From Acidobacteriota bacterium (lineage in GTDB: Bacteria; Acidobacteriota; Terriglobia; Bryobacterales; Bryobacteraceae), in NCBI GenBank assembly GCA_029776225.1, contig JAKOTR010000102.1, forward strand, positions 1 through 64,000: DNA of 64,000 nucleotides, written 5' to 3'. The translations under genes were made by a program, and so were the position numbers. Below are positions 1 to 64,000 of this stretch, piece after piece. The notes beneath the pieces are model-generated. The model was given only the letters and a program-made list of their open reading frames with translations. It did no database searches and had not been told where the DNA came from. How positions within the stretch are numbered: the first letter of the stretch is position 1; every line of letters begins with the position of its first letter.

Positions 1-450
1 ATCGATTTCTTCGATCCGCAGCAGCGGCAGACCGCTCCCCTGATATCCTCCGGTACTGCCGAACTGAAGGAAGCGCTGATGGAGATCCACGTGGAGGGGC
101 ACCTCAAGACACAGATGGAGGTCTTTTGCGACCGCTGTCTGGAACCGATCTCGCTGCCCATTGACACCGACTTCGACGTCCTCTACCGGTCGGCGGAGTA
201 TATGCCCACGTCCGAAGAGGTCGAGGTAATCGATCGGGAGGCGGAAGTCGGGTTCTACGAGGGTGACGGGCTCGACCTCAAGGATCTTCTTCGGGAACAG
301 GTCTTGTTAGCTCTGCCGATGCATCAGGTCTGCCGCGAGGATTGCCGGGGAATCTGTCCGGTTTGCGGCCAGAACCGGAACAAGACCGAGTGCGGATGCC
401 GTCAGGAGCTGGCGGTTGACGACCGCTGGGCCGGGCTGAAGAACCTTTAA
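1..450 (+). CDS. DUF177 (YceD-like) family protein, 5' partial
   Basis: The reading frame is open from the first base, so the N-terminus lies outside the window; about 149 residues are visible against roughly 170 for the family. The C-terminal half has the paired cysteine signature expected of DUF177 proteins: CDRCLE near the middle, then CREDCRGICPVCGQN and a final CGC. It lies just upstream of rpmF and plsX, the arrangement in which this family usually occurs. Family members are linked to 23S rRNA accumulation in plants and bacteria, but the biochemical role is not settled. The identification rests on the cysteine pattern and on gene order. Confidence 0.88.
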   Translation: MDFFDPQQRQTAPLISSGTAELKEALMEIHVEGHLKTQMEVFCDRCLEPISLPIDTDFDVLYRSAEYMPTSEEVEVIDREAEVGFYEGDGLDLKDLLREQVLLALPMHQVCREDCRGICPVCGQNRNKTECGCRQELAVDDRWAGLKNL

Positions 451-505
451 CCAAAATCTTTAAATCGTGAAAAGCGAAAACAATTCAGTACAATAGGAAC
501 TTACC

Positions 506-688
506 ATGCCGAATCCGAAAAGACGACATTCCGTGCGGCGGCGGGGAAATCGCCGGAGCCACGATGCGTTGAGAGCGCCCGGGTTGTCCGAGTGCCCGAA
601 TTGCCACGAGCCGAAACAGCCGCACCGCGTTTGCCCCCATTGCGGGCAGTACAAGGGCCGCGAGGTGATCGAAGTAGCGGAGACGTAG
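506..688 (+). CDS. rpmF: 50S ribosomal protein L32
   Basis: A 60-residue protein with the L32 hallmarks: an N-terminal MPNPKRRHS, a basic stretch, and a zinc-ribbon-like set CPNCHEP and [11 protein letters not shown]32 is a structural protein of the large ribosomal subunit. The CxxC pairs indicate the zinc-binding form rather than the cysteine-free paralogue. ATG 506 is preceded by TAGGAAC as a modest ribosome binding site. It sits between the DUF177 gene and plsX, the usual rpmF-plsX linkage that couples ribosome and lipid synthesis genes. Confidence 0.97.
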
Positions 689-704
689 CCGGCCGAGTAC
701 TTCC

Positions 705-1739
705 ATGGTGACGATCGCTGTTGACGCTATGGGGGGCGACAACGCCCCGAAAGTAGAAGTCGAGGGAGCGATCCGGGCAGCGCGGAGCCTGGGCATCCGC
801 GTGGTGCTCGTCGGACGGGAAGACGTCCTGAAAAAGGAGCTTGCACAGCAGAACGGCAACCTGGGCTTGCCGATCGAAATTGTCCACGCCTCGGAGCAAG
901 TCACCATGCAGGACAGCGCCGCGCGCGCGGTGCGGACCAAACGGGACAGCTCCATCCGCGTCGCGTCGCGCCTGGTGCGCGACGGCGTGGCGCAAGGTTG
1001 GGTGTCCGCGGGCAACACCGGCGCGGCCATGGCCACCGCCAAGATGGTGCAGGGCATGGTGCCGGGCGTCGACCGTCCCGCGCTGGCTTCCACATTTCCA
1101 ACGATCAAAGGCACGCCCGCCGTCATGATGGACGTGGGCGCCAACGTGGACTGCAGCCCGCAGATGCTCGCGCAGTTCGCCTTGATGGGCGAGATTTACG
1201 CGCGCATCATCCTGCACACGCAAAACCCGCGCGTGGGCTTGCTGTCGATCGGCGAAGAAGAGCACAAGGGCAACGAGCTGACGCGGAACGCGACGCCGCT
1301 GTTGAAGTCCCTGCCCATCAACTTCATCGGCAACGTGGAGGGGCGCGACCTCTACACGGGAAAAGCCGACGTGGTGATTTGCGACGGATTCATCGGGAAT
1401 GTGGCGCTGAAAGTCAGCGAAGGCCTGATCGAAGTGATCAAGCAGATGCTGAGGGAGTCGCTCCAGGCGACCATCACCCGGAAGATCGGCTACGTGCTCT
1501 CCCGAACCGCCTTTGACGATTTCAAAAAGCGCGTGGACTATTCAGAGTACGGAGGGGCGCTGCTTCTGGGCGTTCGCGGCGTGTGCATTATTTGCCACGG
1601 CCGCTCGAACGCCAATGCAATCAAGAACGCGATCCGCGTAGCGGCAGAGTTCGCTGAAAACCGTATCAACGACCGGATTGAAAACGAACTCCGCCGCTGG
1701 ACTGAAAGCACAAAAGAAGCAGCCATTCCATTGAAGTGA
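705..1739 (+). CDS. plsX: Phosphate acyltransferase PlsX
   Basis: A 344-residue protein beginning [16 protein letters not shown], the diagnostic PlsX N-terminus, with later family motifs [18 protein letters not shown] and [12 protein letters not shown]. PlsX makes acyl-phosphate from acyl-ACP at the membrane surface and so commits acyl chains to phospholipid synthesis through PlsY. The length is normal. The stop overlaps the GTG start of the next gene by three bases, suggesting translational coupling with dsbD, which is an unusual partner. The usual plsX neighbours fabH and fabD are not downstream. Confidence 0.96.
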
Positions 1740-3634
1740 AATTGCGGGTTTCCATCCTGGCGTTGGCGGGCCTGCTCGGCGTGGGGTGGAAACCGCTTCC
1801 CGCACAGCAACTGAACCCCGTGCGGTGGAGCGCCGAGGCGGAGCCCGCACGGGTAGCGCCCGGTTCGCGCACAACCATCCGGGTGACGGCCCGGCTGGAC
1901 CCCGGCTGGCACCTCTACTCGCTGGCCGTGCCGGAGCCGATCATTCCCACCTCCATCACGCTGGCCGAGAATCCGGCCGTTGAATCCTTCCAGCTCTATC
2001 AGCCGCAGGCAGCAGTCGCCTTCGACCCCAATTTCGGCTTCGACGTGGCGACGTACGAAGACGAGGCGGTTTTTCTGCTCGACGTGCGGATTGCGAAGAA
2101 CGCTCCTCCGGGCACGGTGGAACTCACCGCCGGCGTGCGATACCAGACCTGCAATAACAAGATGTGCCTGCCTCCGCGGCGTGTGACGGCGCCGGTGAGC
2201 ATAACGATTGACCCCAAGGCGGAGACGGCGCAGTTCGTTCCGCCGGCAGGATACACCCTGTTCGATCCCGCAGCGCCTCGCCCGCAGGCGCAGGCAGCCG
2301 CGGCGCCCGCAGTTGCAGAGACCACGGCCGGGGTGCCGCTTCAAACGACGGCCTCTTCGCAAGGACTGCTCCTCTTCATGGCGGTGGCCTTCGGCGTCGG
2401 AGTGGCCGCCATCTTCACTCCCTGCGTGTTTCCGATGATCCCGATCACGGTCTCGTACTTTTTGAACAAGCCGGAAGCGGGGCGCGGCCGGGGCGTCTTC
2501 GACGCGGTGGTGTTCTGCCTCGGAATCATCGTGCTGTTCACGACGCTGGGCGCGGTGGCGACGGCGGCGCTGGGAGCGTCCGGCATGGTGCAGCTTGGCT
2601 CCAATGTCTGGGTGAACGCCTTCATCGCTCTCGTGTTTTTGGTGTTCGGCCTGAGCCTGCTGGGCGCATTTGAAATCACCATCCCCTCGGGGATTCTGAC
2701 GCGGCTGGACCGCGCTTCGCAGGGCGGCGGGATCGCGGGCACGCTGTTAATGGGCCTGACGTTTTCGCTCACCGCGTTTGCCTGCGTCGGACCGTTTGTG
2801 GGCACGCTGCTGGCGGCTTCGGTTACAGGCGGAGGAGTGCGCCCGCTGGCCGGGATGCTCTCGTTCGCAACCGGACTGGCCACGCCGTTTTTCTTCCTGG
2901 CAGCCTTTCCCTCGTATCTGAAACGCCTGCCGCGAAGCGGCGGCTGGCTGGAGAGGGTGAAGGTGGTGATGGGGTTCCTGATCCTGGCGGCGATGCTCAA
3001 GTACCTGAGCTCCGTGGACAAGGTGATGCAGTGGAACGTGATCACCCGCGAGCGGTTTCTGGCGGTCTGGATCGTGCTGTTCTCGCTGGCCGGGCTGTAC
3101 CTGCTCGGGTTCCTGCGAATGCACGGGATCAAGCCCGACGAGCCGCTCGGGATATGGCGGCTGTTGACCGGCGCCGCGCTGGTGACGTTCGCCATCAGCC
3201 TTGTGCCGGGCATGCTCGGCGGCCATCTCGGCGAACTGGAGGCCTTTATTCCGCCTCCCGCGCAGGGCCGCAGCGGCGAGGTCGCGTGGATGAAAAACCA
3301 GTACGAGGAAGCGCTCGCGCGGGCGCGCGCGGAAAACAAACTCGTGCTGATCAGCTTCACAGGGTACGCTTGCACGAACTGCCAGTGGATGAAGGCCAAC
3401 ATGTTCACGCGGCCGGAAATCGCCGCCGCGATGAATGACTTCGTGGCGGTGGAGCTTTACACGGACGGCACGGACGCAGCTTCCGAGGCGAACCAGAAGC
3501 TCCAGGAGTCCCGGTTCCGCACCGTCGCCATTCCCTACTACGCCATTCTGACCCCGGATGAGAAGGTGGTCGCGACTTTTCCGGGATTAACGCGTAATCC
3601 GGCCGAGTTTCTGGCGTTTCTGAAGACCAGATAG
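1736..3634 (+). CDS. dsbD: Thiol:disulfide interchange protein DsbD
   Basis: A 632-residue protein with the three-part DsbD layout. A signal peptide (to about residue 23) leads into a periplasmic alpha domain with the C139/C144 pair (TCNNKMC). The central membrane domain has about eight hydrophobic segments, with C230 in a CVFPMIP motif and C350 in FACVGP. The C-terminal thioredoxin-like gamma domain carries C546-T-N-C549. The protein moves electrons from cytoplasmic thioredoxin across the inner membrane to periplasmic thiol proteins. The start is GTG 1736, overlapping the plsX stop. The CTNC active site is less common than the usual CVAC/CVSC of DsbD gamma domains, so the redox potential may differ. 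Confidence 0.93.
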
Positions 3635-3826
3635 AAGCGCGCGTTCGGCGAATCGCTGCACTTCCCTGCCCCGGCCCACCTGCACCTTTGCTGTACGCGC
3701 CATCGAGCGCGTGATCGCTCTGTAGTACGCGCCCGCCCGGTAGCAAACCCCGCCAAACCGCCGCCGGAAATGCACTACCCTGGAACTAGACAGAGACTCC
3801 GCGGGGGCAAGGGAGGGGTCGCAGGT

Positions 3827-4630
3827 ATGGGCCTACGTGCGCCCGGACACATACGGGCTGGCTTCACCAGAACTACCGCAGCAGCGTTTCTTTGTGCCGC
3901 TCTTGTGTGTGGCGCGGCCAACGCGAACGCCCAGAGTCAAGCCGGCAGGCCGGCGAGTGACTGGGAATTTCGACTCACGCCGTATCTGTGGTTTGCGGGC
4001 TTTACAGGGACCGTTGGGGCCGGCGGACGCACGGCAGACATCGACGCGCCGTTTCGGGATGTCTTCGACGAGTTGAATTTCGGCGCCATGGTGAATTTTG
4101 AAGCGCGGAAAAACAGGTTCACAACCTTGGTGGACGGATTCTATGTGAGTCTCACGGACGAGAAGTCGATCTCCATTCCGTCCGGGTTGAACCTAAAGGC
4201 CAACTCGAAGACGTTCGTTTTGAACCCCGATGTTGGGTTCCGGCTTTTGGGTGGGGACAAAGCCTCGGTCGATTTCCTGACCGGAATCCGATACTGGCAC
4301 ATCAAGAACTCGCTGGAGATCGAGTCTGAGGTTTTGCCGGGCGCGCCGGAGGTCTCGGGAAGCAAGGACTGGGTGGATCCGGTGCTCGGAGCACAGATAG
4401 GGTTGAAGCTTCCGGGGCGCTGGCGGGCGCGGCTGCAGGGCGATGCCGGGGGATTCGGCGCAGGTTCGGACTTGACATGGCAGGTGGTTGCCTCGCTGGG
4501 ATACGAACTCTCGAACAAAACTGCCGTGAACGCCGGCTACCGCTATCTTGACGTCGATTACAGAAGCGGAGATTTTCGTTTCGACACCGCCCTCAGCGGC
4601 TTCCTGCTGGGCGTGTCGTTCCGGTTCTGA
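3827..4630 (+). CDS. Predicted outer-membrane beta-barrel protein
   Basis: About 267 residues with a signal peptide (hydrophobic TTAAAFLCAALVCGAANANA, cleavage near AQS). Alternating beta-strand sequence follows, including WEFRLTPYLWFAGFTG and repeated Tyr/Gly/Phe-rich strands, and the protein ends in aromatic GVSFRF, typical of BAM-inserted barrels. ATG 3827 is preferred over an in-frame ATG at 3770 because GGGAGGGG lies eight bases upstream and the signal peptide starts there. No specific substrate can be inferred. It stands alone between dsbD and a DUF202 gene. The preceding 190 bases hold no gene I can support. Confidence 0.8.
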   Translation: MGLRAPGHIRAGFTRTTAAAFLCAALVCGAANANAQSQAGRPASDWEFRLTPYLWFAGFTGTVGAGGRTADIDAPFRDVFDELNFGAMVNFEARKNRFTTLVDGFYVSLTDEKSISIPSGLNLKANSKTFVLNPDVGFRLLGGDKASVDFLTGIRYWHIKNSLEIESEVLPGAPEVSGSKDWVDPVLGAQIGLKLPGRWRARLQGDAGGFGAGSDLTWQVVASLGYELSNKTAVNAGYRYLDVDYRSGDFRFDTALSGFLLGVSFRF

Positions 4631-4659
4631 ACCAGCCCCAGACAGCGGCCGGGAGAGTG

Positions 4660-5052
4660 ATGCCTGAAGGACGCCAAAACGAAGGGGGCACTCACGCCAG
4701 CGCGAGAGATCATCTGGCGAACGAGCGAACGTTCCTGGCATGGCTGCGCACAGCGGTTGCGCTGATCAGTCTGGGGATTGCGATCAATCGCTTCAGCCTG
4801 TATCTCAGCCGGTTGGAGGAGACCACTGCGAAGCGTCTGGGCGAAGGGTCGTTCGTCGATGCAGAGCGGCTTGGACTCGGCTTGATTCTGTTCGGAATGC
4901 TCGGGTTGGTATTGTCGGCGTTCCGGTATAAGCGGACTTACGACAGTCTGGAGCGCGGAACATACAAGCCCGATCCGGTCATCATCTGGGTCACTACGGG
5001 GGCGGTTCTGATCCTGGGCGGGCTGACCACGGCGTGGCTGTTCCAGAGGTGA
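4660..5052 (+). CDS. DUF202 (YidH-like) inner-membrane protein
   Basis: A 130-residue protein with the DUF202 signature at the start, RDHLANERTFLAWLRTAVAL, followed by three hydrophobic segments (about residues 25-45, 65-85 and 105-125). These are small inner-membrane proteins of unknown function. GTG 4657 and ATG 4660 are adjacent candidate starts in the same frame; GGGAG at 4651 sits closer to ideal spacing for the ATG. It follows the outer-membrane barrel gene by about 30 bases and may share its transcript. Confidence 0.85.
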   Translation: MPEGRQNEGGTHASARDHLANERTFLAWLRTAVALISLGIAINRFSLYLSRLEETTAKRLGEGSFVDAERLGLGLILFGMLGLVLSAFRYKRTYDSLERGTYKPDPVIIWVTTGAVLILGGLTTAWLFQR

Positions 5053-5056
5053 TCCG

Positions 5057-5251
5057 TCAGCGGGAATCTTCGCTCCGCCGTTTCGCCAGGAGCGCAGCAT
5101 GCTCCGCGCACACTGCTGCGCGAATTCTCAGTGCGGGCAAGACTCCCAACGTCTCGACGGCCAGATTCGGGCAACCGGGCCAGTCGCACAAGTACCCCGA
5201 GAGAGTCTCTTCGCGACCCTCGACCGTGGTTCGGATTGTTGCGTGAGGCAT
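5057..5251 (-). CDS. Small protein with zinc-binding-like CDWPGCPN / CAEH motifs
   Basis: A 64-residue reading frame facing the DUF202 gene and ending five bases beyond its stop. It contains LCDWPGCPNLAVE and, about 20 residues later, VCAEHAALLAKR. This gives a CxxxxC...CxxH arrangement that could hold one zinc ion, like many short bacterial zinc-finger proteins. The composition (balanced acidic and basic residues, hydrophobic core) looks like real protein rather than a shadow frame. No strong ribosome binding site is visible and I do not recognise the family, so this is a moderate call. Confidence 0.5.
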   Translation of the reverse strand: MPHATIRTTVEGREETLSGYLCDWPGCPNLAVETLGVLPALRIRAAVCAEHAALLAKRRSEDSR

Positions 5252-5609
5252 CGTCGTTCCAGGATCCCGCGTGGTGCTTCGGGCTCGAACGTCTCATTAT
5301 CGCCAATTCCGGACAGAACGCGCCGGCCTGAGGCTAACCCGCTTTTCCACCTATCGTCCCGCTCTTCGATTGCAAGAAATGAACGGGCTGTTCTGAATTG
5401 GTACGTCCGTACACAGGTGCTCCTCGATCGCTGGCGTGGCCAAGTCGTTGAATGCCTGAAAGACAAACTTGGATCCGCCTGATTCCTCTAGGCGTCTACG
5501 TAAGCAGGGGCATTCACTCCGCGATCCTGCTCGAAGATGAGGGATGCGTCAGCAGCAGGAGGGGATCCAGACACGCGCGACATCGCGGAAAAATCACAGG
5601 GGATCATCC
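5252..5609. other. Gene-poor 358-base interval upstream of the sulfatase
   Basis: No reading frame here has convincing protein character or a start signal. It must hold the control region of the sulfatase, whose ribosome binding site is at its right end, and of the small minus-strand gene at its left end. I cannot identify a clear sigma-70 promoter or an inverted repeat. Confidence 0.4.
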
Positions 5610-7931
5610 ATGGCAAGAAAATTCAATGGTGTCATCAAGCTCGACGTCCGCGACTCTAAACCGGATTGGAAGCCATATGAGCTGAAGAAAGCGCCGGCGG
5701 GCGCGCCGAATGTTTTGATCGTGTTGTTCGACGACACGGGAATGGCTGCGTGGTCGCCGTTCGGCGGCCGCATCAACATGCCCACGTTGCAAAGACTGGC
5801 CGACAACGGTCTGATGTACTCGCAATGGCACACCACCGCGCTGTGCTCGCCGACCCGGTCGTGTTTCCTCACGGGACGCAATCACCACGTGAACCGCTTT
5901 GCGTCCATCACCGAAGCAGCCGACGGATTTCCCGGCGCGGCCGGGCGGCTCCCAGCCGAGTGCGCCACCATCGCCCAGGTGCTTCAGGACAATGGCTACA
6001 GCACCTTCTGGTTGGGGAAGAACCACAACGTCCCCACGGAGGATATTTCGAGCGGCGGCAGCAAGTCCGAGTGGCCGCTCCAGAAAGGGTTCGACCGTTT
6101 CTACGGGTTCCTCGGCGGCGAGACCAACAACTGGTATCCCGACCTTGTCGAGGACAACCGGTTCATCGAGCAGCCGTATACTCCGGAGCAGGGCTACCAC
6201 CTCTCGAAAGACCTCGCCGACCAGGCGCTCAAGATGCTGCTCGATCAGCAGTCGGCGAACCCTTCCAAACCGTGGTTCATGTGGTTTTGTCCAGGCGCCA
6301 ACCACGCGCCGCACCACAGCCCCCGGGAATACGCGGACAAGTACAAAGGCATGTTCGACGACGGCTACGAAGCATATCGCGAGTGGGTGCTGAAGCGCAT
6401 GATCGAGAAAGGAGTTCTGCCGGAAGGGACAGTACTGACTCCGATCAATCCGATGCCGGGGGACGTTGCGAATCCGGCCGACTACGTCCGGCCATGGAGC
6501 ACGCTGAGTGCCGACGAGAAGAGGCTCTTCGCGCGCATGGCGGAAGTGTATGCCGGTTTTTCCGAATACACGGACGTTCAGGTGGGGCGCATCATCGATT
6601 ATCTCGAGCAGACCGGGCAGCTCGACAATACGCTGATTTTCTATTGCGCGGATAATGGGGCATCCGGCGAAGGCAGCCCGAACGGATCCGTGAACGAGAA
6701 CAAGTTTTTTAACGGGTACCCGGACGACTTGTCCGAAAACCTCAAGTATCTCGACGTTTTGGGTGGACCGGATACTTACAATCACTATCCCACCGGCTGG
6801 GCCGTGGCGTTCAGCACTCCGTTCCAGATGTTCAAGCGGTACTCGCAGTTTGCGGGCGGGACCTGCGATCCGCTCGTGATCCACTGGCCCAAGGGCATCA
6901 AGGCGAAGGGAGAAGTACGCCACCAGTACCACCATTGCACGGACATCGTGCCCACGATCCTGGATGTCACCGGCCTGGAGATGCCGAAGGTTTACCGCGG
7001 CGTCGAACAGTACCCGCTCAGCGGAGTTTCGATGCGATACTCGTTCGACGATGCGGAGACCCCCACACGGAAAAAGCGGCAGTATTACGCAATGCTCGGC
7101 ACGCGCGGCATCTGGCAGGACGGGTGGAAGGCCGCCGCGCTCCACGCGCCACTCAGTGGAAAAGGCGAGTTCGAGAAGGACCGGTGGGAGTTGTATCACG
7201 TGGACAGCGACCGGTCCGAGTCGAAGAACCTCGCCAGTGAACATCCCGAGAAGCTGAAGGAGCTCATAGCGGCATGGTTCGAGGAAGCGGACAAGAACTT
7301 CGTGCTGCCGCTGGACGATCGTTCCGCTCCGGAACTACTAACAATCCAGCGTCCGCAACCGGAGCCACCTCGCACGCGCTTCATCTACTATCCCGGTACG
7401 ACGCCCGTTCCGGAGGCCGTTGCGGTTAACATCCGCGGGCGGTCTTACAAAATCATTGCCGACGTAGACCTTACATCCGACTCTCGCGGCGTGATCTTCG
7501 CGCATGGCTCGCGCTTTGGCGGCCACGCTCTGTTCATCAAAAATCGAAAGCTGTACTACGTGTACAACTTTCTCGGCATCAAGCCGGAGCAGAAGTTCGT
7601 CTCCGGAGAGCTCCCTACCGGCAAGCACGCGCTTGGCATGGCGTTCATTCGGGAGAAGCCGGGCCAGTACGGCGAGTCGCTTGGCAGAACGCAGCTCTAT
7701 GTCGACGACAAGGTCGTAGCGGAAGGCCCGATGCGGGCACAGACCGGACATTTCACGCTCTGCGGCGACGGGCTCTGCATCGGATTCGACAGCGCAGACA
7801 GGGTGAGCGAGGAATACGAAGCCCCGTACTTCTTCACCGGCGGCAAGATTCTCGGGGTTGCCGTTGACGTGAGCGACGAGGTTTACCTTGACCTCGAGCG
7901 TGAGGCAGTTGCCGCTCTCGCACGTGATTAG
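5610..7931 (+). CDS. Type I (formylglycine-dependent) arylsulfatase
   Basis: A 773-residue protein of the alkaline-phosphatase superfamily. The metal-binding DD lies at residues 41-42 (VLFDDTGM). The sulfatase signature C79-S-P-T-R83 follows, in which Cys is converted to the catalytic formylglycine. A C-terminal region of about 200 residues looks beta-rich and resembles the large AtsA-type bacterial arylsulfatases. Substrates are expected to be sulfate esters. No signal peptide is visible, so it is probably cytoplasmic. ATG 5610 is chosen because AGGGGATC precedes it; an in-frame ATG at 5544 would add 22 residues not seen in the family. No maturase (FGE or anSME) gene is in the window. Confidence 0.93.
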   Translation: MARKFNGVIKLDVRDSKPDWKPYELKKAPAGAPNVLIVLFDDTGMAAWSPFGGRINMPTLQRLADNGLMYSQWHTTALCSPTRSCFLTGRNHHVNRFASITEAADGFPGAAGRLPAECATIAQVLQDNGYSTFWLGKNHNVPTEDISSGGSKSEWPLQKGFDRFYGFLGGETNNWYPDLVEDNRFIEQPYTPEQGYHLSKDLADQALKMLLDQQSANPSKPWFMWFCPGANHAPHHSPREYADKYKGMFDDGYEAYREWVLKRMIEKGVLPEGTVLTPINPMPGDVANPADYVRPWSTLSADEKRLFARMAEVYAGFSEYTDVQVGRIIDYLEQTGQLDNTLIFYCADNGASGEGSPNGSVNENKFFNGYPDDLSENLKYLDVLGGPDTYNHYPTGWAVAFSTPFQMFKRYSQFAGGTCDPLVIHWPKGIKAKGEVRHQYHHCTDIVPTILDVTGLEMPKVYRGVEQYPLSGVSMRYSFDDAETPTRKKRQYYAMLGTRGIWQDGWKAAALHAPLSGKGEFEKDRWELYHVDSDRSESKNLASEHPEKLKELIAAWFEEADKNFVLPLDDRSAPELLTIQRPQPEPPRTRFIYYPGTTPVPEAVAVNIRGRSYKIIADVDLTSDSRGVIFAHGSRFGGHALFIKNRKLYYVYNFLGIKPEQKFVSGELPTGKHALGMAFIREKPGQYGESLGRTQLYVDDKVVAEGPMRAQTGHFTLCGDGLCIGFDSADRVSEEYEAPYFFTGGKILGVAVDVSDEVYLDLEREAVAALARD

Positions 7932-7940
7932 ATCAGTTAC

Positions 7941-7984
7941 ATTTCAGGGGCGGGAGGAGCATTCAGCACTCCCGCCCATGAAAT
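7941..7984. terminator. Strong hairpin between convergent sulfatase and ilvD
   Basis: An inverted repeat with outer arms ATTTCA/TGAAAT and inner arms GGGCGGGAG/CTCCCGCCC, separated by one G-A mismatch, around a 12-base loop. It sits exactly between two convergent stop codons (7931 and 8003). No long T-run follows on either strand, so its role as a bidirectional terminator is inferred from position and stem strength. Confidence 0.7.
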
Positions 7985-8002
7985 CCAGCAGGCAGCGCCT
8001 TC

Positions 8003-9721
8003 CTAAATCTCGAACACCGCGCCGGTATCCGCGCTGGTGACGTGCAGCAGATAGCGGGCGAGCCAGCCGCGTTTCACCTTGGGCTCGAAGGGCGGCAGCG
8101 CGGCCAGGCGCCGCTCGATCTCCTCATCGCTCACCTTCAACTCCAGCCGGCACGTGTTGGCGTTGATGTAGATGCGGTCGCCGGGCTGGACGATCGCGAT
8201 CGGACCGCGGGCCGCCGCCTCCGGCGCCACGTGCCCTATGCACAAGCCGCGCGTGCCGCCTGAAAAGCGCCCGTCGGTGATCAGAGCCGCGCGCACGCCC
8301 GCGCCGACCAGCGCCGACGTCGGCGAGAGCATCTCCTGCATTCCCGGACCGCCGCGGGGGCCTTCGTAGCGGATCACCACCACGTCCCCGTCCTTCACCT
8401 CGCCCGCAAGAATGCCGGTCAGCGCGTCTTCCTGCGATTCGTAGATTTTCGCAGGGCCCTCGAACTCCATCATCGAGGGATCGACGCCGGCCACCTTCAC
8501 CACCGCGCCTTTCGGCGCAAGGTTTCCGAACAGCACCGCCAGCCCGCCGGTCTTGGAGAACGGCGCGGAGACTTTCCGGATCACGTCTCCGTCCGCGTCG
8601 GGAGCGCAGGCGACGGCATCGGCCAGTTTGCCCCAGACGGTCGGGACATCGAGCTTGAGGCCGGTGTTCGCGTTGCGGTCCAGCTCCTTGAGGATCGCGG
8701 GGATCCCTCCCATGCGGTGCACATCCTCGACGTGCACTTCGGGGCGGCTGGGAGACACCTTGCAGATGTTCGGCGTGACGGCCGCAATCTCGTTCAGCCG
8801 CGCCAGATCGAACTTAATTCCGGCGGAGTGCGCCAGCGCGAGCGCGTGCAGGATCGTGTTGCTGGAGCCGCCCATGGCCATATCGAGAATGAAGGCGTTT
8901 ACCAGCGCCTGCTCGGTCACGATGTCCAGCGGGCGAATGTTGTTCTCCAGGCACCGTTTCAAAGTGCGCGCCGCATTCTTGGCCAGTTCGATGCGTTCGG
9001 GGTTGGGCTCGGTGGAATCGCCGGCCCAGCGCTCCGCCGGTATGGTCCCGTTGCCGGGCAGCGCCAGCCCGATGACCTCACCCAGGCAGTTCATCGAGTT
9101 CGCGGTGAACATTCCGGAGCAACTGCCGCAGCCGGGGCAGGCTTTTTCCGCCAGGGCGCGCAGTTCGGCATCGCTCATCTTGCCGACGCTGTTCTTGCCC
9201 ACGCCCTCGAAAACGGTGATGAGGTCCGTGTTGCCCCGGCCGGCGAGCATCGGCCCACCGCTCACGTATACCGCGGGTATATTGATCCGCACCATGGCGT
9301 TGTACATCGCCGGAACGATCTTGTCGCAGTTCGCGATGCCGATCCAGGCGTCGCAGGGATGCGCGCCGATAATCGATTCGATCTGATCCGCGATCAATTC
9401 GCGAGACGCCAGCGAGTACTTCATCCCGAAGTGCCCCATCGCGATGCCGTCGCAGATGGCGCCGCCCACGTTTACGTACCAGACGTTGAATCCGAGGGCC
9501 TTCAACTCATCCCGCACGACCGCGCCGATCTTATCCAGGTGCGCGTGTCCGGGGATCTGGTTTGTATATGAGTTGATGACGGTAACGAAGGGACGCTTCA
9601 GATCATCCAATGAGCGAATGACGCCTTCGGCAATCATCAGCGACGCGGCAGGAAGCATGTGTTTGCCTTCGGCGATGATACGGCTACCACGTTTACGGAT
9701 GTTCTCGATGCCTGCGTTCAT
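8003..9721 (-). CDS. ilvD: Dihydroxy-acid dehydratase
   Basis: A 572-residue IlvD/Edd family protein. It converts 2,3-dihydroxy-isovalerate and dihydroxy-methylvalerate to the 2-oxo acids of valine and isoleucine synthesis. Motifs seen include [26 protein letters not shown] and the cysteine-rich [20 protein letters not shown], plus the C-terminal [15 protein letters not shown]. The first conserved loop is IPGHAHL rather than NPCNAHL, which resembles the E. coli type that carries an oxygen-labile [4Fe-4S] cluster; the cluster type here is inference. It is a single gene facing the sulfatase, with no other ilv genes nearby. Confidence 0.96.
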
Positions 9722-9874
9722 GATTTTTCTATTTTGGCAGAAGCAATCCGTCGCGTGTGAACCGCTGGATGGGAGTTGCGCTCTTACCTTCCTTTAGCAA
9801 GCAGGACAGGTATGTCCAAAATTCGTGTTGCACGGGTCCGGGGTTGGTGCTAGGTTGGAACTGCGGAGGGGATT

Positions 9875-11878
9875 ATGGCGGTGAGACCTCCACCCCTCGT
9901 TCTGAATGCCGCCGTATCCGCGAAGCTGAGAAGAACCCGCACAGAAATACTGCAGAAAGCGGGCTTTCAAGTGGAGGAAACAGCCGGTTTTTCCGGCATC
10001 TTGGATGCCATTGCCCGCACCGCTCCCGATCTGATCCTTGTAGAAAATCCCCGCGACGGCTCCGGAATCGCGGTCTGCCAGCAGATCGAAGACAACCCCG
10101 CCAACGCGGCGATTCCGGTCATCTGCATCTCGGAGAAAGGAGTGGACCCCCGGATAGCGGCCCGGGCGCCCGGCGCTGAAGCGCATTTCGTCGAGCCGCT
10201 CAGCCCGGAAAATCTGATTGCCGCCGTCCACTCCCTGCTCCGCTTCCGCGGCTCATGGCGGCTCAACGAGTCTCTGAACCGGATCAATGCGGCCATCAGT
10301 TCCACCCTGGATTTCGACGAGATCATGCGGCGCGTAGTGGTCGAGGCGGCGCGGGAGATGGGCACCGAAAGCGCCGGAATCGCTCTGCTGGAAAACAACG
10401 AATGGGTGATCCGGTACACCTCCAATCTGCCGCAACTGGTTGGGATGCGGTTTCCCGATACGCCCGAACTGCCGGAATCGATCGCCGCTCAGGCCAGAGG
10501 GGGCAAGCCTTTCGTCGTACACGGCAATCTCCTGCTCCCGCCCGATTTGCGCGAAGTCCTGGAGAGGAGCTCGGTCAGCACGAAGCTGTTTGTCCCCCTC
10601 GGACTCAAGGGCCGGCTGGCGGGCCTGCTCGCGTTCCACCAACACAGCGTGCGGGAGTTTGAACCGGCGCAGATCGATTTCGCCGGCAAGCTCGCCGCCG
10701 CGCTGTCGCTGGCGCTGGACAACGCCCGTCTTTATAGCGAGGCGGAGGAAGGCCGGAGGCTGCTCGAACTACTCATGAGGCATGCCCCGCACGGGATCGG
10801 CATCGCGGACACGACCGGGACGCTGCGCGTGATGAGCAGCCACGGCCAGCACATGACCGGCTTCGTCTCCGGCGACCCTCACAATCGCTGCGAGATCGCG
10901 CTCTCGAGCTGGCGGCTCTTTCGGCCGGACAGCTCCGCGCCGGCGGAAATATCCGAGCTGCCGCTGGCCCGCGCCATACGTGCCAACGCCCCGGTTACCG
11001 GCGAGGAATGGCTGCTTGAGACGGCCCGCGGCGACCGCATCCCCGTTCTGATTGACGTGGAACCCGTACGCGACGCCGGGGGAACGATCACCGGCGCCGT
11101 TCTCGTCTGGCAGGACCTCTCCGCGCGCAAGCGGCTCGAGAACGAACTGCTGAATGCCAGGAAGATGGAAGCCACCGCGTTGCTCGCCGGAGGACTCGCC
11201 CACGAGTTCAACAACATGCTGACGGTGATCACGGGGCACTGCCAGCTCCTGATCGAAAGATCGGCCGACACGAAGGTCCGCGAGCACGTCACTCCGGTGC
11301 TCAACGCCGCTCAGCGGCTGACGTCGCTCACATCGGAGTTGCTCAGTTTTGCGGGGCGCCAGATCATCCGGCCCGCTCCAGTCTGCCTGAACACCCTGAT
11401 TGAACGGATGAAGGGGCCGCTCCAGCGGCTTCTGGGCGGCGCCTTCCTCCTGCGCACGGAACTGGATTCGGATCTCGGCGACGTTCACGCGGACTCCGGC
11501 CAGATGGAACACATCATCCTGACGCTGGTTCTGCGCGCGCGGGATTCCATGCCCGAGGGCGGCGTCATCGAGATCACGACGCGCAACATTGCGGTGAGCA
11601 AAGACGAACACGGCCCCTGGCTGATGCCTCCCGGCAACTATGTGCTGCTGTCCATCTCCGACACGGGCCCCGGGATCGACCCCCTCACGGCCGAGCGGCT
11701 CTTCGAACCCTTCTTTCGTGGCAAACAGGTTGGCGAGTCCGCAGGCCTGGCTTTGAGTTCCGTCTACGGCGCGGTGAAGCAGAACCGGGGCGGCATTCGG
11801 GTCTGTAACGCGCCGGGCGGCGGCGCCTGCTTCGAGATCTGCCTGCCGCGGCTGGAGCGCCGCAACGCGGCCGGGTAG
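9875..11878 (+). CDS. Sensor histidine kinase: degenerate REC + GAF + PAS + HisKA/HATPase
   Basis: A 667-residue cytoplasmic protein with no transmembrane segments. Domains in order: a receiver-like domain (about 8-125), GAF (about 150-285), a PAS-like region (about 295-425), a dimerisation helix with H443 in LAHEFNNML, and an HATPase with DTGPGI and LFEPFF. Two key positions are altered. In the receiver the phospho-acceptor position reads LILVE57 instead of Asp, and the usual N-terminal acidic pair is absent. In the N-box the invariant Asn is Arg554 (VLRARDSMPEGG). It may therefore be an atypical or pseudo-kinase. No response regulator is adjacent. It is divergent from ilvD. Confidence 0.9.
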   Translation: MAVRPPPLVLNAAVSAKLRRTRTEILQKAGFQVEETAGFSGILDAIARTAPDLILVENPRDGSGIAVCQQIEDNPANAAIPVICISEKGVDPRIAARAPGAEAHFVEPLSPENLIAAVHSLLRFRGSWRLNESLNRINAAISSTLDFDEIMRRVVVEAAREMGTESAGIALLENNEWVIRYTSNLPQLVGMRFPDTPELPESIAAQARGGKPFVVHGNLLLPPDLREVLERSSVSTKLFVPLGLKGRLAGLLAFHQHSVREFEPAQIDFAGKLAAALSLALDNARLYSEAEEGRRLLELLMRHAPHGIGIADTTGTLRVMSSHGQHMTGFVSGDPHNRCEIALSSWRLFRPDSSAPAEISELPLARAIRANAPVTGEEWLLETARGDRIPVLIDVEPVRDAGGTITGAVLVWQDLSARKRLENELLNARKMEATALLAGGLAHEFNNMLTVITGHCQLLIERSADTKVREHVTPVLNAAQRLTSLTSELLSFAGRQIIRPAPVCLNTLIERMKGPLQRLLGGAFLLRTELDSDLGDVHADSGQMEHIILTLVLRARDSMPEGGVIEITTRNIAVSKDEHGPWLMPPGNYVLLSISDTGPGIDPLTAERLFEPFFRGKQVGESAGLALSSVYGAVKQNRGGIRVCNAPGGGACFEICLPRLERRNAAG

Positions 11879-11893
11879 CGAAGGCTGCAAACG

Positions 11894-13204
11894 CTACGCA
11901 ATCCCGAGCCGCTCGAAGATGCGGTCCACGTTGCGCAACTGGCGCTCGAGCGAAAAGCTGGCAGCGATTTGCTCCGGCGTGAGGACGGCGCGGATAGCCG
12001 GGTCCGCTTCGATGGCCGCGCGGAAATCGGAGCCATCCTCCCAGCAGCGCATGGCGTGCGCCTGGACGATCCGGTAGGCCTCTTCGCGAAGCATGCCGGC
12101 GGCTGCCAGGTCCAGCAGAAGCTGGCCGGAGAAGATCAGCCCGCGCGTAAGCTCCAGGTTCCGTTTCATGCGCTCCGGATAGACGCGCATCCCGCGCACG
12201 AGACTGGTGGTGCGCGCCAGCAGGTAGTCCGTCAGGATGGTGGAATCGGGCAGGATGACGCGCTCGACCGAAGAGTGCGAGATATCGCGCTCGTGCCAGA
12301 GAGCGATGTTCTCGAACGCCGCCTGGGCGTTCGCGCGCACTACCCTGGCCAGCCCGCAGATCTGCTCGCAGGTGATCGGGTTCCGCTTGTGCGGCATGGC
12401 CGAGCTTCCCTTCTGCCCGGCGGAAAAAGCCTCTTCGGCCTCGCGGACTTCAGTGCGCTGGAGATGCCGCACCTCGAGCGCGATCTTTTCGAGCAGCGCC
12501 GTCACCAGCGCCAGCGCGGAGATGTACGCGGCGTGTCGGTCGCGGGAGATGACCTGCGAGGTGATGGGCGCGGCTTTCAGGCCGAGCTTCGCGCAGATGC
12601 GCTCCTCGACCTCCGGACCGATGTGAGCGAAGGTGCCGACCGCGCCGTTGATCTTCCCGACCGCCATCTCCTCGGCCGCCGCTTTCAGGCGCGTGAGGTT
12701 GCGGTTCGCCTCGTCGTACCAGAGGGCGAACTTGAGTCCGAAAGTGACGGGCTCGGCGTGAACGCCGTGCGTGCGGCCCACCTGCACGGTGTGGCGGTAC
12801 TCCCGCGCCTTCTCCTTGAGCGCATCGCGGAGAGCTTCGAGGCCGGCGATCAGAAGCCGCGAGGCCTGGCACACCAGGAGCGCCTGCGCGGTGTCCACGA
12901 CGTCGTTCGACGTCAGGCCGTAATGCAGCCAGCGCGAGGCGTCCGGGTGGCCGGCTGCTTTCACGCTCTCGGCAACCGCGGTGGTAAACGCGATAACGTC
13001 GTGCTTGACTTCCTGTTCAATTTCCAGAATGCGTGCAACGTCGATCCTGGCGTGCTCGCGCAGCAGGCGCGCGGCATCCGCCGGAATCTCGCCCGCTTCG
13101 GCGAGGGCGTCGGCGGCGGCGAGTTCCACCTCCAGCCAGGCGCGGTACTTGTTTTCGTCGCTCCAAATTCGGCCCATTTCAGGCCGGGTATATCGAGGAA
13201 TCAT
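11894..13204 (-). CDS. purB: Adenylosuccinate lyase
   Basis: A 436-residue fumarase/aspartase superfamily enzyme with the signature loop GSSAMPHKRNP that contains the catalytic serine, plus TSNDVVDTAQ and GRTHGVHAEP. It cleaves SAICAR to AICAR in IMP synthesis and adenylosuccinate to AMP. The length matches the short bacterial form (Bacillus/Thermotoga type). It lies six bases downstream of the MBL hydrolase gene on the same strand. The purine gene purS lies further right on the opposite strand, so purine genes cluster loosely here without forming one operon. Confidence 0.96.
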   Translation of the reverse strand: MIPRYTRPEMGRIWSDENKYRAWLEVELAAADALAEAGEIPADAARLLREHARIDVARILEIEQEVKHDVIAFTTAVAESVKAAGHPDASRWLHYGLTSNDVVDTAQALLVCQASRLLIAGLEALRDALKEKAREYRHTVQVGRTHGVHAEPVTFGLKFALWYDEANRNLTRLKAAAEEMAVGKINGAVGTFAHIGPEVEERICAKLGLKAAPITSQVISRDRHAAYISALALVTALLEKIALEVRHLQRTEVREAEEAFSAGQKGSSAMPHKRNPITCEQICGLARVVRANAQAAFENIALWHERDISHSSVERVILPDSTILTDYLLARTTSLVRGMRVYPERMKRNLELTRGLIFSGQLLLDLAAAGMLREEAYRIVQAHAMRCWEDGSDFRAAIEADPAIRAVLTPEQIAASFSLERQLRNVDRIFERLGIA

Positions 13205-13210
13205 AGGATG

Positions 13211-13978
13211 TCAGAACTCAAATACTTCGGTGGGCTGACGCTGGCTTGCAATCACAAGCCGCGTGAAAACGCTGCGGCCCTCCAGCGCCTGCTCGGCCGC
13301 GAGCCTCACGATTTCCGGATGATTGTTGTGCTCGCTGAGATGGCCCAGCACCAGCGTCGAGGTGGAGGTGTCCAGCTCCTTGCGAATGAAGTCGCAGACC
13401 ACTTCGTTCGAGAGGTGGCCCTTTCGCCCCATCACGCGCTGCTTGACCGACCACGGATACGGCCCCACCTTCAGCATCTCGGTGTCGTGGTTCGATTCCA
13501 GGATGAGCAGGTCGACGCCGCGCAGATGATACTTGATCGATTCCGGAATGTAACCGAGGTCGGTCACCAAACCGATCTTCACGCCTTCGGCACGAAAGCA
13601 GAAGCCGATGGGATCGACGGCATCGTGCGGGACGGTGAACGTGTCGATGTCGATGTCGCCGATCGTGACGCGTGAGCCCGCCTGAAAGGTCTCGATTTTG
13701 GGATCGTAGCCGTTCCAGGTGAGGCTCGGCGCGGTCAGGTGGGTGAGATAAACCGGAATATCGAGGGTCCGGGCAAGCACGGGCAGCCCCATCACGTGGT
13801 CGCTGTGCTCGTGCGACACGATGACGGCGCTGATCTCCTCCGGCTTCTGGCCGGCTTCGCACAGCCGACGGCAAATCTCACGGCGGCTGAGGCCTGCGTC
13901 GACAAGCAGTTTCGTGCGCTCAGTGGCGATCAGGGTGCAGTTCCCGGAACTTCCGCTGGCCAGCACGCAGATCTTTAC
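13211..13978 (-). CDS. MBL-fold metallohydrolase, YycJ/WalJ-like
   Basis: A metallo-beta-lactamase fold protein of about 255 residues beginning KICVLASGSSGNCTLI, characteristic of the YycJ (WalJ) group, with the metal-binding HEHSDH motif and later DLGYIPES and LESNHD. Members are predicted nucleases or phosphodiesterases linked to DNA repair and cell-wall regulation; the substrate here is unknown. GTG 13978 is chosen because GGGAGG lies eight bases upstream. An ATG at 14011 would add 11 residues but has no ribosome binding site. It is probably co-transcribed with purB. Confidence 0.88.
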   Translation of the reverse strand, partial: VKICVLASGSSGNCTLIATERTKLLVDAGLSRREICRRLCEAGQKPEEISAVIVSHEHSDHVMGLPVLARTLDIPVYLTHLTAPSLTWNGYDPKIETFQAGSRVTIGDIDIDTFTVPHDAVDPIGFCFRAEGVKIGLVTDLGYIPESIKYHLRGVDLLILESNHDTEMLKVGPYPWSVKQRVMGRKGHLSNEVVCDFIRKELDTSTSTLVLGHLSEHNNHPEIVRLAAEQALEGRSVFTRLVIASQRQPTEVFEF

Positions 13979-14048
13979 GATGGCGTCCTCCCGGAATTTC
14001 AGTTGTAGCATATCCGGATCAGACTGCGCCTGCTAGAATAGTGCTTTC

Positions 14049-14294
14049 ATGAAAGCTCGCGTGTACGTCTCGCTCAAACCGACCGTGCTTGACCCCCAGG
14101 GTCAGACGATTCGCTCCGCGCTGGCGGGGCTTGGCCATCAAAGCATCACCGATGTGCGGCAGGGGAAGTTTTTTGATATCCAGTTCGCCCCCGGCACCGC
14201 CCGCGCCCAGGCGGAACCGGAATTGCAGCAGATCGCCCGCGACGTGCTGGCAAACCCGGTGATCGAGGACTACCGGGTGGAGTTTCTCGACTAG
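14049..14294 (+). CDS. purS: Phosphoribosylformylglycinamidine synthase subunit PurS
   Basis: An 81-residue protein beginning MKARVYVSLKPTVLDPQGQ and containing GKFFDIQF, the PurS pattern. PurS bridges PurL and PurQ in the multi-subunit FGAM synthase of purine synthesis. purQ and purL normally follow purS, but here the next feature is tRNA-Val, so the other subunits must be elsewhere. It is divergent from the YycJ-like gene. Confidence 0.95.
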   Translation: MKARVYVSLKPTVLDPQGQTIRSALAGLGHQSITDVRQGKFFDIQFAPGTARAQAEPELQQIARDVLANPVIEDYRVEFLD

Positions 14295-14308
14295 CCCCGC
14301 CCAGGCAA

Positions 14309-14338
14309 GTGACACGGGCGCCCCGGATAGTCTACAAT
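14309..14338 (+). promoter_or_regulatory. Likely sigma-70 promoter of tRNA-Val
   Basis: GTGACA (14309-14314) and TACAAT (14333-14338) are separated by 18 bases and lie 17 bases before the mature tRNA 5' end, a suitable position for a tRNA promoter. Confidence 0.55.
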
Positions 14339-14355
14339 CAAAATTTCTGCCCGAG

Positions 14356-14432
14356 GGGCGCGTAGCTCAGTTGGTTAGAGCGCCTGCTTCACACGCAGGA
14401 GGTCACAGGTTCGAGTCCTGTCGCGCCCACCA
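14356..14432 (+). tRNA. tRNA-Val (anticodon CAC)
   Basis: A 77-base cloverleaf. The acceptor arms GGGCGCG and CGCGCCC pair fully. The D arm is GCTCAGTTGGTTAGAGC, and the anticodon stem CCTGC/GCAGG encloses TTCACAC with anticodon CAC at 14390-14392. The T arm contains GGTTCGAGTCC. Discriminator A and CCA are encoded. Confidence 0.97.
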
Positions 14433-14650
14433 TCCCCTTCTACTGAATGGAAAAGCTAGGGCTCTACGCCATTAATGGGGGCACCCCGCTGCTGAGGCTC
14501 TACGCCCAAAACCGGGGGCTGAGGCGGATCCCATTTCAGTTAACTGCATATGACCTTGACTCGAAGTCTGTTGTTGTTGAAGTTGCCGCTCCACGACTGG
14601 CGCAGGAGTTGCGGATCTTGCACCGGAAACGTGGCAACAAGAGGGGATTC

Positions 14651-14932
14651 CTACGCCGCTGGCCGCTTCCGCACGGTGCGCTCGATCTCCGGCCCGAGCG
14701 TTCGCCGTGCCTGGCGCAGATCGTAGTCTGACTGCAAATTGAGCCAGAGTTCTGCCGGGGTTCCGAAGTAGGCTGACAGCCGTAGCGCCGTGTCGGCGGT
14801 GATCGAACGCTGCCCGTGCACGATCGCGTGGATGCGGTTTGGCGGCACATGAAGGTCGCGAGCCAGGGCGTTGGTGCTAATACCGAGGGGCTTCATGAAC
14901 TCCTCGGCCAGAATCTCGCCGGGATGGTCCTC
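14651..14932 (-). pseudogene. HigA-type antitoxin (XRE family), 5' end disrupted
   Basis: The protein contains KPLGISTNALARDLHVPPNR and a Cro/CI-type helix-turn-helix, as in HigA/VapI addiction-module antidotes. ATG 14896 would give 81 residues, but the same frame continues upstream as HPGEILAEEF, which is the conserved HigA N-terminus. No ATG, GTG or TTG is found before that motif for at least 25 codons, so the true start seems lost. No HigB toxin gene precedes it. The frame upstream runs into a HEAT-repeat remnant on the other strand, suggesting a recombination joint near 14935-14950. Translation from ATG 14896 of a shortened protein remains possible. Confidence 0.7.
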
Positions 14933-14944
14933 GCCGATGCCGAG

Positions 14945-15130
14945 AAGGTGTTCCTGGCTCCCGGAGAATACCCCGAGGTGATTGCCGCTGCGGCATCGGC
15001 AATTGCGGAAACGGCCGGCAGCAAGGCGTTGCGGCTGTTTGAGACCGCTCTGGATTCGGATCGACCGCCTGTGCGCATTGCCGCCGCGATCGAGCTGCTG
15101 CGGGCTGTCCGCCTCCCGCCGAACCAGTAA
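14945..15130 (+). pseudogene. 3' remnant of a HEAT-repeat protein
   Basis: About 60 residues ending at a stop at 15130 have HEAT/PBS-lyase repeat character: PEVIAAAASAIAE, then ALRLFETALDSDRPPVRIAA and AIELLRAV. Further upstream the same frame runs antisense through higA and loses protein character, so only the C-terminal piece survives. This is a family-level guess from the repeat pattern. Confidence 0.45.
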
Positions 15131-15216
15131 GGATATCCGGGATCACCTGCCTCCGCCAGTTCCGTCACAGCCTGGCGCCGCAGGTCATGGAACCGGAAGC
15201 ACGCAAACGGCAGTGA

Positions 15217-16293
15217 TTATCTCTGCCTGCCAGCAACGACGCGGATGGTAACCGTTGCGGTGCTCGATTTTCCGCCCTTATCGAAAGCCCGGGCGCTGAG
15301 CGTGTGAGTCCCTTCGGTTAATTGATCGAAGGTGTATTCGTACGGCTCCTCACGGTCGACAAACAGCACCGTTTCGCCAACGCGGAACTCGACCCTCTCG
15401 ATCGCTCCCTCCGGATCCGTTGCCTTCACCGTTGCTTTCACCGGACTTGTGTACGGCAGCTCGAGTTGCAGCGGCCGTATGAACCGGACCGTGGGAGCAG
15501 CGTTGCCATCGTTGACTTGAGAATAGAACCAGTCGGCCAGTTCGGGCAGTTGCTGGGTGCGTGCCATCGCCCCACCGTGATCCGTGCTGGGGAAGATGGT
15601 GAGCCTGGGATTCACTCCCGTGACCCACGTCAGGGCTCCCCGCGGATCTCCGTTGGCTGCCCGGATCCGAGCCACATTGGCTATCAAGCTTTCGAGTCTG
15701 CTGTCGTTGTCATTGATGCCCATGGTTGCCCAAATCGGCGTGTGCTTGACCACCTCCGGGTCCACCGTACGCGCGACGGAACCCTGAACGTTGGCGGCCG
15801 CAAAAAAGCCGGGCCGCTCGTGCAAGTAGCTCCACACGCCGCCGCCGCCCATGGAAAAGCCCATGAGATAGATTCTCTGCTTGTCGATTGGAAACTCCTC
15901 GATCAGGCCGTCGATGATTGCAAATACGGCCTTGCGCCGCGCCTCTCCCGTCCATCCGCCTCTTCCGCCCGCGGGCGCGAGCAAAAAGGTGGGTTCCCGC
16001 TGCACGTTTTTTTCATATCCGTGCCACCATTGCAGGTCGCTCTCCATGAGGATCCGTTCGTGCGTGGTGCACTCCTGGCAACTCCCGTGTAAATAGATTG
16101 CCAGCGGATATTTGCGGCCCTGCTCGAGGTTTCGGGGCACATAAACTACGTACTTGAGCGTATCGCCGCCTGAACTGTGTTCCCGGAATTGATACTCACT
16201 CGGCCATTTGGCAGTCTGCGCCGCGGCCTGGGAAATCATAAGGCCGGCCAGCAACGGGATGGCTAAAAGAAATTGTGGAATGCGTGATTTCAT
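15217..16293 (-). CDS. Secreted alpha/beta-hydrolase esterase with C-terminal Ig-like domain
   Basis: A 358-residue protein. A signal peptide (about 1-25, ending SQAAAQT) leads into an esterase/dienelactone-hydrolase-like fold with an oxyanion region YLHGS and the nucleophile elbow GFSMGG. A histidine in STDHGGAM is the likely catalytic base. The last 90 residues (VRFIRPLQLELPY to VTIRVV) form a bacterial Ig-like domain with the DPEGAIERVEFRVG pattern. It is predicted to hydrolyse carboxyl esters outside the cytoplasm, as in feruloyl or polyester esterases; the substrate is unknown. No obvious ribosome binding site precedes ATG 16293. Confidence 0.82.
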   Translation of the reverse strand: MKSRIPQFLLAIPLLAGLMISQAAAQTAKWPSEYQFREHSSGGDTLKYVVYVPRNLEQGRKYPLAIYLHGSCQECTTHERILMESDLQWWHGYEKNVQREPTFLLAPAGGRGGWTGEARRKAVFAIIDGLIEEFPIDKQRIYLMGFSMGGGGVWSYLHERPGFFAAANVQGSVARTVDPEVVKHTPIWATMGINDNDSRLESLIANVARIRAANGDPRGALTWVTGVNPRLTIFPSTDHGGAMARTQQLPELADWFYSQVNDGNAAPTVRFIRPLQLELPYTSPVKATVKATDPEGAIERVEFRVGETVLFVDREEPYEYTFDQLTEGTHTLSARAFDKGGKSSTATVTIRVVAGRQR

Positions 16294-16599
16294 AGCAGGT
16301 TATTTTCTCACTATGTTCGCAAAATCCACCTCGCGATGGTCGTGGCTGGCTTCAGTTCCCGGTTTTTCGGCGGCTTCGTTCGAGCGCAGGGCGGCGTCTT
16401 CCTGGCATCGCTGGCACGGAAGAAGCCCCTCACGATCATCGTGATGTGCCCATCGTGCCGGAGAACATTCGTTTCGCAGCAGCCGCCCGCGGACGGGCGG
16501 GTATTGGTGACTGTTGAATCGCTGATGTTGTCCAGGAAAGCGCTGACTTAGAGCGCCCAGTTGCGCCAGTCCGGACTGGCGCAACTGGTGGCGGTTAAG
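16294..16599. other. Non-coding interval with a long palindrome
   Basis: No reading frame in this 306-base stretch is convincing as protein. Its notable content is the 32-base perfect palindrome at its right edge, listed separately. Confidence 0.4.
16557..16588. repeat. 32-base perfect palindrome
   Basis: The sequence reads identically on both strands over 32 bases, with half-site CCAGTTGCGCCAGTCC and no spacer. It lies 12 bases beyond the stop of the small secreted-protein gene. No T-run follows, so it may be a protein-binding site or a cruciform/processing element rather than a simple terminator. Confidence 0.8.
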
Positions 16600-16854
16600 C
16601 TATTCTTGCCCCGCCTGGGCTTCGCAGAAGGCCTGGAGATCCGCTGGGTTATCGATCCCCACGCCTGGGAATTGCTTCTCTTCGAGGAATGCTCCGGTCT
16701 CCGCATCGAAGTACACGCAGACGGTGTAGGAACTCCCGTTCCCTGTCGTCTTGCTGCTCCCAGTAATGAAAAGATCGCCGGACTCGAAGCTGACTTTCAC
16801 GACTCCCGCGATCAACAGACCGGCGCTGATGAGCGTTGCAATCAGAATTCTCAT
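16600..16854 (-). CDS. Small secreted hypothetical protein
   Basis: An 84-residue protein with an N-terminal hydrophobic segment (RILIATLISAGLLIAGVV) that could be a signal peptide or anchor, then a short polar domain with SSYTVCVYFDAETGAF and a second cysteine near the end (AFCEAQAG), which might form a disulfide. GGAGGG lies seven bases before ATG 16854, supporting this start over an ATG 75 bases upstream. I do not recognise the family. Its stop is next to the 32-base palindrome. Confidence 0.6.
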   Translation of the reverse strand: MRILIATLISAGLLIAGVVKVSFESGDLFITGSSKTTGNGSSYTVCVYFDAETGAFLEEKQFPGVGIDNPADLQAFCEAQAGQE

Positions 16855-17023
16855 CGTGATCCCTCCAAAACTGTGAATTCCCTCTGACACTCTAGACGTA
16901 CTATTACCACGCGCCCGTCGAAGCGCCAATATGTGCGCCGTGTAAATTTTGGCAGCGGCGTTTTTGTTTCATCCGACTTGCCGCGCCCGCCATCTTGGAT
17001 CAAGCAGCCCGCGTTGACTGCGC

Positions 17024-17669
17024 CTAACGTTCCTCCGGTCTCAGGCAGCCGCGAACTGCGAGCGCAGCTACCGTGAGCCAGGCTACGTATACGAGGAGGA
17101 GCACTCGTTCCGAGAGGCCGAGCAGATATGGCGGGCCGCCGGCGAAGACAGGCGCCAGAGAGGCGAAGAAGATCACCGCCGTCGCCAGACTGGCAATCCC
17201 GAGCGCCCGCAATGCCCGTTGGATGGCGCGCGAGCCCGATGTGGCTGCGATTCGCTTCGAAAGCAGCAGCGCCGCAACCGGAAGCGCCAGCAGCGCGACC
17301 ATCGCCGTGTTGGCGTGAATCATCCCGGAAATTGACGGCGGTTTGTCCCACGACCCCGCGCGGGTCCGGCGGGAAAATGCCGCCGACTATAGCTCCGATC
17401 GCCCAAACTACCAGCGCCGCCTGCCCAGCCGCGCTTTTCAGGTGTACGCGCCGCACAGCCAGCCACAAGGCCAGCGAGCCGGTCCCGATGGCGATCAATC
17501 CGAAGCCGAGGACCCACCCAAACGGGCCGTTCATGTAATAGCTGACAGCATCGTTCAGAACGCTCAGCTCCGGCTGAACGCCATGCATGAACAGAGTGGC
17601 AGCGACGAACAACGCCGGGCCAGTCATACCGGCGTAAACACACCGGACCACGTCTTTACCCAGCCGCAT
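17024..17669 (-). pseudogene. DUF998-type integral membrane protein, frameshifted
   Basis: Two reading frames together spell one multi-pass membrane protein of about 214 residues. The first part has hydrophobic segments with MTGPALFVAATLFMHG, MNGPFGWVLGFGLIAIG and GAIVGGIFPPDPRG. The second continues SWDKPPSISGMIHANTAMVA and three more membrane helices. The joint is at CGCGGGG (plus-strand C-run 17354-17357), where removing one base restores the frame. DUF998 proteins are membrane proteins of unknown function. A real pseudogene and a homopolymer consensus error are equally possible. Confidence 0.7.
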
Positions 17670-17813
17670 CGCCTTCCACAGACGCAGCGGATGAGCAGTT
17701 TGTTCCGGCGATACCGCGTGCAGGAGAAAAAACGAGGGGGCGTCTTTGGAGGGGACCCGGCCAGTCCCGAGCGGGAGCTCAGGCTGGCCGGGCAAAGCGT
17801 GCTACGAATGCGC

Positions 17814-20800
17814 TTACCAGGTAAGCCGCATGCTGAGCTGGGCGGTCCGGGCATCCTGGCCGGAGTTGTTCGTACTCAGGATTCCCTCCTGGCTGATGCT
17901 GACCGGGTTGCCGGGGGTGTTAAACACATTGAAGAAATCAATGTTGAACCGGCACTTCAGAACCTCTCCGATGTTGAAGTTCTTCACCAGCCCCGCGTCC
18001 ATCACCCACTGGCGGTTTGCAGGAAGATACTGCTGCCTCCAGGGGTGCAGGTTGTTGTTGTAGCCAACCTGCTGCGTGCTTCCGTCCTTCATCGTCACCC
18101 ACACGGTGTTGGTACCCTGCAGGTTCGAAGGATAGCCCGGGGTGTTGTGCGGGATCAGCGGCTGACCCGCCGGCTTGTAATCAGCCGGAACACCCATAAT
18201 GCCGTTGGGTTTCCCGTTGGCATCCACACTGTTGATCAAGTGCGACGGAATGTAGCCGTTCCACCACAGGTAGCCGGGCCGGCAGACGCCGCTGCGGCAG
18301 TCCTGGATGGGGTACTTGTAGCCGTAGATCTCGATGGGAGTGCCGGTGGGATAAATTCCCGTCGGCAGGCTGAAGTAGTTGCTGCGGATGGTCCCGATTC
18401 CGGAAATCTGCCATCCACCCACAATCTTGTCCAGCACGGAATTCGCGCTGCCAAGAAGCGGCTTGCCCTTGCCGAACGGCAGGTCCACCAGGAAGTTCCA
18501 TTTCACACGGTGCTTGGGAATCCCGGTGTCGCGCCGGTAGGTGAGGAAGCGGTTCCGCTTATCGAAATCCTCCGGAACTGCGCCGGGCAGGAAGTCGTGC
18601 ACGGAGCCGACCGAGCCCTGATTGGATAGCGTGGTGGCCAGGGTGTTGCCCACCACGTAGGCCAATTGAAACGCCACGCCCTTGTAATAACGCCGGTCGA
18701 TTTCAAACTCCATACCGCTGAAGTTGGAGTACCCGGTCTTGCGGAACTCGTTCAGCGTACCGAACGTGGTGTTATCGAAGGGCCTCATCGCCACGGGCGC
18801 ATACTCACCCGTCGGCTTGGGAACTCCCCGCGTGACATACCAGATGTAGTCCGTGGGGTTGTTGTTGTAGGCGTAGAACTGCTCCAGGTTTGCGCCGTGG
18901 TTGCCCACGTAGCGAACACGAGCCGCCGTGTACTGCATCACTTCCTTCTCAATGGTCAGGTTCCATTGATGCACACGGGACGTCGGCTGGTCAGGGCCGA
19001 AGTACTGCATGCCGCCGGAACCACGGGAAATTCCCTGGGGCTGGTCGAAGGTGATCACGTCGCGCGAGTTCACCCCGGCGATTACGTGGGGAGCACTGCG
19101 GATGGTCCAGTTCGGCAGCCCGTCAGGGGTCTGCGCGGCCGAGTTCATGTTGTACACGAAGTTGGCATTGAACGGGACGTTGCCGCGGTCGTAATCCATC
19201 CACCGGGTCTGGGGGATCGGATAGTACGACAGGCTGTAGCCGCCGCGCACGACAAACGCCTTCTTGCCATCACCCACACGGTAAGCGAAGCCCACGCGCG
19301 GTCCGAAGTCTCCCTTCGACCCGGTCATGAGCTCTTTGGGGAAACCTACGTCCTTCCAATAAGCGAACTTCGCGCCCAATTCCTGGTAGCGAGCCACCAC
19401 CGAAGGAACCGTGACGAGCTTGCTGTAAAGCGTGTCCAGGGGCTGGCCCAGCACGACGGACTTGGTGTTAGGATCATACGTCGCCAAGATATTGTCCTTT
19501 TCCGTAAGGACCGGCCAGTACTCCCAGCGCAGCCCGATATTCACCGTCAGGCGCGGCGTGACTTTGTAGGTGTCGTTGATGTACAGGGCATAATCGCGCT
19601 CGCGCAGGTTGTACCATCCGCGGTTCAACTGGTTTTGATAGTTGAGGACGCCGATGAACAGGTTCGCCAGTTCGTGGCCGGTCTTGCCCAGCGGAACCGG
19701 ATTGGTCGGCGTGCTCGCGACAGGATCGTACACCGACGTCGCAGCGCTCGAAGCGTTGTGAATGCCCTCGGCAAACCACTGCTGGGGAAGCTGGTTGGAC
19801 TGGTTGTAGCGGACGTGGAAGCCGAACTGGAGCTCGTGCTTGCCCACCAGCTTGGTGGCGTTGTCCTCGAGCACGATGTAAGCCGCCCGGTAGTTCTGTG
19901 GCGCATTGTTCCGGAAGGCGTAGTTGCTGATGCCCAGCGACTGGAACATCGGGAAGTACTGCGAATTGAACGGATTGGGAAGGCCCAGATACTCCTGCCA
20001 GGTCGAACCCGATGGGGGAGCGATCACGGGCGGTTCGTTGAAGTACTTGTTGTAGTAGCCGCTGACGTTCAGTTCATTGAAAAACGTCGGCGAGATGGTG
20101 CGCACGTAGTTGAACGACAGCGTCTTGGTCGGCGCCGAACCGTACGACCAGCCGGTTGCGTCGTTCAACATCGTCTGGTAGCTGAATGGAGTGCGGCTGT
20201 TGCTATTGTTCTGCGACCAGCGGACGTACACCTGGTCCCGTTCCGAAAAGTGGTGGTCGAAACGCATGGACAGGTTGTAACTGGCGCTCGTGCTCTTGAA
20301 TATGCCGTACCAGTTGCTCCTTACGAGCGGGTTGTCCGCGGTGGTCGGCTCCGGAGTGATGCTGAACAGGTATTTAGCCACTGGACTGAGCCTGCTCAGT
20401 GGGATCTTGTTCAACACCCCGCCGTCACTGAAGGGCACCCGCGCGTAATTCTCCTCCTTCGTCCCTGTGGACCACGGATCGTACAGCACCGGCCTGGTGC
20501 CATCGCTGAGCACCAGGTCGCTGAAATCCCCCTGGCGCATGGCCATAGTGGGCACCCCGAAGTTCTGGTTGGTTCCCTGGACGAGCCGGGCGCCCTCCCA
20601 GGCTACGAACCAAAAGGTCCGGTTGCGGCCATCGTAAATCTTCGGCAGGTAAACGGGACCGCCGCCCGACAGGCCGTACTCGTTTCGTATCAACTGCGGC
20701 GGCTTGTCGAAGTACTGCTCCCTCCTGCGGGCAACGCCAAACGCGCTGTTGCGGTGCGTTTCAAAGGCCGTGCCGTGGAACTCGTTCGTTCCGCTCTTGG

Positions 20801-21466
20801 TGGACATGACCAGCGTGACCGGCCTGCTGTACTTGGCCGAGGAGGCGTTGGTTTCCACCTTGAATTCCTGGATCGAATCGAGCATGCCCTGCATGGTGGC
20901 GTGGTTGCCCCAGCGGCGGTTGATGCTGGGCGCGCCGTCCAGCACAAATTCCATCGAGCCCTCGGGAGCCCCAAAAGCGCGAACGTTTTCGATTTCAGGG
21001 AGGGTCCCCAGAAGGATCTTCAAACCGCGACCGTTGATCGGCAGCTGCTCGACGCGCTCGCGTTCGAGCACGTGCGCCACAGTCGCGTTATCGACGGTGA
21101 CCACGGGCGTAACGTCGGTCACCTCTATGGTCGTGGTGGTCTCGCCTGGAACGAGCACCGGATCGATCACGACACTCTGTTGAACCTGAACCGTTAAGGC
21201 TGCCTCGTACTTCCTCATGCCGGGGAACTCAACCGACAGCTTGTATGAGCCGGGGATAACCCCAGGGAAGTAATAGCGGCCGGCCTCGTTGGTCCGTCCA
21301 GGAATGCTAACGTTGGTCCCCGTGTTGGTGAGCAACACCGGGGCATTAGGAATTACTGCACCACTCTGATCGCGGACGGTACCCGAAAGGTGCCCGTGCT
21401 GGCCTGCGGCCAGGCACACAGGCTCGTTAGGAGTACGGCCACGAGCAGAAGAACTAGAGACCTCAT
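17814..21466 (-). CDS. Oar-like TonB-dependent receptor with CarboxypepD_reg domain; frameshift in N-terminus
   Basis: About 1,216 residues. A carboxypeptidase-regulatory-like domain (SGTVRDQSGAVIPNA to VQVQQSVVIDP) precedes a plug with LPINGRG and LDGAPSINRR, then a very large barrel ending in SMRLTW. Such receptors import large substrates across the outer membrane using TonB energy. ATG 21466 has a near-perfect AAGGAG seven bases upstream and starts a clear signal peptide (MRSLVLLLVAVLLTSLC), but that frame differs from the main one. Inserting one base near plus-strand 21389-21391 would read ASTGTLSGTVRD and join them. The long frame alone would need a TTG start and lacks a signal peptide. 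It is divergent from a GntR regulator. Confidence 0.85.
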
Positions 21467-21602
21467 TCAACTTCTCCTTCGATCAATGTCTGGTTTGCTG
21501 TTGATGGCCAAACCGATCTTGTGTACCTTTGACGGTGGGCCGGGGAGGCGGACAGTCCGGGAGTGGTTAGGACCCCCGATCTGGCCGTGGCACTGGCCCA
21601 CA

Positions 21603-21632
21603 TTGACCTCTTAAGCAAAGACCTGTGATATT
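21603..21632 (+). promoter_or_regulatory. Candidate promoter of the GntR regulator gene
   Basis: TTGACC at 21603-21608, an 18-base spacer and an extended -10 (TGTGATATT, hexamer 21627-21632). Transcription would begin about 13 bases before ATG 21653, leaving a very short leader without a Shine-Dalgarno sequence. Confidence 0.45.
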
Positions 21633-21633
21633 A

Positions 21634-21649
21634 TCAGTTACAAAACTGA
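21634..21649. promoter_or_regulatory. Inverted repeat, possible GntR operator
   Basis: TCAGTT-ACAA-AACTGA is a perfect 6-base inverted repeat. It overlaps the predicted transcription start of the GntR gene and lies in the 186-base divergent region shared with the TonB receptor gene. It is a suitable position for autoregulation; the link to this regulator is inference. Confidence 0.4.
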
Positions 21650-21652
21650 ACC

Positions 21653-22402
21653 ATGTCAAGCGCCGCTTCTGGTGATAAATCAGCAACTTCGCTCTCCCAA
21701 AAGGCTTATTCCACGATCCGCACGCTGATTATGAAGGGGACCTACCCCCTCGGTACGACTCTGGTGCGCGGGGAACTGGCAAGCCAATTCGGCATGAGCA
21801 CTGTGCCGGTTGCGGAGGCTCTGGCCCGGTTGGAGGCGGAAGGTCTGGTCGAGAACCGGCCGCGCGTGGGCACGATTGTCAGAGTGCCGACGCCTGCCGA
21901 AATCCGCGGCCAGTGGGTGGTTCGGGAAGCGTTGGAAGTCCAGGCCGCCCGGATGTTTGCCCTGAGGGCCAACTCCGAGGAGCGCGCGAAGCTGTGGCGC
22001 CTGGCGGAGGAGTTCGATCTCGAGCAAGAGCGGCTCAGCGGTCAGGCGGATGCCGATCCGGAGGCTCTGTTTGAACACCGCTGCCGGCACATGCACCTGC
22101 ACCTTCAAGTAGCTGAGAGCGCGGGGCTGCCGGAGCTCCGGAAAGCGATCGAGATGAATCACGTCTTGCTGTTTCCCTGGATGCACAACCGGAAGCTGTA
22201 CGGCGGGACCCCGATGCCCAGCCGCTGGCATCGCGACCTTGTAGAGGTGCTCTGCCGCGGAAACGCGGAGGAGGCGGCAGAGGCGATGCGGCGCCACGTC
22301 AACGATCGTCTGGAGGTGCTCATGAGAAACCTCGAGGCGTTCCTGACGATCAACCTTGACCGCATGGGAAGGGTTCTCAGCGGCAAGGCGGTACGGCCGT
22401 GA
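21653..22402 (+). CDS. GntR-family transcriptional regulator (FadR/FCD type)
   Basis: A 249-residue protein. The N-terminal winged helix-turn-helix (about 15-80) includes YSTIRTLIMKGTYPLGTTLV, SQFGMSTVPVAEALARLEAEG and RPRVGTIV. An all-helical FCD ligand-binding domain (about 95-235) carries histidines in HRCRHMHLHL and RRHVNDRL that would bind a metal. FCD-type regulators usually sense small organic acids or sugar acids. Its position between the TonB receptor and the ADP-ribosylglycohydrolase-like gene suggests it controls both. Its stop overlaps the next start, so regulator and enzyme are translated together. Confidence 0.9.
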   Translation: MSSAASGDKSATSLSQKAYSTIRTLIMKGTYPLGTTLVRGELASQFGMSTVPVAEALARLEAEGLVENRPRVGTIVRVPTPAEIRGQWVVREALEVQAARMFALRANSEERAKLWRLAEEFDLEQERLSGQADADPEALFEHRCRHMHLHLQVAESAGLPELRKAIEMNHVLLFPWMHNRKLYGGTPMPSRWHRDLVEVLCRGNAEEAAEAMRRHVNDRLEVLMRNLEAFLTINLDRMGRVLSGKAVRP

Positions 22403-24000
22403 CCAGGAAAATCGCCGTTCTCACGTTGATAGCGCTATGTGTATCCGCCCGCCCGGCGCTCCCACAGTCTCAGGCCACCCTGAACCTTCCCAAAGACGAA
22501 TACATCGATCGTGTGCATGCCGCCTGGATGGGCCAGGTCCTCGGCATGCTGATGGGCTATCAGTTCGAGCACAAGCAAGGGGCAGTTGCCCCTGTGGACC
22601 GGTTGCCCGAAATCTTCCGCGGGCAGCGCCTCGACTTTGTGCCGCTCGACGACGACTGGTATTACGAGATCGTCGCGCTTCGCGCGTTTGAGAAGCACGG
22701 CATCGGGCTCACCGTCCGGCAGCTCGGTGAACAGTGGCTGGAAAACAAGGCCGGTTTCTGGTCGTGCAGCCGTGAGGCCCTCCGTTTACTGGAGCGGGGG
22801 ATTCAAGCCCCCGATACAGGACATCCCCGCTACAACCGCTCGTGGTTCACCATTGGCGCGCAGTTCAGCGCCGAGATCTACGGAATGGTGGCTCCGGGCA
22901 TGCCCAACCTGGCGGCGCGCCTCGGGAGGGAGATGGGCCATGTTCAGGGCTATGCGGAGGCTGCCGACGGTTCGGCGTTTGTCGCCGGGCTGTTGAGTCT
23001 GGCCTTTGCCGAAAACGACCCGAAGCAGGTGGTGCGGCAGGCGGCCCGGCTTATCGATCCAAGCTCTCCGTATCGCCAGGCGCTCGATCAAACCATAGCC
23101 ATGGCCGAGCGTGGGCGGCCCTACGGTGAGATCGCCCGGGAGATCCAGGACCGCTGGGGCGTGGAATACCAGACCACGAACAGCGCGGTGATCAACGGAG
23201 CGATAACCGCGCTGGCAGTGTGGTTCGGCGAAGGCGATTTTTCCCGGTCGGTAAACGTTGCTCTTCAGGCCGCCGACTTCACCGACGCGGACTGCAACGC
23301 AGCCACCGCCGCCGCCGTCGTGGGCGTGATGCACGGCATGCGGGCTCTGCCCCAAAAGCTCGTCGCCCAGTTCAACGATCGTGTGCGCGGCGACGAGCTG
23401 GCCGGCATCCGGATCACTCCTCCGCTGGATGAGAGCATGAGCGGACTGGCGCGGCGGACGGCCGCAATCGGAGAGAAATTCGTAGTCGCGAATGGAGGGG
23501 CGGTCGATGGCCGAGTGCTGCGGATCCGGCGGCAGTCGCCCGTGGCCTTGCCTCCGGAGCTTTTTCGCGTCTCCGACCTGATGCGGTACTGGAATCCTGC
23601 GTGGGAACTGATCGGCGCCGGGTTGGGCAACGAGGGTGACGAGCTGCGCCTCTCCAGAGGGTCGACCTATCTGGATGGAGATGTTCTGGTGACGTTTCCG
23701 CGGGACGAGATTCGCGGGGTGATGCTGCGGCGGACTCTGCGGTTGAGCGGAACGCCCAAGCTCTATCTGGAAGTGAGCGCCGAGGCGGGAAAGGCGTGGC
23801 ATCTGGAGATTTTTGCCGGGAACGATCGTATCTTGTCGCAACGCATCGTGGGCGCCAAAGGGGAGCGCGCGTGGCAACAGATTCAGGTTGGCCTTGAGCA
23901 GTATGCCGGGCAAGATCTGCAGCTACGCATTTACCAGCGGACTCTGGTTTTCGGCCGCCTGCCGAGCAAAGCGTTTTGGCGAAAAATCGAGGTTCAGTAG
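22399..24000 (+). CDS. Secreted ADP-ribosylglycohydrolase-like protein
   Basis: A 533-residue protein with a signal peptide (about 1-24, cleaved near ALPQSQ). An ADP-ribosylglycohydrolase (DraG/ARH-like) fold spans about residues 34-350, with acidic metal-site candidates D84-D85-D86 (LDDDWYYE) and TDADCNAATAAAVVG, where the family has a GDTD-type motif. A further C-terminal beta-rich region of about 150 residues follows. Relatives are metal-dependent N- or O-glycosidases. Export makes a carbohydrate or nucleoside substrate more likely than intracellular ADP-ribosylated protein. The GTG start overlaps the GntR stop by four bases. Confidence 0.82.
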   Translation: MTRKIAVLTLIALCVSARPALPQSQATLNLPKDEYIDRVHAAWMGQVLGMLMGYQFEHKQGAVAPVDRLPEIFRGQRLDFVPLDDDWYYEIVALRAFEKHGIGLTVRQLGEQWLENKAGFWSCSREALRLLERGIQAPDTGHPRYNRSWFTIGAQFSAEIYGMVAPGMPNLAARLGREMGHVQGYAEAADGSAFVAGLLSLAFAENDPKQVVRQAARLIDPSSPYRQALDQTIAMAERGRPYGEIAREIQDRWGVEYQTTNSAVINGAITALAVWFGEGDFSRSVNVALQAADFTDADCNAATAAAVVGVMHGMRALPQKLVAQFNDRVRGDELAGIRITPPLDESMSGLARRTAAIGEKFVVANGGAVDGRVLRIRRQSPVALPPELFRVSDLMRYWNPAWELIGAGLGNEGDELRLSRGSTYLDGDVLVTFPRDEIRGVMLRRTLRLSGTPKLYLEVSAEAGKAWHLEIFAGNDRILSQRIVGAKGERAWQQIQVGLEQYAGQDLQLRIYQRTLVFGRLPSKAFWRKIEVQ

Positions 24001-24070
24001 ATCCCCCGCCGGGGGCGTTCGCCTGGCCACCGGCGGCGGAATCCGGCTCACTCCCTCCGGAGATACGCGC

Positions 24071-24178
24071 TCAGAACTGAACGCGCAGACCGAGGCGCAC
24101 CAGCCGCGGCACGCTGTTTTCGGTGTTCACCTGGCCGAAGTTGGCGTTAACTGACTTGCGTCGACCAAGAGGATGGTT
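24071..24178 (-). pseudogene. C-terminal remnant of a second Oar-like TonB receptor
   Basis: Reading the minus strand gives NHPLG, then SVNANFGQVNTENSVPRLVR and LGLRVQF before a stop at 24071. This is the usual tail of large acidobacterial TonB receptors, ending in a BAM-type aromatic residue. The rest of the gene is absent; sequence to the right soon gives way to the nuclease-like gene. It is a deletion remnant next to the intact receptor module. Confidence 0.65.
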
Positions 24179-24273
24179 TACGCTTTCGGATACCAGACAC
24201 GAACGGCCTGTTGACCCCACACGCCCACGTACTCCAGTACCCGGCAGCGCAGGCGCCGCCTGTCATCGTGGAA

Positions 24274-25316
24274 TCATAATCCCGTTTTGTGGCCGGTCAC
24301 CAAAACTTTCAATCCTTCAATCCGGGGAAGGCCGGTTCGCCATCTTGCCCACTTAAACCCAAGAGTCTCGATACCGATCCGCCGTAGTGCGCTCTGAAGG
24401 TTAGGGCTGATACCGTCGGGAGTTACAAGAATCAACCGCGATCGTGGGTTCACGTTTGCACTGTGTAAGAGAAGCTGTCCTACTGCCGAATAAATACTCT
24501 GCCTGTCCGCCGAGGGTTTCACCTCAAAGAGTGAAGTGACCTTCCTCCCGTGGTAGACGTAGAGATCCCGAAGCTTGTCTTTACCGGTTGAGTAGCCTCG
24601 ACTGCGAAGCAGTTTCCGCAACTTCTCAACGATTGGACCATGGTCGCAAACCGCATTCACTTCGCGGTTGATCCTGTAGGTCTTAATACCCTCGAACTCC
24701 TTTCCAAGGGATTTGAGCTCAAATCTTGCTGAACCGGTGTGGCCGCTTCTTCCGGTCGATTGCCCATCCGAAAGATCGCGCGCGGCCAGAGCTTTGATTC
24801 GCTCCACTTCATAAACGAAAAACTGGATCTGCCGAAGGAATCTTGGAGAGCCGATTTCGGCAACCGCGGCGACCTCTGTCTCTCGGTCGCCATCCCAGAC
24901 TGTCAGGCGCTTCCCGTCGTAATTTGACCAGAACAACTCGGAACCGATGTTCTTTCGTCCCCCGCCGATCCGGCCTCGATGAGCAAGAAGAGTGCGCCCC
25001 TGCTCGTCAACCACAGCAATTCCACCAACACGCCGGTTAATTCCATGAGAGGAAGGTTTATCTCACAGGTAATCGGAACGGAGCCACGGCTAGGGTCCTT
25101 CGTTCCGAACGCATTCCAGTAGCGGTTTCCGGAAGGACGCGGAAGTAGCAAGTCAGATACCGAAGTCTTCCAGTCACAGTACCCGGACGTCCACGTTCTT
25201 GCCCCGGAACCCCAGGTTCGCACGCACCAGTTTTGCCCATGGTTTCGAAAGGCCGTGATGATTTTTTCTCGCACCTGCTCGATTTCGGCCGCTCGCTCCA
25301 AGACTTGGTATGCCAT
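24274..25316 (-). pseudogene. PD-(D/E)XK nuclease-like protein, split by a frameshift
   Basis: The 5' part starts at ATG 25316 with AGGAGAG upstream and reads MAYQVLERAAEIEQVREK to PITCEINLPL. The 3' part, in another frame, reads GINRRVGGIAVVDEQGRT and continues to a stop at 24274. Joining them near 25043-25056 (one base added) gives about 347 residues. The last 130 residues have the PD-(D/E)XK pattern: an HGPIVEKLRKLL helix, then D in LRDLYVY, E-V-K in LFEVKPS, and a following helix with Q (SAVGQLLLH). I do not recognise the N-terminal domain. Base composition is visibly less GC-rich than the flanking genes, consistent with transfer. Confidence 0.65.
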
Positions 25317-25479
25317 CGCACTCTCCTGTTTCAGGCGCTGCGTCCTGTGCTGATCAGGTTATTTGTGTACCGCATCGGGAGCACAATATCTTCAGATCTT
25401 CCTGTGGTTTTCAGAGATTTTCGCCGCTACGTCGAGGATGGCGTTATAACCGATGGGGCTCTTCTCATCGCACCGAAGG

Positions 25480-25592
25480 GCGAGTCTTGATCCTGCTGGG
25501 GCACACCAGCCTCAAGGTGACCGAGAAGCCCTACCCGCCCTGGGTGAAGACACGGCAGGAGCAGGTTGAGACCGAGCTAAGGAAAACTGGAG
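25480..25592 (+). pseudogene. Tyrosine recombinase (phage-type integrase) C-terminal remnant
   Basis: One frame reads RVLILLGHTSLKVTEKPYPP and WVKTRQEQVETELRK, closely matching the C-terminus of site-specific tyrosine recombinases: the LGH box and the catalytic Tyr, here in EKPY. The upstream catalytic Arg and core domain are missing, so it is not functional. It lies 100 bases from a partial duplicate of the tRNA-Ser 3' end, as expected for an integrase next to an attachment site. Confidence 0.65.
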
Positions 25593-25691
25593 CCGCGGTC
25601 CGATCCCGCATCTGCCGGAGGAAAGGGTACACAAAATGTGCACGGCAAGGCGGGTCTGGTTATCTGATTGATTCCAATAGTCTTTATTCTG

Positions 25692-25712
25692 TGGTGGTGA
25701 GGGTGGGATTCG
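25692..25712 (+). repeat. Partial duplicate of tRNA-Ser 3' end (candidate att site)
   Basis: Twenty of 21 bases match 26209-26229, the last 21 bases of the minus-strand tRNA-Ser gene including CCA, in the same orientation; 17 are continuous (GGTGAGGGTGGGATTCG). Integrative elements using tRNA genes leave such copies at their far end. Confidence 0.65.
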
Positions 25713-25867
25713 GAGTTTCGAAATCAGGTAACTTGCTAATTTTTCTTACCCGCCTGTTCCACCGATCCAACCCTCGCCACGGAGCGTTGCAACCAATTAC
25801 ACCCGAGGACCCTAGTCTGCACGGGGGCGACTGCTTGTTGGTTCGCCGGGCTTCGTGCCCCCTTCGG

Positions 25868-26104
25868 CTACTTTTCAAACAGAGCCTTTTTCATCTGCTT
25901 CACGATTCGATCGGCAACTTTACGCTGGCCGCCGCGTCGGAGTCCACCCCACCAGAGCGACCTGTCGCCAGCTTCACCTGCCCAGACCACCTGTTTGTCT
26001 TTCACGCTGATTAGCTGCACATTGCCTTCGTTCTTGTCCTTGCCGCCGAAGACAGAGTAGTACCACTTGTCATCGGCTTTGATCGAGGCTCCAGTCAAGG
26101 TCTA
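25868..26104 (-). pseudogene. 5'-truncated fragment of a small exported-type protein
   Basis: A frame of about 78 codons, with a stop (TAG) immediately upstream and only a TTG as possible start, reads IKADDKWYYSVFGGK, then NVQLISVKDKQVVWAGEAGD and RKVADRIVKQMKKALFEK. The sequence looks like the C-terminal half of a lipoprotein-type protein whose end has the 'VVWAGEAGD...GGQRKVADRIV' style; the family name is not known to me. The N-terminal part with its export signal is missing. It lies inside the 500-base segment bounded by the two tRNA-Ser-like sequences. Confidence 0.5.
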
Positions 26105-26208
26105 ATCTAATCAACTCAGATTGGATCCGTCTCGGCCCCCGCTTTTGGCGTGAAGCCCGGACTTCATGGCAAGCGTGGATGGCGCGGTCAATTGCCGGTG
26201 GGGCTGAC

Positions 26209-26298
26209 TGGCGGTGAGGGTGGGATTCGAACCCACGGACGGGTTGCCCCGTCAACGGTTTTCGAGACCGCCCGATTCAACCACTCTCGCACCTCACC
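26209..26298 (-). tRNA. tRNA-Ser (anticodon CGA)
   Basis: A 90-base class II tRNA with acceptor arms GGTGAGG/CCTCACC, anticodon loop CTCGAAA (anticodon CGA), a long variable arm (GTTGACGGGGCAACCCGTC region) and T loop GGTTCGAATCC. Discriminator G and CCA are encoded. A possible -10 (TATATT) lies at 26323-26328 on the minus strand. Its 3' end is partly duplicated at 25692-25712. Confidence 0.96.
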
Positions 26299-26386
26299 GC
26301 TTTTCGGATGGTCTTCTTTCTTAATATACCCTGAGCGGCGGCCGATGGGGGGCTCCCGGAATGGCGCCGCGAGATAAGCTATATCC

Positions 26387-27325
26387 ATGCGTGTTGCCGC
26401 TCTGCTCACCTTGCCCGTTCTGCTGGCCGGCCTCTGTGCGGGCCAGCGCCGCGTGGTCTTCGTGGTTGGCGACCAGGAGTACCGCTCCGAGGAGTCCATG
26501 CCGGCGTTCGCCCAGATTCTCGAGCGGCACGGGTTCCAATGCACCGTCCTGCTGCCCATCAACCGGCAGACGGGGGAGGTCGACCCCGCCACAACCGACA
26601 ACATCCCCGGACTCGAAGCGCTGCGCGCGGCCGACCTCATGGTCCTCTTCACCCGTTTTCTCGAACTGCCCGACGAGCAGATGAAAGAGATCATCGACTA
26701 CACCAACTCAGGCCGGCCCATCGTCGCGCTCCGCACCTCGACGCACGCCTTCAACTACCGCACGCGCAAGGACAGCCCGTACGCGAAATACAGCTTTCGC
26801 AGCACCGCGCCAGCGGGTGGCTACGGCCGGCTGGTTCTCGGAGAAACCTGGATCGATCACTACGGCGCGCACCAGAAGGAAAGCACGCGCGGGATCCCCG
26901 CTGCTGGCATGGAGCGCCACCCCATCCTCACCGGCGTGAAGGACATCTGGGGCGAGTCGGACGTCTATGAGATCACCACGCTCAGCGGGGACAGCAAGCC
27001 TATCGTGATGGGGCAGGTGCTCGCCGGGATGACGCCCGATTCCCCGCCCCGCCCCGATAAGAAACTCATGCCCATAGCGTGGATAAAGACCTACACGGGG
27101 GAGTCGAATAAGACCGCGCGCGTGTTCGTCACGACGATGGGGCACGCGGAGGACTTTAAGAACGAGGGCTTCCGGCGGCTTTTGCTGAACGGCTGCTATT
27201 GGGCCATGGGGCTGGAAGACCGGATCAACGCCGCCCTCAACGTCGATCTGCCGCCGGGGTACAATCCGAACCCGATCGGGACCGGAAAGCACAAGCGGGG
27301 AATCAAGCCTCCGCCCCGGTCTTGA
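26387..27325 (+). CDS. Secreted ThuA-domain protein
   Basis: A 312-residue protein with a signal peptide (about 1-19, ending LCAGQ) and a ThuA (trehalose-utilisation, GATase1-like) fold: RRVVFVVGDQEYRSEESMP at the start, DLMVLFTRF, GRPIVALRTSTHAF, and DHYGAHQKESTRG then HPIL. ThuA-like proteins are associated with sugar metabolism, but secreted planctomycete and acidobacterial members have no assigned reaction. The C-terminus is proline- and lysine-rich (NPNPIGTGKHKRG). The gene ends in a 23-base convergent overlap with recN. Confidence 0.85.
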   Translation: MRVAALLTLPVLLAGLCAGQRRVVFVVGDQEYRSEESMPAFAQILERHGFQCTVLLPINRQTGEVDPATTDNIPGLEALRAADLMVLFTRFLELPDEQMKEIIDYTNSGRPIVALRTSTHAFNYRTRKDSPYAKYSFRSTAPAGGYGRLVLGETWIDHYGAHQKESTRGIPAAGMERHPILTGVKDIWGESDVYEITTLSGDSKPIVMGQVLAGMTPDSPPRPDKKLMPIAWIKTYTGESNKTARVFVTTMGHAEDFKNEGFRRLLLNGCYWAMGLEDRINAALNVDLPPGYNPNPIGTGKHKRGIKPPPRS

Positions 27326-28988
27326 GCAGTTGTTCGGCGTGCTTCATGGCCTCGCGCGTGAGGCGCTCGCCGGAAAGCATGCGGGCGATCTCCCGCGTGC
27401 GCGCCTCGCCCGTCAATTCCTCGATAACGGCGACCGTGCGGCCGTTTGATTCCCGCTTCTCAACAGAGAAATGATGGTCGGCAAAGCCGGCGATCTGCGG
27501 CAGGTGGGTCACACAGAGAACCTGGCACGAGGCGGCAAGCTGCTTCAGGCGCCGGCCCACGGTCTCGGCCGCGCGGCCGCCGATTCCCGCGTCCACTTCA
27601 TCGAAGACGAGGGTCCGTGGCGCGGACGTGCGGGCCGGGCGCTCCCTTCCCGCGATGCAGGTCTTCAGCGCCAGCGCGATGCGGGAGATTTCTCCCCCGG
27701 AAGCAACCTTTTCCAGCGGGCGCGGCTCTTCGCCAAGATTCGGCGAGACCAGGAAGCGAACGGAATCGGCACCGCGCTCGGACCAGGCGGCGGGTTCAAT
27801 CAGTACTTTAAAGCGCGTCCGCTCCATCGCCAGCGCGGCCAGCTCGGCCTCGACCCGTTTTTCGAGTTCAAGCGCGGCCTCCTTGCGCCGGGCGGAAAGG
27901 GCGTCCGCGGCGGCCTGGTAGCGGGCGGCCAGCTCCTTCCGCCGCTGTTCAAGGCTCTGGCGGCGCTCACCGGCGGTTTCCACGGCCGCGATCTTGGCGC
28001 GAACGTCGTCGAGAAACGCAAGGATGTCTTCCACCGTCGCGCCGTACTTGCGCTTGAGGCGATCCAGGGCAGCAAGCCGGTTCTCGATTTCCTCGAGGCG
28101 CGCGGGATTGGCTTCCAGCCGGGATAGATAGTCGCGCACCGCGTAAGAGGCCTCTTCGACGGCGATGGCGGCCGGGCCGAGGCTTTCGCGGACGGAGTCC
28201 AGCCGCGGGTCGATTCGGGAAAGCTCTTCGAGCTTGCGGATGGCGGCGCGCAGCCTGGCGGCGGCCGAGTCGGGGGCGTCGTATAGCGCAGTCCAGGCGG
28301 CGCCGGCCGCTTCCTCGAGCCGGACGGAATTCTGTAGGACGCGGCGTTCCTGTTCGAGCGCGGCGTCCTCGCCCGGCTTGGGCGCAACCGCTTCGATCTC
28401 CTTGCGCTGGAAGTTCCAAATGTCCAGGAGGCGGAGCGTTTCCTGCTCGGTGCGATCCAGTTCTTCCAGTTCCCGGGTAACGCCCCGCCAGCAGCGGTAC
28501 AGCTCGCCGGCCTCGGCTACAGCGGCGCCCGTGCCGGCGAATGCGTCGAGCATTTCCAGTTGCGCGGCGGGGGAGAAGAGCATCTGCTGATCGTGCTGGC
28601 CGTGAATATCGCCAAGAAACGGCGCCAGGTCCCGGAGCAGAGCCGCGGTAATGGGGCGGCTGCCGGCAAAGGCGCGGGATTTTCCCTCGGCGAGGATCTC
28701 GCGCTCCAGCAGCAGTTCGCCGTCCTCCACTTCGATGCCGGCCGATTCCAGGATCTGCCGGAGGCGTTCATCGTCCGGGATCTCGAAAAGGCCGGAAACG
28801 CGCGCCCGCGCGGCGCCGGAGCGCACGGATTCCTGCGACGCGCGGCTGCCAAAGAGCAGCGCCAGGGCGTCCACGATGATCGATTTGCCGCTGCCCGTTT
28901 CGCCGGTCAGAAGGTTGAGGCCGGGATGAAAGCGTACCCGCACGCGCTCGATGACGGCGTAGTTTTCGACCACCAGATCCAGGAGCAT
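27303..28988 (-). CDS. recN: DNA repair protein RecN
   Basis: A 561-residue SMC-like ATPase. The N-terminal Walker A is at residues 29-36 (GETGSGKS), followed by the Q-loop region DIHGQHDQQML. Two long coiled-coil arms (about 155-375) are rich in Glu, Arg and Ala. The C-terminal half has the ABC signature VASGGEISRIALALK and Walker B TLVFDEVDAGIGG. RecN holds broken DNA ends together during recombinational repair. ATG 28988 is preferred over an in-frame TTG at 28997. It is divergent from tolQ and overlaps the ThuA gene at its 3' end. Confidence 0.96.
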   Translation of the reverse strand: MLLDLVVENYAVIERVRVRFHPGLNLLTGETGSGKSIIVDALALLFGSRASQESVRSGAARARVSGLFEIPDDERLRQILESAGIEVEDGELLLEREILAEGKSRAFAGSRPITAALLRDLAPFLGDIHGQHDQQMLFSPAAQLEMLDAFAGTGAAVAEAGELYRCWRGVTRELEELDRTEQETLRLLDIWNFQRKEIEAVAPKPGEDAALEQERRVLQNSVRLEEAAGAAWTALYDAPDSAAARLRAAIRKLEELSRIDPRLDSVRESLGPAAIAVEEASYAVRDYLSRLEANPARLEEIENRLAALDRLKRKYGATVEDILAFLDDVRAKIAAVETAGERRQSLEQRRKELAARYQAAADALSARRKEAALELEKRVEAELAALAMERTRFKVLIEPAAWSERGADSVRFLVSPNLGEEPRPLEKVASGGEISRIALALKTCIAGRERPARTSAPRTLVFDEVDAGIGGRAAETVGRRLKQLAASCQVLCVTHLPQIAGFADHHFSVEKRESNGRTVAVIEELTGEARTREIARMLSGERLTREAMKHAEQLLKTGAEA

Positions 28989-29148
28989 TCGAGGCAATTA
29001 TAACCGGGGAGCCGGCGGCCGAAATTGAATCGGCAGTCACTTGCCACACGTCATAAATATTCTGTGTAAGACTGTGATGTTACGGCTTTTTACCGGCGCA
29101 AAACCATTGTGCCTCGTTTATGATGGTAGCTTGGGGGAAGGAACCATA

Positions 29149-29835
29149 TTGAATCTCTTTAATCCCGCCAACCTAATTCTGCAATACAGCGTTTGGGACA
29201 TGATAAGCGGCGCCGGGCCGCTGCCGATAGCCGTCCTGATTGTGCTGTTGATTTTTTCGGTGGTGTCCTGGGCCATTATCTTCGCGAAGTGGAGGGCATT
29301 CGGGCGGGCACGCACGTCGAATGCGCGCTTTCTGCGCGCGTTCCGCAAGTCGGCGGGCCTGAACGCGGTGGCGGTGGTGGCGGAGCAGTTCCGTCCCTGC
29401 CCGCTGGCCACGGTGTTCGACTTCGGGTACGAGGAGGTAACGCGCCAGATCAAGTCGCGGGGCACGGTGAAAAACCTGGGGGCGCTGGAGCGCACACTCC
29501 AGCTTGGGGTGAGCCAGGAAATCGCGAAGCTCGAGCGGCACATGAACTGGCTCGCCACCACGGCGACGGTAACGCCGTTCATCGGATTGTTCGGAACGGT
29601 GTGGGGAATCATCGATGCCTTCCAGGGCCTGGGCCTGGCCGGCAGCGCGAGCCTGCGCGCGGTTGCGCCCGGCATTTCGCATGCGCTGGTGGCGACGGCG
29701 ATGGGGTTGGGCGCCGCGATTCCAGCCGCCATTTTCTACAACCACTACGCCCACGTAATCCGGGAAATCGGAGCGCGAATGGAGGATTTTGCTCTCGAGT
29801 TTCTGAACGCGTCGGAAAGGAACTTCGAGGAGTAA
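29149..29835 (+). CDS. tolQ: TolQ/ExbB-type proton channel subunit
   Basis: About 228 residues with three transmembrane helices: an N-terminal helix (PLPIAVLIVLLIFSVVSWAI) and two later ones around the conserved WLATTATVTPFIGLFGTVWG and ALVATAMGLGAAIPA. With TolR it forms the proton channel that powers the trans-envelope Tol system during cell constriction. TTG 29149 is chosen because GGAAGG precedes it at good spacing and the length then fits TolQ; in-frame ATGs upstream (29041, 29077) would add a non-conserved, polar extension. It is the first gene of tolQ-tolR-tonB-tolB-pal-cpoB. Confidence 0.93.
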   Translation: MNLFNPANLILQYSVWDMISGAGPLPIAVLIVLLIFSVVSWAIIFAKWRAFGRARTSNARFLRAFRKSAGLNAVAVVAEQFRPCPLATVFDFGYEEVTRQIKSRGTVKNLGALERTLQLGVSQEIAKLERHMNWLATTATVTPFIGLFGTVWGIIDAFQGLGLAGSASLRAVAPGISHALVATAMGLGAAIPAAIFYNHYAHVIREIGARMEDFALEFLNASERNFEE

Positions 29836-29838
29836 ACC

Positions 29839-30276
29839 ATGGCATTCTCTTTCGACGGCGGCTTGGGGCGGAGCCGGTTCCGCGGCACGGGTTCGCTGGC
29901 GGAAATCAACATCATTCCGCTGGTGGACGTGGTTCTGGTGCTGCTGGTGATTTTCATGCTGACGGCGCACGTGATGGAGTTCGGCATGGAAGTCGAAGTG
30001 CCGAAGGTAAGGCAGACCAGGGATACCGCGGAGGAGCTGCCGGTGATTACAGTCACCAAGAACGGCATGCTCTACCTGAACGATCAGGCAGTGAACATCA
30101 ACGAGCTGGGGAAACAAGTGCGCGCCAAGTTTCAATCCGCCGACGCGGTTTACGTCCGGGCGGATAAGGACACTATCTGGGACGTCATTGCGCAGGTAGT
30201 CAGCGAGCTGAACGAGGCGAAGTTCAAAGTGAACATGGTGACCCAGCCGGTGGACGAAGCGGAAAGAAAGCGCTGA
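29839..30276 (+). CDS. tolR: TolR/ExbD-type biopolymer transport protein
   Basis: A 145-residue protein with a single N-terminal transmembrane helix carrying the channel aspartate (EINIIPLVDVVLVLLVIFML) and a periplasmic ExbD domain containing YVRADKDTIWDVIAQV. TolR partners TolQ and undergoes proton-driven movement in the periplasm. It follows tolQ by three bases. Confidence 0.95.
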   Translation: MAFSFDGGLGRSRFRGTGSLAEINIIPLVDVVLVLLVIFMLTAHVMEFGMEVEVPKVRQTRDTAEELPVITVTKNGMLYLNDQAVNINELGKQVRAKFQSADAVYVRADKDTIWDVIAQVVSELNEAKFKVNMVTQPVDEAERKR

Positions 30277-30292
30277 GCGCGAGACTGTTTGT

Positions 30293-31102
30293 ATGCCAGT
30301 CCAGATGGCAGGTCATGTCGATGTTCTGGAACAGCGCGAGTCGCTGCGCAGGCCGCTGGTGATTTCGGCGATTGCGCACGCGGCATTTTTCGCTTCCATA
30401 GCGCTGTACGCTTCCATGGAGGGGAGCGGGCTTCTTTGGGGCGACCCGCACGCGGTCGGGGGCGGAGGTGCGGTGGGCATCACCGCAGTGAGCCAGATTC
30501 CTCTTCCGGGACGTGCCTCCGGGCAGCAGAACCCGCTGGCGGACGACACGGAGTCGCGGGTCCCGCGCCCGCCCAAGCCGCAGCCGAGAGCCGTCAAACC
30601 ACCCGAGCCGGACGCCATCCCGCTGCGCGCGCGGAAGGCGGACGCTCCGGCGAAGCCAAAACCGGCGAGGCAGACCGCGCAGCAGTTCCGGCCGCAAGCG
30701 GACGCCCCGAACCAGCTTTACAGCAGCGCCGGGCAGCGGCTGACTTCGGGCATGTATGGGCAGGCCGGCGGCATGAGCGGCAGGGTCGGCGTGGGCCCTC
30801 GCGGCAGCTTCGGCCACCGCTACGGCTGGTACAGCGCTCTGCTGGAGCAGCGCGTCGCCCAGAAATGGCGCACCGACGAAGTGGACCCGAGAGTGCAGAC
30901 CGCGCCTCCGGTCATTATTACGTTCGAGATTCTGAGGGATGGTTCGGCGCGCAACGTCCGCATCCTGCAAAGCAGCGGGAACCGGACGCTGGATTACTCG
31001 GCCCAGCGCGCGATCTATGAGGCGTCTCCGTTCCCTCCGCTTCCGCAGGATTTCGAACGGAACAGCGCCCAGATTGAATTCTGGTTTCACTTAAAGAGAT
31101 GA
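30293..31102 (+). CDS. TonB/TolA-like energy transducer
   Basis: A 269-residue protein. One N-terminal membrane anchor (about 24-42, LVISAIAHAAFFASIALYA) precedes a proline/lysine-rich periplasmic linker (about 85-150, PRPPKPQPRAVKPPEPD). A TonB-C-like domain at 185-269 includes KWRTDEVDPRV, ITFEILRDGSARNVRILQSS and LDYSAQRAIYEASPFPPLP. The position in the tol operon is that of tolA, but the terminal domain resembles TonB_C; it probably plays the TolA part and might also serve TonB receptors. Its stop overlaps the tolB start (ATGA). Confidence 0.85.
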   Translation: MPVQMAGHVDVLEQRESLRRPLVISAIAHAAFFASIALYASMEGSGLLWGDPHAVGGGGAVGITAVSQIPLPGRASGQQNPLADDTESRVPRPPKPQPRAVKPPEPDAIPLRARKADAPAKPKPARQTAQQFRPQADAPNQLYSSAGQRLTSGMYGQAGGMSGRVGVGPRGSFGHRYGWYSALLEQRVAQKWRTDEVDPRVQTAPPVIITFEILRDGSARNVRILQSSGNRTLDYSAQRAIYEASPFPPLPQDFERNSAQIEFWFHLKR

Positions 31103-32487
31103 CAAAGAAGACTGTCTGGATCGGATCGTGCGTCGTAGTGGCGGTCATCGTGCTGGCCGCCCAGGACGTAAAGATCGAGCTCACCAGGGGGGACCGGGCG
31201 TCGATTGCCGTCCCGGACTTCCGCGGCGCCGGCGAAGCCCAGCAATACATGAACGTGTTCAACCAGACGCTGTGGAGCGATCTGGAGGAGTCGGGGCTGT
31301 ACAGAATGGCGCCGAAGAGCTTGTACCCCCTGCAAGTGCCGCAACGGCCCGAGGACTTCCGGCCGCCGGTGATGCCGTCGAAGCCCGCGCGGCGAGGAGA
31401 GCCGCCGCCGCGGCCGGTTTCGCGCGGTCCCTGGCTGACGGACTGGTCCGACCCGCCCGTGAACGCCAACTACCTGGCGTTCGGGTATACGGCCGCGCAG
31501 GCCGGGCAGTTCGTGCTGCGGGGCTGGCTGTACAACGTCCGGCAGGCCGACCTGACGAACGCGCAGGTGTTCGGGAAGACGTATCTGGCGCCGCTCAGTG
31601 AAGAAGGCGCGCGCAAGGTGGCGCACGAATTCGCGGCCGACATTCTCAAACAGTTCGGCGGCACGAGCCTTGCGGGCACCAAGATCTACTTCGTCTCGTC
31701 GCGCGGCGGAAAGGGGACCAAGGAGATCTGGGTGATGGATTACGACGGCTCGAATCAGAGGCCGATCACTCAGTACGGCTCCACGTCAATCACACCCGCG
31801 GTGTCGCCCGACGGCACAAAGCTCGCTTTTACTACCTACCAAAGAGGTAATCCTGCTATATTTGTATTCTCTTTGGAGACGGGAAGGCGTCTGCCGTTCT
31901 ATAGCCCGGTGTCTTCGATGGTGGCAACACCGGACTTCACACCGGACGGGCAGCGGATAGTGTTTTCGTCTTCCGTGGGTGGGTGGCCCCAGATCTATAT
32001 CGCCAACACGGACGGCAGCGGGTTGCGGCGCATCAGCTATTCATCTTCGATCGACATGGAACCGGCGGTAAATCCGAAGACCGGAACCGATATAGTCTTT
32101 GTTTCCGGGCGCTCGGGGCCGCCGCAAATCTACCGCATGAACATCGAAGGCGCCGACGTGCAGCGGCTGACAACCGGCGAAGGCGAAGCGGTGAATCCCG
32201 CCTGGCATCCCAACGGACAGCATATTGCGTTTGCCTGGACGCGCGGCTATGCGCCGGGCAATTACAACATTTTCGTCATGGATGTCGCGACGCGGCAATT
32301 CACGCAGCTCACGCACGGCGCCGGGCGAAACGAAAATCCGAGTTGGGCGCCCGATGGCCGGCATATCGTTTTCTCGTCTAACCGAAGCGGTTCCAACCAG
32401 ATCTGGACGATGCTGGCGGATGGGACCCAGCTCAAGCAACTCACCACACAGGGTCAGAACGAGATGCCGGTGTGGGCTAATAAATGA
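31099..32487 (+). CDS. tolB: Tol-Pal system beta-propeller protein TolB
   Basis: A 462-residue protein. An N-terminal hydrophobic segment (about 5-21) is the export signal or anchor. The TolB N-terminal domain includes RASIAVPDFRGAGEAQQYMN and KVAHEFAADILKQFGG. A WD40-like propeller from about 195 has repeated blades ending in 'SPDGTKLAFT', 'TPDGQRIVFSS', 'HPNGQHIAFAW' and 'APDGRHIVFSS'. TolB moves between Pal and the outer-membrane/TolA machinery. An unusual proline-rich insert (PPVMPSKPARRGEPPPRP) lies near residue 100. Confidence 0.95.
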   Translation: MTKKTVWIGSCVVVAVIVLAAQDVKIELTRGDRASIAVPDFRGAGEAQQYMNVFNQTLWSDLEESGLYRMAPKSLYPLQVPQRPEDFRPPVMPSKPARRGEPPPRPVSRGPWLTDWSDPPVNANYLAFGYTAAQAGQFVLRGWLYNVRQADLTNAQVFGKTYLAPLSEEGARKVAHEFAADILKQFGGTSLAGTKIYFVSSRGGKGTKEIWVMDYDGSNQRPITQYGSTSITPAVSPDGTKLAFTTYQRGNPAIFVFSLETGRRLPFYSPVSSMVATPDFTPDGQRIVFSSSVGGWPQIYIANTDGSGLRRISYSSSIDMEPAVNPKTGTDIVFVSGRSGPPQIYRMNIEGADVQRLTTGEGEAVNPAWHPNGQHIAFAWTRGYAPGNYNIFVMDVATRQFTQLTHGAGRNENPSWAPDGRHIVFSSNRSGSNQIWTMLADGTQLKQLTTQGQNEMPVWANK

Positions 32488-32529
32488 TAAAAGGATTTGA
32501 TTGGGAAGACTAGGAGGCAAAGTCCGTAG

Positions 32530-33300
32530 ATGACCAAACGAAATATCGGTGTAGTGCTGTTAACCTTATCCCTGTTTTTTATAGCGGCAGGCTGCAAGAA
32601 GAAGGTGCCGCCGCCGCCACCGCCGCCGCCACCGCCGGCCGAGACGCCTGCTCCACCGCCGGCTAAGCCCAGCATCCAGTTCTCGGCTGAGCCCAGCACA
32701 ATCGAGCGGGGCAATGCCGCCACGCTGAACTGGACAGTCAGCGACGCGACCGATGTGTCGATCACGCCGGGGGTCGGCACGGTAACGGCTCGGGGCAGCC
32801 GCCAGGTGTACCCCACCGAAACCACCACCTACACGCTGACGGCTAAGGGCCCGGGTGGCACCTCAACGGCAACGGCGACTGTTACCGTAACGGTTCCGCC
32901 GCCGCCACCGCCACCGCCGGCGCCGCCCAAGAAGAGCCTGAGCGAACTGCTCTCGACCGAAGTCCAGGACGTGTACTTCGACTACGATAAGAGCGACATC
33001 CGCGAGGATGCCCGCGCCACGCTCACCCGGAACGCCGATGCTCTGAAGAGGATCTTCGCGGAGTTGCCGGACGCCGTGGTGGTCATGGAGGGCCATTGCG
33101 ACGAGCGCGGATCGTCTGAGTACAACCTCGGACTGGGCGATCGCCGCGCCACTTCGGCCAAGGAGTTCCTCGTGCAGTTGGGAGTGGCCGCCGACAAGCT
33201 GAGAACAATCAGCTATGGTAAAGAGAGGCCGGTGTGCACTGAGTCGAACGAGGACTGCTGGCAGAAGAATCGCCGCGTGCACTTCTCGGCGGCGCAGTAA
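32530..33300 (+). CDS. pal: Peptidoglycan-associated lipoprotein Pal with an inserted Ig-like domain
   Basis: A 256-residue lipoprotein. The signal peptide ends in the lipobox IAAGC (Cys at 22). Then come a run of ten prolines, a beta-sandwich domain (about 48-118) containing IERGNAATLNWTVSDATDV and YPTETTTYTLTA, a second run of eight prolines, and the OmpA-like peptidoglycan-binding domain (VYFDYDKSDIRED; EGHCDERGSSEYNLGLGDRR). Typical Pal is about 170 residues with a simple linker, so the Ig-like insertion and polyproline hinges are unusual. The long PP runs should make translation dependent on EF-P. It lies 42 bases after tolB. Confidence 0.93.
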   Translation: MTKRNIGVVLLTLSLFFIAAGCKKKVPPPPPPPPPPAETPAPPPAKPSIQFSAEPSTIERGNAATLNWTVSDATDVSITPGVGTVTARGSRQVYPTETTTYTLTAKGPGGTSTATATVTVTVPPPPPPPPAPPKKSLSELLSTEVQDVYFDYDKSDIREDARATLTRNADALKRIFAELPDAVVVMEGHCDERGSSEYNLGLGDRRATSAKEFLVQLGVAADKLRTISYGKERPVCTESNEDCWQKNRRVHFSAAQ

Positions 33301-33364
33301 TACGGCGCACCAAGGTTGTAGGCTGGACCCGACAGCTTAGCTGTGCTTTCAGCCGTCATGAAAC

Positions 33365-33390
33365 GCGGGCGCGGCGCGATCCGCGCCCGC
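33365..33390. terminator. GC-rich hairpin between pal and cpoB
   Basis: Perfect 10-base arms GCGGGCGCGG/CCGCGCCCGC with a six-base loop, about 65 bases after the pal stop and 23 before cpoB. Only TTC follows, so it could attenuate or protect mRNA rather than end transcription fully. Confidence 0.55.
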
Positions 33391-33412
33391 TTCACTATGC
33401 AGGAGAGTGACC

Positions 33413-34279
33413 ATGAATTGGCTGCGGCTCGCTTTATCGGCTGTATTGATCTCGCCGCTCGCGTTCGGGCAAAAGCGGGAGTTGGTGGAGCTGCAACGCG
33501 ACGTGGCGACGCTCCAGGACCAGATCCGGAGTCTGGAGCGCTCGTTTAACGAAAAGATGGGAGGGCTCACGACGCTCCTCCAGCAGTCGATCGACGCCAT
33601 ACACAAGTTGAACACCACCATCGCGGTGCTGGATACTTCGCTGCGCGACCGCGAGAAGAATCTGGCTGCGCCGGTGACAACCGTAGGCACCAAGGTGGAC
33701 CAGATGGCGTCCGAGTTCCAGGCGGTTCGGGTGTCGATTGACGACATGACGGCGCGGCTCGGGAGACTGGAAAGGAGCCTGGTGGACCTGAACAATACGA
33801 TCAAAGTGATTCAGGCCCCGCCCGCTCCGCCTTCCGCTTCCCTGCCCCCGCAGGGCCTCTCGGCCGAAGACCTCTACGCCAACGCCTTGCGCGACAAGGC
33901 CGCGGGCAACTTCGACATGGCGATCGCGGAATTCACCGATTATTTGAGGTACTACGGCGACACGGAAAGCGCGCCGAATGCGCAATACTACATCGGCGAG
34001 ATCGCCTTCGCCCGCAAGGATTACGAGACCGCGCTGGAAGCCTTCAATCTGGTGCTGGAGCGGTTCCCGGAGGATAGGAACACCAAGATCCTCGACGCCC
34101 TCTTCATGAAGGGCCGGACGCTTGTGGAGATGGGCCAGCCGAACAAAGCGGCAGAGGAATTCCGGGCGGTCATCAAGCGCAGCCCGCGCTCCGATCTGGC
34201 CGCGAAAGCCAAGGACCAGCTCGCGGCGCTCAAACTGCCCGTCAACCCGCCCACGACGCGCAAAGCCAAGAGCCGCTAA
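33413..34279 (+). CDS. cpoB: Tol-Pal system coordinator CpoB (YbgF-like)
   Basis: A 288-residue periplasmic protein: a signal peptide (to about AFGQ, residue 20), a coiled-coil region (about 22-130, heptad-rich VELQRDVATLQDQIRSLE), a proline linker, and three TPR repeats (about 150-275: YANALRDKAAGNFDMAIAEF, AQYYIGEIAFARKDYETALE, DALFMKGRTLVEMGQPNKAA). CpoB links peptidoglycan synthesis with outer-membrane constriction. ATG 33413 has AGGAG seven bases upstream; a GTG six bases earlier is less well placed. It ends the tol gene set. Confidence 0.92.
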   Translation: MNWLRLALSAVLISPLAFGQKRELVELQRDVATLQDQIRSLERSFNEKMGGLTTLLQQSIDAIHKLNTTIAVLDTSLRDREKNLAAPVTTVGTKVDQMASEFQAVRVSIDDMTARLGRLERSLVDLNNTIKVIQAPPAPPSASLPPQGLSAEDLYANALRDKAAGNFDMAIAEFTDYLRYYGDTESAPNAQYYIGEIAFARKDYETALEAFNLVLERFPEDRNTKILDALFMKGRTLVEMGQPNKAAEEFRAVIKRSPRSDLAAKAKDQLAALKLPVNPPTTRKAKSR

Positions 34280-34324
34280 GGCTACCGCTTTCCACCGCCG
34301 CGAGAGGAGACTGGGATTGGGCAA

Positions 34325-35800
34325 TTACGGCGCCGCCTCGGCCAGGATGGCGCCGGAGAGTGGATCGCGCCACAGAAGGCGCAAGCCGAGCCGGTTCAGA
34401 AAGTCCTGGTGCGTCGATTCCAGGATCAGGAACCGGCATCCGCTCTGTGGTTCAGGGGTTCTCTTCATCTCTTCGATCCAGGTGAGCCTGTAGCGAAGCC
34501 GGTAGTAGTTAACCGTCGGCTCGAAACGCCAGCTACCCCCGATGCAGGCGGGCCTGCCGGAATCGATCGTGCTCACACGCCGCATCATGGCGTTCACCTG
34601 GGCGTCATCCCGGAAATCGTAGTAATAGCGGGTCTCGAATTGCGCGACAAACATCCCCGCCAGCAGCACGCAAACCGTTCCAAATACTAGCGGTAGCAAG
34701 CCGCGGAAGCCCCGCTCCCGCGCGGTCGCCTCCCACAACGTGAGGCAGAGCACCAGGAACAGCCAGATGAGGTAAAGGCCGGTGCGCGTCCACGGGTACG
34801 GCACGCCTAGGATCTGGTGGGCCGCGACCAGTGTCAGCGTACTTAGGAGGAGCGCGCCGGCGGCCATCGTCACATGGAAGGCACGCTCCCGAGCCGTTCT
34901 GATGCCCCACAGGAGCATGGCGGCGGCCAAGAGGGGCAACACGGCGCGTGCGGTGGTGCCGGCCCATGCCGGTGGGGCCGCATCGCCATGCGCCAGAGAG
35001 GATTCAACCAGCGTGTTGAGCGAGGTGCCGAAATCGGGCGCGCCGTAGTAGAAGTTCGAGGGTTCGGCGTGCAAGAGCGGAACGGCGAGAATCGGAATCG
35101 CAATGGCGAAAAACGGCAGGGCGAGCTTTTTCACAAGCGGCACGATCTGCTCTCCGGCACGCGCCCGGTACACGAGGTAGACCGCGCTAGCGGCTGCTGC
35201 GGGCACTAGAAAAGTCAGATTGCAGGCGACGCTGAGCGCCATCAGCGCACTGGCGCGAGCGGGACGGTGGGACAGCAGCGCGTCGAAGGCCCACACGAAA
35301 AAAGCGAGGGCGGCTCCATAGCCGCGCGCCGCGGACAGATAATCGGCCACCAGGGGATTGGCGCTGAGCAGCACAACAGCCGCCAGGAAGCGCCACCGGT
35401 CTGCCGTAATCCGCTTGCACAGCACCCCGACTCCCACCAGGTAAAACAGCCCGGCCACCATGCTTGGAAGCCGCAGAATCGCCTCCGACTTTCCGAACTT
35501 GTGCACCGCGAGCCAGGAGGCCCAGGTGTGCAGGACATGATAGGCGGCGTCGTATTTTTCAAACAGAACGGCGGCCTTTTGATTCAGGAACAAATGGTAG
35601 GCATAGGCCTCGTCGGTCGTCAGGGATTGGGTGAGCCCCCGGTAGACAACGGTTACGGCTCCAGCGAACAGCAGCCATAACCAGCCGGGAAACAAGGGGT
35701 TGCTGAAAAGCGTAATAAGCCGGCTGCGGGAGACTCGCTCCTGGGTAATGGGCAACACCCAGTGTAGTGCCGGGCGGAGCGCCGCCACAAGCGTCCGCAT
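34325..35800 (-). CDS. Polytopic membrane protein, GT-C (PMT/ArnT-like) glycosyltransferase candidate
   Basis: About 491 residues with ten or more hydrophobic segments and a C-terminal soluble part. The first external loop after helix 1 reads LTQSLTTDEAYAYHLF, the Asp-Glu position used by GT-C transferases for lipid-linked donor sugars. A paired basic motif (ARGYGAALAFF) follows. Substrate and acceptor are unknown. ATG 35800 gives the membrane-ready start; GTG 35860 in the same frame is possible but overlaps the control region of the divergent SYLF gene. Confidence 0.72.
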   Translation of the reverse strand: MRTLVAALRPALHWVLPITQERVSRSRLITLFSNPLFPGWLWLLFAGAVTVVYRGLTQSLTTDEAYAYHLFLNQKAAVLFEKYDAAYHVLHTWASWLAVHKFGKSEAILRLPSMVAGLFYLVGVGVLCKRITADRWRFLAAVVLLSANPLVADYLSAARGYGAALAFFVWAFDALLSHRPARASALMALSVACNLTFLVPAAAASAVYLVYRARAGEQIVPLVKKLALPFFAIAIPILAVPLLHAEPSNFYYGAPDFGTSLNTLVESSLAHGDAAPPAWAGTTARAVLPLLAAAMLLWGIRTARERAFHVTMAAGALLLSTLTLVAAHQILGVPYPWTRTGLYLIWLFLVLCLTLWEATARERGFRGLLPLVFGTVCVLLAGMFVAQFETRYYYDFRDDAQVNAMMRRVSTIDSGRPACIGGSWRFEPTVNYYRLRYRLTWIEEMKRTPEPQSGCRFLILESTHQDFLNRLGLRLLWRDPLSGAILAEAAP

Positions 35801-35906
35801 TGCAAACTTATTGACCACTCGAACCGCACGGCGCGCCGGCAGGGGATCGGTGGCCCCCACACGTTTCGGTTCTGGATATGGTACACCCAGTCTTAGGAGA
35901 CCGAAA

Positions 35907-36569
35907 ATGAGATTCGTAATTCTCTCGATTCTGGCGGGTATGCTCTACGCCGCGGAGGACCCGGACGCAGAGCGCCTGAAACGGTCGGCCGAGGTGTTTC
36001 AGGAGATTATGCAAGCGCCCGACAGCGGCGTGCCGCAACCGCTGCTGGACAAATCCGAGTGCGTGGTGATTGTGCCAGGCCTGAAAAAGGGCGCGTTTAT
36101 CATTGGGGCTAAGTACGGGCGGGGATTCGTCTCCTGCCGCAAGGGCAATGTTGGCTGGGGCGCTCCCGGCGCGGTGCGGGTGGAAGGCGGCAGCATCGGC
36201 TTCCAGATTGGCGGCTCCGAGACAGACGTTGTCATGCTCGTGATGAACGAGCGGGGCGCGAAGCGGCTTATGAACAGCAAGTTCACCCTGGGTGGGGACG
36301 CGTCGGTCGCCGCGGGTCCGGTCGGGCGGACGGCAACGGCTGAAACCGATGCCTACATGACGGCCGAAATCCTGACGTGGTCGCGCTCGCGGGGCGTTTT
36401 CGCGGGGGTGTCGCTCTCGGGCGCCACGCTGCGGCAAGACCTGGACGTAAACCGCAAGCTTTACGGAAAAACTTTAGAAAACAAAGAGGTTGTTTTCGGC
36501 GACGTACCTCCTCCGGAGGCGGCCGCGGATCTGCTGAAGCTGTTGAACAAGTATTCGAGCCGCAAGTAG
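35907..36569 (+). CDS. SYLF-domain (Ysc84-like) lipid-binding protein
   Basis: A 220-residue protein with a short signal peptide (about 1-16, MLYAAEDP) and the SYLF/Ysc84 domain: IPQPLLDKSECVVIVPGLKK-like segment, GAKYGRGFVSCR, then IGFQIGGSETDVVMLVMNE and GRTATAETDAYMTAEILTWS with SRGVFAGVSLSGATLRQD. SYLF domains bind phosphoinositides in eukaryotes; bacterial secreted forms have no firm role. AGGAGA six bases before ATG 35907 fixes the start. Confidence 0.9.
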   Translation: MRFVILSILAGMLYAAEDPDAERLKRSAEVFQEIMQAPDSGVPQPLLDKSECVVIVPGLKKGAFIIGAKYGRGFVSCRKGNVGWGAPGAVRVEGGSIGFQIGGSETDVVMLVMNERGAKRLMNSKFTLGGDASVAAGPVGRTATAETDAYMTAEILTWSRSRGVFAGVSLSGATLRQDLDVNRKLYGKTLENKEVVFGDVPPPEAAADLLKLLNKYSSRK

Positions 36570-36579
36570 CGCCGCCGGT

Positions 36580-38724
36580 CTAGAGGGGCCAGTCGGTGGG
36601 CTCGGCGGTCGAAATCTCCAGCCAGCCCTGCTGGGGGATGGCATCGAGCGGAAGCCCTTCTTTCCAGATGGATAGCTGCATCCTGAGCGCGTGGCCGGAG
36701 GGAACCTCAAGCGCCGCGAGGGAGAACCGCGCTTCCAGCACCTTGTGAAACGCGTACTCCACGGCGTCCGGCCCCGCGTCCTTCTTCGCCAGCCGGAGAT
36801 CGGCGGCGTGGACCGCCCCGTTGCGGAAACTCAGCACGATGAAGCTGGAGCGCGAGGGGTCGGCCGCCGGCTGCACCGTGAAATGCGCATCCACGCCGGA
36901 TAGAGCGGCCAAGGCGGAGGCTTCGAAGTCGATGCGCACAAAGAGGTTCTGGCCGTCGCTGCCGTAGCAGAGTTCCTGGATCACAAGCTTCTTGCCGTGC
37001 ATGGCGCCGGAGCGCGGATCCACGCGGTAAATTCCGGCGCCCAGCCATTCGAAATACGACGTCACCACCCCATCGATCTTGGGGCGGACGGGCCCGGTAG
37101 GCGGCGTGTGAAGCTCCGCCACCTCCACCTTCAGAATCGGGCGCGATAACTCCTCGGGCGGCGTGAGCTGAAGCGCGCGATAGACGTTGGCGAGGTGGGC
37201 GCGGTAAAGCTGGTCGAACTCGGCGCGGAAATCCGAATGATGCTCAGGGCCGTACCACCAGCACCAGTCGCTGCCCTCGGAAATCAGCAGTTCCTCGTAA
37301 GCGAGCTTCCGCGCCTCTTCGGGGACGGAGGCAACGGCGCGGTCGTAGGTCTGGCGTGCGCGGAGCAGGTATTCCCAGGCGCGGTTGTCCTCCTCGGCGC
37401 CGATCCAAACGTCGAAGTTCGCGTTGATCCAGGAGCCGGGGAAGATGCCATCGAGCGGCTGCGGCTCGATGCGCTTCAGCGCTTCCGAGACGGTGAGGGC
37501 GCAAAAGGACGGGTCATTGACAATTCCCCGGTAAAGCTCGCGTAGAAACGGCCGGCCGTTCTGGTCGTAGGACTCCCAGGCATTCTCGCCGTCGAGAATG
37601 ATGGGAACGAAGGCGTCGCGACCCGAACTCAGGATGCCGCGGCAGTTCTCGCGGATGCGGCCGAGGAAATCCGCTGCGGCTTCGGCCGCGCCCAGGCGTT
37701 GGTACACGAAGCCGATCAAATCGCTGAGATAGTGGTCGCGAAAGATCATATGGAGCTCGCGGCCGCCGTGGCGCCAGAGATACGGGCGGTAGGTTTCTTC
37801 AACGCCCGCGGCCCGGCCCAGCGTGCGGCTGAGCACGCCGTTGTCCGTAGCGGCCCATTGGAACCCGGTTTCGGCGGCGATGGACAGCGCCTCGTCGGAA
37901 ACGGACCCCTCCGAAGGCCAGAGGCCGGCGGGCGCGGCGCCGAAACGTTCGCGGCAGAACTCCCGCGAGCGCTCAAGCTGCGTGCGCGCGTCCTGGGGAT
38001 AGCGGAAGCGGGAAGGCAGCGGGACGTTGGGATGCGAAACGCCGGCGATGTTGGAATCGCAGATGAGCGGCAGGATGGGATGGTAAAAGGGCGTGGTCGA
38101 GATTTCGATTTGGCCGCGCGAGGCGAATTCCTGATAGACCGGGAGCACTTTGCGGAGGAACTCGGTTTGCTTTCGGGCAACAAGCGCCTGGTCCTCCAGG
38201 GTAAAGGAACGGCCGCGGAGCACGAGTTCGTGGATTTCCGGGTCGTGGGCAAGAATCTCCTCGTCGAACCAGGCGAGCTGGGAGAGCACCTGTAAGTCCC
38301 GGAAGGCCTGCGTGCTGAACAGACGCAGCGCGCGCCCGACGTTGCGGTCCGCCGCCTGCCACGCCTGGCAAAGCTCCACGTAGCGCGGGAAACGCGCCAC
38401 GATCTTCGTCGGGCTGAGCGGGATGAAGTTGCGGAGTATGTACTCCTGCTCGGCTTGCGTGAGGTTTTCCGCCGGCTTCGTGGCGATACGCAGGTGGGGA
38501 TCGACGGCATTGCCGGCGGCGTACTCCTCCACTTGCACCATCAGCGAGGGAACAAGATTGAATGTCTGGTGGATCTCGGGAAACTCTTCGAGGATCTGCA
38601 CCATGCCGTAGTAGTCCTTCAGCGCGTGCAGGCGCGTCCAGGGCATTTTGTACTCGCCCGATATGAGGTCCTTGTAGAAGGGCTGGTGCATGTGCCAGAG
38701 GACGCAAAGATAAATCTGAGGCAT
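36580..38724 (-). CDS. Glycoside hydrolase family 57 protein
   Basis: A 714-residue protein starting YLCVLWHMHQPFYKD, the GH57 conserved region 1. The candidate nucleophile is E272 in GLWPSEGSVS and the candidate acid D378 in IILDGENAWE; FRDHYLSDLIGFVY lies between them. The C-terminal 200 residues are beta-rich, as in amylopullulanase-type members. GH57 enzymes act on alpha-glucans (amylase, branching or pullulanase activity). No signal peptide, so it is cytoplasmic. malQ lies 4 kb away, consistent with glycogen turnover in this region. Confidence 0.93.
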   Translation of the reverse strand: MPQIYLCVLWHMHQPFYKDLISGEYKMPWTRLHALKDYYGMVQILEEFPEIHQTFNLVPSLMVQVEEYAAGNAVDPHLRIATKPAENLTQAEQEYILRNFIPLSPTKIVARFPRYVELCQAWQAADRNVGRALRLFSTQAFRDLQVLSQLAWFDEEILAHDPEIHELVLRGRSFTLEDQALVARKQTEFLRKVLPVYQEFASRGQIEISTTPFYHPILPLICDSNIAGVSHPNVPLPSRFRYPQDARTQLERSREFCRERFGAAPAGLWPSEGSVSDEALSIAAETGFQWAATDNGVLSRTLGRAAGVEETYRPYLWRHGGRELHMIFRDHYLSDLIGFVYQRLGAAEAAADFLGRIRENCRGILSSGRDAFVPIILDGENAWESYDQNGRPFLRELYRGIVNDPSFCALTVSEALKRIEPQPLDGIFPGSWINANFDVWIGAEEDNRAWEYLLRARQTYDRAVASVPEEARKLAYEELLISEGSDWCWWYGPEHHSDFRAEFDQLYRAHLANVYRALQLTPPEELSRPILKVEVAELHTPPTGPVRPKIDGVVTSYFEWLGAGIYRVDPRSGAMHGKKLVIQELCYGSDGQNLFVRIDFEASALAALSGVDAHFTVQPAADPSRSSFIVLSFRNGAVHAADLRLAKKDAGPDAVEYAFHKVLEARFSLAALEVPSGHALRMQLSIWKEGLPLDAIPQQGWLEISTAEPTDWPL

Positions 38725-38830
38725 TTGTTCAACTCGCTATCTGAATTTGTTTGTACGTCTGCCCGGGCCCAATGCTTCTCAATTCGCCGATTCCACTCCC
38801 GCTCCCACGCCGGTCTGCTGGGAGCTGTAT

Positions 38831-41218
38831 CTACGGTGCATGGTTGTCTCCCCGACGGGTCCCCGGGTTACGCTCGTTCAGCGGGATACGGGGCTTCTCG
38901 GCGGTGTAGGGGCGGGTGTCGGGCGTGTTTTGCATCGCGTTGAACATCGGGCGGGCGGCGGCATCGAACATCGTCATCGGCCGCAAGCCGAGAATCAGCT
39001 CGATGGTGCGCAGCATTGAAGTGGTATTGTACATCGTGCTGTCGACAGCTCCGCGCCGCGAGTAGGGGGAAATGACAAAGGCCACCGAGCGGTGGGAATC
39101 CACGTGGTCCGGGCCGTTCTGCGCGTTGTCTTCCATGACGAAAATCGCCGTCTGCGGCCAGAAGCGGCTCTTCGAGATCCCCTCGACGATCATGCCGAGA
39201 GCGGCGTCATTGTCCGCGAACGCCGAGAGCGGAGCGACCTTTCCGGGCGCAAGGCCCGAGGTGCGATCGTTGCCCAGGCGCATGAGCAGCAAAGAGGGCA
39301 TCTGGCCGGTTTTCTCGAACTCGGCGAGATCCGCAAGAAACACCTTCGCGCGTTCGACGTCAGGGTAATCGGGATCCAGACCGCGAAAACGGAGGTTGGT
39401 GACGCGGTTGAGCACTGGCTCTCTGACCACCTCCACGTGGATGCCGTCCTGCACTTTGTCCAGCGGCCGGTTCACGACGAAGTGCCCGTAGTTCCTCATG
39501 GAAATGCCGGCCGCCGCGGCTTGCGTCCACAGGTAGCCCGTGGGCGGCATCGCGGCCGGATCTCCGCCCTCGAAATCGTGATAGTTGCGGCGCCGCCCGT
39601 AAGTGTTTGGCCAGAGCTTCTGAACGTAATCGGGGGCGATGGCGGCGATAGACCAGTTGTATCCGTCGGCGTTGGTATCCCCGTTCACGTAGAAATTGTC
39701 GAGCAGAACGAACTCACGCGCCAGCTTCCGGTGGTTCGGCGCAGCGGCCTCGTTAAACAGAACGAGCGAAGGGTCGCCCTTGCCGGGCTTCAAATCGCCG
39801 AAAACCTGGTCGTACGTGCGGTTCTCCTTCAGGATGTAGACCACGTGCTTGATCGGCGAGGGGTCGCCGGGGCGGGACGGGATTGGGGAGTTCCCGCCGC
39901 CACCAGCGTCCTCGAGCAGTTCGTCACGGTAGGGCGTGTTCTCGAAAACCGTTTGTGAGTACTTTTCGAGCTGTTCTTCCGAAGGCGGATCGATGAACGA
40001 TACCGTGCCCGTCTGCATACGCGCGACGTATTGCACCGATTCGCCCGCCTGTTCAGTTTCCGGCCTGGTGGGATTGGGCCCGCGCGGATTCGGAAACGAG
40101 CGCAGGCCGCGGCCGTTCAACACGACGATGCGGTTATCGGAAAGCACGCGGACGGCCGTCGGGTACCAGCCCGTAGGGATGAAGCCCAGCGGCACCGAGC
40201 GCACGCCGGAAATGTCGGCCACGGCGACGGCGTTGGCATCCGAACAAACGATATAAAGGCGCTTGCCGTCTGGGCTGAGGGCTAGCGCGCTCGGCGTCAT
40301 ACCGGCGGGCTGCCAGGCCCCCATGGAAACGTTGATCACTTCGACTCGCCGAATCTCGCCGCTTTCCGTGGCCCCGAGTACATACACGTTGTTCGTATTC
40401 GACGCGGTCACGAACAGGCGCGCGGTGACCCAATCAAACGGCAGTTCGGCCTGCTCCACCTCCGCTTCTCCGGGCAGTGCGGCTGGCTTTCCAGGCACCC
40501 AGAGCATGTCTGTCGTGTGCTGGCCGAGGCGGAAGCGGTCGATCACCGTGCCCTTGGCGGTGTCGTGCTGGTAGACGGTGCCGTCAGCCCAACTGGAAAC
40601 GAAGAACGACTGGCCGCCGGGCGGGAAGAGAATGCGGTAAGGGCGCCTTCCGGTGCGGAATCGGTCGATCACTTTGCCGGACTGCGGATTGATCACGGCG
40701 ATGACGTTGTTGAACAGGTCGGCGGCGTAGAGCAGGCGTCCGGCGGGATCGAGAGTCACGTCGCCGATGAAGTCCCTGTGGGTGCGCTTTTCGGGAGCGG
40801 CGACCGGGAAAACGCGGCTCGGGGCGAGCTTGCCGCCGTCAAACACGAATTCGAAGACCGCGGCTTGGCACCCGCCGCCGACGTAAACGCGGTCGCCTTT
40901 CGGTGAAAAAGCCAGGCCGAGCCAGGCGTCGGGAACCGGGGTGCGGCCGACTTCGCGTTCCGTGGCGGTATCGATCACCGAAATCGACGGCGGCAGATAG
41001 CCCCCATTGAGAACCAGCAGATACTTGCCGTCGGGCGAAACGGCGGCCGACATCGGCAGCGTGCTCGCCGGGACCTGCCGGCCCGCGGGACGCAGTTGCC
41101 ATCCGCTGCCCAGGAGGAAACCGCCGTTCGGAAGCGGGCCGGGCTGCTCGCGCGGCACAGGCTGCGAGGAAAGCACAACCGCCAGAGCAACCAGCGGTAT
41201 CACTGCTGCGAATCTCAT
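38831..41218 (-). CDS. Secreted YncE-like beta-propeller / phosphoesterase fusion
   Basis: About 795 residues. A signal peptide (RFAAVIPLVALAVVLSSQ) leads into a seven-bladed YncE-type propeller (about 50-370) with repeats such as SPDGKYLLVLNGGYLPPSIS and INPQSGKVIDRFRTGRRPY. A C-terminal phosphoesterase of the phospholipase C/acid phosphatase superfamily (about 430-780) includes KHVVYILKENRTYDQVFGDL, DNFYVNGDTNADGYNWS and a metal-site-like FVMEDNAQNGPDHVD. Members hydrolyse phosphomonoesters or lipids in the periplasm; the substrate is unknown. Its ATG overlaps the nadE stop by four bases, though the two functions are unrelated. Confidence 0.88.
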   Translation of the reverse strand: MRFAAVIPLVALAVVLSSQPVPREQPGPLPNGGFLLGSGWQLRPAGRQVPASTLPMSAAVSPDGKYLLVLNGGYLPPSISVIDTATEREVGRTPVPDAWLGLAFSPKGDRVYVGGGCQAAVFEFVFDGGKLAPSRVFPVAAPEKRTHRDFIGDVTLDPAGRLLYAADLFNNVIAVINPQSGKVIDRFRTGRRPYRILFPPGGQSFFVSSWADGTVYQHDTAKGTVIDRFRLGQHTTDMLWVPGKPAALPGEAEVEQAELPFDWVTARLFVTASNTNNVYVLGATESGEIRRVEVINVSMGAWQPAGMTPSALALSPDGKRLYIVCSDANAVAVADISGVRSVPLGFIPTGWYPTAVRVLSDNRIVVLNGRGLRSFPNPRGPNPTRPETEQAGESVQYVARMQTGTVSFIDPPSEEQLEKYSQTVFENTPYRDELLEDAGGGGNSPIPSRPGDPSPIKHVVYILKENRTYDQVFGDLKPGKGDPSLVLFNEAAAPNHRKLAREFVLLDNFYVNGDTNADGYNWSIAAIAPDYVQKLWPNTYGRRRNYHDFEGGDPAAMPPTGYLWTQAAAAGISMRNYGHFVVNRPLDKVQDGIHVEVVREPVLNRVTNLRFRGLDPDYPDVERAKVFLADLAEFEKTGQMPSLLLMRLGNDRTSGLAPGKVAPLSAFADNDAALGMIVEGISKSRFWPQTAIFVMEDNAQNGPDHVDSHRSVAFVISPYSRRGAVDSTMYNTTSMLRTIELILGLRPMTMFDAAARPMFNAMQNTPDTRPYTAEKPRIPLNERNPGTRRGDNHAP

Positions 41219-42864
41219 TCGTAGAACCTTTGGGCGATGGGGAAGCGGCGGCCGATGCCGAACGCTTTCGATGTCACCTTCAGGCCCGGCGCGGCCTGCT
41301 GGCGCTTGTACTCGTTGCGGTCCACCTTGTTGACCACGTCGCTGATGAAGCCCACCGGAAGATTTAGCGAGGCGGCGATCTCTTTCGGCGTCTTGTAATC
41401 CTCGACGTAGGCGCTGAGAATGCGGTCCAGCACTTCGTAGGGCGGCAGCGAGTCCTGATCCGTCTGGTTGGGGCGGAGCTCGGCGGAAGGCGCCTTGGTG
41501 AACACGGCCTCCGGTATGGCGCCGGGATGGCGGCGGTTGGCTACGCGGGCAAGTTCGTAGACCAGTGTCTTCGGCACGTCGCTGAGGACGGCCAGCCCCC
41601 CGCACATGTCTCCGTAGAGCGTGCAGTAGCCGACCGCAAGCTCGCTCTTGTTGCCGGTGGTGAGCACGAGCGCGCCCCACTTGTTCGAAAGCGCCATCAG
41701 AATCGCGCCGCGCACACGCGCCTGAATGTTTTCCTCCGTAACATCGCGGGGCTGGCCCGCGAACAGCGGATCAAGCACACGGAGGTAGCTCTCATAGATT
41801 TCGGTGATCTTCACCACCTCGAAACGAATGCCAAGCGACTCGGCGAGCGCGCGGGCGTCCCGGACGCTGCCCTCCGAGGAAAACGGACCGGGCATGCCGA
41901 TGCCGACGACGTTTTCGCGCCCGACCGCGTCCACGGCGATGACGGCGACGAGCGAAGAATCGATGCCGCCGCTCAAGCCGAGCAGCACGCGGCTGAAGCC
42001 GCACTTGCGGATGTAGTCGCGCGTGCCGAGCACCAGCGCTTCGTAGACGGCTTCGCACTCGTCTGGGAGATTCTCGCGAAGATCGCCCTCGCCGCTGTCC
42101 GTATCGGCAAACACCAGGTCCTCGCTGAAGGACGCGGCGGAGGCTATGACGCGGGCATCGGCATCCATCACGAAACTGGAGCCGTCAAAGATGAGGGAAT
42201 CGTTGCCGCCCACCTGGTTTACGTAAACGACGGGCAACTTGTAGCGGCGCGCGGTATTGGCGAAAATGCTGCGGCGCAGCTCGCGCTTTCCCATGTGGTA
42301 CGGCGAGGCGTTGATGCTGATGATCAGGCGCGCTCCGGATTGCGCGAGCTCCTCGACCGGGTCGCGGCGGTACAGGCGGCGCTCCCAGAACTGCTTGTCG
42401 TTCCACGCGTCCTCGCAGATGGTGAGTGCGACAGGGAGGCCGTCCAGCACCCAGAGCGACTGGCTCTCGGCCGGCTGGAAGTAGCGCGCCTCATCGAAAA
42501 CGTCGTAGGTGGGCAGCAGGACTTTGGTCTGAGTGAAAACAACGCGCCCGCGCTCGATGACCGCGGCGCTGTTGGTGGCGTGCTTGCCCGCCGACGCGTT
42601 GGAGCGCCCCACGTAGCCGCAGATCAGGGCCAGCGGGAGGTCCGCGGTTTCCGCCGCCAGGCGCTTGAGCTGCTCGGCCGTACGCTCTAAAAAGCTGGGT
42701 TTTTCGACAAGGTCGCGCGGAGGATAGCCGGTCAGCGAGAGTTCGGGAAACACGACCAGGCGCGCGCCTCCGGCGGCGGCCTTTTGGGCCGTGCGAACCA
42801 TCAGATCCGTGTTGCCAGCGAGGTCACCTACAGTGGTGTTGATCTGCCCCAGGGCTATCCGCAT
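41215..42864 (-). CDS. nadE: Glutamine-dependent NAD+ synthase
   Basis: A 549-residue two-domain enzyme. The N-terminal nitrilase-like glutaminase has the triad E41 (VFPELSLTG), K114 (TQTKVLLP) and C150 (LTICEDAW). The C-terminal NAD synthetase domain has the PP-loop LGLSGGIDSSLVAVIA and later TGNKSELAVGYCTLYGD. It amidates nicotinic acid adenine dinucleotide to NAD using glutamine-derived ammonia. ATG 42864 starts the conserved nitrilase strand RIALGQINTTVGD. It is divergent from malQ. Confidence 0.96.
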   Translation of the reverse strand: MRIALGQINTTVGDLAGNTDLMVRTAQKAAAGGARLVVFPELSLTGYPPRDLVEKPSFLERTAEQLKRLAAETADLPLALICGYVGRSNASAGKHATNSAAVIERGRVVFTQTKVLLPTYDVFDEARYFQPAESQSLWVLDGLPVALTICEDAWNDKQFWERRLYRRDPVEELAQSGARLIISINASPYHMGKRELRRSIFANTARRYKLPVVYVNQVGGNDSLIFDGSSFVMDADARVIASAASFSEDLVFADTDSGEGDLRENLPDECEAVYEALVLGTRDYIRKCGFSRVLLGLSGGIDSSLVAVIAVDAVGRENVVGIGMPGPFSSEGSVRDARALAESLGIRFEVVKITEIYESYLRVLDPLFAGQPRDVTEENIQARVRGAILMALSNKWGALVLTTGNKSELAVGYCTLYGDMCGGLAVLSDVPKTLVYELARVANRRHPGAIPEAVFTKAPSAELRPNQTDQDSLPPYEVLDRILSAYVEDYKTPKEIAASLNLPVGFISDVVNKVDRNEYKRQQAAPGLKVTSKAFGIGRRFPIAQRFYE

Positions 42865-42938
42865 GCAAAATCTTATTGTAGTGGTTCGCCAATTCGGGAT
42901 GCATAAGTTCACGCGCGCATGCGGTAGCCTGTGAACAG

Positions 42939-44462
42939 ATGAAGTTTCGACGGTCGTGCGGGATCATTTTGCATCCGACTTCCCTGCCCGGGCGCTTCGG
43001 GATCGGCGAGATGGGGGCTGAAGCGTACCGGTTCATTGACTGGCTGGCCGCGGCGGGACAGAAGATCTGGCAGGTGCTGCCGCTGGGACCGACTGGCTAC
43101 GGCGACTCCCCCTATCAGTGCTTTTCAGCTTTCGCGGGAAATCCTCTGCTGATCGATCTCGAACCCCTGGTGGAGGAGGGGCTGCTCGAAGGCGGAGACC
43201 TCGATTCCGCGCCCTCTTTTCCCGAGGATGAGGTCGACTATGGCCGCGTGATCGAGTTCAAGATTCCGCTGCTCAACAAGGCATCGCGCGCATTCCATGC
43301 TCGCGCTTCCGGCAGCGAGCGCGAAGACTACGACGACTTCACCGCGAGGCACGCCGACTGGCTCGACGATTTCGCCCTCTTCATGGCCGTCAAGGGGGCG
43401 CACAAGGGGGCAGTCTGGACCCGCTGGGAGCGCGGCATCGCGCAACGGGAACCCGCCGCAATGGAGGCGTGGCGGCGCCGGCTGCGCGAGGAAGTGGAGG
43501 CGCAAAAATTCCAGCAGTACCTTTTCTTTAAACAGTGGGAGGCGCTGCGGAACTACTGCCACGAACGCGGGATCGTGATCATGGGCGACCTGCCGATCTA
43601 CGTCGCGCACGACAGCTCCGACGTGTGGGCCGATCCCGAACTTTTTCTGCTGGACGAGAACGGCGACCCGGCGTACGTCGCCGGCGTGCCGCCCGATTAC
43701 TTCAGCGCGACGGGGCAGTTGTGGGGCAACCCCATTTACCGCTGGGACGTGATGGCGCGCCGCGGTTATGGCTGGTGGATGGAGCGGTTCCAGGCGACCC
43801 TCGGCATGGTGGACATGGTGCGCGTGGATCATTTTCGCGGCTTCGAGGCCTACTGGCAGGTTCCGGCGGGCGAATCGACGGCCATGAACGGCGAGTGGGT
43901 GAAGGGGCCCGGCGCGCAGTTGTTCGAAGTGGTGGAAGCGGCGCTCGGCAGGCTGCCGATCGTGGCGGAAAACCTGGGAGTGATCACGCCGGAGGTCGAG
44001 GCCATACGCAAGCGCTTCGGCTACCCGGGCATGAGCATTTTGCAGTTCGCCTTCGGCAACGATCCGCAAGGCCCCGACTTTCGGCCGCACAATTACCCGC
44101 GCGAGCGCGTGGCTTACACCGGCACGCACGACAACGACACCACCGTGGGCTGGTGGAACTCAACCGCCGCCACGGGCAGCGTCCGCACCGCCGAGGACAT
44201 CCGCAAAGAGCGCGAGTTCGCGAGCAAGTATCTGGCCACGGACGGCACGGAGATCAACTGGGTGCTCATCCGGACGGTGCTGGCCTCGGTGGCGGATATT
44301 GCGCTTTACCCGATGCAGGACGTGCTCGGGCTGGGAACCGAAGCGCGCATGAACCTGCCGGGACGGCCAACCGGAAACTGGCGCTGGCGCTGCCGCCGCG
44401 ACGCGATGACACCCGCCCTCGCCGCGCGGTTAAAGGAACTCGTCACTCTGTACGACCGATAA
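42939..44462 (+). CDS. malQ: 4-alpha-glucanotransferase (amylomaltase)
   Basis: A 507-residue GH77 protein. Motifs include GIILHPTSLPGRFGIGEMG and KIWQVLPLGPTGYGDSPYQC near the start, MVRVDHFRGFEAYW with the nucleophile Asp, IVAENLGVITPEVE with the acid Glu, and YTGTHDNDTTVGWW. It transfers glucan chains between maltodextrins and works in glycogen or maltose turnover, fitting with the nearby GH57 gene. ATG 42939 gives the family N-terminus. Confidence 0.96.
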   Translation: MKFRRSCGIILHPTSLPGRFGIGEMGAEAYRFIDWLAAAGQKIWQVLPLGPTGYGDSPYQCFSAFAGNPLLIDLEPLVEEGLLEGGDLDSAPSFPEDEVDYGRVIEFKIPLLNKASRAFHARASGSEREDYDDFTARHADWLDDFALFMAVKGAHKGAVWTRWERGIAQREPAAMEAWRRRLREEVEAQKFQQYLFFKQWEALRNYCHERGIVIMGDLPIYVAHDSSDVWADPELFLLDENGDPAYVAGVPPDYFSATGQLWGNPIYRWDVMARRGYGWWMERFQATLGMVDMVRVDHFRGFEAYWQVPAGESTAMNGEWVKGPGAQLFEVVEAALGRLPIVAENLGVITPEVEAIRKRFGYPGMSILQFAFGNDPQGPDFRPHNYPRERVAYTGTHDNDTTVGWWNSTAATGSVRTAEDIRKEREFASKYLATDGTEINWVLIRTVLASVADIALYPMQDVLGLGTEARMNLPGRPTGNWRWRCRRDAMTPALAARLKELVTLYDR

Positions 44463-44487
44463 GCGGGGCGGTGTCTCTCTCCCGCGG

Positions 44488-44997
44488 TTAAGAGCTGCGG
44501 GCGGCCAGCTTTCGCGCGGCTGCCGCGGATGTTTCACTCCGCTGCGGCTTTCGCGGGCCGATTCCCAGCCGGCGGACCTGGTCGCTCACGCAGACCAGGA
44601 ACATGGGCTGGCGGGCGTTCTTGAGGATATTGATGATCCGCTCGTGGCTGTCTTCCAGGTAGATGGTCTTGCCGTCCGTGAGGAGGTGAAGATCCGAGTC
44701 CACCGAGAGGACGTCGGAGAGGCGGCGGTCCATCTCGCGCTGGAGATAACGGAGCACCCGGCGGATCTTCTGGAGGGAAAACCCTTTCCGGCGCAGCTCG
44801 GCGATCACGCTGACTTCGACGACCTGTTCTGGGGTGTAAACCCGCTTATGGCCCTCGTGCCGCGGAGATACTACGTGGCGCTCGTCCCACCACTGCAACT
44901 GGCGCAGGGTGATATTGGCCACCCGGGCGACATCACTGGAGGAGTAGGTTTCTTCGGGCGAAATCGGAGCAGGCCGGGCCTTTTTTGTTTTGAACAT
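44488..44997 (-). CDS. MerR-family transcriptional regulator
   Basis: A 169-residue protein with a MerR helix-turn-helix (about 18-85): YSSSDVARVANITLRQLQWW, DERHVVSPRHEGHKRVYT and LRRKGFSLQKIRRVLRYL. The effector domain is short and has no cysteine cluster, so it is unlikely to be a metal sensor; it resembles MlrA/CarH-type members with a reduced C-terminus. The target is unknown. A good promoter lies just upstream. Confidence 0.88.
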   Translation of the reverse strand: MFKTKKARPAPISPEETYSSSDVARVANITLRQLQWWDERHVVSPRHEGHKRVYTPEQVVEVSVIAELRRKGFSLQKIRRVLRYLQREMDRRLSDVLSVDSDLHLLTDGKTIYLEDSHERIINILKNARQPMFLVCVSDQVRRLGIGPRKPQRSETSAAAARKLAARSS

Positions 44998-45036
44998 CGG
45001 GTGAAGCTTCCGTTTAAAAAAATGCTTGCCTATAGG

Positions 45037-45064
45037 ATTGTACTTCGCTGAGCGGCGGTGTCAA
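45037..45064 (-). promoter_or_regulatory. Sigma-70 promoter of the MerR gene
   Basis: On the minus strand TTGACA (45064-45059) and TACAAT (45042-45037) are separated by 16 bases, about 40 bases before the MerR start codon. Confidence 0.6.
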
Positions 45065-45114
45065 TGACTAATTTCCAGCAGCCGCGAGACAGGGCGGGCG
45101 CCGAACCCCGAAAG

Positions 45115-45315
45115 CTAGCCTCCCCCCACAAAATGAACGATTTCCAGACGGGCGCCGGACTCGAGCGTGCGGTGCGGCCACTCGGGCTTTTTCACGATCT
45201 GGGTATTCAGTTCGACGGCGACGCGGCTGGGGTCCAGGCCGAGGGATTCCAGCAGTTGGAGCACGGTGATGCCGTCAGCCACCTCGCGGGGTTCGCCATT
45301 CACTACAATCCGCAT
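45115..45315 (-). CDS. thiS: Sulfur carrier protein ThiS
   Basis: A 66-residue ubiquitin-like protein: MRIVVNGEPREVADGITVLQ, then AVELNTQIVKK, ending in VHFVGGG. The C-terminal Gly-Gly is the site that becomes a thiocarboxylate, donating sulfur for the thiazole ring of thiamine. It ends with three glycines, so the active end is as expected. ATG 45315 gives the standard length; a longer frame begins at 45372 but adds non-conserved residues. thiG, thiF and thiE are not adjacent. Confidence 0.88.
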   Translation of the reverse strand: MRIVVNGEPREVADGITVLQLLESLGLDPSRVAVELNTQIVKKPEWPHRTLESGARLEIVHFVGGG

Positions 45316-45388
45316 GGAAACAACACTCAGGGCGCCGTTCTTGGACCGAACAGGTGCATTTTGCAGTAGCATTCCGCAACCCGCGGAT

Positions 45389-45418
45389 TTGACACCCTGT
45401 TTCGTCCCTCATTATAGT
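45389..45418 (+). promoter_or_regulatory. Strong sigma-70 promoter of the nuo operon
   Basis: A consensus -35 TTGACA (45389-45394), an 18-base spacer and TATAGT (45413-45418). Transcription would start about 100 bases upstream of nuoA, so the tandem repeat at 45487-45511 lies within the leader. Confidence 0.7.
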
Positions 45419-45486
45419 CGAGTTTTGCCCCCTCCGCCGGAGGGAGCAGTGTAGGCGTGGATGCCGGCGGCGGGGATCATGGCACG

Positions 45487-45511
45487 TAAGAGGGTTTAGT
45501 AAGAGGGTTTA
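45487..45511 (+). repeat. Tandem 12-base repeat in the nuo leader
   Basis: TAAGAGGGTTTA occurs twice with one base between copies (45487-45498 and 45500-45511), directly before the nuoA ribosome binding site AAGGGAGG. It may be a regulatory site or simple slippage duplication. Confidence 0.7.
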
Positions 45512-45522
45512 AGGGAGGCTGA

Positions 45523-45918
45523 TTGCCCACATCGGTCGCGGAGGAGTATTTCCCGGTTGTTCTTCAGGTTCTCGTGGCGATGGCCATCGCCGGCGGCATG
45601 ATCGCCGCGTCGGCGCTGCTCGGCCACCGCGTGCGGAACCCCGTGAAAGACCAGCCTTACGAGTGCGGCATCCAACCGGAGGGTTCACCGCGGGAGAGGT
45701 TCAGCGTCAAGTTCTACCTGGTGGCGATGATCTTCATCCTGCTCGATATCGAGACCGTGTTTTTGTACCCCTGGGCGGTGGTGTACCGCGAGCTGCGTCT
45801 GTTCGCGTTTTTCGAAATGCTGGTCTTCGTTGTGCTGATTCTCTCGGGTTTTTTCTACATCTGGAAGAAAGGGGCTCTGGCTTGGTCGATGGAAGAAAAG
45901 CCGCGGGAGAAACAGTAG
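45523..45918 (+). CDS. nuoA: NADH-quinone oxidoreductase subunit A
   Basis: A 131-residue, three-helix membrane subunit with the conserved PYECGIQPEGSPRERFSVKF and FLYPWAVVYREL motifs. It starts with TTG 45523, four bases after AAGGGAGG. NuoA belongs to the membrane arm near the quinone site of complex I. nuoB would normally follow, but the next gene is nuoC. Confidence 0.95.
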   Translation: MPTSVAEEYFPVVLQVLVAMAIAGGMIAASALLGHRVRNPVKDQPYECGIQPEGSPRERFSVKFYLVAMIFILLDIETVFLYPWAVVYRELRLFAFFEMLVFVVLILSGFFYIWKKGALAWSMEEKPREKQ

Positions 45919-45922
45919 CCCG

Positions 45923-46393
45923 ATGAATCCGGAACAGTTTGTGGAAATTCTGAACGACTGGAACGCCGGCGCCGTGCTCGCCTGGAAGTTCGACCGGGGA
46001 GAGCTGACGGTGGAAGTGGCGCCCGAACAAATCGTGCCCCTGTGCCGGTTTCTCAAGAGCGAACAGGGCTTCATCCGATTGAGCGCCGTGACGGCGGTGG
46101 ATCGCTATCCGATGGAACCCCGCTTCGAGGTCCTCTACCTGCTGCACTCGATCGAGCCAAGCCGACGCCTGCGCGTGAAATGCCGGCTCGGCGGCGAGCA
46201 GCCCGAAATCGATTCCGTGACGTGCGTGTGGCGCTCGGCGAACTGGTACGAGCGCGAGGTATTCGATCTATTCGGCGTGCGCTTCCGGAATCACCCCGAC
46301 CTGCGCCGGATCCTGCTGCCGGAGGGCTGGAAGGGCCACCCTCTCCGCAAAGACTACCCGGTGACGGGCGAGAAATACACCTACAGCGAGTGA
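45923..46393 (+). CDS. nuoC: NADH-quinone oxidoreductase subunit C
   Basis: A 156-residue hydrophilic subunit with the 30-kDa-subunit signature: VWRSANWYEREVFDLFGVRF, then HPDLRRILLPEGWKGHPLRKD and YPVTGE. It contributes to the peripheral arm next to NuoD. It is not fused to NuoB or NuoD. The gap from nuoA is four bases. Confidence 0.95.
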   Translation: MNPEQFVEILNDWNAGAVLAWKFDRGELTVEVAPEQIVPLCRFLKSEQGFIRLSAVTAVDRYPMEPRFEVLYLLHSIEPSRRLRVKCRLGGEQPEIDSVTCVWRSANWYEREVFDLFGVRFRNHPDLRRILLPEGWKGHPLRKDYPVTGEKYTYSE

Positions 46394-46394
46394 T

Positions 46395-47570
46395 ATGGGA
46401 ACGACCGCGCGGCGAATGACGCTGAACATGGGACCGCAGCACCCATCCACGCATGGTGTGCTCCGGATGGTCCTCGAGCTGGACGGCGAGACGGTCACCA
46501 ACGTTGAGTGCGACATCGGCTATCTGCACACGGGAATCGAGAAGGAGTTCGAGCAGAAGACCTGGCAGCAGGCGGTGACGCTGACGGACCGCATCGATTA
46601 CCTCTGCCCGCTGACCAATAATCTCTGCTATTGCCTCGCGGTTGAAAAGCTGCTTGGCCTGGAAATTCCGCCCGCCGCTCAGTGGATGCGTGTGCTGTTG
46701 AACGAACTGACGCGCATTAACAGCCACCTGGTGTGGCTCGGCACACACGCGATGGACCTCGGCGCCATGTCGGTATTCCTTTACTGTTTCCGCGAGCGCG
46801 AGGACATCCTGCGGATCTTCGAGATGTTTGCGGGCCAGCGCATGATGACGAGTTACTTCCGGATCGGCGGGCTGGCTCTGGATCCGCCGCGCGGGTGGCA
46901 GCACGCGGTCAAGAAGTTCATCGACGCATTTCCCAGCCGCGTGGACCAGTACGAAGACCTGTTGACCAACAACCCCATCTGGCTGAAACGGACCAAAGGC
47001 GTGGGGTACGCGCCGCTCGAAGACCTGCTCGACTGCGGGGTCACCGGACCCATAATTCGCGCCGCCGGGCTGGCTTGGGACATCCGCAAGTCCGAACCGT
47101 ATTCCAGCTACGACAAGTTCGACTTCGATGTTCCGGTGCGGACCGAAAGCGACGTGTACGCGCGCTACCAGGTGCGGGTGGAGGAAATGCGGCAGAGCGC
47201 GCGGATCGTGAAGCAAGCGCTGGAAGGCATGCCGCCGGGACCGTGGAAGGCCGATGCGCCTCACGTGGTGCTGCCCGACAGAGAAAAAATGAAGACGCAG
47301 ATCGAGGCCCTCATCTATCACTTCAAGATTGTGACCGAGGGTTTCCGCGTGCCGGAAGGCGAGGTCTACCAGGTGGTGGAATCGCCGCGGGGCGAGATGG
47401 GCTACCACGTGGTGAGCGATGGCACCTCGAAACCGTATCGCGTGTTCATCCACGGGCCCAGCTTCGGCAACCTTCAGGGTCTGCCGCTGATGATCAAGGG
47501 CCGGCTGGTCTCGGATGCCATAGCCGCCCTGGGCTCTACGGATTTTGTGCTCGGAGACGTCGACAGATAA
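46395..47570 (+). CDS. nuoD: NADH-quinone oxidoreductase subunit D
   Basis: A 391-residue 49-kDa-type subunit: MTLNMGPQHPSTHGVLRMVL at the N-terminus, IGYLHTGIEKEFE, DRIDYLCPLTNN, and a C-terminal SFGNLQGLPLMIKGRLVSD with FVLGDVDR. It forms the quinone-binding cavity together with NuoB, whose gene is absent here. ATG 46395 directly follows the nuoC stop. Confidence 0.97.
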   Translation: MGTTARRMTLNMGPQHPSTHGVLRMVLELDGETVTNVECDIGYLHTGIEKEFEQKTWQQAVTLTDRIDYLCPLTNNLCYCLAVEKLLGLEIPPAAQWMRVLLNELTRINSHLVWLGTHAMDLGAMSVFLYCFREREDILRIFEMFAGQRMMTSYFRIGGLALDPPRGWQHAVKKFIDAFPSRVDQYEDLLTNNPIWLKRTKGVGYAPLEDLLDCGVTGPIIRAAGLAWDIRKSEPYSSYDKFDFDVPVRTESDVYARYQVRVEEMRQSARIVKQALEGMPPGPWKADAPHVVLPDREKMKTQIEALIYHFKIVTEGFRVPEGEVYQVVESPRGEMGYHVVSDGTSKPYRVFIHGPSFGNLQGLPLMIKGRLVSDAIAALGSTDFVLGDVDR

Positions 47571-48052
47571 TGACTTTCTCGCCGGAACTCGAAGCGAAGT
47601 TTGAGAAGCTGCTGAAGAGCTATCCTCCCGGCCGCCAGCGGTCGGCGGTGGTGCCGATGCTGTTGTACGCGCAGGACGAGCTGGGGTCTGTGACCGGTGA
47701 GCTTGTCGAAGAAGTGGCGCGGCGCACGGGCATCACGCCGCTCGAAGTGAACGAGGTGGTCAGCTACTACTCGATGCTGAGCCGCCAGCCGCGCGGCAAA
47801 TATCACATACAGATCTGCACCAACATCAGTTGCCTTCTCACCGGCGGGGAGGAGCTCTGGGAGCATGCCTGCCGCAAGCTCGGCATCGGCAACAAGGAAG
47901 TCACACCGGACGGGCAGTTCTCGCTTGAGGAAGTGGAGTGCATCGGAGCGTGCTCGTGGGCTCCGGCGCTTCAGGTCAACTACGAGTTTCATCACCACAT
48001 GACGCCGGAGAAGCTGGACCGGCTGATCGACAATCTGCGGAAGGCTGTCTGA
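47570..48052 (+). CDS. nuoE: NADH-quinone oxidoreductase subunit E
   Basis: A 160-residue 24-kDa-type subunit. The ligands of the [2Fe-2S] cluster N1a are visible as C83 and C88 (ICTNISC) and C124 and C128 (ECIGAC). It pairs with NuoF in NADH oxidation. The ATG overlaps the last base of the nuoD stop. Confidence 0.96.
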   Translation: MTFSPELEAKFEKLLKSYPPGRQRSAVVPMLLYAQDELGSVTGELVEEVARRTGITPLEVNEVVSYYSMLSRQPRGKYHIQICTNISCLLTGGEELWEHACRKLGIGNKEVTPDGQFSLEEVECIGACSWAPALQVNYEFHHHMTPEKLDRLIDNLRKAV

Positions 48053-49356
48053 TGCTGTACAACGAACCGAGTCCGCTGGAAGTGAAGGTGCTCACGCGGC
48101 GCTTTGGGCTGCCGAACTCGCAATCGCTGGACACCTATCTCGCCTCGGACGGATACAAGGCGTTCCGCAAAGCGGTCGAGATGGGGCCGGAGAAAGTCCT
48201 GGAAGAATTGAAGGTGTCGAACCTGCGCGGGCGCGGCGGCGCAGGCTTTCCCACCGGCATGAAATGGGGATTCGTCCCGCGCAACTCCCCGAAGCCGAAG
48301 TACGTGGTGGTGAACGCGGACGAAGGCGAACCGGGCACGTGCAAGGACCGGCTGCTGATGGAAAACGACCCGCACCAGTTGCTCGAGGGCATGCTCATCG
48401 CCGGTTTCGTCGTGGACGCGCACGTGGGCTACATCTATGTGCGCGGCGAATACCGCTATGTGATCGAGATCCTGGACCGCGCCATCGCCGAAGCCTACGA
48501 GCGCGGCTATCTCGGAAAAAACATTCTGGGCACGGGTTTCGATTTCGACGTCTACACGCATACGGGCGCGGGATCTTATGAGTGCGGGGAGGAATCGGCG
48601 CTGCTGGAGTCGCTCGAAGGCAAACGCGGCGTCCCGCGCATACGCCCTCCCTTCCCTGCTGTGGCGGGACTCTACCAGTGCCCGACGGTGCTGAACAACG
48701 TGGAAAGCTTTTCGGCCGTGCCCGCGATCATTCGCGACGGCGGGGCCGCGTTCGCCGCGCTCGGCACGCCGAAGAACGGCGGCACGCGGCTGTTCTGCAT
48801 TTCCGGGCACGTGAACAAGCCCGGAGTGTACGAGCTGCCGATGGGATTCAACCTGCTGCGGATGATCAACGAAGTCGCCGGCGGAGTGCGCGGCGGCAAG
48901 AAGCTGAAGGCGGTGATTCCGGGCGGGTCATCGTGTCCGGTGCTGAAGGCCGAGGAATGCGACATCTCCATGGATTTCGATTCGCTCGCCAAGGCGAAAA
49001 GCATGCTGGGCTCCGGCGGCGTGATCGTGATGGACGAGGACACGTGCATGGTGAAGGCGGCGCTGCGCATCATGCGTTTCTACCAGCACGAAAGCTGCGG
49101 CTGGTGCATCCCTTGCCGCGAGGGGACGCTGTGGCTGCGGAAACTGCTGGCCCGGGTGCACGAGGGCGGGGGGACGCAAAGCGACGTGCCGCTGATCGGC
49201 GAACTGGCGAAGAACATGCTCGGGCGCACGTTCTGCCCTTTGGGCGACGCGGCGGCCATGCCCACCATCGCGTTCGTCGAAAAATTCCGGGAAGAGTTTG
49301 AAGCGCACCTCAACGGAGCGCCGTGCCCGTTTGAATCCAAGCCGGTGAGCGCGTAA
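48052..49356 (+). CDS. nuoF: NADH-quinone oxidoreductase subunit F
   Basis: A 434-residue 51-kDa-type subunit that binds NADH, FMN and a [4Fe-4S] cluster (N3). The glycine-rich NADH loop is at 60-72 (GRGGAGFPTGMKW). VVNADEGEPGTCKDR is the FMN region, and the cluster ligands are C349, C352 and C355 (SCGWCIPCREG) with a later Cys in TFCPLGDAA. Its start overlaps the nuoE stop. Confidence 0.97.
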   Translation: MLYNEPSPLEVKVLTRRFGLPNSQSLDTYLASDGYKAFRKAVEMGPEKVLEELKVSNLRGRGGAGFPTGMKWGFVPRNSPKPKYVVVNADEGEPGTCKDRLLMENDPHQLLEGMLIAGFVVDAHVGYIYVRGEYRYVIEILDRAIAEAYERGYLGKNILGTGFDFDVYTHTGAGSYECGEESALLESLEGKRGVPRIRPPFPAVAGLYQCPTVLNNVESFSAVPAIIRDGGAAFAALGTPKNGGTRLFCISGHVNKPGVYELPMGFNLLRMINEVAGGVRGGKKLKAVIPGGSSCPVLKAEECDISMDFDSLAKAKSMLGSGGVIVMDEDTCMVKAALRIMRFYQHESCGWCIPCREGTLWLRKLLARVHEGGGTQSDVPLIGELAKNMLGRTFCPLGDAAAMPTIAFVEKFREEFEAHLNGAPCPFESKPVSA

Positions 49357-51396
49357 ATGGCGAACGTTAAACTCACGATCGACGGAAAGACGGTGGAAGC
49401 GCCCGCGAATACGCTGCTGATCGAAGCGGCGCGGCGCGCGGGGATCGAGATTCCCGCGTTCTGCTACTACGAAGGGCTGGCGCTTCAGGCGGCCTGCCGC
49501 ATGTGCCTGGTCGAAGTCGAGAAAGCACCGAAGCTGATGACCGCCTGCACGCTGCCGGTCGCCGAAGGCATGGTGGTGCGCACCAATACGCCGCAGGTGG
49601 CCCAGGCGCGCAAGAGTATGCTGGAGTTTGTCCTGACAAACCATCCACTCGACTGCCCGGTGTGCGACAAGGGCGGCGAGTGCGAACTCCAGGACATGGT
49701 GTTCCGCTACGGCGCGGGCGAGAGCCGGTTCCTCGAAGTCAAGCAGCACGTGGACGAGCGCGAGTGGTCGCCGGTGGTGTTCTATGACAGGCCGCGCTGC
49801 ATCCTCTGCTTCCGCTGCGTGCGGATCTGCGCGGAGGGCATGGGCGTGGCGGCGCTCGGCGTGGTGAACCGCGGCGCGTCGTCGGAGATTGCGCCGAACC
49901 GCGGCGATCATCTCGAGTGCGACGAGTGCGGCATGTGCATCGATATCTGCCCCGTCGGCGCGCTGACCAGCGGTACGTACCGTTACCGGACGCGGCCCTG
50001 GGAGATGCAGCACGTGGGCACCATCTGCACGCACTGCGCCGATGGCTGCAAGACCACGCTCGGCATCCGGAACAATCGCATACACCGCGGGAACAACCGC
50101 GACCGCTCGGGCGTCAACGGCGAGTTCCTTTGCATCAAGGGGCGCTATGCGGGCGACTTCGCGCACCATGAAGAGCGGCTGCTCACTCCGTTGGTGCGGT
50201 CCCAAGACGGTTTCAAACCGGTCTCGTGGGCAGAAGCGATAAAAACCGTGGCCGGCCGCTTCGCGGAAATCAGGCAGCGCGGCGGGAAGTTCGGCGTCAT
50301 CGGGTCGAACCACACCACGAACGAAGAGAATTACTACCTGCAAAAGCTGGCGCGGACAGGACTGGGGACCAACAACATCGACCACCATCGCACGGGCGAC
50401 GTGCTGAGCCTGCTGCGGGCGCGCGTGCCGCTGGCAACCACCGCGGACCTCTACCACAGCAAAGCCGTGCTCATCGTGGGCGTAGACCTTGCGCAGCAGC
50501 ATTCGTTTCTCGCGTATCAGATCCGGGCGAACTGGCGGCACCACCAGGCGCGCGTGTACACGGTGCGGCGCGGCCCGGTGCGCGAGGACAAGATCGCGGC
50601 GAGGATCGTATCCGTGGAGCCGGGCGGCGAGCTGGCCGGAGTCGAGACGCTGCGGGATGACCTCGCGAAGGAACCCGAACTGGTGATCCTTTTCGGCGAC
50701 GCGATCCAGGGCGAAGCCGTGGCGCGCCTGACGGAGTTCGGAAGTTCGCTCGGCATTCCGGTGAAGTACGTCTGCCTCGTGGATTATTCGAATTCGCGCG
50801 GGGCGGTGGAGATGGGCGTGCTGCCGGCTGAAGGCGGAATGACGCTTCCGGAGATGATGGCCGCGGGCGATCTCGACGCGCTGTGGGTCGTCGGGGCGAA
50901 TCCCTTGAGGCGGCACGCGCTGGCGGGCAAGCCGTTCCTCGTGGTTCAGGACCTGTTCCTGACGGAAACGGCGCAAGCCGCCGACGTGGTGCTGCCCGCG
51001 GCATCCGCATACGAAAAATCGGGCACGGTGACCAACGTCTGCGGCGAGGTGCAGCGGCTTCAGAAGGCGTTCGAGACGCCGGGGACGAAGACGGATCTTG
51101 AGATTTTCGGGCTGATCGCCAGGGAAATGGGCCTTGATCTCAAGCAACTCGGCCCGTGGACTCCGTCCGCGGTCTTCGCCGAGATTGCGCGGACCGTGCC
51201 CGGCTACGATCTGCCCGTGGAGGTGCTGGAGGCGGGCGGCGCGGTGCAGGCGGGCCCATCGGACGGCCTGCCGGATGCGGTCTGGGCGCCGGTGCAATCG
51301 GCCGGCGATACGCTGTTCACTTCAGGCACGCTGGGCCGCTACTCGAAGATGCTGAATGCGGTGCGGGAAGCCCCCGGGGAGCTGTATCGGGCATGA
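49357..51396 (+). CDS. nuoG: NADH-quinone oxidoreductase subunit G
   Basis: A 679-residue 75-kDa-type subunit. The N-terminal ferredoxin-like domain has C36, C47, C50 and C64 ([2Fe-2S] N1b). Next come H96, C100, C103 and C109 (N5-type ligands), then CILCFRCVRIC and CDECGMCIDICP for the N4-type cluster. A molybdopterin-oxidoreductase-like region follows, with CTHCADGCKTTLG as a possible extra-cluster (N7) motif. Shorter than the E. coli protein (about 910). Electrons would normally pass on to NuoI, which is not encoded here. Confidence 0.95.
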   Translation: MANVKLTIDGKTVEAPANTLLIEAARRAGIEIPAFCYYEGLALQAACRMCLVEVEKAPKLMTACTLPVAEGMVVRTNTPQVAQARKSMLEFVLTNHPLDCPVCDKGGECELQDMVFRYGAGESRFLEVKQHVDEREWSPVVFYDRPRCILCFRCVRICAEGMGVAALGVVNRGASSEIAPNRGDHLECDECGMCIDICPVGALTSGTYRYRTRPWEMQHVGTICTHCADGCKTTLGIRNNRIHRGNNRDRSGVNGEFLCIKGRYAGDFAHHEERLLTPLVRSQDGFKPVSWAEAIKTVAGRFAEIRQRGGKFGVIGSNHTTNEENYYLQKLARTGLGTNNIDHHRTGDVLSLLRARVPLATTADLYHSKAVLIVGVDLAQQHSFLAYQIRANWRHHQARVYTVRRGPVREDKIAARIVSVEPGGELAGVETLRDDLAKEPELVILFGDAIQGEAVARLTEFGSSLGIPVKYVCLVDYSNSRGAVEMGVLPAEGGMTLPEMMAAGDLDALWVVGANPLRRHALAGKPFLVVQDLFLTETAQAADVVLPAASAYEKSGTVTNVCGEVQRLQKAFETPGTKTDLEIFGLIAREMGLDLKQLGPWTPSAVFAEIARTVPGYDLPVEVLEAGGAVQAGPSDGLPDAVWAPVQSAGDTLFTSGTLGRYSKMLNAVREAPGELYRA

Positions 51397-52583
51397 ACTT
51401 CTTCCTGCTGAGCGCGATCAAGATGGCGATGGTGATGGGCGTGCTGATGCTCACGCTGCTGTACCTGCAGTGGGCGGAGCGAAAAGTGGTCGCGCACATA
51501 CAGGTGCGGCTCGGACCGTACCGCGTTGGCCCGCACGGCCTGTTGCAGCCCATCGCGGACACTCTCAAACTGCTCCTCAAGGAAGACCTCACCCCGCCCG
51601 GCGTGAACAAAGGGCTGTACGTGTTTGCGCCGTTTCTGGCGATCACGCTGTCGCTGATCTCGATCGTAGTGATCCCGTTCGGGCCGGCGATCGAAGTGGC
51701 GGGCGTCCAGACGTGGATGCAGTTGACGGATTTGAACGTCGGCGTGGTTTTCGTGCTGGCCATTTCTTCGCTGGCGGTGTATGGCATCGTGCTGGCCGGC
51801 TGGGCGTCGAACAGCAAGTACCCGCTGCTGGGGAGCCTGCGGAGCGCCGCGCAGATGATCAGCTACGAGCTGCCCCTGGGCTTGACGATAGCGGCGCCGC
51901 TGCTGATGGCGAACACGTTGAGCCTGCGCGAAATCGTGCTGTCGCAGTCGCACTATTACTGGGGCTGGATCCCGGCATGGAATGTGTTGCATGGCCCGCT
52001 GCCGCAAGTGATCGCGTTCGTGGTCTTTATGATCGCCGCGTTCGCCGAAACCAACCGCATACCGTTCGATCTGCCCGAGGCCGAGACCGAACTGGTGGCA
52101 GGCTTCCACACCGAATACAGCAGCATGAAATTCGCCGGCTTCTTCATGGCCGAATACGCCAACATGTTCACGGTTTGCTCGATGGCGACGGTGCTGTTTC
52201 TTGGCGGATGGCTGCCGCCGTGGCCGGCGGAGAAGGGGTCGGTATTCTTCCCCTCGGTAATGTTCGCCGCCGCTGGCCTGATCGCGCTGCGGCACGGGCT
52301 GTATCGCGCGCGCCCGCGGGACCGGCGGAGCTTTCAGGTCATCGCGATGGTGTCGTTCGGCCTCGCGGCGCTGTTTTTGATTCCGGCGTTCGCGCAGTTT
52401 TTCAGCCCGCTGTTCTGGTTCGGCCTGAAAACGGGCCTGCTGCTGTTCACGTTCATTTGGGTACGCGGGACGCTGCCGCGCTTCCGGTACGACCAGTTGA
52501 TGCGCTTCGCCTGGAGCTTCCTGTTCCCGGTGGCGGCGGTCAACTTGATGGCGACGGCACTGCTGGTGGCGATTTTTGGGTAG
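51393..52583 (+). CDS. nuoH: NADH-quinone oxidoreductase subunit H
   Basis: A 396-residue membrane subunit with eight or more helices and the ND1 motifs WAERKVVAHIQVRLGPYRVG, AETNRIPFDLPEAETELVAG and EYSSMKFAGFFMAEY. It connects the membrane arm to the quinone chamber. Its ATG overlaps the nuoG stop (ATGA). The C-terminus (TLPRFRYDQLMRFAWSFLFP) is intact. nuoI, the usual next gene, is missing. Confidence 0.97.
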   Translation: MNFFLLSAIKMAMVMGVLMLTLLYLQWAERKVVAHIQVRLGPYRVGPHGLLQPIADTLKLLLKEDLTPPGVNKGLYVFAPFLAITLSLISIVVIPFGPAIEVAGVQTWMQLTDLNVGVVFVLAISSLAVYGIVLAGWASNSKYPLLGSLRSAAQMISYELPLGLTIAAPLLMANTLSLREIVLSQSHYYWGWIPAWNVLHGPLPQVIAFVVFMIAAFAETNRIPFDLPEAETELVAGFHTEYSSMKFAGFFMAEYANMFTVCSMATVLFLGGWLPPWPAEKGSVFFPSVMFAAAGLIALRHGLYRARPRDRRSFQVIAMVSFGLAALFLIPAFAQFFSPLFWFGLKTGLLLFTFIWVRGTLPRFRYDQLMRFAWSFLFPVAAVNLMATALLVAIFG

Positions 52584-52586
52584 GCG

Positions 52587-53087
52587 ATGGACGCGATCAT
52601 ATTTCTCATCTTTGCGGCGGCGGCGGTGATCTTCGGGATCAACGTCGTGCTGCGGACGCACCCGGTATCGAGCGCGCTGGCGCTGATCGGCGTGATGGCG
52701 TCGCTGGCGGTGATTTACCTGCTTCTCGGCGCGCCGTTTCTGGCGGCGGTTCAGGTGCTCGTCTATGCGGGCGCCATCATGGTCCTGTTTCTGTTCGTGA
52801 TCATGCTGCTGAACGCGGGCTCGGAGAAGAAATCGCGCGGCGCGTGGATGGCGAGGTTGGCAGGCGTGCCTTTGCTGGTGGCCCTGCTCACCATCCTGAG
52901 CTTCGTCATCTTCCGCATGTACCCGCGCTCGGTGGGCGTGAAGTTCGGCTCGTTCGCCGCCGGCACGGTGGAGCGGGTGGGCAGCGCGCTTTTCACTACC
53001 TACCTGCTGCCGTTTGAGATCACGTCTCTGCTGGTGCTGATCGCGATCCTCGGCGCGGTAGTGCTGGGCTACAAGGAGTTGGACTAG
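52587..53087 (+). CDS. nuoJ: NADH-quinone oxidoreductase subunit J
   Basis: A 166-residue protein with five hydrophobic segments and the ND6-like motif GAPFLAAVQVLVYAGAIMVL followed by FLFVIMLLNA. It sits four bases after nuoH, in the place normally taken by nuoI. Confidence 0.95.
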   Translation: MDAIIFLIFAAAAVIFGINVVLRTHPVSSALALIGVMASLAVIYLLLGAPFLAAVQVLVYAGAIMVLFLFVIMLLNAGSEKKSRGAWMARLAGVPLLVALLTILSFVIFRMYPRSVGVKFGSFAAGTVERVGSALFTTYLLPFEITSLLVLIAILGAVVLGYKELD

Positions 53088-53399
53088 ATGCCGCAGACCA
53101 TTCCGCTCTCCTGGTATCTGGTGTTGAGCGCGGTGCTGTTTGCGCTTGGCGCGGCGGGTTTCGTGTTCCGGCGCAACATCATCACGATGTTCATGTCGAT
53201 CGAGCTGATGCTGAACGCCGTGAACCTGACGTTCATCGCCTTCGCCTATCACCTGAGGCAGGTGGACGGGCAGGTGTTCGCCTTCTTCGTGATGGTGGTG
53301 GCGGCGGCGGAAGCGGCGGTCGGTCTGGCAATCATACTGACGGTGTTTAAGAACCGCGCGACGCTGCAAGTGGACGAAATCGCTTCGATGAAGAACTAG
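53088..53399 (+). CDS. nuoK: NADH-quinone oxidoreductase subunit K
   Basis: A 103-residue three-helix subunit with the ND4L pattern [20 protein letters not shown] and [17 protein letters not shown], carrying the conserved membrane glutamates used in proton transfer. It starts right after the nuoJ stop. Confidence 0.96.
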
Positions 53400-53402
53400 C
53401 CG

Positions 53403-55247
53403 ATGGAGCAACAACTCTGGATCATTCCCGCGCTTCCGCTCGCCGGTTTCCTCGTGAACGGGCTGTTGGGGAGGCGTCTCCCGAAAGCGGCCGTTACCGC
53501 GGTGGCCATCACATCGGTGGCGCTGTCTTTCCTCTGGGTGTTGAAGACGGTCACCGGTTTGATGCCGCTCGATGCCGCTTACGTCGAGCGCTACTTCGAC
53601 TGGATTCGGGTGGGCAGCCTGAGGATCGGCTGCGACCTGATGATGGACCGCCTGACGGCCGTGATGGTGCTCGTGGTGACCGGCGTGGGCCTGCTGATCC
53701 ACATTTACGCGGCGGGCTACATGGCGCACGACACCGGCTACGCGCGCTTCTTCGCCTACCTCAACCTGTTCATGTTCTTCATGCTCACGCTGGTGCTGGC
53801 CGCCAACTACCTGCTGATGTTCGTCGGCTGGGAAGGCGTGGGGCTGTGCAGCTACCTGCTGATCGGCTTCTGGTTCCTGCGGAAGAGCGCAACGAATGCG
53901 GGAAACAAGGCATTCATCGTGAACCGCGTCGGCGATTTCGGATTTTCGCTGGCGATTTTCCTGCTCGTGATCAACTTCAACACGCTCGATTTCGGAGAAG
54001 TGTTCGCGAAGCTGAGCGGGTGGCCGGTGGAGAACACCGTGGGGACGCTGACGCTGGTGGGCCTCCTGCTTCTTCTCGGCGCAACGGGAAAATCCGCGCA
54101 GGTTCCCCTCTACGTCTGGCTGCCCGATGCGATGGAAGGTCCCACTCCCGTTTCCGCGCTGATTCACGCTGCGACTATGGTGACCGCGGGCGTCTACATG
54201 GTGGCGCGCACGGCGCCGCTTTACCTCAAGGCGCCGATGGCGCTCGAAATGGTTGCGCTGATCGGCCTCGTGACAGCTTTCTTCGCGGCCACCATCGGGC
54301 TGGTGCAGAACGATATTAAGAAGGTCTTCGCCTACTCCACGGTTTCGCAGCTTGGCTACATGTTCCTGGGCGTGGGGACGGGAGCGTTCGCGGCCGGCAT
54401 CTTCCACCTGGTGACGCACGCGTTTTTCAAGGCGCTGCTGTTCTTGGGCGCAGGCAGCGTGATTCACGCTCTGAGCGGCGAGCAGGACCTGCGGATAATG
54501 GGCGGCCTGCGGAAGAAAACTCCGTGGACGTTCTGGACGCTGGCGTGCGCCTCGGTATCGATTGCGGGCGTGCCGTTCACCGCCGGTTTCTTCAGCAAGG
54601 ACGAAATTCTCGTCGCGGCCTACCACCACGCGCCGTGGATGTACTGGGTGGGAACACTTGCGGCCGGGATGACGGCGTTCTACGTGTTCCGCGCGTTCTT
54701 CCTTGCGTTCTTCGGTGAGTACCGCGGCGAGGGACATCCGCACGAATCGCCCGCAGTGATGACGCTGCCGCTGGCGGCGCTGGCCCTGCTCTCGCTCGCC
54801 GGCGGATTCATTCCGGTGCCGGGCTGGCTGGAGCCGCTGTTTGGCGCGCCGTCCGCGCATCATAACCCGGTGCTGGTAGCTGTCTCGGTCTCTTTCGGCC
54901 TGGCGGGCATCTTTCTGGCATGGCTGTTCTATGTGGCGCGGCCCGAGCTGCCCGGCGCGCTTGCCACAAGGTTCAGCGGCATTTACCGAACGGTTTTGAA
55001 CAAGTACTACGTGGACGAAATCTATAACGCAGCCATCGTGAAGCCGGTGGTGGAAGGGTCGCGCTCGCTGCTGTGGAAGGGCATCGACGTCGAGCTGATC
55101 GACGCCAGCGTGAACGGCATTGCCGCGCGGGCGCGAGGCGTCGGAGACATGCTGCGCCGCATGCAGTCGGGCTACATCAGAAACTACGCCGCGTGGGTGC
55201 TGCTCGGCGCGGTGGTGTTGATGCTGGCGATCGGAGGCACGAGATGA
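53403..55247 (+). CDS. nuoL: NADH-quinone oxidoreductase subunit L
   Basis: A 614-residue ND5-type antiporter-like subunit. Motifs include NYLLMFVGWEGVGLCSYLLI, KSAQVPLYVWLPDAMEGPTP and VSALIHAATMVTAGVYM, and KALLFLGAGSVIHALSGEQD. About 14 membrane helices, with the long C-terminal extension expected for NuoL. Proton-pumping subunit at the far end of the membrane arm. Confidence 0.97.
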   Translation: MEQQLWIIPALPLAGFLVNGLLGRRLPKAAVTAVAITSVALSFLWVLKTVTGLMPLDAAYVERYFDWIRVGSLRIGCDLMMDRLTAVMVLVVTGVGLLIHIYAAGYMAHDTGYARFFAYLNLFMFFMLTLVLAANYLLMFVGWEGVGLCSYLLIGFWFLRKSATNAGNKAFIVNRVGDFGFSLAIFLLVINFNTLDFGEVFAKLSGWPVENTVGTLTLVGLLLLLGATGKSAQVPLYVWLPDAMEGPTPVSALIHAATMVTAGVYMVARTAPLYLKAPMALEMVALIGLVTAFFAATIGLVQNDIKKVFAYSTVSQLGYMFLGVGTGAFAAGIFHLVTHAFFKALLFLGAGSVIHALSGEQDLRIMGGLRKKTPWTFWTLACASVSIAGVPFTAGFFSKDEILVAAYHHAPWMYWVGTLAAGMTAFYVFRAFFLAFFGEYRGEGHPHESPAVMTLPLAALALLSLAGGFIPVPGWLEPLFGAPSAHHNPVLVAVSVSFGLAGIFLAWLFYVARPELPGALATRFSGIYRTVLNKYYVDEIYNAAIVKPVVEGSRSLLWKGIDVELIDASVNGIAARARGVGDMLRRMQSGYIRNYAAWVLLGAVVLMLAIGGTR

Positions 55248-56770
55248 ACCTGCTGGATGCGGTCCTTTGGCTTCCGCTGGCGGGATTCGTCCTGCTGCTG
55301 CTTATCCCGCGCGAGAGGGTGCGTGCTATCCGGCAGTTTGCGCTCGGCATCACGACCGCAACGTTCCTGCTCTCGCTCGCGCTGCTGGTTGGCTTCGATC
55401 GCACAAGCGCAGCCTTCCAGTACGAGACGAACCTGCCCTGGATTTCTTCTCCCGAAATCCGCTATCACATCGGCATCGACGGAATCAGCCTGTGGCTCGT
55501 GCTGTTGACCACGCTGCTGAGCCCCATCGGCGTGCTGATTTCATGGCAACACATCGACAGGCGCGTGAAGGAATTCTTCGCGCTCTTCCTGGCGATGGAA
55601 TTCGGCCTGATCGGCGTGTTCGTCGCGCTGGACCTGTTCCTGTTCTACGTGTTCTGGGAAGTGTCGCTGGTCCCGATGTACTTCTTGATCGGCGTCTGGG
55701 GGCACGAGCGGCGCATCTACGCGGCGGTGAAGTTTTTCATCTACACCATGACCGGTTCGGTGTTGATGCTGGCCGGCATCATCTACCTCTACATTCGCGC
55801 GGGCACGTTCGATTACCCCGCGCTGATCGAGATGATGATGAACGGCAGCCTCATGCTGGACCGCATGGAGCAAAACCTGCTGTTCGCGGGGTTCTTCGCG
55901 GCGTTCGCGATCAAGGTGCCGCTCTTCCCGCTGCACACCTGGCTGCCGGACGCCCACGTGGAAGCGCCGACGGCCGGCTCGGTGATGCTGGCCTCCGTCA
56001 TGCTGAAGATGGGCTGCTACGGGCTGCTGCGGTTCTGCCTGCCGATGTTTCCTGCGGCAGCACGCGGCGCCGCCCCGTGGATTGTGATGCTGGCAATCGC
56101 CGGAATCCTCTACGGCGCGCTGGTGGCGATGGTGCAGCCGAACATGAAGAAACTGGTAGCCTACACCTCCGTCAGCCACCTGGGGTTCGTAGTGCTCGGG
56201 CTTTTTACGTTCACCGAGTTGGGCACGAACGGCGCGGTGTACCAGATGCTGAATCACGGCATCTCGACCGGCGCTCTGTTCGCGCTGGTGGGCTTCCTCT
56301 ACGAGCGGCGGCATTCGCTCGAAATTGAAGACTACGGCGGCGTGGCGACGCCCGCCCCGGTGCTGGCCACCATGTTCCTGATCACGTCGCTGGCGAGCAT
56401 GGGACTGCCGGTGCTCAACAACTTCGTCGGCGAGTATCTGGTGCTTCAGGGCGCCGCGCAGGTGAATTTCCGCTGGGCGGTTTTCGCCGCCATCGGCGTG
56501 ATTCTTGCCGCGTGCTACATGCTCTGGATGTACCAGCGCGTCTTTTACGGCGAGGCGCGCAAAGATTTTTCCATGCGCGATGCGAATCTGCGCGAGTGGG
56601 CCGTAATGTCTCCGCTGATCATTCTCATGGTGTGGATGGGAACCTACACGCAGACGTTCCTGCCGCCGATCACGGCGTCCAGCGCCGCGATCCTTGAACA
56701 GACCAAGGTGAACGTGGAGTTTCACGTCGAGCGGCAGATGCCCCGCCAGGAGTTGGCCAATGCCCGCTAA
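55244..56770 (+). CDS. nuoM: NADH-quinone oxidoreductase subunit M
   Basis: A 508-residue ND4-type subunit with FLFYVFWEVSLVPMYFLIGV, KVPLFPLHTWLPDAHVEAPT and LVAYTSVSHLGFVVLG. ATG 55244 overlaps the nuoL stop; its own stop overlaps nuoN by 11 bases. Proton-pumping subunit. Confidence 0.97.
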   Translation: MNLLDAVLWLPLAGFVLLLLIPRERVRAIRQFALGITTATFLLSLALLVGFDRTSAAFQYETNLPWISSPEIRYHIGIDGISLWLVLLTTLLSPIGVLISWQHIDRRVKEFFALFLAMEFGLIGVFVALDLFLFYVFWEVSLVPMYFLIGVWGHERRIYAAVKFFIYTMTGSVLMLAGIIYLYIRAGTFDYPALIEMMMNGSLMLDRMEQNLLFAGFFAAFAIKVPLFPLHTWLPDAHVEAPTAGSVMLASVMLKMGCYGLLRFCLPMFPAAARGAAPWIVMLAIAGILYGALVAMVQPNMKKLVAYTSVSHLGFVVLGLFTFTELGTNGAVYQMLNHGISTGALFALVGFLYERRHSLEIEDYGGVATPAPVLATMFLITSLASMGLPVLNNFVGEYLVLQGAAQVNFRWAVFAAIGVILAACYMLWMYQRVFYGEARKDFSMRDANLREWAVMSPLIILMVWMGTYTQTFLPPITASSAAILEQTKVNVEFHVERQMPRQELANAR

Positions 56771-58196
56771 CTTCGTTCCCCCGAGCGGCGTCGAGTACAT
56801 CCGCGTTCTGCCGGAGATCATTCTGGCCGCAGTGGCGACCCTCATCATGGTGCTCGAACCTTTGACGCCGGCGCCGCGGAAACGCGCCCTCGGCTACCTG
56901 GCGCTTGCAGGGTTCGCAGGGGCGCTGGCGGGGGCGGCGGCGGCAGGGTGGCGGACCGGTCCGGCTTTCAGCGGCATGCTCGAGGTGGACGGCTTCGCCA
57001 CGTTCTTCCGGCTCCTGGTGATCCTGGCGGGCCTGCTCGTAACGCTCGTGTCATTCCCCTATCTCCGGCGCGAGGAGGCCGAGAGCGGCGAATATTACGC
57101 GCTGCTGCTGTACTCGGTAGCCGGGCAAACCATCATGGTTTCCGCCGCGGATCTGATCGTCCTGTTCATCGGGCTGGAAATCTCCTCGATTGCAAGCTAT
57201 GTGCTCGCAGGCTACATGCGGCGCGAGAAGCTGGCCAACGAAGCCGCGGCAAAGTACTTCCTGCTCGGGTCTTTCGCTACGGCTTTTCTGCTATACGGCA
57301 TCGCGCTGATCTACGGCGCAACCGGCACCACGCGCCTGAACGGGATTGCCCAGGTGCTTTCCGATCCGCGCATGGCGCCGGCGGGAATCCTCACCGGCAC
57401 CGCCGTGGCGCTGATGCTGGTCGGGTTCGCTTTCAAGATTTCCGCCGCGCCGTTCCAGGTGTGGGCTCCCGACGTATACCAGGGAGCGCCGTCGCCGGTG
57501 GCCGCATTTCTCGCCGCGGGCCCGAAAGCCGCGGCGTTCGCCGTGCTGCTGCGCGTCTTCATGACGGCGTTCGCGCCCCTCACTGGGCGGTGGCTCGCGA
57601 TCATGTGGAGCTTGTCGCTGCTCACCATGATCGTCGGCAACTTTGCCGCGCTCTTACAGACAAACATTAAGCGGCTGCTGGCGTACAGCTCCATCGCTCA
57701 CGCTGGATACGTGCTGGTGGCGGTAACGGCGCACTCGGAAGAGGGCGTCCAGGCGGCGATGTTCTACCTTACGGTCTACGTGTTCATGAACATCGGCGCC
57801 TTCGCCGTTGTGGCTTATTTCTCGCGGAAGGGCGAGCGGTACGTGGAGATTGAGGATCTGGCGGGTCTCGGCGTGCGCCAGCCCGTGCTTGCCGCGCTGT
57901 TCGCCGTGATTCTGCTTTCGCTGATCGGCGTGCCCCCGACCGCCGGCTTCCTGGGAAAGTTCTACATCTTCCAGGCGGCGGTGAAAGCGGACCTGTTGTG
58001 GCTTACGGTGCTCGGCCTGCTGAACAGCGCGGTGGCGGCGTATTACTACCTGCGGCTGATCGTCATCATGTACATGAAGGAGCCGGGCGATTCGTTGCTG
58101 GAACTGCCCGGCATGGCCGTCTCCACCCGCGCCGCGCTCTGGACCTCAGCCGCCGCCGTGGTGGTTCTGGGCCTCTTCCCCGCCCTGATCCGGTGA
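56760..58196 (+). CDS. nuoN: NADH-quinone oxidoreductase subunit N
   Basis: A 478-residue ND2-type antiporter-like subunit with LIVLFIGLEISSIASYVLAG, FKISAAPFQVWAPDVYQGAP and LLAYSSIAHAGYVLVAV. It is the last gene of the twelve-gene operon and is followed by a hairpin. Confidence 0.97.
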   Translation: MPANFVPPSGVEYIRVLPEIILAAVATLIMVLEPLTPAPRKRALGYLALAGFAGALAGAAAAGWRTGPAFSGMLEVDGFATFFRLLVILAGLLVTLVSFPYLRREEAESGEYYALLLYSVAGQTIMVSAADLIVLFIGLEISSIASYVLAGYMRREKLANEAAAKYFLLGSFATAFLLYGIALIYGATGTTRLNGIAQVLSDPRMAPAGILTGTAVALMLVGFAFKISAAPFQVWAPDVYQGAPSPVAAFLAAGPKAAAFAVLLRVFMTAFAPLTGRWLAIMWSLSLLTMIVGNFAALLQTNIKRLLAYSSIAHAGYVLVAVTAHSEEGVQAAMFYLTVYVFMNIGAFAVVAYFSRKGERYVEIEDLAGLGVRQPVLAALFAVILLSLIGVPPTAGFLGKFYIFQAAVKADLLWLTVLGLLNSAVAAYYYLRLIVIMYMKEPGDSLLELPGMAVSTRAALWTSAAAVVVLGLFPALIR

Positions 58197-58280
58197 TTCC
58201 GGCCGGCCGGGTTGACACTATTCTGCAGCAATCACGCAATCGCGTATTTGGGGGTCCGCTCTGGTTGCAGGGGATCTTGG

Positions 58281-58312
58281 CTGGCCGGACGGAAACAATT
58301 CCGCCCGGCCGG
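58281..58312. terminator. Hairpin terminator after nuoN
   Basis: Stem GGCCGG-a-CGGAA / TTCCG-c-CCGGCC with a four-base ACAA loop; the outermost pairs extend to 58281 and 58312. It lies 85 bases beyond the nuoN stop and 59 before the stop of the convergent HAD gene. T-rich sequence follows about 30 bases later. Confidence 0.65.
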
Positions 58313-58370
58313 CACTACCAAGACCACCGTGTTCGCCTTCTATTTCTTTTCGGTTTTCCGGCTTTGAATT

Positions 58371-59066
58371 TTAGAAATAACAGCACAATTCCTTGAATGA
58401 GTTCAAAATAAGCAGGCGGCCGTTTCCGTTGCGGATTTCCTCTTCTTCGAGCGACCACGTTCGCGGGTGGGGGATGTACACGGCTCCCAGGCCGATTTCG
58501 AGCGCCGGATTGATGTCCGAGCGGGGTGAATTACCGATCATCCAGCACCGGTCCGGATCGAGGCCCCGTTCGCACACCAGGCGGCGGTACGACTCGCAGT
58601 CCTTTTCCTTCACGATGGCGAAGTGGCGGAAATAGCGGCCGAGACCGGACCGGTCTATCTTCAGCTTCTGCTCGTCCGGGTGCCCCTTGGTGAACAGCAG
58701 CAGTTCGTGCCGCTCGGAAAGCTGCCGCAGGGTTTCCTCCACGCCGTCGATCAGTTGGATGGGCTGCTCGAGAATCCGCTCGGCGAACGACATCACGCGG
58801 GCAAGGTCCTCGTCCGAGATGTCCCGCTCGCAGAGATGCTGGTAGCACTGCATGAGGTTGCGGCCGAAATTGATCGAGCCATAACCGTAAATTTCGCGGT
58901 TCGTGAGCTCAATTTCGTCGAGCACATTGCGGATTTCCTCCGCCGAGAGCGTCGAATGGTCGAGAAATTCGACGAATTGCTCGAAGGCCGCCTCGAAATA
59001 GATATTGTTCTCCCAGAGCGTATCGTCGGCGTCGAAGATGAGCTGCTGGGGCTGCCGGCCACTCAT
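58371..59066 (-). CDS. HAD-superfamily hydrolase
   Basis: A 231-residue protein with HAD motif I DADDTLWEN (a D-x-D nucleophile pair), motif II LLLFTKGHPDEQK, and motif III/IV GNSPRSDINPALEIGLGAVY. The alpha-helical cap between residues 25 and 95 fits a subfamily I phosphatase. The substrate is unknown; relatives include phosphoglycolate-type and nucleotide phosphatases. ATG 59066 overlaps the stop of the LON-domain gene (ATGA), so the two form an operon. Confidence 0.88.
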   Translation of the reverse strand: MSGRQPQQLIFDADDTLWENNIYFEAAFEQFVEFLDHSTLSAEEIRNVLDEIELTNREIYGYGSINFGRNLMQCYQHLCERDISDEDLARVMSFAERILEQPIQLIDGVEETLRQLSERHELLLFTKGHPDEQKLKIDRSGLGRYFRHFAIVKEKDCESYRRLVCERGLDPDRCWMIGNSPRSDINPALEIGLGAVYIPHPRTWSLEEEEIRNGNGRLLILNSFKELCCYF

Positions 59067-59713
59067 TTCGAACCGGGAAAGCGGAGCCGGCTGTGGCCAT
59101 TCAACGGCTGAACACGCCTGAGGCCCGCGATCATCCGCTGGCGTGGAATGTAGGTATCGCAAAACCGCACGAACTGCCGGAGACGCTCGGCCTCGGAGCG
59201 AATCCGGAGGAGGCTCTGACGAAAGTCGACGTCCTCGATAACCTGCGCAAGCTGGAAACTGAGCTGGGGATCCTCGAGCTCGGGTTCCGCGCCCGAGCCT
59301 TCGATTTCGCGGAGAACCCGGCAAGCCTCGATCGCCCGCTCGCGCACGTCCCCGGCGGGTCTTTCGGCGGGCTCGTCGTCGTCAAAGAATTCGACCGCGC
59401 CGCGGAGGTAGGATTTTTCGTCGTTCAGCTCGAGGATTTCAAACCTGCGGCGGCCGACGGTCAGGATGTCCATACGGCCGTCCGGATGCTGCGCCAAGAC
59501 CTCGACGACGACCGCGGTACAACCCGCGTTCAAAATCCCGTTTTCCCTGGCCAGGACGACGCCAAACTCGGAACGGTCAGGGAGAACGTCGCCGATCATC
59601 TCCTTGTACCGGTCCTCGAAAATATGGAGCGGCAGCGGCGTCCTGGGGAACAGGACAACGGGGAGTGGAAACAACGGCAAGAGCCCCGGCTGCATGTTAA
59701 TATTATGGCTCAT
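59063..59713 (-). CDS. LON substrate-binding domain protein
   Basis: A 216-residue protein made only of the Lon N-terminal (PUA-like plus helical) domain: LPLFPLPVVLFPRTPLPLHI, FEDRYKEMIGD, then FGVVL and VGRRRFEILEL. It lacks the AAA ATPase and protease domains of Lon. Such stand-alone proteins are common but their role is unproven. An in-frame ATG at 59695 (MQPGLLPLF) is an alternative start. Divergent from the SDR gene. Confidence 0.88.
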   Translation of the reverse strand: MSHNINMQPGLLPLFPLPVVLFPRTPLPLHIFEDRYKEMIGDVLPDRSEFGVVLARENGILNAGCTAVVVEVLAQHPDGRMDILTVGRRRFEILELNDEKSYLRGAVEFFDDDEPAERPAGDVRERAIEACRVLREIEGSGAEPELEDPQLSFQLAQVIEDVDFRQSLLRIRSEAERLRQFVRFCDTYIPRQRMIAGLRRVQPLNGHSRLRFPGSK

Positions 59714-59738
59714 CGCTCGCTCCGGGCTGTGATCCGGC

Positions 59739-60512
59739 ATGGATATCGCTGGCAAAGTTGTGTTGATTACAGGCGCCTCGCACGGCATCGGGGCGGCGTG
59801 CGCCGCGGCGTTTCGAAAGCGGGGCGCGCTGCTGTCGCTCGCCGCGCGGTCGGAGGCGCTGCTTAAGGAAGCGGGCGGGCCGGACGCGCTGGTGACGGCC
59901 GGCGATCTCACCGACGCCGAAGTGCGCCAGCGCGTTGTCGAGCGAACGCTAGAAAGATTCGGGCGCGTCGACATTCTAATCAACAACGCCGGCGTAGGGC
60001 TGTACGCGCCGGCATCGTCCGCCCCGCTCCCCGAAGTGCGCCAGATCTTCGAACTGAATCTTTTCGCCGCCCTCGATCTGGCCCAACTTGTCATCCCCGG
60101 CATAAAGGAGCGCGGCAGCGGCGCGATCGTCATGGTGACGTCCATCGCCGGAATGATGAGTCTGCCCTGGCTGAGTTTGTACTCGGCATCCAAGGCGGCC
60201 ATGGATTCGATGGCCGACGCCATGAGGATCGAGCTCCGGCCGCACGGCATCCACGTGATCAAAGTCGCGCCCGGCTATGTGCGGACCGGCTTTCACGACC
60301 GCGCTCTCGGCGGCAAACCGCCGGCCGGCCTGGCCCGATACAATAAGTTCGCTATATCGGCTGCGGATTGCGCGGAGGCGATTGTCCGCGCAGTCGAGCG
60401 AAATGCGCGCAACGTGCTGGCGCCGAAGTCCGGCTGGTGCGCCGTGATGGCAGCGCGGTTCTTCCCGTGGCTGACGGACCGGGTGCTCGCGCGCGTGAAT
60501 CGGGGTCTCTGA
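59739..60512 (+). CDS. Short-chain dehydrogenase/reductase
   Basis: A 257-residue classical SDR: cofactor motif VLITGASHGIGAA, then INNAGVGLYAP, catalytic Ser in VMVTSIAGMMS and the YSASK motif with Tyr and Lys. An Arg after the second strand (LAARSEA) suggests NADP preference. The substrate is unknown. Its stop overlaps the aroK start. Confidence 0.9.
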   Translation: MDIAGKVVLITGASHGIGAACAAAFRKRGALLSLAARSEALLKEAGGPDALVTAGDLTDAEVRQRVVERTLERFGRVDILINNAGVGLYAPASSAPLPEVRQIFELNLFAALDLAQLVIPGIKERGSGAIVMVTSIAGMMSLPWLSLYSASKAAMDSMADAMRIELRPHGIHVIKVAPGYVRTGFHDRALGGKPPAGLARYNKFAISAADCAEAIVRAVERNARNVLAPKSGWCAVMAARFFPWLTDRVLARVNRGL

Positions 60513-61039
60513 TGATACTCAAGCTCGTGCGAACTCCAGGCATCTACCTCGTCGGCTTCATGGGCAGCGGGAAGAGCACCGTGGGCAGGCTGCTTGCGGA
60601 CAGACTGGGATGGACGTTCGTCGACCTCGACGAAGAGATCGAGGCGGAACAGAATGCAACCATCGCGGAAATTTTCGAAAAATACGGCGAGGAGCACTTC
60701 CGGAACCTGGAAACCGAGGCGATCCGCAAGCGGGTGAAGATGGTGCGCTGCGGCCGGCCCATGGTGATCGCGCTGGGCGGAGGAGCGTTCGTTCGCAAGG
60801 AAAATTCCGAACTGCTGAACGACAACGGCGTGACGGTGTGGCTCGATTGCCCGCTCGAAATCGCGTGGAGGCGCGTTGCGCAGTGCCAGAACCGGCCGCT
60901 GGCGAAGGACTGCGCCCGCTTCGCCGAGCTGCTCGAAGCGCGGCGGCCGGCATACGCCCGCGCCGAATACAGGATCGAAATCACAGACGACGACGCCGAA
61001 AAGGTGGTAGACGCAATCTGCGCGCTGCCCATCTTTTGA
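60512..61039 (+). CDS. aroK: Shikimate kinase
   Basis: A 175-residue P-loop kinase with Walker A LVGFMGSGKSTVGRLLA, shikimate-site FVDLDEEIE, FRNLETEAI, MVIALGGGAFV and lid NRPLAK. It phosphorylates shikimate in chorismate synthesis. ATG 60512 overlaps the SDR stop by one base. No other aro genes are adjacent. Confidence 0.95.
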   Translation: MILKLVRTPGIYLVGFMGSGKSTVGRLLADRLGWTFVDLDEEIEAEQNATIAEIFEKYGEEHFRNLETEAIRKRVKMVRCGRPMVIALGGGAFVRKENSELLNDNGVTVWLDCPLEIAWRRVAQCQNRPLAKDCARFAELLEARRPAYARAEYRIEITDDDAEKVVDAICALPIF

Positions 61040-61065
61040 GCGCCGGATTTGGTGCGGAGGATGGC

Positions 61066-62394
61066 TTGTCCACTCAGGCTCTCAGAAAAAAAGCAGTGGC
61101 GATTTTTCGCGCCGCACTTGCGGCGGCGGACCCGGTTCAGGCGGTTCTGCGCCACGTCCAGGTAAAAGGCAATACGCTGATTGCCGGTAAGAAGCGGTAC
61201 CGGCTCGACGCGTTCGACAACATTCGCGTCATCGGCGCCGGAAAGGCAAGCGCGGCGATGGCGCTGGCCGTAGAACGCCTGCTCGGCTCCCGCATCCGCG
61301 GCGGACTGGTAAACGTGAAGTACGGACACCTCGCCAAGCTCCGGCGCGTTGAACTCAACGAGTGCGGCCATCCCGTGCCCGACCCCGCCGGCATACGGGG
61401 CGCGGAGCGCATCGCGGAAATCGCGCGCAGCTCGGGTGAACGCGATCTTCTGATCGTCGTCATTTCGGGAGGCGGATCGGCGCTGCTGCCGATGCCCGCC
61501 GCGCCCATCACCCTCGAGGAGAAGCAGGAGACGACGAAGCTTCTCTTGGCTTGCGGCGCCAATATTCATGAAATCAATGCCGTGCGGAAGCATATCTCCG
61601 GGATCAAGGGCGGCCAACTGGCGCGGCTGGCCTATCCGGCGACCGTGCTTTCGCTGCTGCTCTCCGACGTGATCGGAGACGACCTCGATGTGATCGGCTC
61701 CGGGCCCACCGCGCCCGACGCTTCCACCTTCTCCGGCGCGCGCGCGATTCTCGAAAAGTACGGACTCCTCGACCGCATCCCCGCTTCCGTGCGCGAGCGC
61801 ATCGAGCGCGGGATCGCGGGCGAAATCCCGGAAACGCCCAAGGCGGACGACCCGGCGTTCGAGCGCACCGTCAACCTGGTGGCCGGCAGCAACCGGCTCG
61901 CGGTGGATGCGGCGGCGCGAAAAGCAAAGGAACTCGGGCTGCGGCCGCTCGTGCTTTCCACGCTCATCGAAGGCGAGACGCGCGACGTGGCGCGGATGCA
62001 TGCCGCCATCGCCCGCGAAGTGCTGCTTTCAGGACGCCCGGCGCGCCCGCCGCTGTGCCTGATCTCGGGCGGCGAAACCACGGTCACGCTGCGGGGCAAC
62101 GGACTGGGCGGCCGAAACCAGGAGTTCGTGCTGGCCGCCGCAATCGATCTGGCGGGCGCTGACAACGTAGTGGTGCTCAGCGGCGGCACGGACGGCACCG
62201 ACGGGCCCACCGACGCGGCGGGCGCCATCGCCGATGGCATGACCCTGTGCCGCGCCGAACGCCTGGGTCTGGACGCCCGGCAATTCCTCGCGGCCAACGA
62301 TTCGTATCATTTCTTCGAGCCGCTGGGCGACCTGCTCAAGACTGGGCCAACCAACACCAACGTGATGGACGTCAGGCTCGTTCTCGTGGGCTGA
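61066..62394 (+). CDS. Glycerate 2-kinase (GckA/TtuD, MOFRL family)
   Basis: A 442-residue protein with the DUF4147 N-terminal domain (IRVIGAGKASAAMALAVE, GGGSALLPMP, VRKHISGIKGGQLAR) and the C-terminal MOFRL domain (CLISGGETTVTLRGNGLGGR, NQEFVLAAAI, TDGTDGPTDAAGA). It phosphorylates glycerate, usually to 2-phosphoglycerate. TTG 61066 is chosen because GGAGG lies five bases upstream and the frame before it has no ATG before aroK; the ATG at 61061 is in another frame. Confidence 0.92.
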   Translation: MSTQALRKKAVAIFRAALAAADPVQAVLRHVQVKGNTLIAGKKRYRLDAFDNIRVIGAGKASAAMALAVERLLGSRIRGGLVNVKYGHLAKLRRVELNECGHPVPDPAGIRGAERIAEIARSSGERDLLIVVISGGGSALLPMPAAPITLEEKQETTKLLLACGANIHEINAVRKHISGIKGGQLARLAYPATVLSLLLSDVIGDDLDVIGSGPTAPDASTFSGARAILEKYGLLDRIPASVRERIERGIAGEIPETPKADDPAFERTVNLVAGSNRLAVDAAARKAKELGLRPLVLSTLIEGETRDVARMHAAIAREVLLSGRPARPPLCLISGGETTVTLRGNGLGGRNQEFVLAAAIDLAGADNVVVLSGGTDGTDGPTDAAGAIADGMTLCRAERLGLDARQFLAANDSYHFFEPLGDLLKTGPTNTNVMDVRLVLVG

Positions 62395-62435
62395 CCGCAG
62401 CGATACGGCGCGCGCATGGCGACCGGCTAATGCGC

Positions 62436-64000
62436 CTACTGCTGTTTCACGTATTTGTCGAACCAGGAGATCATCTCGTACAGGGTGTGCTCCACAGACT
62501 CGCGGGCCACGTAGCCGTGCGACTCGTGCGGCAGCATCACCAGCCGCACATTGCCCCCATTCCCGCGAATCGCCTGGTACAAGCGCTCGGACTGCATCGG
62601 GAAGGTACCCGAATTGTTGTCCGCTTCGCCGTGAATCAACAGAATCGGCTCCTTGATCTTGTCGGCGTACATGAACGGCGACATTCTCAGGTAGACCTCC
62701 GGCGCCTCCCATAGCGTGCGGCGCTCGCTTTGGAAACCGAACGGCGTGAGCGTGCGGTTATAGGCGCCGCTGCGGGCTATGCCGGCGCGGAACAGGTCGC
62801 TGTGAGCAAGCAGGTTGGCCGTCATGAACGCGCCATAGCTGTGCCCGCCCACGCCGACGCGGTTGGGATCGGTCACGCCCATTTCCACCGCCTTGTCGAT
62901 GGCCGCTTTCGCGCTGGCGACAATCTGCTCGATGTAGGTGTTGTTGGCGGTCTTGAAGTCGCCTACCACCGGCATGGTGGCGTTGTCGAGCACCGCGTAG
63001 CCGCGCAGCAGGAAGAACAGGTGCGACGTGCCGGTGATCCGGGTGAAGCGCCGGTCCGAGCCGGCGACTTGTCCCGCCGTCGCGGGATCGTTGTATTCCA
63101 GCGGATACGCCCAGAGGACCGTTGGCAGGCGGGTCCCCGGCTTGTAGCCGGGCGGCAGGTAGAGCGTGAAGGAAAGCTGGACTCCGTCCGGGCGCTGGTA
63201 CTTCACCAGTTGCTTGGTGATGCCGCGAAGCTGCGGGGTGGGGTCCGGGAAGCTGGTGACGGCCTTGGGCGGCGTGTCCGCTTTCAGCGTCCGTATGAAG
63301 TAGTTCGGAGGATCAGCAGGCGACTCGCGCATGGTGAGGATGGTTCCGGCGGCCGGGTCCAGTACCGCCGCCACTTCCTCGTATTCGTTCGTTCCGCAGC
63401 GGAAAAGGCGTTCGGTTTCCAGCGTCTTCAGGCTGAGGCGGTCCAGAAACGGGCGGTCGCCTTCGGGCGAGGAGCCCTGACCGGAAAGGTAGAGATATTC
63501 GCCGTGCTGGAGCAGCACACGGTAGCCGTTCGGAAGCGGGCGGGTGAGCGGCGTGCCGGGATCGTTGTAGCGGTCGCGCGAATCGCGGCTGGAAATCACC
63601 CGGGGCGGCTCGGAAGGCTTGTCGACGTTGATCGCGAGAACACGCACCCAGCGCCGGCCGCGCTCGTAATCGCGAACCAGGGCCAAGCCGCCCTCCGCGC
63701 CCCACTGTATGCCCATGAAGCGCTGCTCGGTCTTCACCACCTCGATGGGATCCGCCGAAAAGGGCGCTCTGAGCATGAGCACGCGGTCGCGGAAGGGAAC
63801 GTCTACCCTGGGGTCGCCCTTATCGAGCGCTTCGACCCAAACCAGCGTGGCCGGCTCCGTGGGCCTCCAACCATACTGCCGCGGGCCGGTGGGCACCCCG
63901 TCGACAGGGACCGCGTCGGCCAGCGGCAGACTGGCGAGCTTGTACACGACGTTGCCCGCGCGGTCCCAGACTTCCACGTCTTTCGGGAACGAATCCAGTT
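62436..64000 (-). CDS. S9-family (prolyl oligopeptidase-like) peptidase, 5' partial
   Basis: The frame is open to the window edge, so the N-terminus is missing; 521 residues are visible. They comprise part of a beta-propeller and the alpha/beta-hydrolase catalytic domain with Ser in GVGGHSYGAFM, Asp in HGEADNNSG and His in PHESHGYV. Members cleave short peptides or remove N-terminal dipeptides and are often secreted. Convergent with the glycerate kinase gene. Confidence 0.93.
   Translation of the reverse strand, partial: LDSFPKDVEVWDRAGNVVYKLASLPLADAVPVDGVPTGPRQYGWRPTEPATLVWVEALDKGDPRVDVPFRDRVLMLRAPFSADPIEVVKTEQRFMGIQWGAEGGLALVRDYERGRRWVRVLAINVDKPSEPPRVISSRDSRDRYNDPGTPLTRPLPNGYRVLLQHGEYLYLSGQGSSPEGDRPFLDRLSLKTLETERLFRCGTNEYEEVAAVLDPAAGTILTMRESPADPPNYFIRTLKADTPPKAVTSFPDPTPQLRGITKQLVKYQRPDGVQLSFTLYLPPGYKPGTRLPTVLWAYPLEYNDPATAGQVAGSDRRFTRITGTSHLFFLLRGYAVLDNATMPVVGDFKTANNTYIEQIVASAKAAIDKAVEMGVTDPNRVGVGGHSYGAFMTANLLAHSDLFRAGIARSGAYNRTLTPFGFQSERRTLWEAPEVYLRMSPFMYADKIKEPILLIHGEADNNSGTFPMQSERLYQAIRGNGGNVRLVMLPHESHGYVARESVEHTLYEMISWFDKYVKQQ

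What the first reader, a model, noticed from the sequence alone, without database searches (positions are those of the whole stretch)
24274..25316. Two-domain PD-(D/E)XK nuclease-like gene with an unrecognised N-terminal domain
The C-terminal part has D150, E164-x-K166 and Q180 (numbered in the 3' frame) in the order of PD-(D/E)XK nucleases. The N-terminal 180 residues match nothing I know. The gene sits alone among integrase and attachment remnants and has a lower GC than its neighbours, the usual setting for a defence or mobility gene.
Basis: partly seen in the sequence, partly recalled or inferred. Interest (0 to 1): 0.58.

Follow-up and report, generated by a model that had tools for sequence, protein, structure and literature searches.

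The report
Decayed copy of undescribed defence-linked nuclease
A broken bacterial gene turns out to be the remnant of an undescribed two-part, probably DNA-cutting protein family; intact relatives often lie in or near phage-defence gene clusters, and one bacterial order has kept the protein after its cutting site was lost.

Summary
The gene (24274-25316, minus strand) is a decayed copy: a frameshift-aware alignment gives up to four frameshifts and two in-frame stops, against none in ten of ten intact homologues. One frameshift, near 25046, survives every penalty.

Its family has no Pfam model, and only one weak PADLOC hit. The C-domain of a homologue is predicted to fold as a PD-(D/E)XK nuclease. 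The N-domain models confidently (pLDDT 94) but matched no solved fold (best Z 4.3).

23 distinct homologues keep D-E-K-Q. Of 20 whose neighbourhoods I looked at, 9 lie near recognised defence or DNA-modification genes: type I restriction operons, BREX, a MADS-like operon, argonaute-SIR2 and others. No background rate was measured.

Unexpectedly, 45 of 80 genomes of one order (taken as Syntrophales) carry the gene. None of the 43 judgeable copies has the full catalytic set, and their N-domain is better conserved than their nuclease domain.

Most likely role of intact members: a sensor-plus-nuclease auxiliary effector in methylation-based phage defence (inferred). The window copy is a dead remnant near a tRNA-Ser attachment duplicate.

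The parts
24274..25316 (-). decayed gene (pseudogene) of the two-domain family; up to four frameshifts (near 25235, 25134, 25046 and 24348) and two in-frame TGA stops
   Evidence: profile alignment allowing frameshifts; control at the same mild penalty with 0 events in 10 of 10 intact homologues; only the event near 25046 survives the strictest penalty
25047..25310 (-). first part of the N-terminal domain, apparently split over two reading frames, with the conserved RYWNAFG and EINLP motifs
   Evidence: hmmsearch of the three frames, frame 2 E 2e-12; sub-profile hit to the other frame at 25159-25218, best of all six frames of the window but only E 0.11
24778..25046 (-). second part of the N-terminal domain (HRGRIGGG motif; end taken approximately at IKALAAR)
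   Evidence: hmmsearch frame 1 E 1.4e-71 over profile 92-327; boundary from the N-only ORF of L059
24315..24645 (-). PD-(D/E)XK nuclease domain (start approximate); D150 codon 24565-24567, E164 24523-24525, K166 24517-24519, Q180 24475-24477
   Evidence: fold of homologue L025
25692..25712 (.). duplicate of the tRNA-Ser 3' end (attachment-site remnant), 95% identical over 21 bp
   Evidence: the repeat finder
26209..26298 (-). tRNA-Ser (CGA), the presumed integration target

Best explanation
The gene is a non-functional, decayed copy of an undescribed family of two-domain proteins: an N-terminal domain of about 180 residues with no recognised fold, and a C-terminal PD-(D/E)XK nuclease domain. 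Shown by computation: the decay, the family, the predicted nuclease fold, the conserved catalytic residues, and the location of some intact members in or near methylation-based defence operons. Inferred: the N-domain senses a feature of invading DNA or of a disturbed defence complex, and this releases metal-dependent DNA cutting by the C-domain. Intact members would thus be auxiliary or back-up effectors beside type I RM, BREX and MADS-like systems. The window copy probably arrived with an island at tRNA-Ser and has since decayed.
For: PD-(D/E)XK fold: AlphaFold2 of L025 (pLDDT 82.6); the top VIA rows are mostly proteins of this fold: Cdn1 Z 9.0, XisH 8.8, Can2-type nuclease 8.6, NucS 8.3, Card1 7.4, restriction enzymes such as BstEII 7.5 and BsaWI 7.4. 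Catalytic D-E-K-Q in 23 distinct homologues. Context: type I restriction subunit - family gene - methylase/specificity-type gene in two Flavobacteriaceae; PglX - 357 aa - PglZ - BrxL - family gene in Mesorhizobium; N6-methylase - S subunit - kinase - mad7 - mad8 - 139 aa - family gene in Hymenobacter; a gene matching methylase and helicase models directly upstream in a Burkholderiales MAG; Vsr and two C5-methylases in Roseomonas; argonaute, SIR2 and DNA methylase in Hymenobacter monticola. Modularity: N-only ORFs L055 and L059, C-domain with other N-termini in L063 and L069. Sporadic, centre genomes included: 3 of 392 in the window's phylum, 1 of 249 in the family of L025, 5 of 289 in the class of L045. 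Decay. Published framework of auxiliary PD-(D/E)XK effectors beside BREX: PMC12839542, section 35 read.
Against: No activity or phage test exists. 11 of the 20 neighbourhoods looked at show no clear defence gene (two of these hold only UvrD-like helicases), scans were partial, and no background rate was measured. No Foldseek hit reached E 0.001, and the VIA tool warns that best Z of 7 to 8 is common for models without a clear match; some unrelated chains (CpaE 6.5, a Rab GTPase 6.1) appear lower in the list. Profile comparison with known PD-(D/E)XK families is weak (hhalign probability 25% and 11%, P 7.5e-4 and 2.8e-3), though above five decoys. A profile search of PDB sequences gave only unrelated hits at E 0.11 or worse. 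Sensing by the N-domain is not tested. The fold was predicted for homologues, not for the window protein.
Confidence: 0.65

Rival explanations
1. The family is a divergent branch of Shedu (SduA): a stand-alone anti-phage nuclease whose N-terminal clamp senses DNA ends and frees the nuclease.
For: Same layout, variable N-terminal module plus C-terminal PD-(D/E)XK; Shedu N-domains are diverse and thought to set specificity (PMC12904381, passages); weak profile similarity to SduA_C, P 2.8e-3.
Against: No SduA_C match at E up to 1 in the two window ORFs or seven intact homologues, and no Shedu model among PADLOC hits. The Card1 endonuclease profile scores slightly better than Shedu. Several members lie within multigene operons.
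Confidence: 0.12
2. It is not a nuclease in function: the protein is a DNA- or ligand-binding regulator with a vestigial nuclease domain, as may be the case in Syntrophales.
For: 45 of 80 genomes of the order of L058 carry it; 0 of the 43 judgeable copies have D-E-K-Q; rows without the set lie on one side of a 100/99 branch; N-domain 57.5% against C-domain 39.2% mean identity there; an exporter-type permease lies just upstream in 19 of 43 loci.
Against: Outside that clade D, E, K and Q are retained in 23 distinct homologues across divergent sequences, and in 18 full-length ones N is not better conserved than C (26.0% against 30.8%).
Confidence: 0.1
3. It is a mobility factor: a nuclease serving excision or integration of the island.
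For: Attachment duplicate beside it; recombinases near some homologues (L006, L045 and L063); XisH among the best fold matches.
Against: No constant association with one recombinase was seen; the best-placed copies are inside restriction or BREX operons; the widespread copies of the Syntrophales order do not fit.
Confidence: 0.08
4. The window gene is intact in life and only looks broken through assembly errors or programmed frameshifting.
For: It is from a 115-contig draft assembly; at the strictest penalty only one frameshift remains.
Against: Up to four shifts and two stops in about 1 kb, against 0 in 10 intact homologues. The two other genomes of the genus gave no match, so no close copy was at hand to compare.
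Confidence: 0.05

Closest known systems
Card1 / Can2 / Cdn1 (CRISPR ancillary nucleases, Card1_endonuc PF09002)
   Same: C-terminal PD-(D/E)XK domain; among the best structural matches (Z 7.4-9.0); one homologue (L011) matches a PADLOC CARF-PDDEXK model at E 1.4e-4
   Different: no PF09002 match; N-domain matched no solved chain above Z 4.3; no CRISPR genes seen beside the members in what I looked at
Shedu (SduA, SduA_C PF14082)
   Same: variable N-terminal module plus C-terminal PD-(D/E)XK nuclease; Shedu has been linked to BREX (PMC12839542)
   Different: no SduA_C match; profile comparison weak (P 2.8e-3)
Auxiliary PD-(D/E)XK effectors of BREX and BREX-related systems (PMC12839542)
   Same: PD-(D/E)XK protein encoded next to core genes of a methylation-based system (L052)
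   Different: the section read names HARE-HTH, CR-ATPase, SF2-helicase and Shedu fusions, not this N-domain; its supplementary data could not be looked at here
MADS (methylation-associated defence system)
   Same: one homologue (L008) is the last gene of an operon with matches to mad2, mad5, mad6, mad7 and mad8 models
   Different: for the methylase and the kinase other models (type II methylase, PglW) score better; the family protein itself matches no mad model and occurs with other systems too

Membership tests
PD-(D/E)XK nuclease superfamily | core alpha-beta fold of restriction-type nucleases | tested here: met
   C-terminal 140 residues of homologue L025; VIA Z 7-9 mostly to proteins of this fold; Foldseek alone stays above E 0.001
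PD-(D/E)XK nuclease superfamily | conserved D ... E-x-K catalytic residues | tested here: met
   window and 23 distinct homologues; 0 of 43 judgeable copies of the Syntrophales order have the full set
PD-(D/E)XK nuclease superfamily | metal-dependent DNA cleavage | not testable with these tools
   needs biochemistry
Shedu (SduA) | SduA_C domain (PF14082) | tested here: not met
   no match at E up to 1 in two window ORFs and seven intact homologues; hhalign P 2.8e-3 only
Shedu (SduA) | variable N-terminal module with C-terminal nuclease | tested here: met
   other N-termini on the C-domain (L063, L069) and N-only ORFs
Card1/Can2 | Card1_endonuc domain (PF09002) | tested here: not met
   no Pfam match; weak PADLOC hit of one homologue; hhalign P 7.5e-4
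Card1/Can2 | N-terminal CARF domain | tested here: inconclusive
   N-domain model matched no solved chain above Z 4.3; absence from the list is not exclusion
Type IV (modification-dependent) restriction | modified-base reading domain fused to a nuclease | tested here: inconclusive
   N-domain has no Pfam match and no clear PDB match
BREX or MADS core component | present as a constant gene of the system | tested here: not met
   one BREX and one MADS-like operon recognised among 20 neighbourhoods looked at; other copies lie in other contexts

The most novel reading that the evidence does not exclude
The N-domain is a new fold that reads a phage- or damage-linked signal shared by unrelated methylation-based systems (type I RM, BREX, MADS). 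It therefore plugs the same back-up nuclease into all of them. In Syntrophales the sensor was domesticated once, the nuclease died, and the protein now senses or regulates, often in an exporter operon.
Probability: 0.28. Interest if true: 0.78.

Novelty: new variant of a known kind. Interest (0 to 1): 0.52.

Why it matters
Pfam (two window ORFs and seven homologues) had no model for this family and PADLOC only one weak hit, yet members recur in or near several methylation-based defence systems. An unrecognised N-domain shared between them would point to a common trigger, which can be tested. The Syntrophales clade looks like a clean natural case of a defence-type protein kept after its catalytic site was lost, with sensor and nuclease domains under visibly different constraint.

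Tried and rejected
Filing it as Shedu or Card1 was considered and rejected: no SduA_C or Card1_endonuc match, only weak profile similarity. In the VIA list for the whole homologue no Shedu chain appeared among the 50 rows shown; this does not exclude it. NCBIfam was tried on the window ORFs only; PHROGs was not searched.

Phage origin was looked for and not found: no match in phages, and none in viral contigs by two single-protein scans. The first genome-contig scan with the joined protein found nothing; the second, with an alignment, gave 45 loci.

An empty insertion site was sought and not found: in the two other genomes of the genus the tRNA-Ser matches but nothing else clear within about 1.5 kb on either side, and four family-level relatives share only the ThuA gene in the 6 kb compared.

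Reading the N-terminus as one intact frame was given up. The idea that all copies of the Syntrophales order sit behind an exporter was given up: an ABC-2-type permease lies within 600 nt upstream in 19 of 43 loci with more than 500 nt upstream; by my count of that listing eight more have one within 5 kb. HlyD, ABC, ABC-2 and TetR are names from reading the sequences, not from a profile search.

Literature: searches gave no description of this family in the listings; one search searched six protein accessions and found no paper. This shows only that these searches of this library found none.

Full report
What is there. Two minus-strand ORFs, 24903-25316 and 24274-25014, make up the gene. D150, E164-x-K166 and Q180 of the 3' ORF are present. 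By itself such a pattern is not rare: 8 of 107 long stop-to-stop frames in this window contain one. The gene is GC-poor, 54.3% against 62.6%. A 21-bp copy of the tRNA-Ser 3' end lies about 0.4 kb away at 25692-25712. The integrase remnant was not confirmed.

The copy is broken. A profile-to-DNA alignment that permits frameshifts at a cost finds four frameshifts and two in-frame TGA codons at the mildest penalty, two frameshifts at the middle one, and one (near 25046) at the strictest. Ten intact homologues that I picked, each left out of the profile (three of them with their closest relatives), gave no event at the mildest penalty (10 of 10). The piece carrying the two stops is the best match in all six frames of the window to its part of the profile, but only at E 0.11, so its details are less sure than the break near 25046. 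The window genome has one copy. Of 60 relatives searched by DNA, three gave matches, of 26-49 bases only.

The family. The window ORFs matched nothing in PADLOC or NCBIfam and in Pfam only SAP at E 0.13, below cut-off. Seven intact homologues had no Pfam match at E up to 1; in PADLOC only L011 matched, a CARF-PDDEXK model at E 1.4e-4. PHROGs was not searched. Homologues came from plasmids of Bosea, Hymenobacter, Azospirillum, Polaromonas, Microvirga, Roseomonas and Rhizobium and from 45 genome loci. Of 108 aligned rows, 27 have D-E-K-Q: the window, three duplicates (L071-L073) and 23 distinct homologues (list). Five of the 23 (L061, L063, L066, L069, L079) are left out of the 18-row identity comparison, as they are cut short, lack part of the N-domain or have another N-terminus. 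L064 (second copy on the contig of L063), L031 and L080 were dropped before the count.

Fold. AlphaFold2 of the Flavobacteriaceae homologue L025 (pLDDT 82.6) matched PD-(D/E)XK proteins over residues of about 195-335. No Foldseek hit reached E 0.001 (best 2e-3, a repair endonuclease); VIA gave Z up to 9.0, with nucleases of this fold filling most of the top rows and a few unrelated chains (CpaE 6.5, a Rab GTPase 6.1) lower down; the tool warns that best Z of 7-8 is common. The matching order of secondary structure, the register of D, E-x-K and Q, and the consistent identity of the top rows make the assignment firm in my view. The N-domain was modelled alone on the N-only ORF L059 (pLDDT 94.0, pTM 0.90). 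Foldseek found no PDB hit below E 0.14 and VIA none above Z 4.3. That is consistent with a new fold but does not prove one. Comparison of L025 with viral models gave no E below 0.001, and a profile search of PDB sequences only unrelated hits at E 0.11 or worse.

Neighbours of D-E-K-Q members. Of the 23, I looked at 20 neighbourhoods (L076, L078 and L079 were short loci). Nine show a recognised defence or DNA-modification gene in the stretch: L024 and L025 (between a type I restriction gene and a methylase-plus-specificity gene; the latter name rests on tallies and on reading the sequence), L052 (directly after BrxL), L008 (end of a MADS-like operon), L065 (after a gene matching methylase and helicase models), L056 (HsdS 3.6 kb away), L068 (Vsr next to it, two C5-methylases), L007 (argonaute, SIR2, methylase) and L067 (reverse transcriptase, TIR, Abi). 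L011 and L063 have UvrD-like helicases only. In the other nine I recognised none; those scans were partial: plasmid annotation names, or tallies of 93 of the 105 listed neighbours that show only the first 25 families, and ten single proteins. No background rate was computed, so the association is suggestive, not measured.

The Syntrophales branch. 45 of 80 genomes of the order of L058's genome carry the gene. The tool names no order; Syntrophales is taken from the titles of identical loci (Syntrophus, Smithella, Syntrophaceae). Elsewhere it is rare, centre genomes included: 3 of 392 in the window's phylum, 1 of 249 in the family of L025 (the centre itself) and 5 of 289 in the class of L045. 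Of the 45, 43 can be judged and none has the full D-E-K-Q set: 20 lack both E and K, 18 lack K, 5 lack E. L121 runs off its contig and L119 lacks that part. In a tree of 96 rows the rows without the set form one side of a branch with support 100/99. These 73 rows include duplicates, one contig from the window's phylum (L002) that may be mis-binned, and a long-branch row (L077). After dropping duplicates and outliers, 63 rows show N-domain identity 57.5% against 39.2% for the C-domain, with N above C in 99% of 1953 pairs; in 18 active rows the order is reversed, 26.0% against 30.8%. An ABC-2-type permease lies within 600 nt upstream in 19 of 43 loci. The window row falls among the active rows (99/84), but its end branch is long (1.34) and its exact place unsure.

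Relation to known families. The active C-domain profile (21 rows) aligned with Card1 endonuclease (probability 25%, P 7.5e-4) and SduA_C (11%, P 2.8e-3), with D and E-x-K in register; five shuffled decoys gave P 0.11 or worse. So it shares the superfamily but is filed in neither family. The layout resembles Shedu, whose N-terminal clamp binds DNA ends (PMC12904381, passages only). The idea of auxiliary PD-(D/E)XK effectors beside BREX is published (PMC12839542: outline with abstract, and section 35 read). StySA BREX (PMC9009780, passages) gave nothing on this family.

Mechanism. Shown by computation: domain layout, predicted fold of homologues, conserved catalytic residues, operon placement of some members, modular forms (N-only ORFs L055 and L059, other N-termini in L063 and L069; the N-only ORFs may themselves be truncations). 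Inferred: sensing by the N-domain, DNA cutting, and a back-up role. The window copy is read as a remnant that no longer does any of this.

Noticed in passing
25692-26229: A stretch of about 0.5 kb bracketed by the two tRNA-Ser 3'-end copies (spacing 517) holds a 76-aa minus-strand ORF (25868-26098) with no Pfam match; perhaps the remnant of a very small element.
   Followed up: partly
L055:7827-8360 and L059:3884-4441: N-domain-only ORFs (Lindowbacteria and Alicyclobacillus MAGs); by eye no nuclease domain in any forward frame within about 900 nt downstream. They may be real single-domain proteins or truncated remnants.
   Followed up: partly
L063 and L064 (contig NZ_PEIB01000027.1): Veronia nyctiphanis has two copies of the C-domain with a different N-terminus on one contig.
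   Followed up: no
L002 (G211:C233): A contig of a genome of the window's phylum whose copy sits deep inside the Syntrophales clade (branch 0.034); perhaps mis-binned or recently transferred.
   Followed up: no
L152:2684-18867: Hymenobacter plasmid operon: N6-methylase, S subunit, PglW/mad6-like kinase, mad7, mad8, a 139-aa protein and the family gene; looks like a MADS variant.
   Followed up: partly
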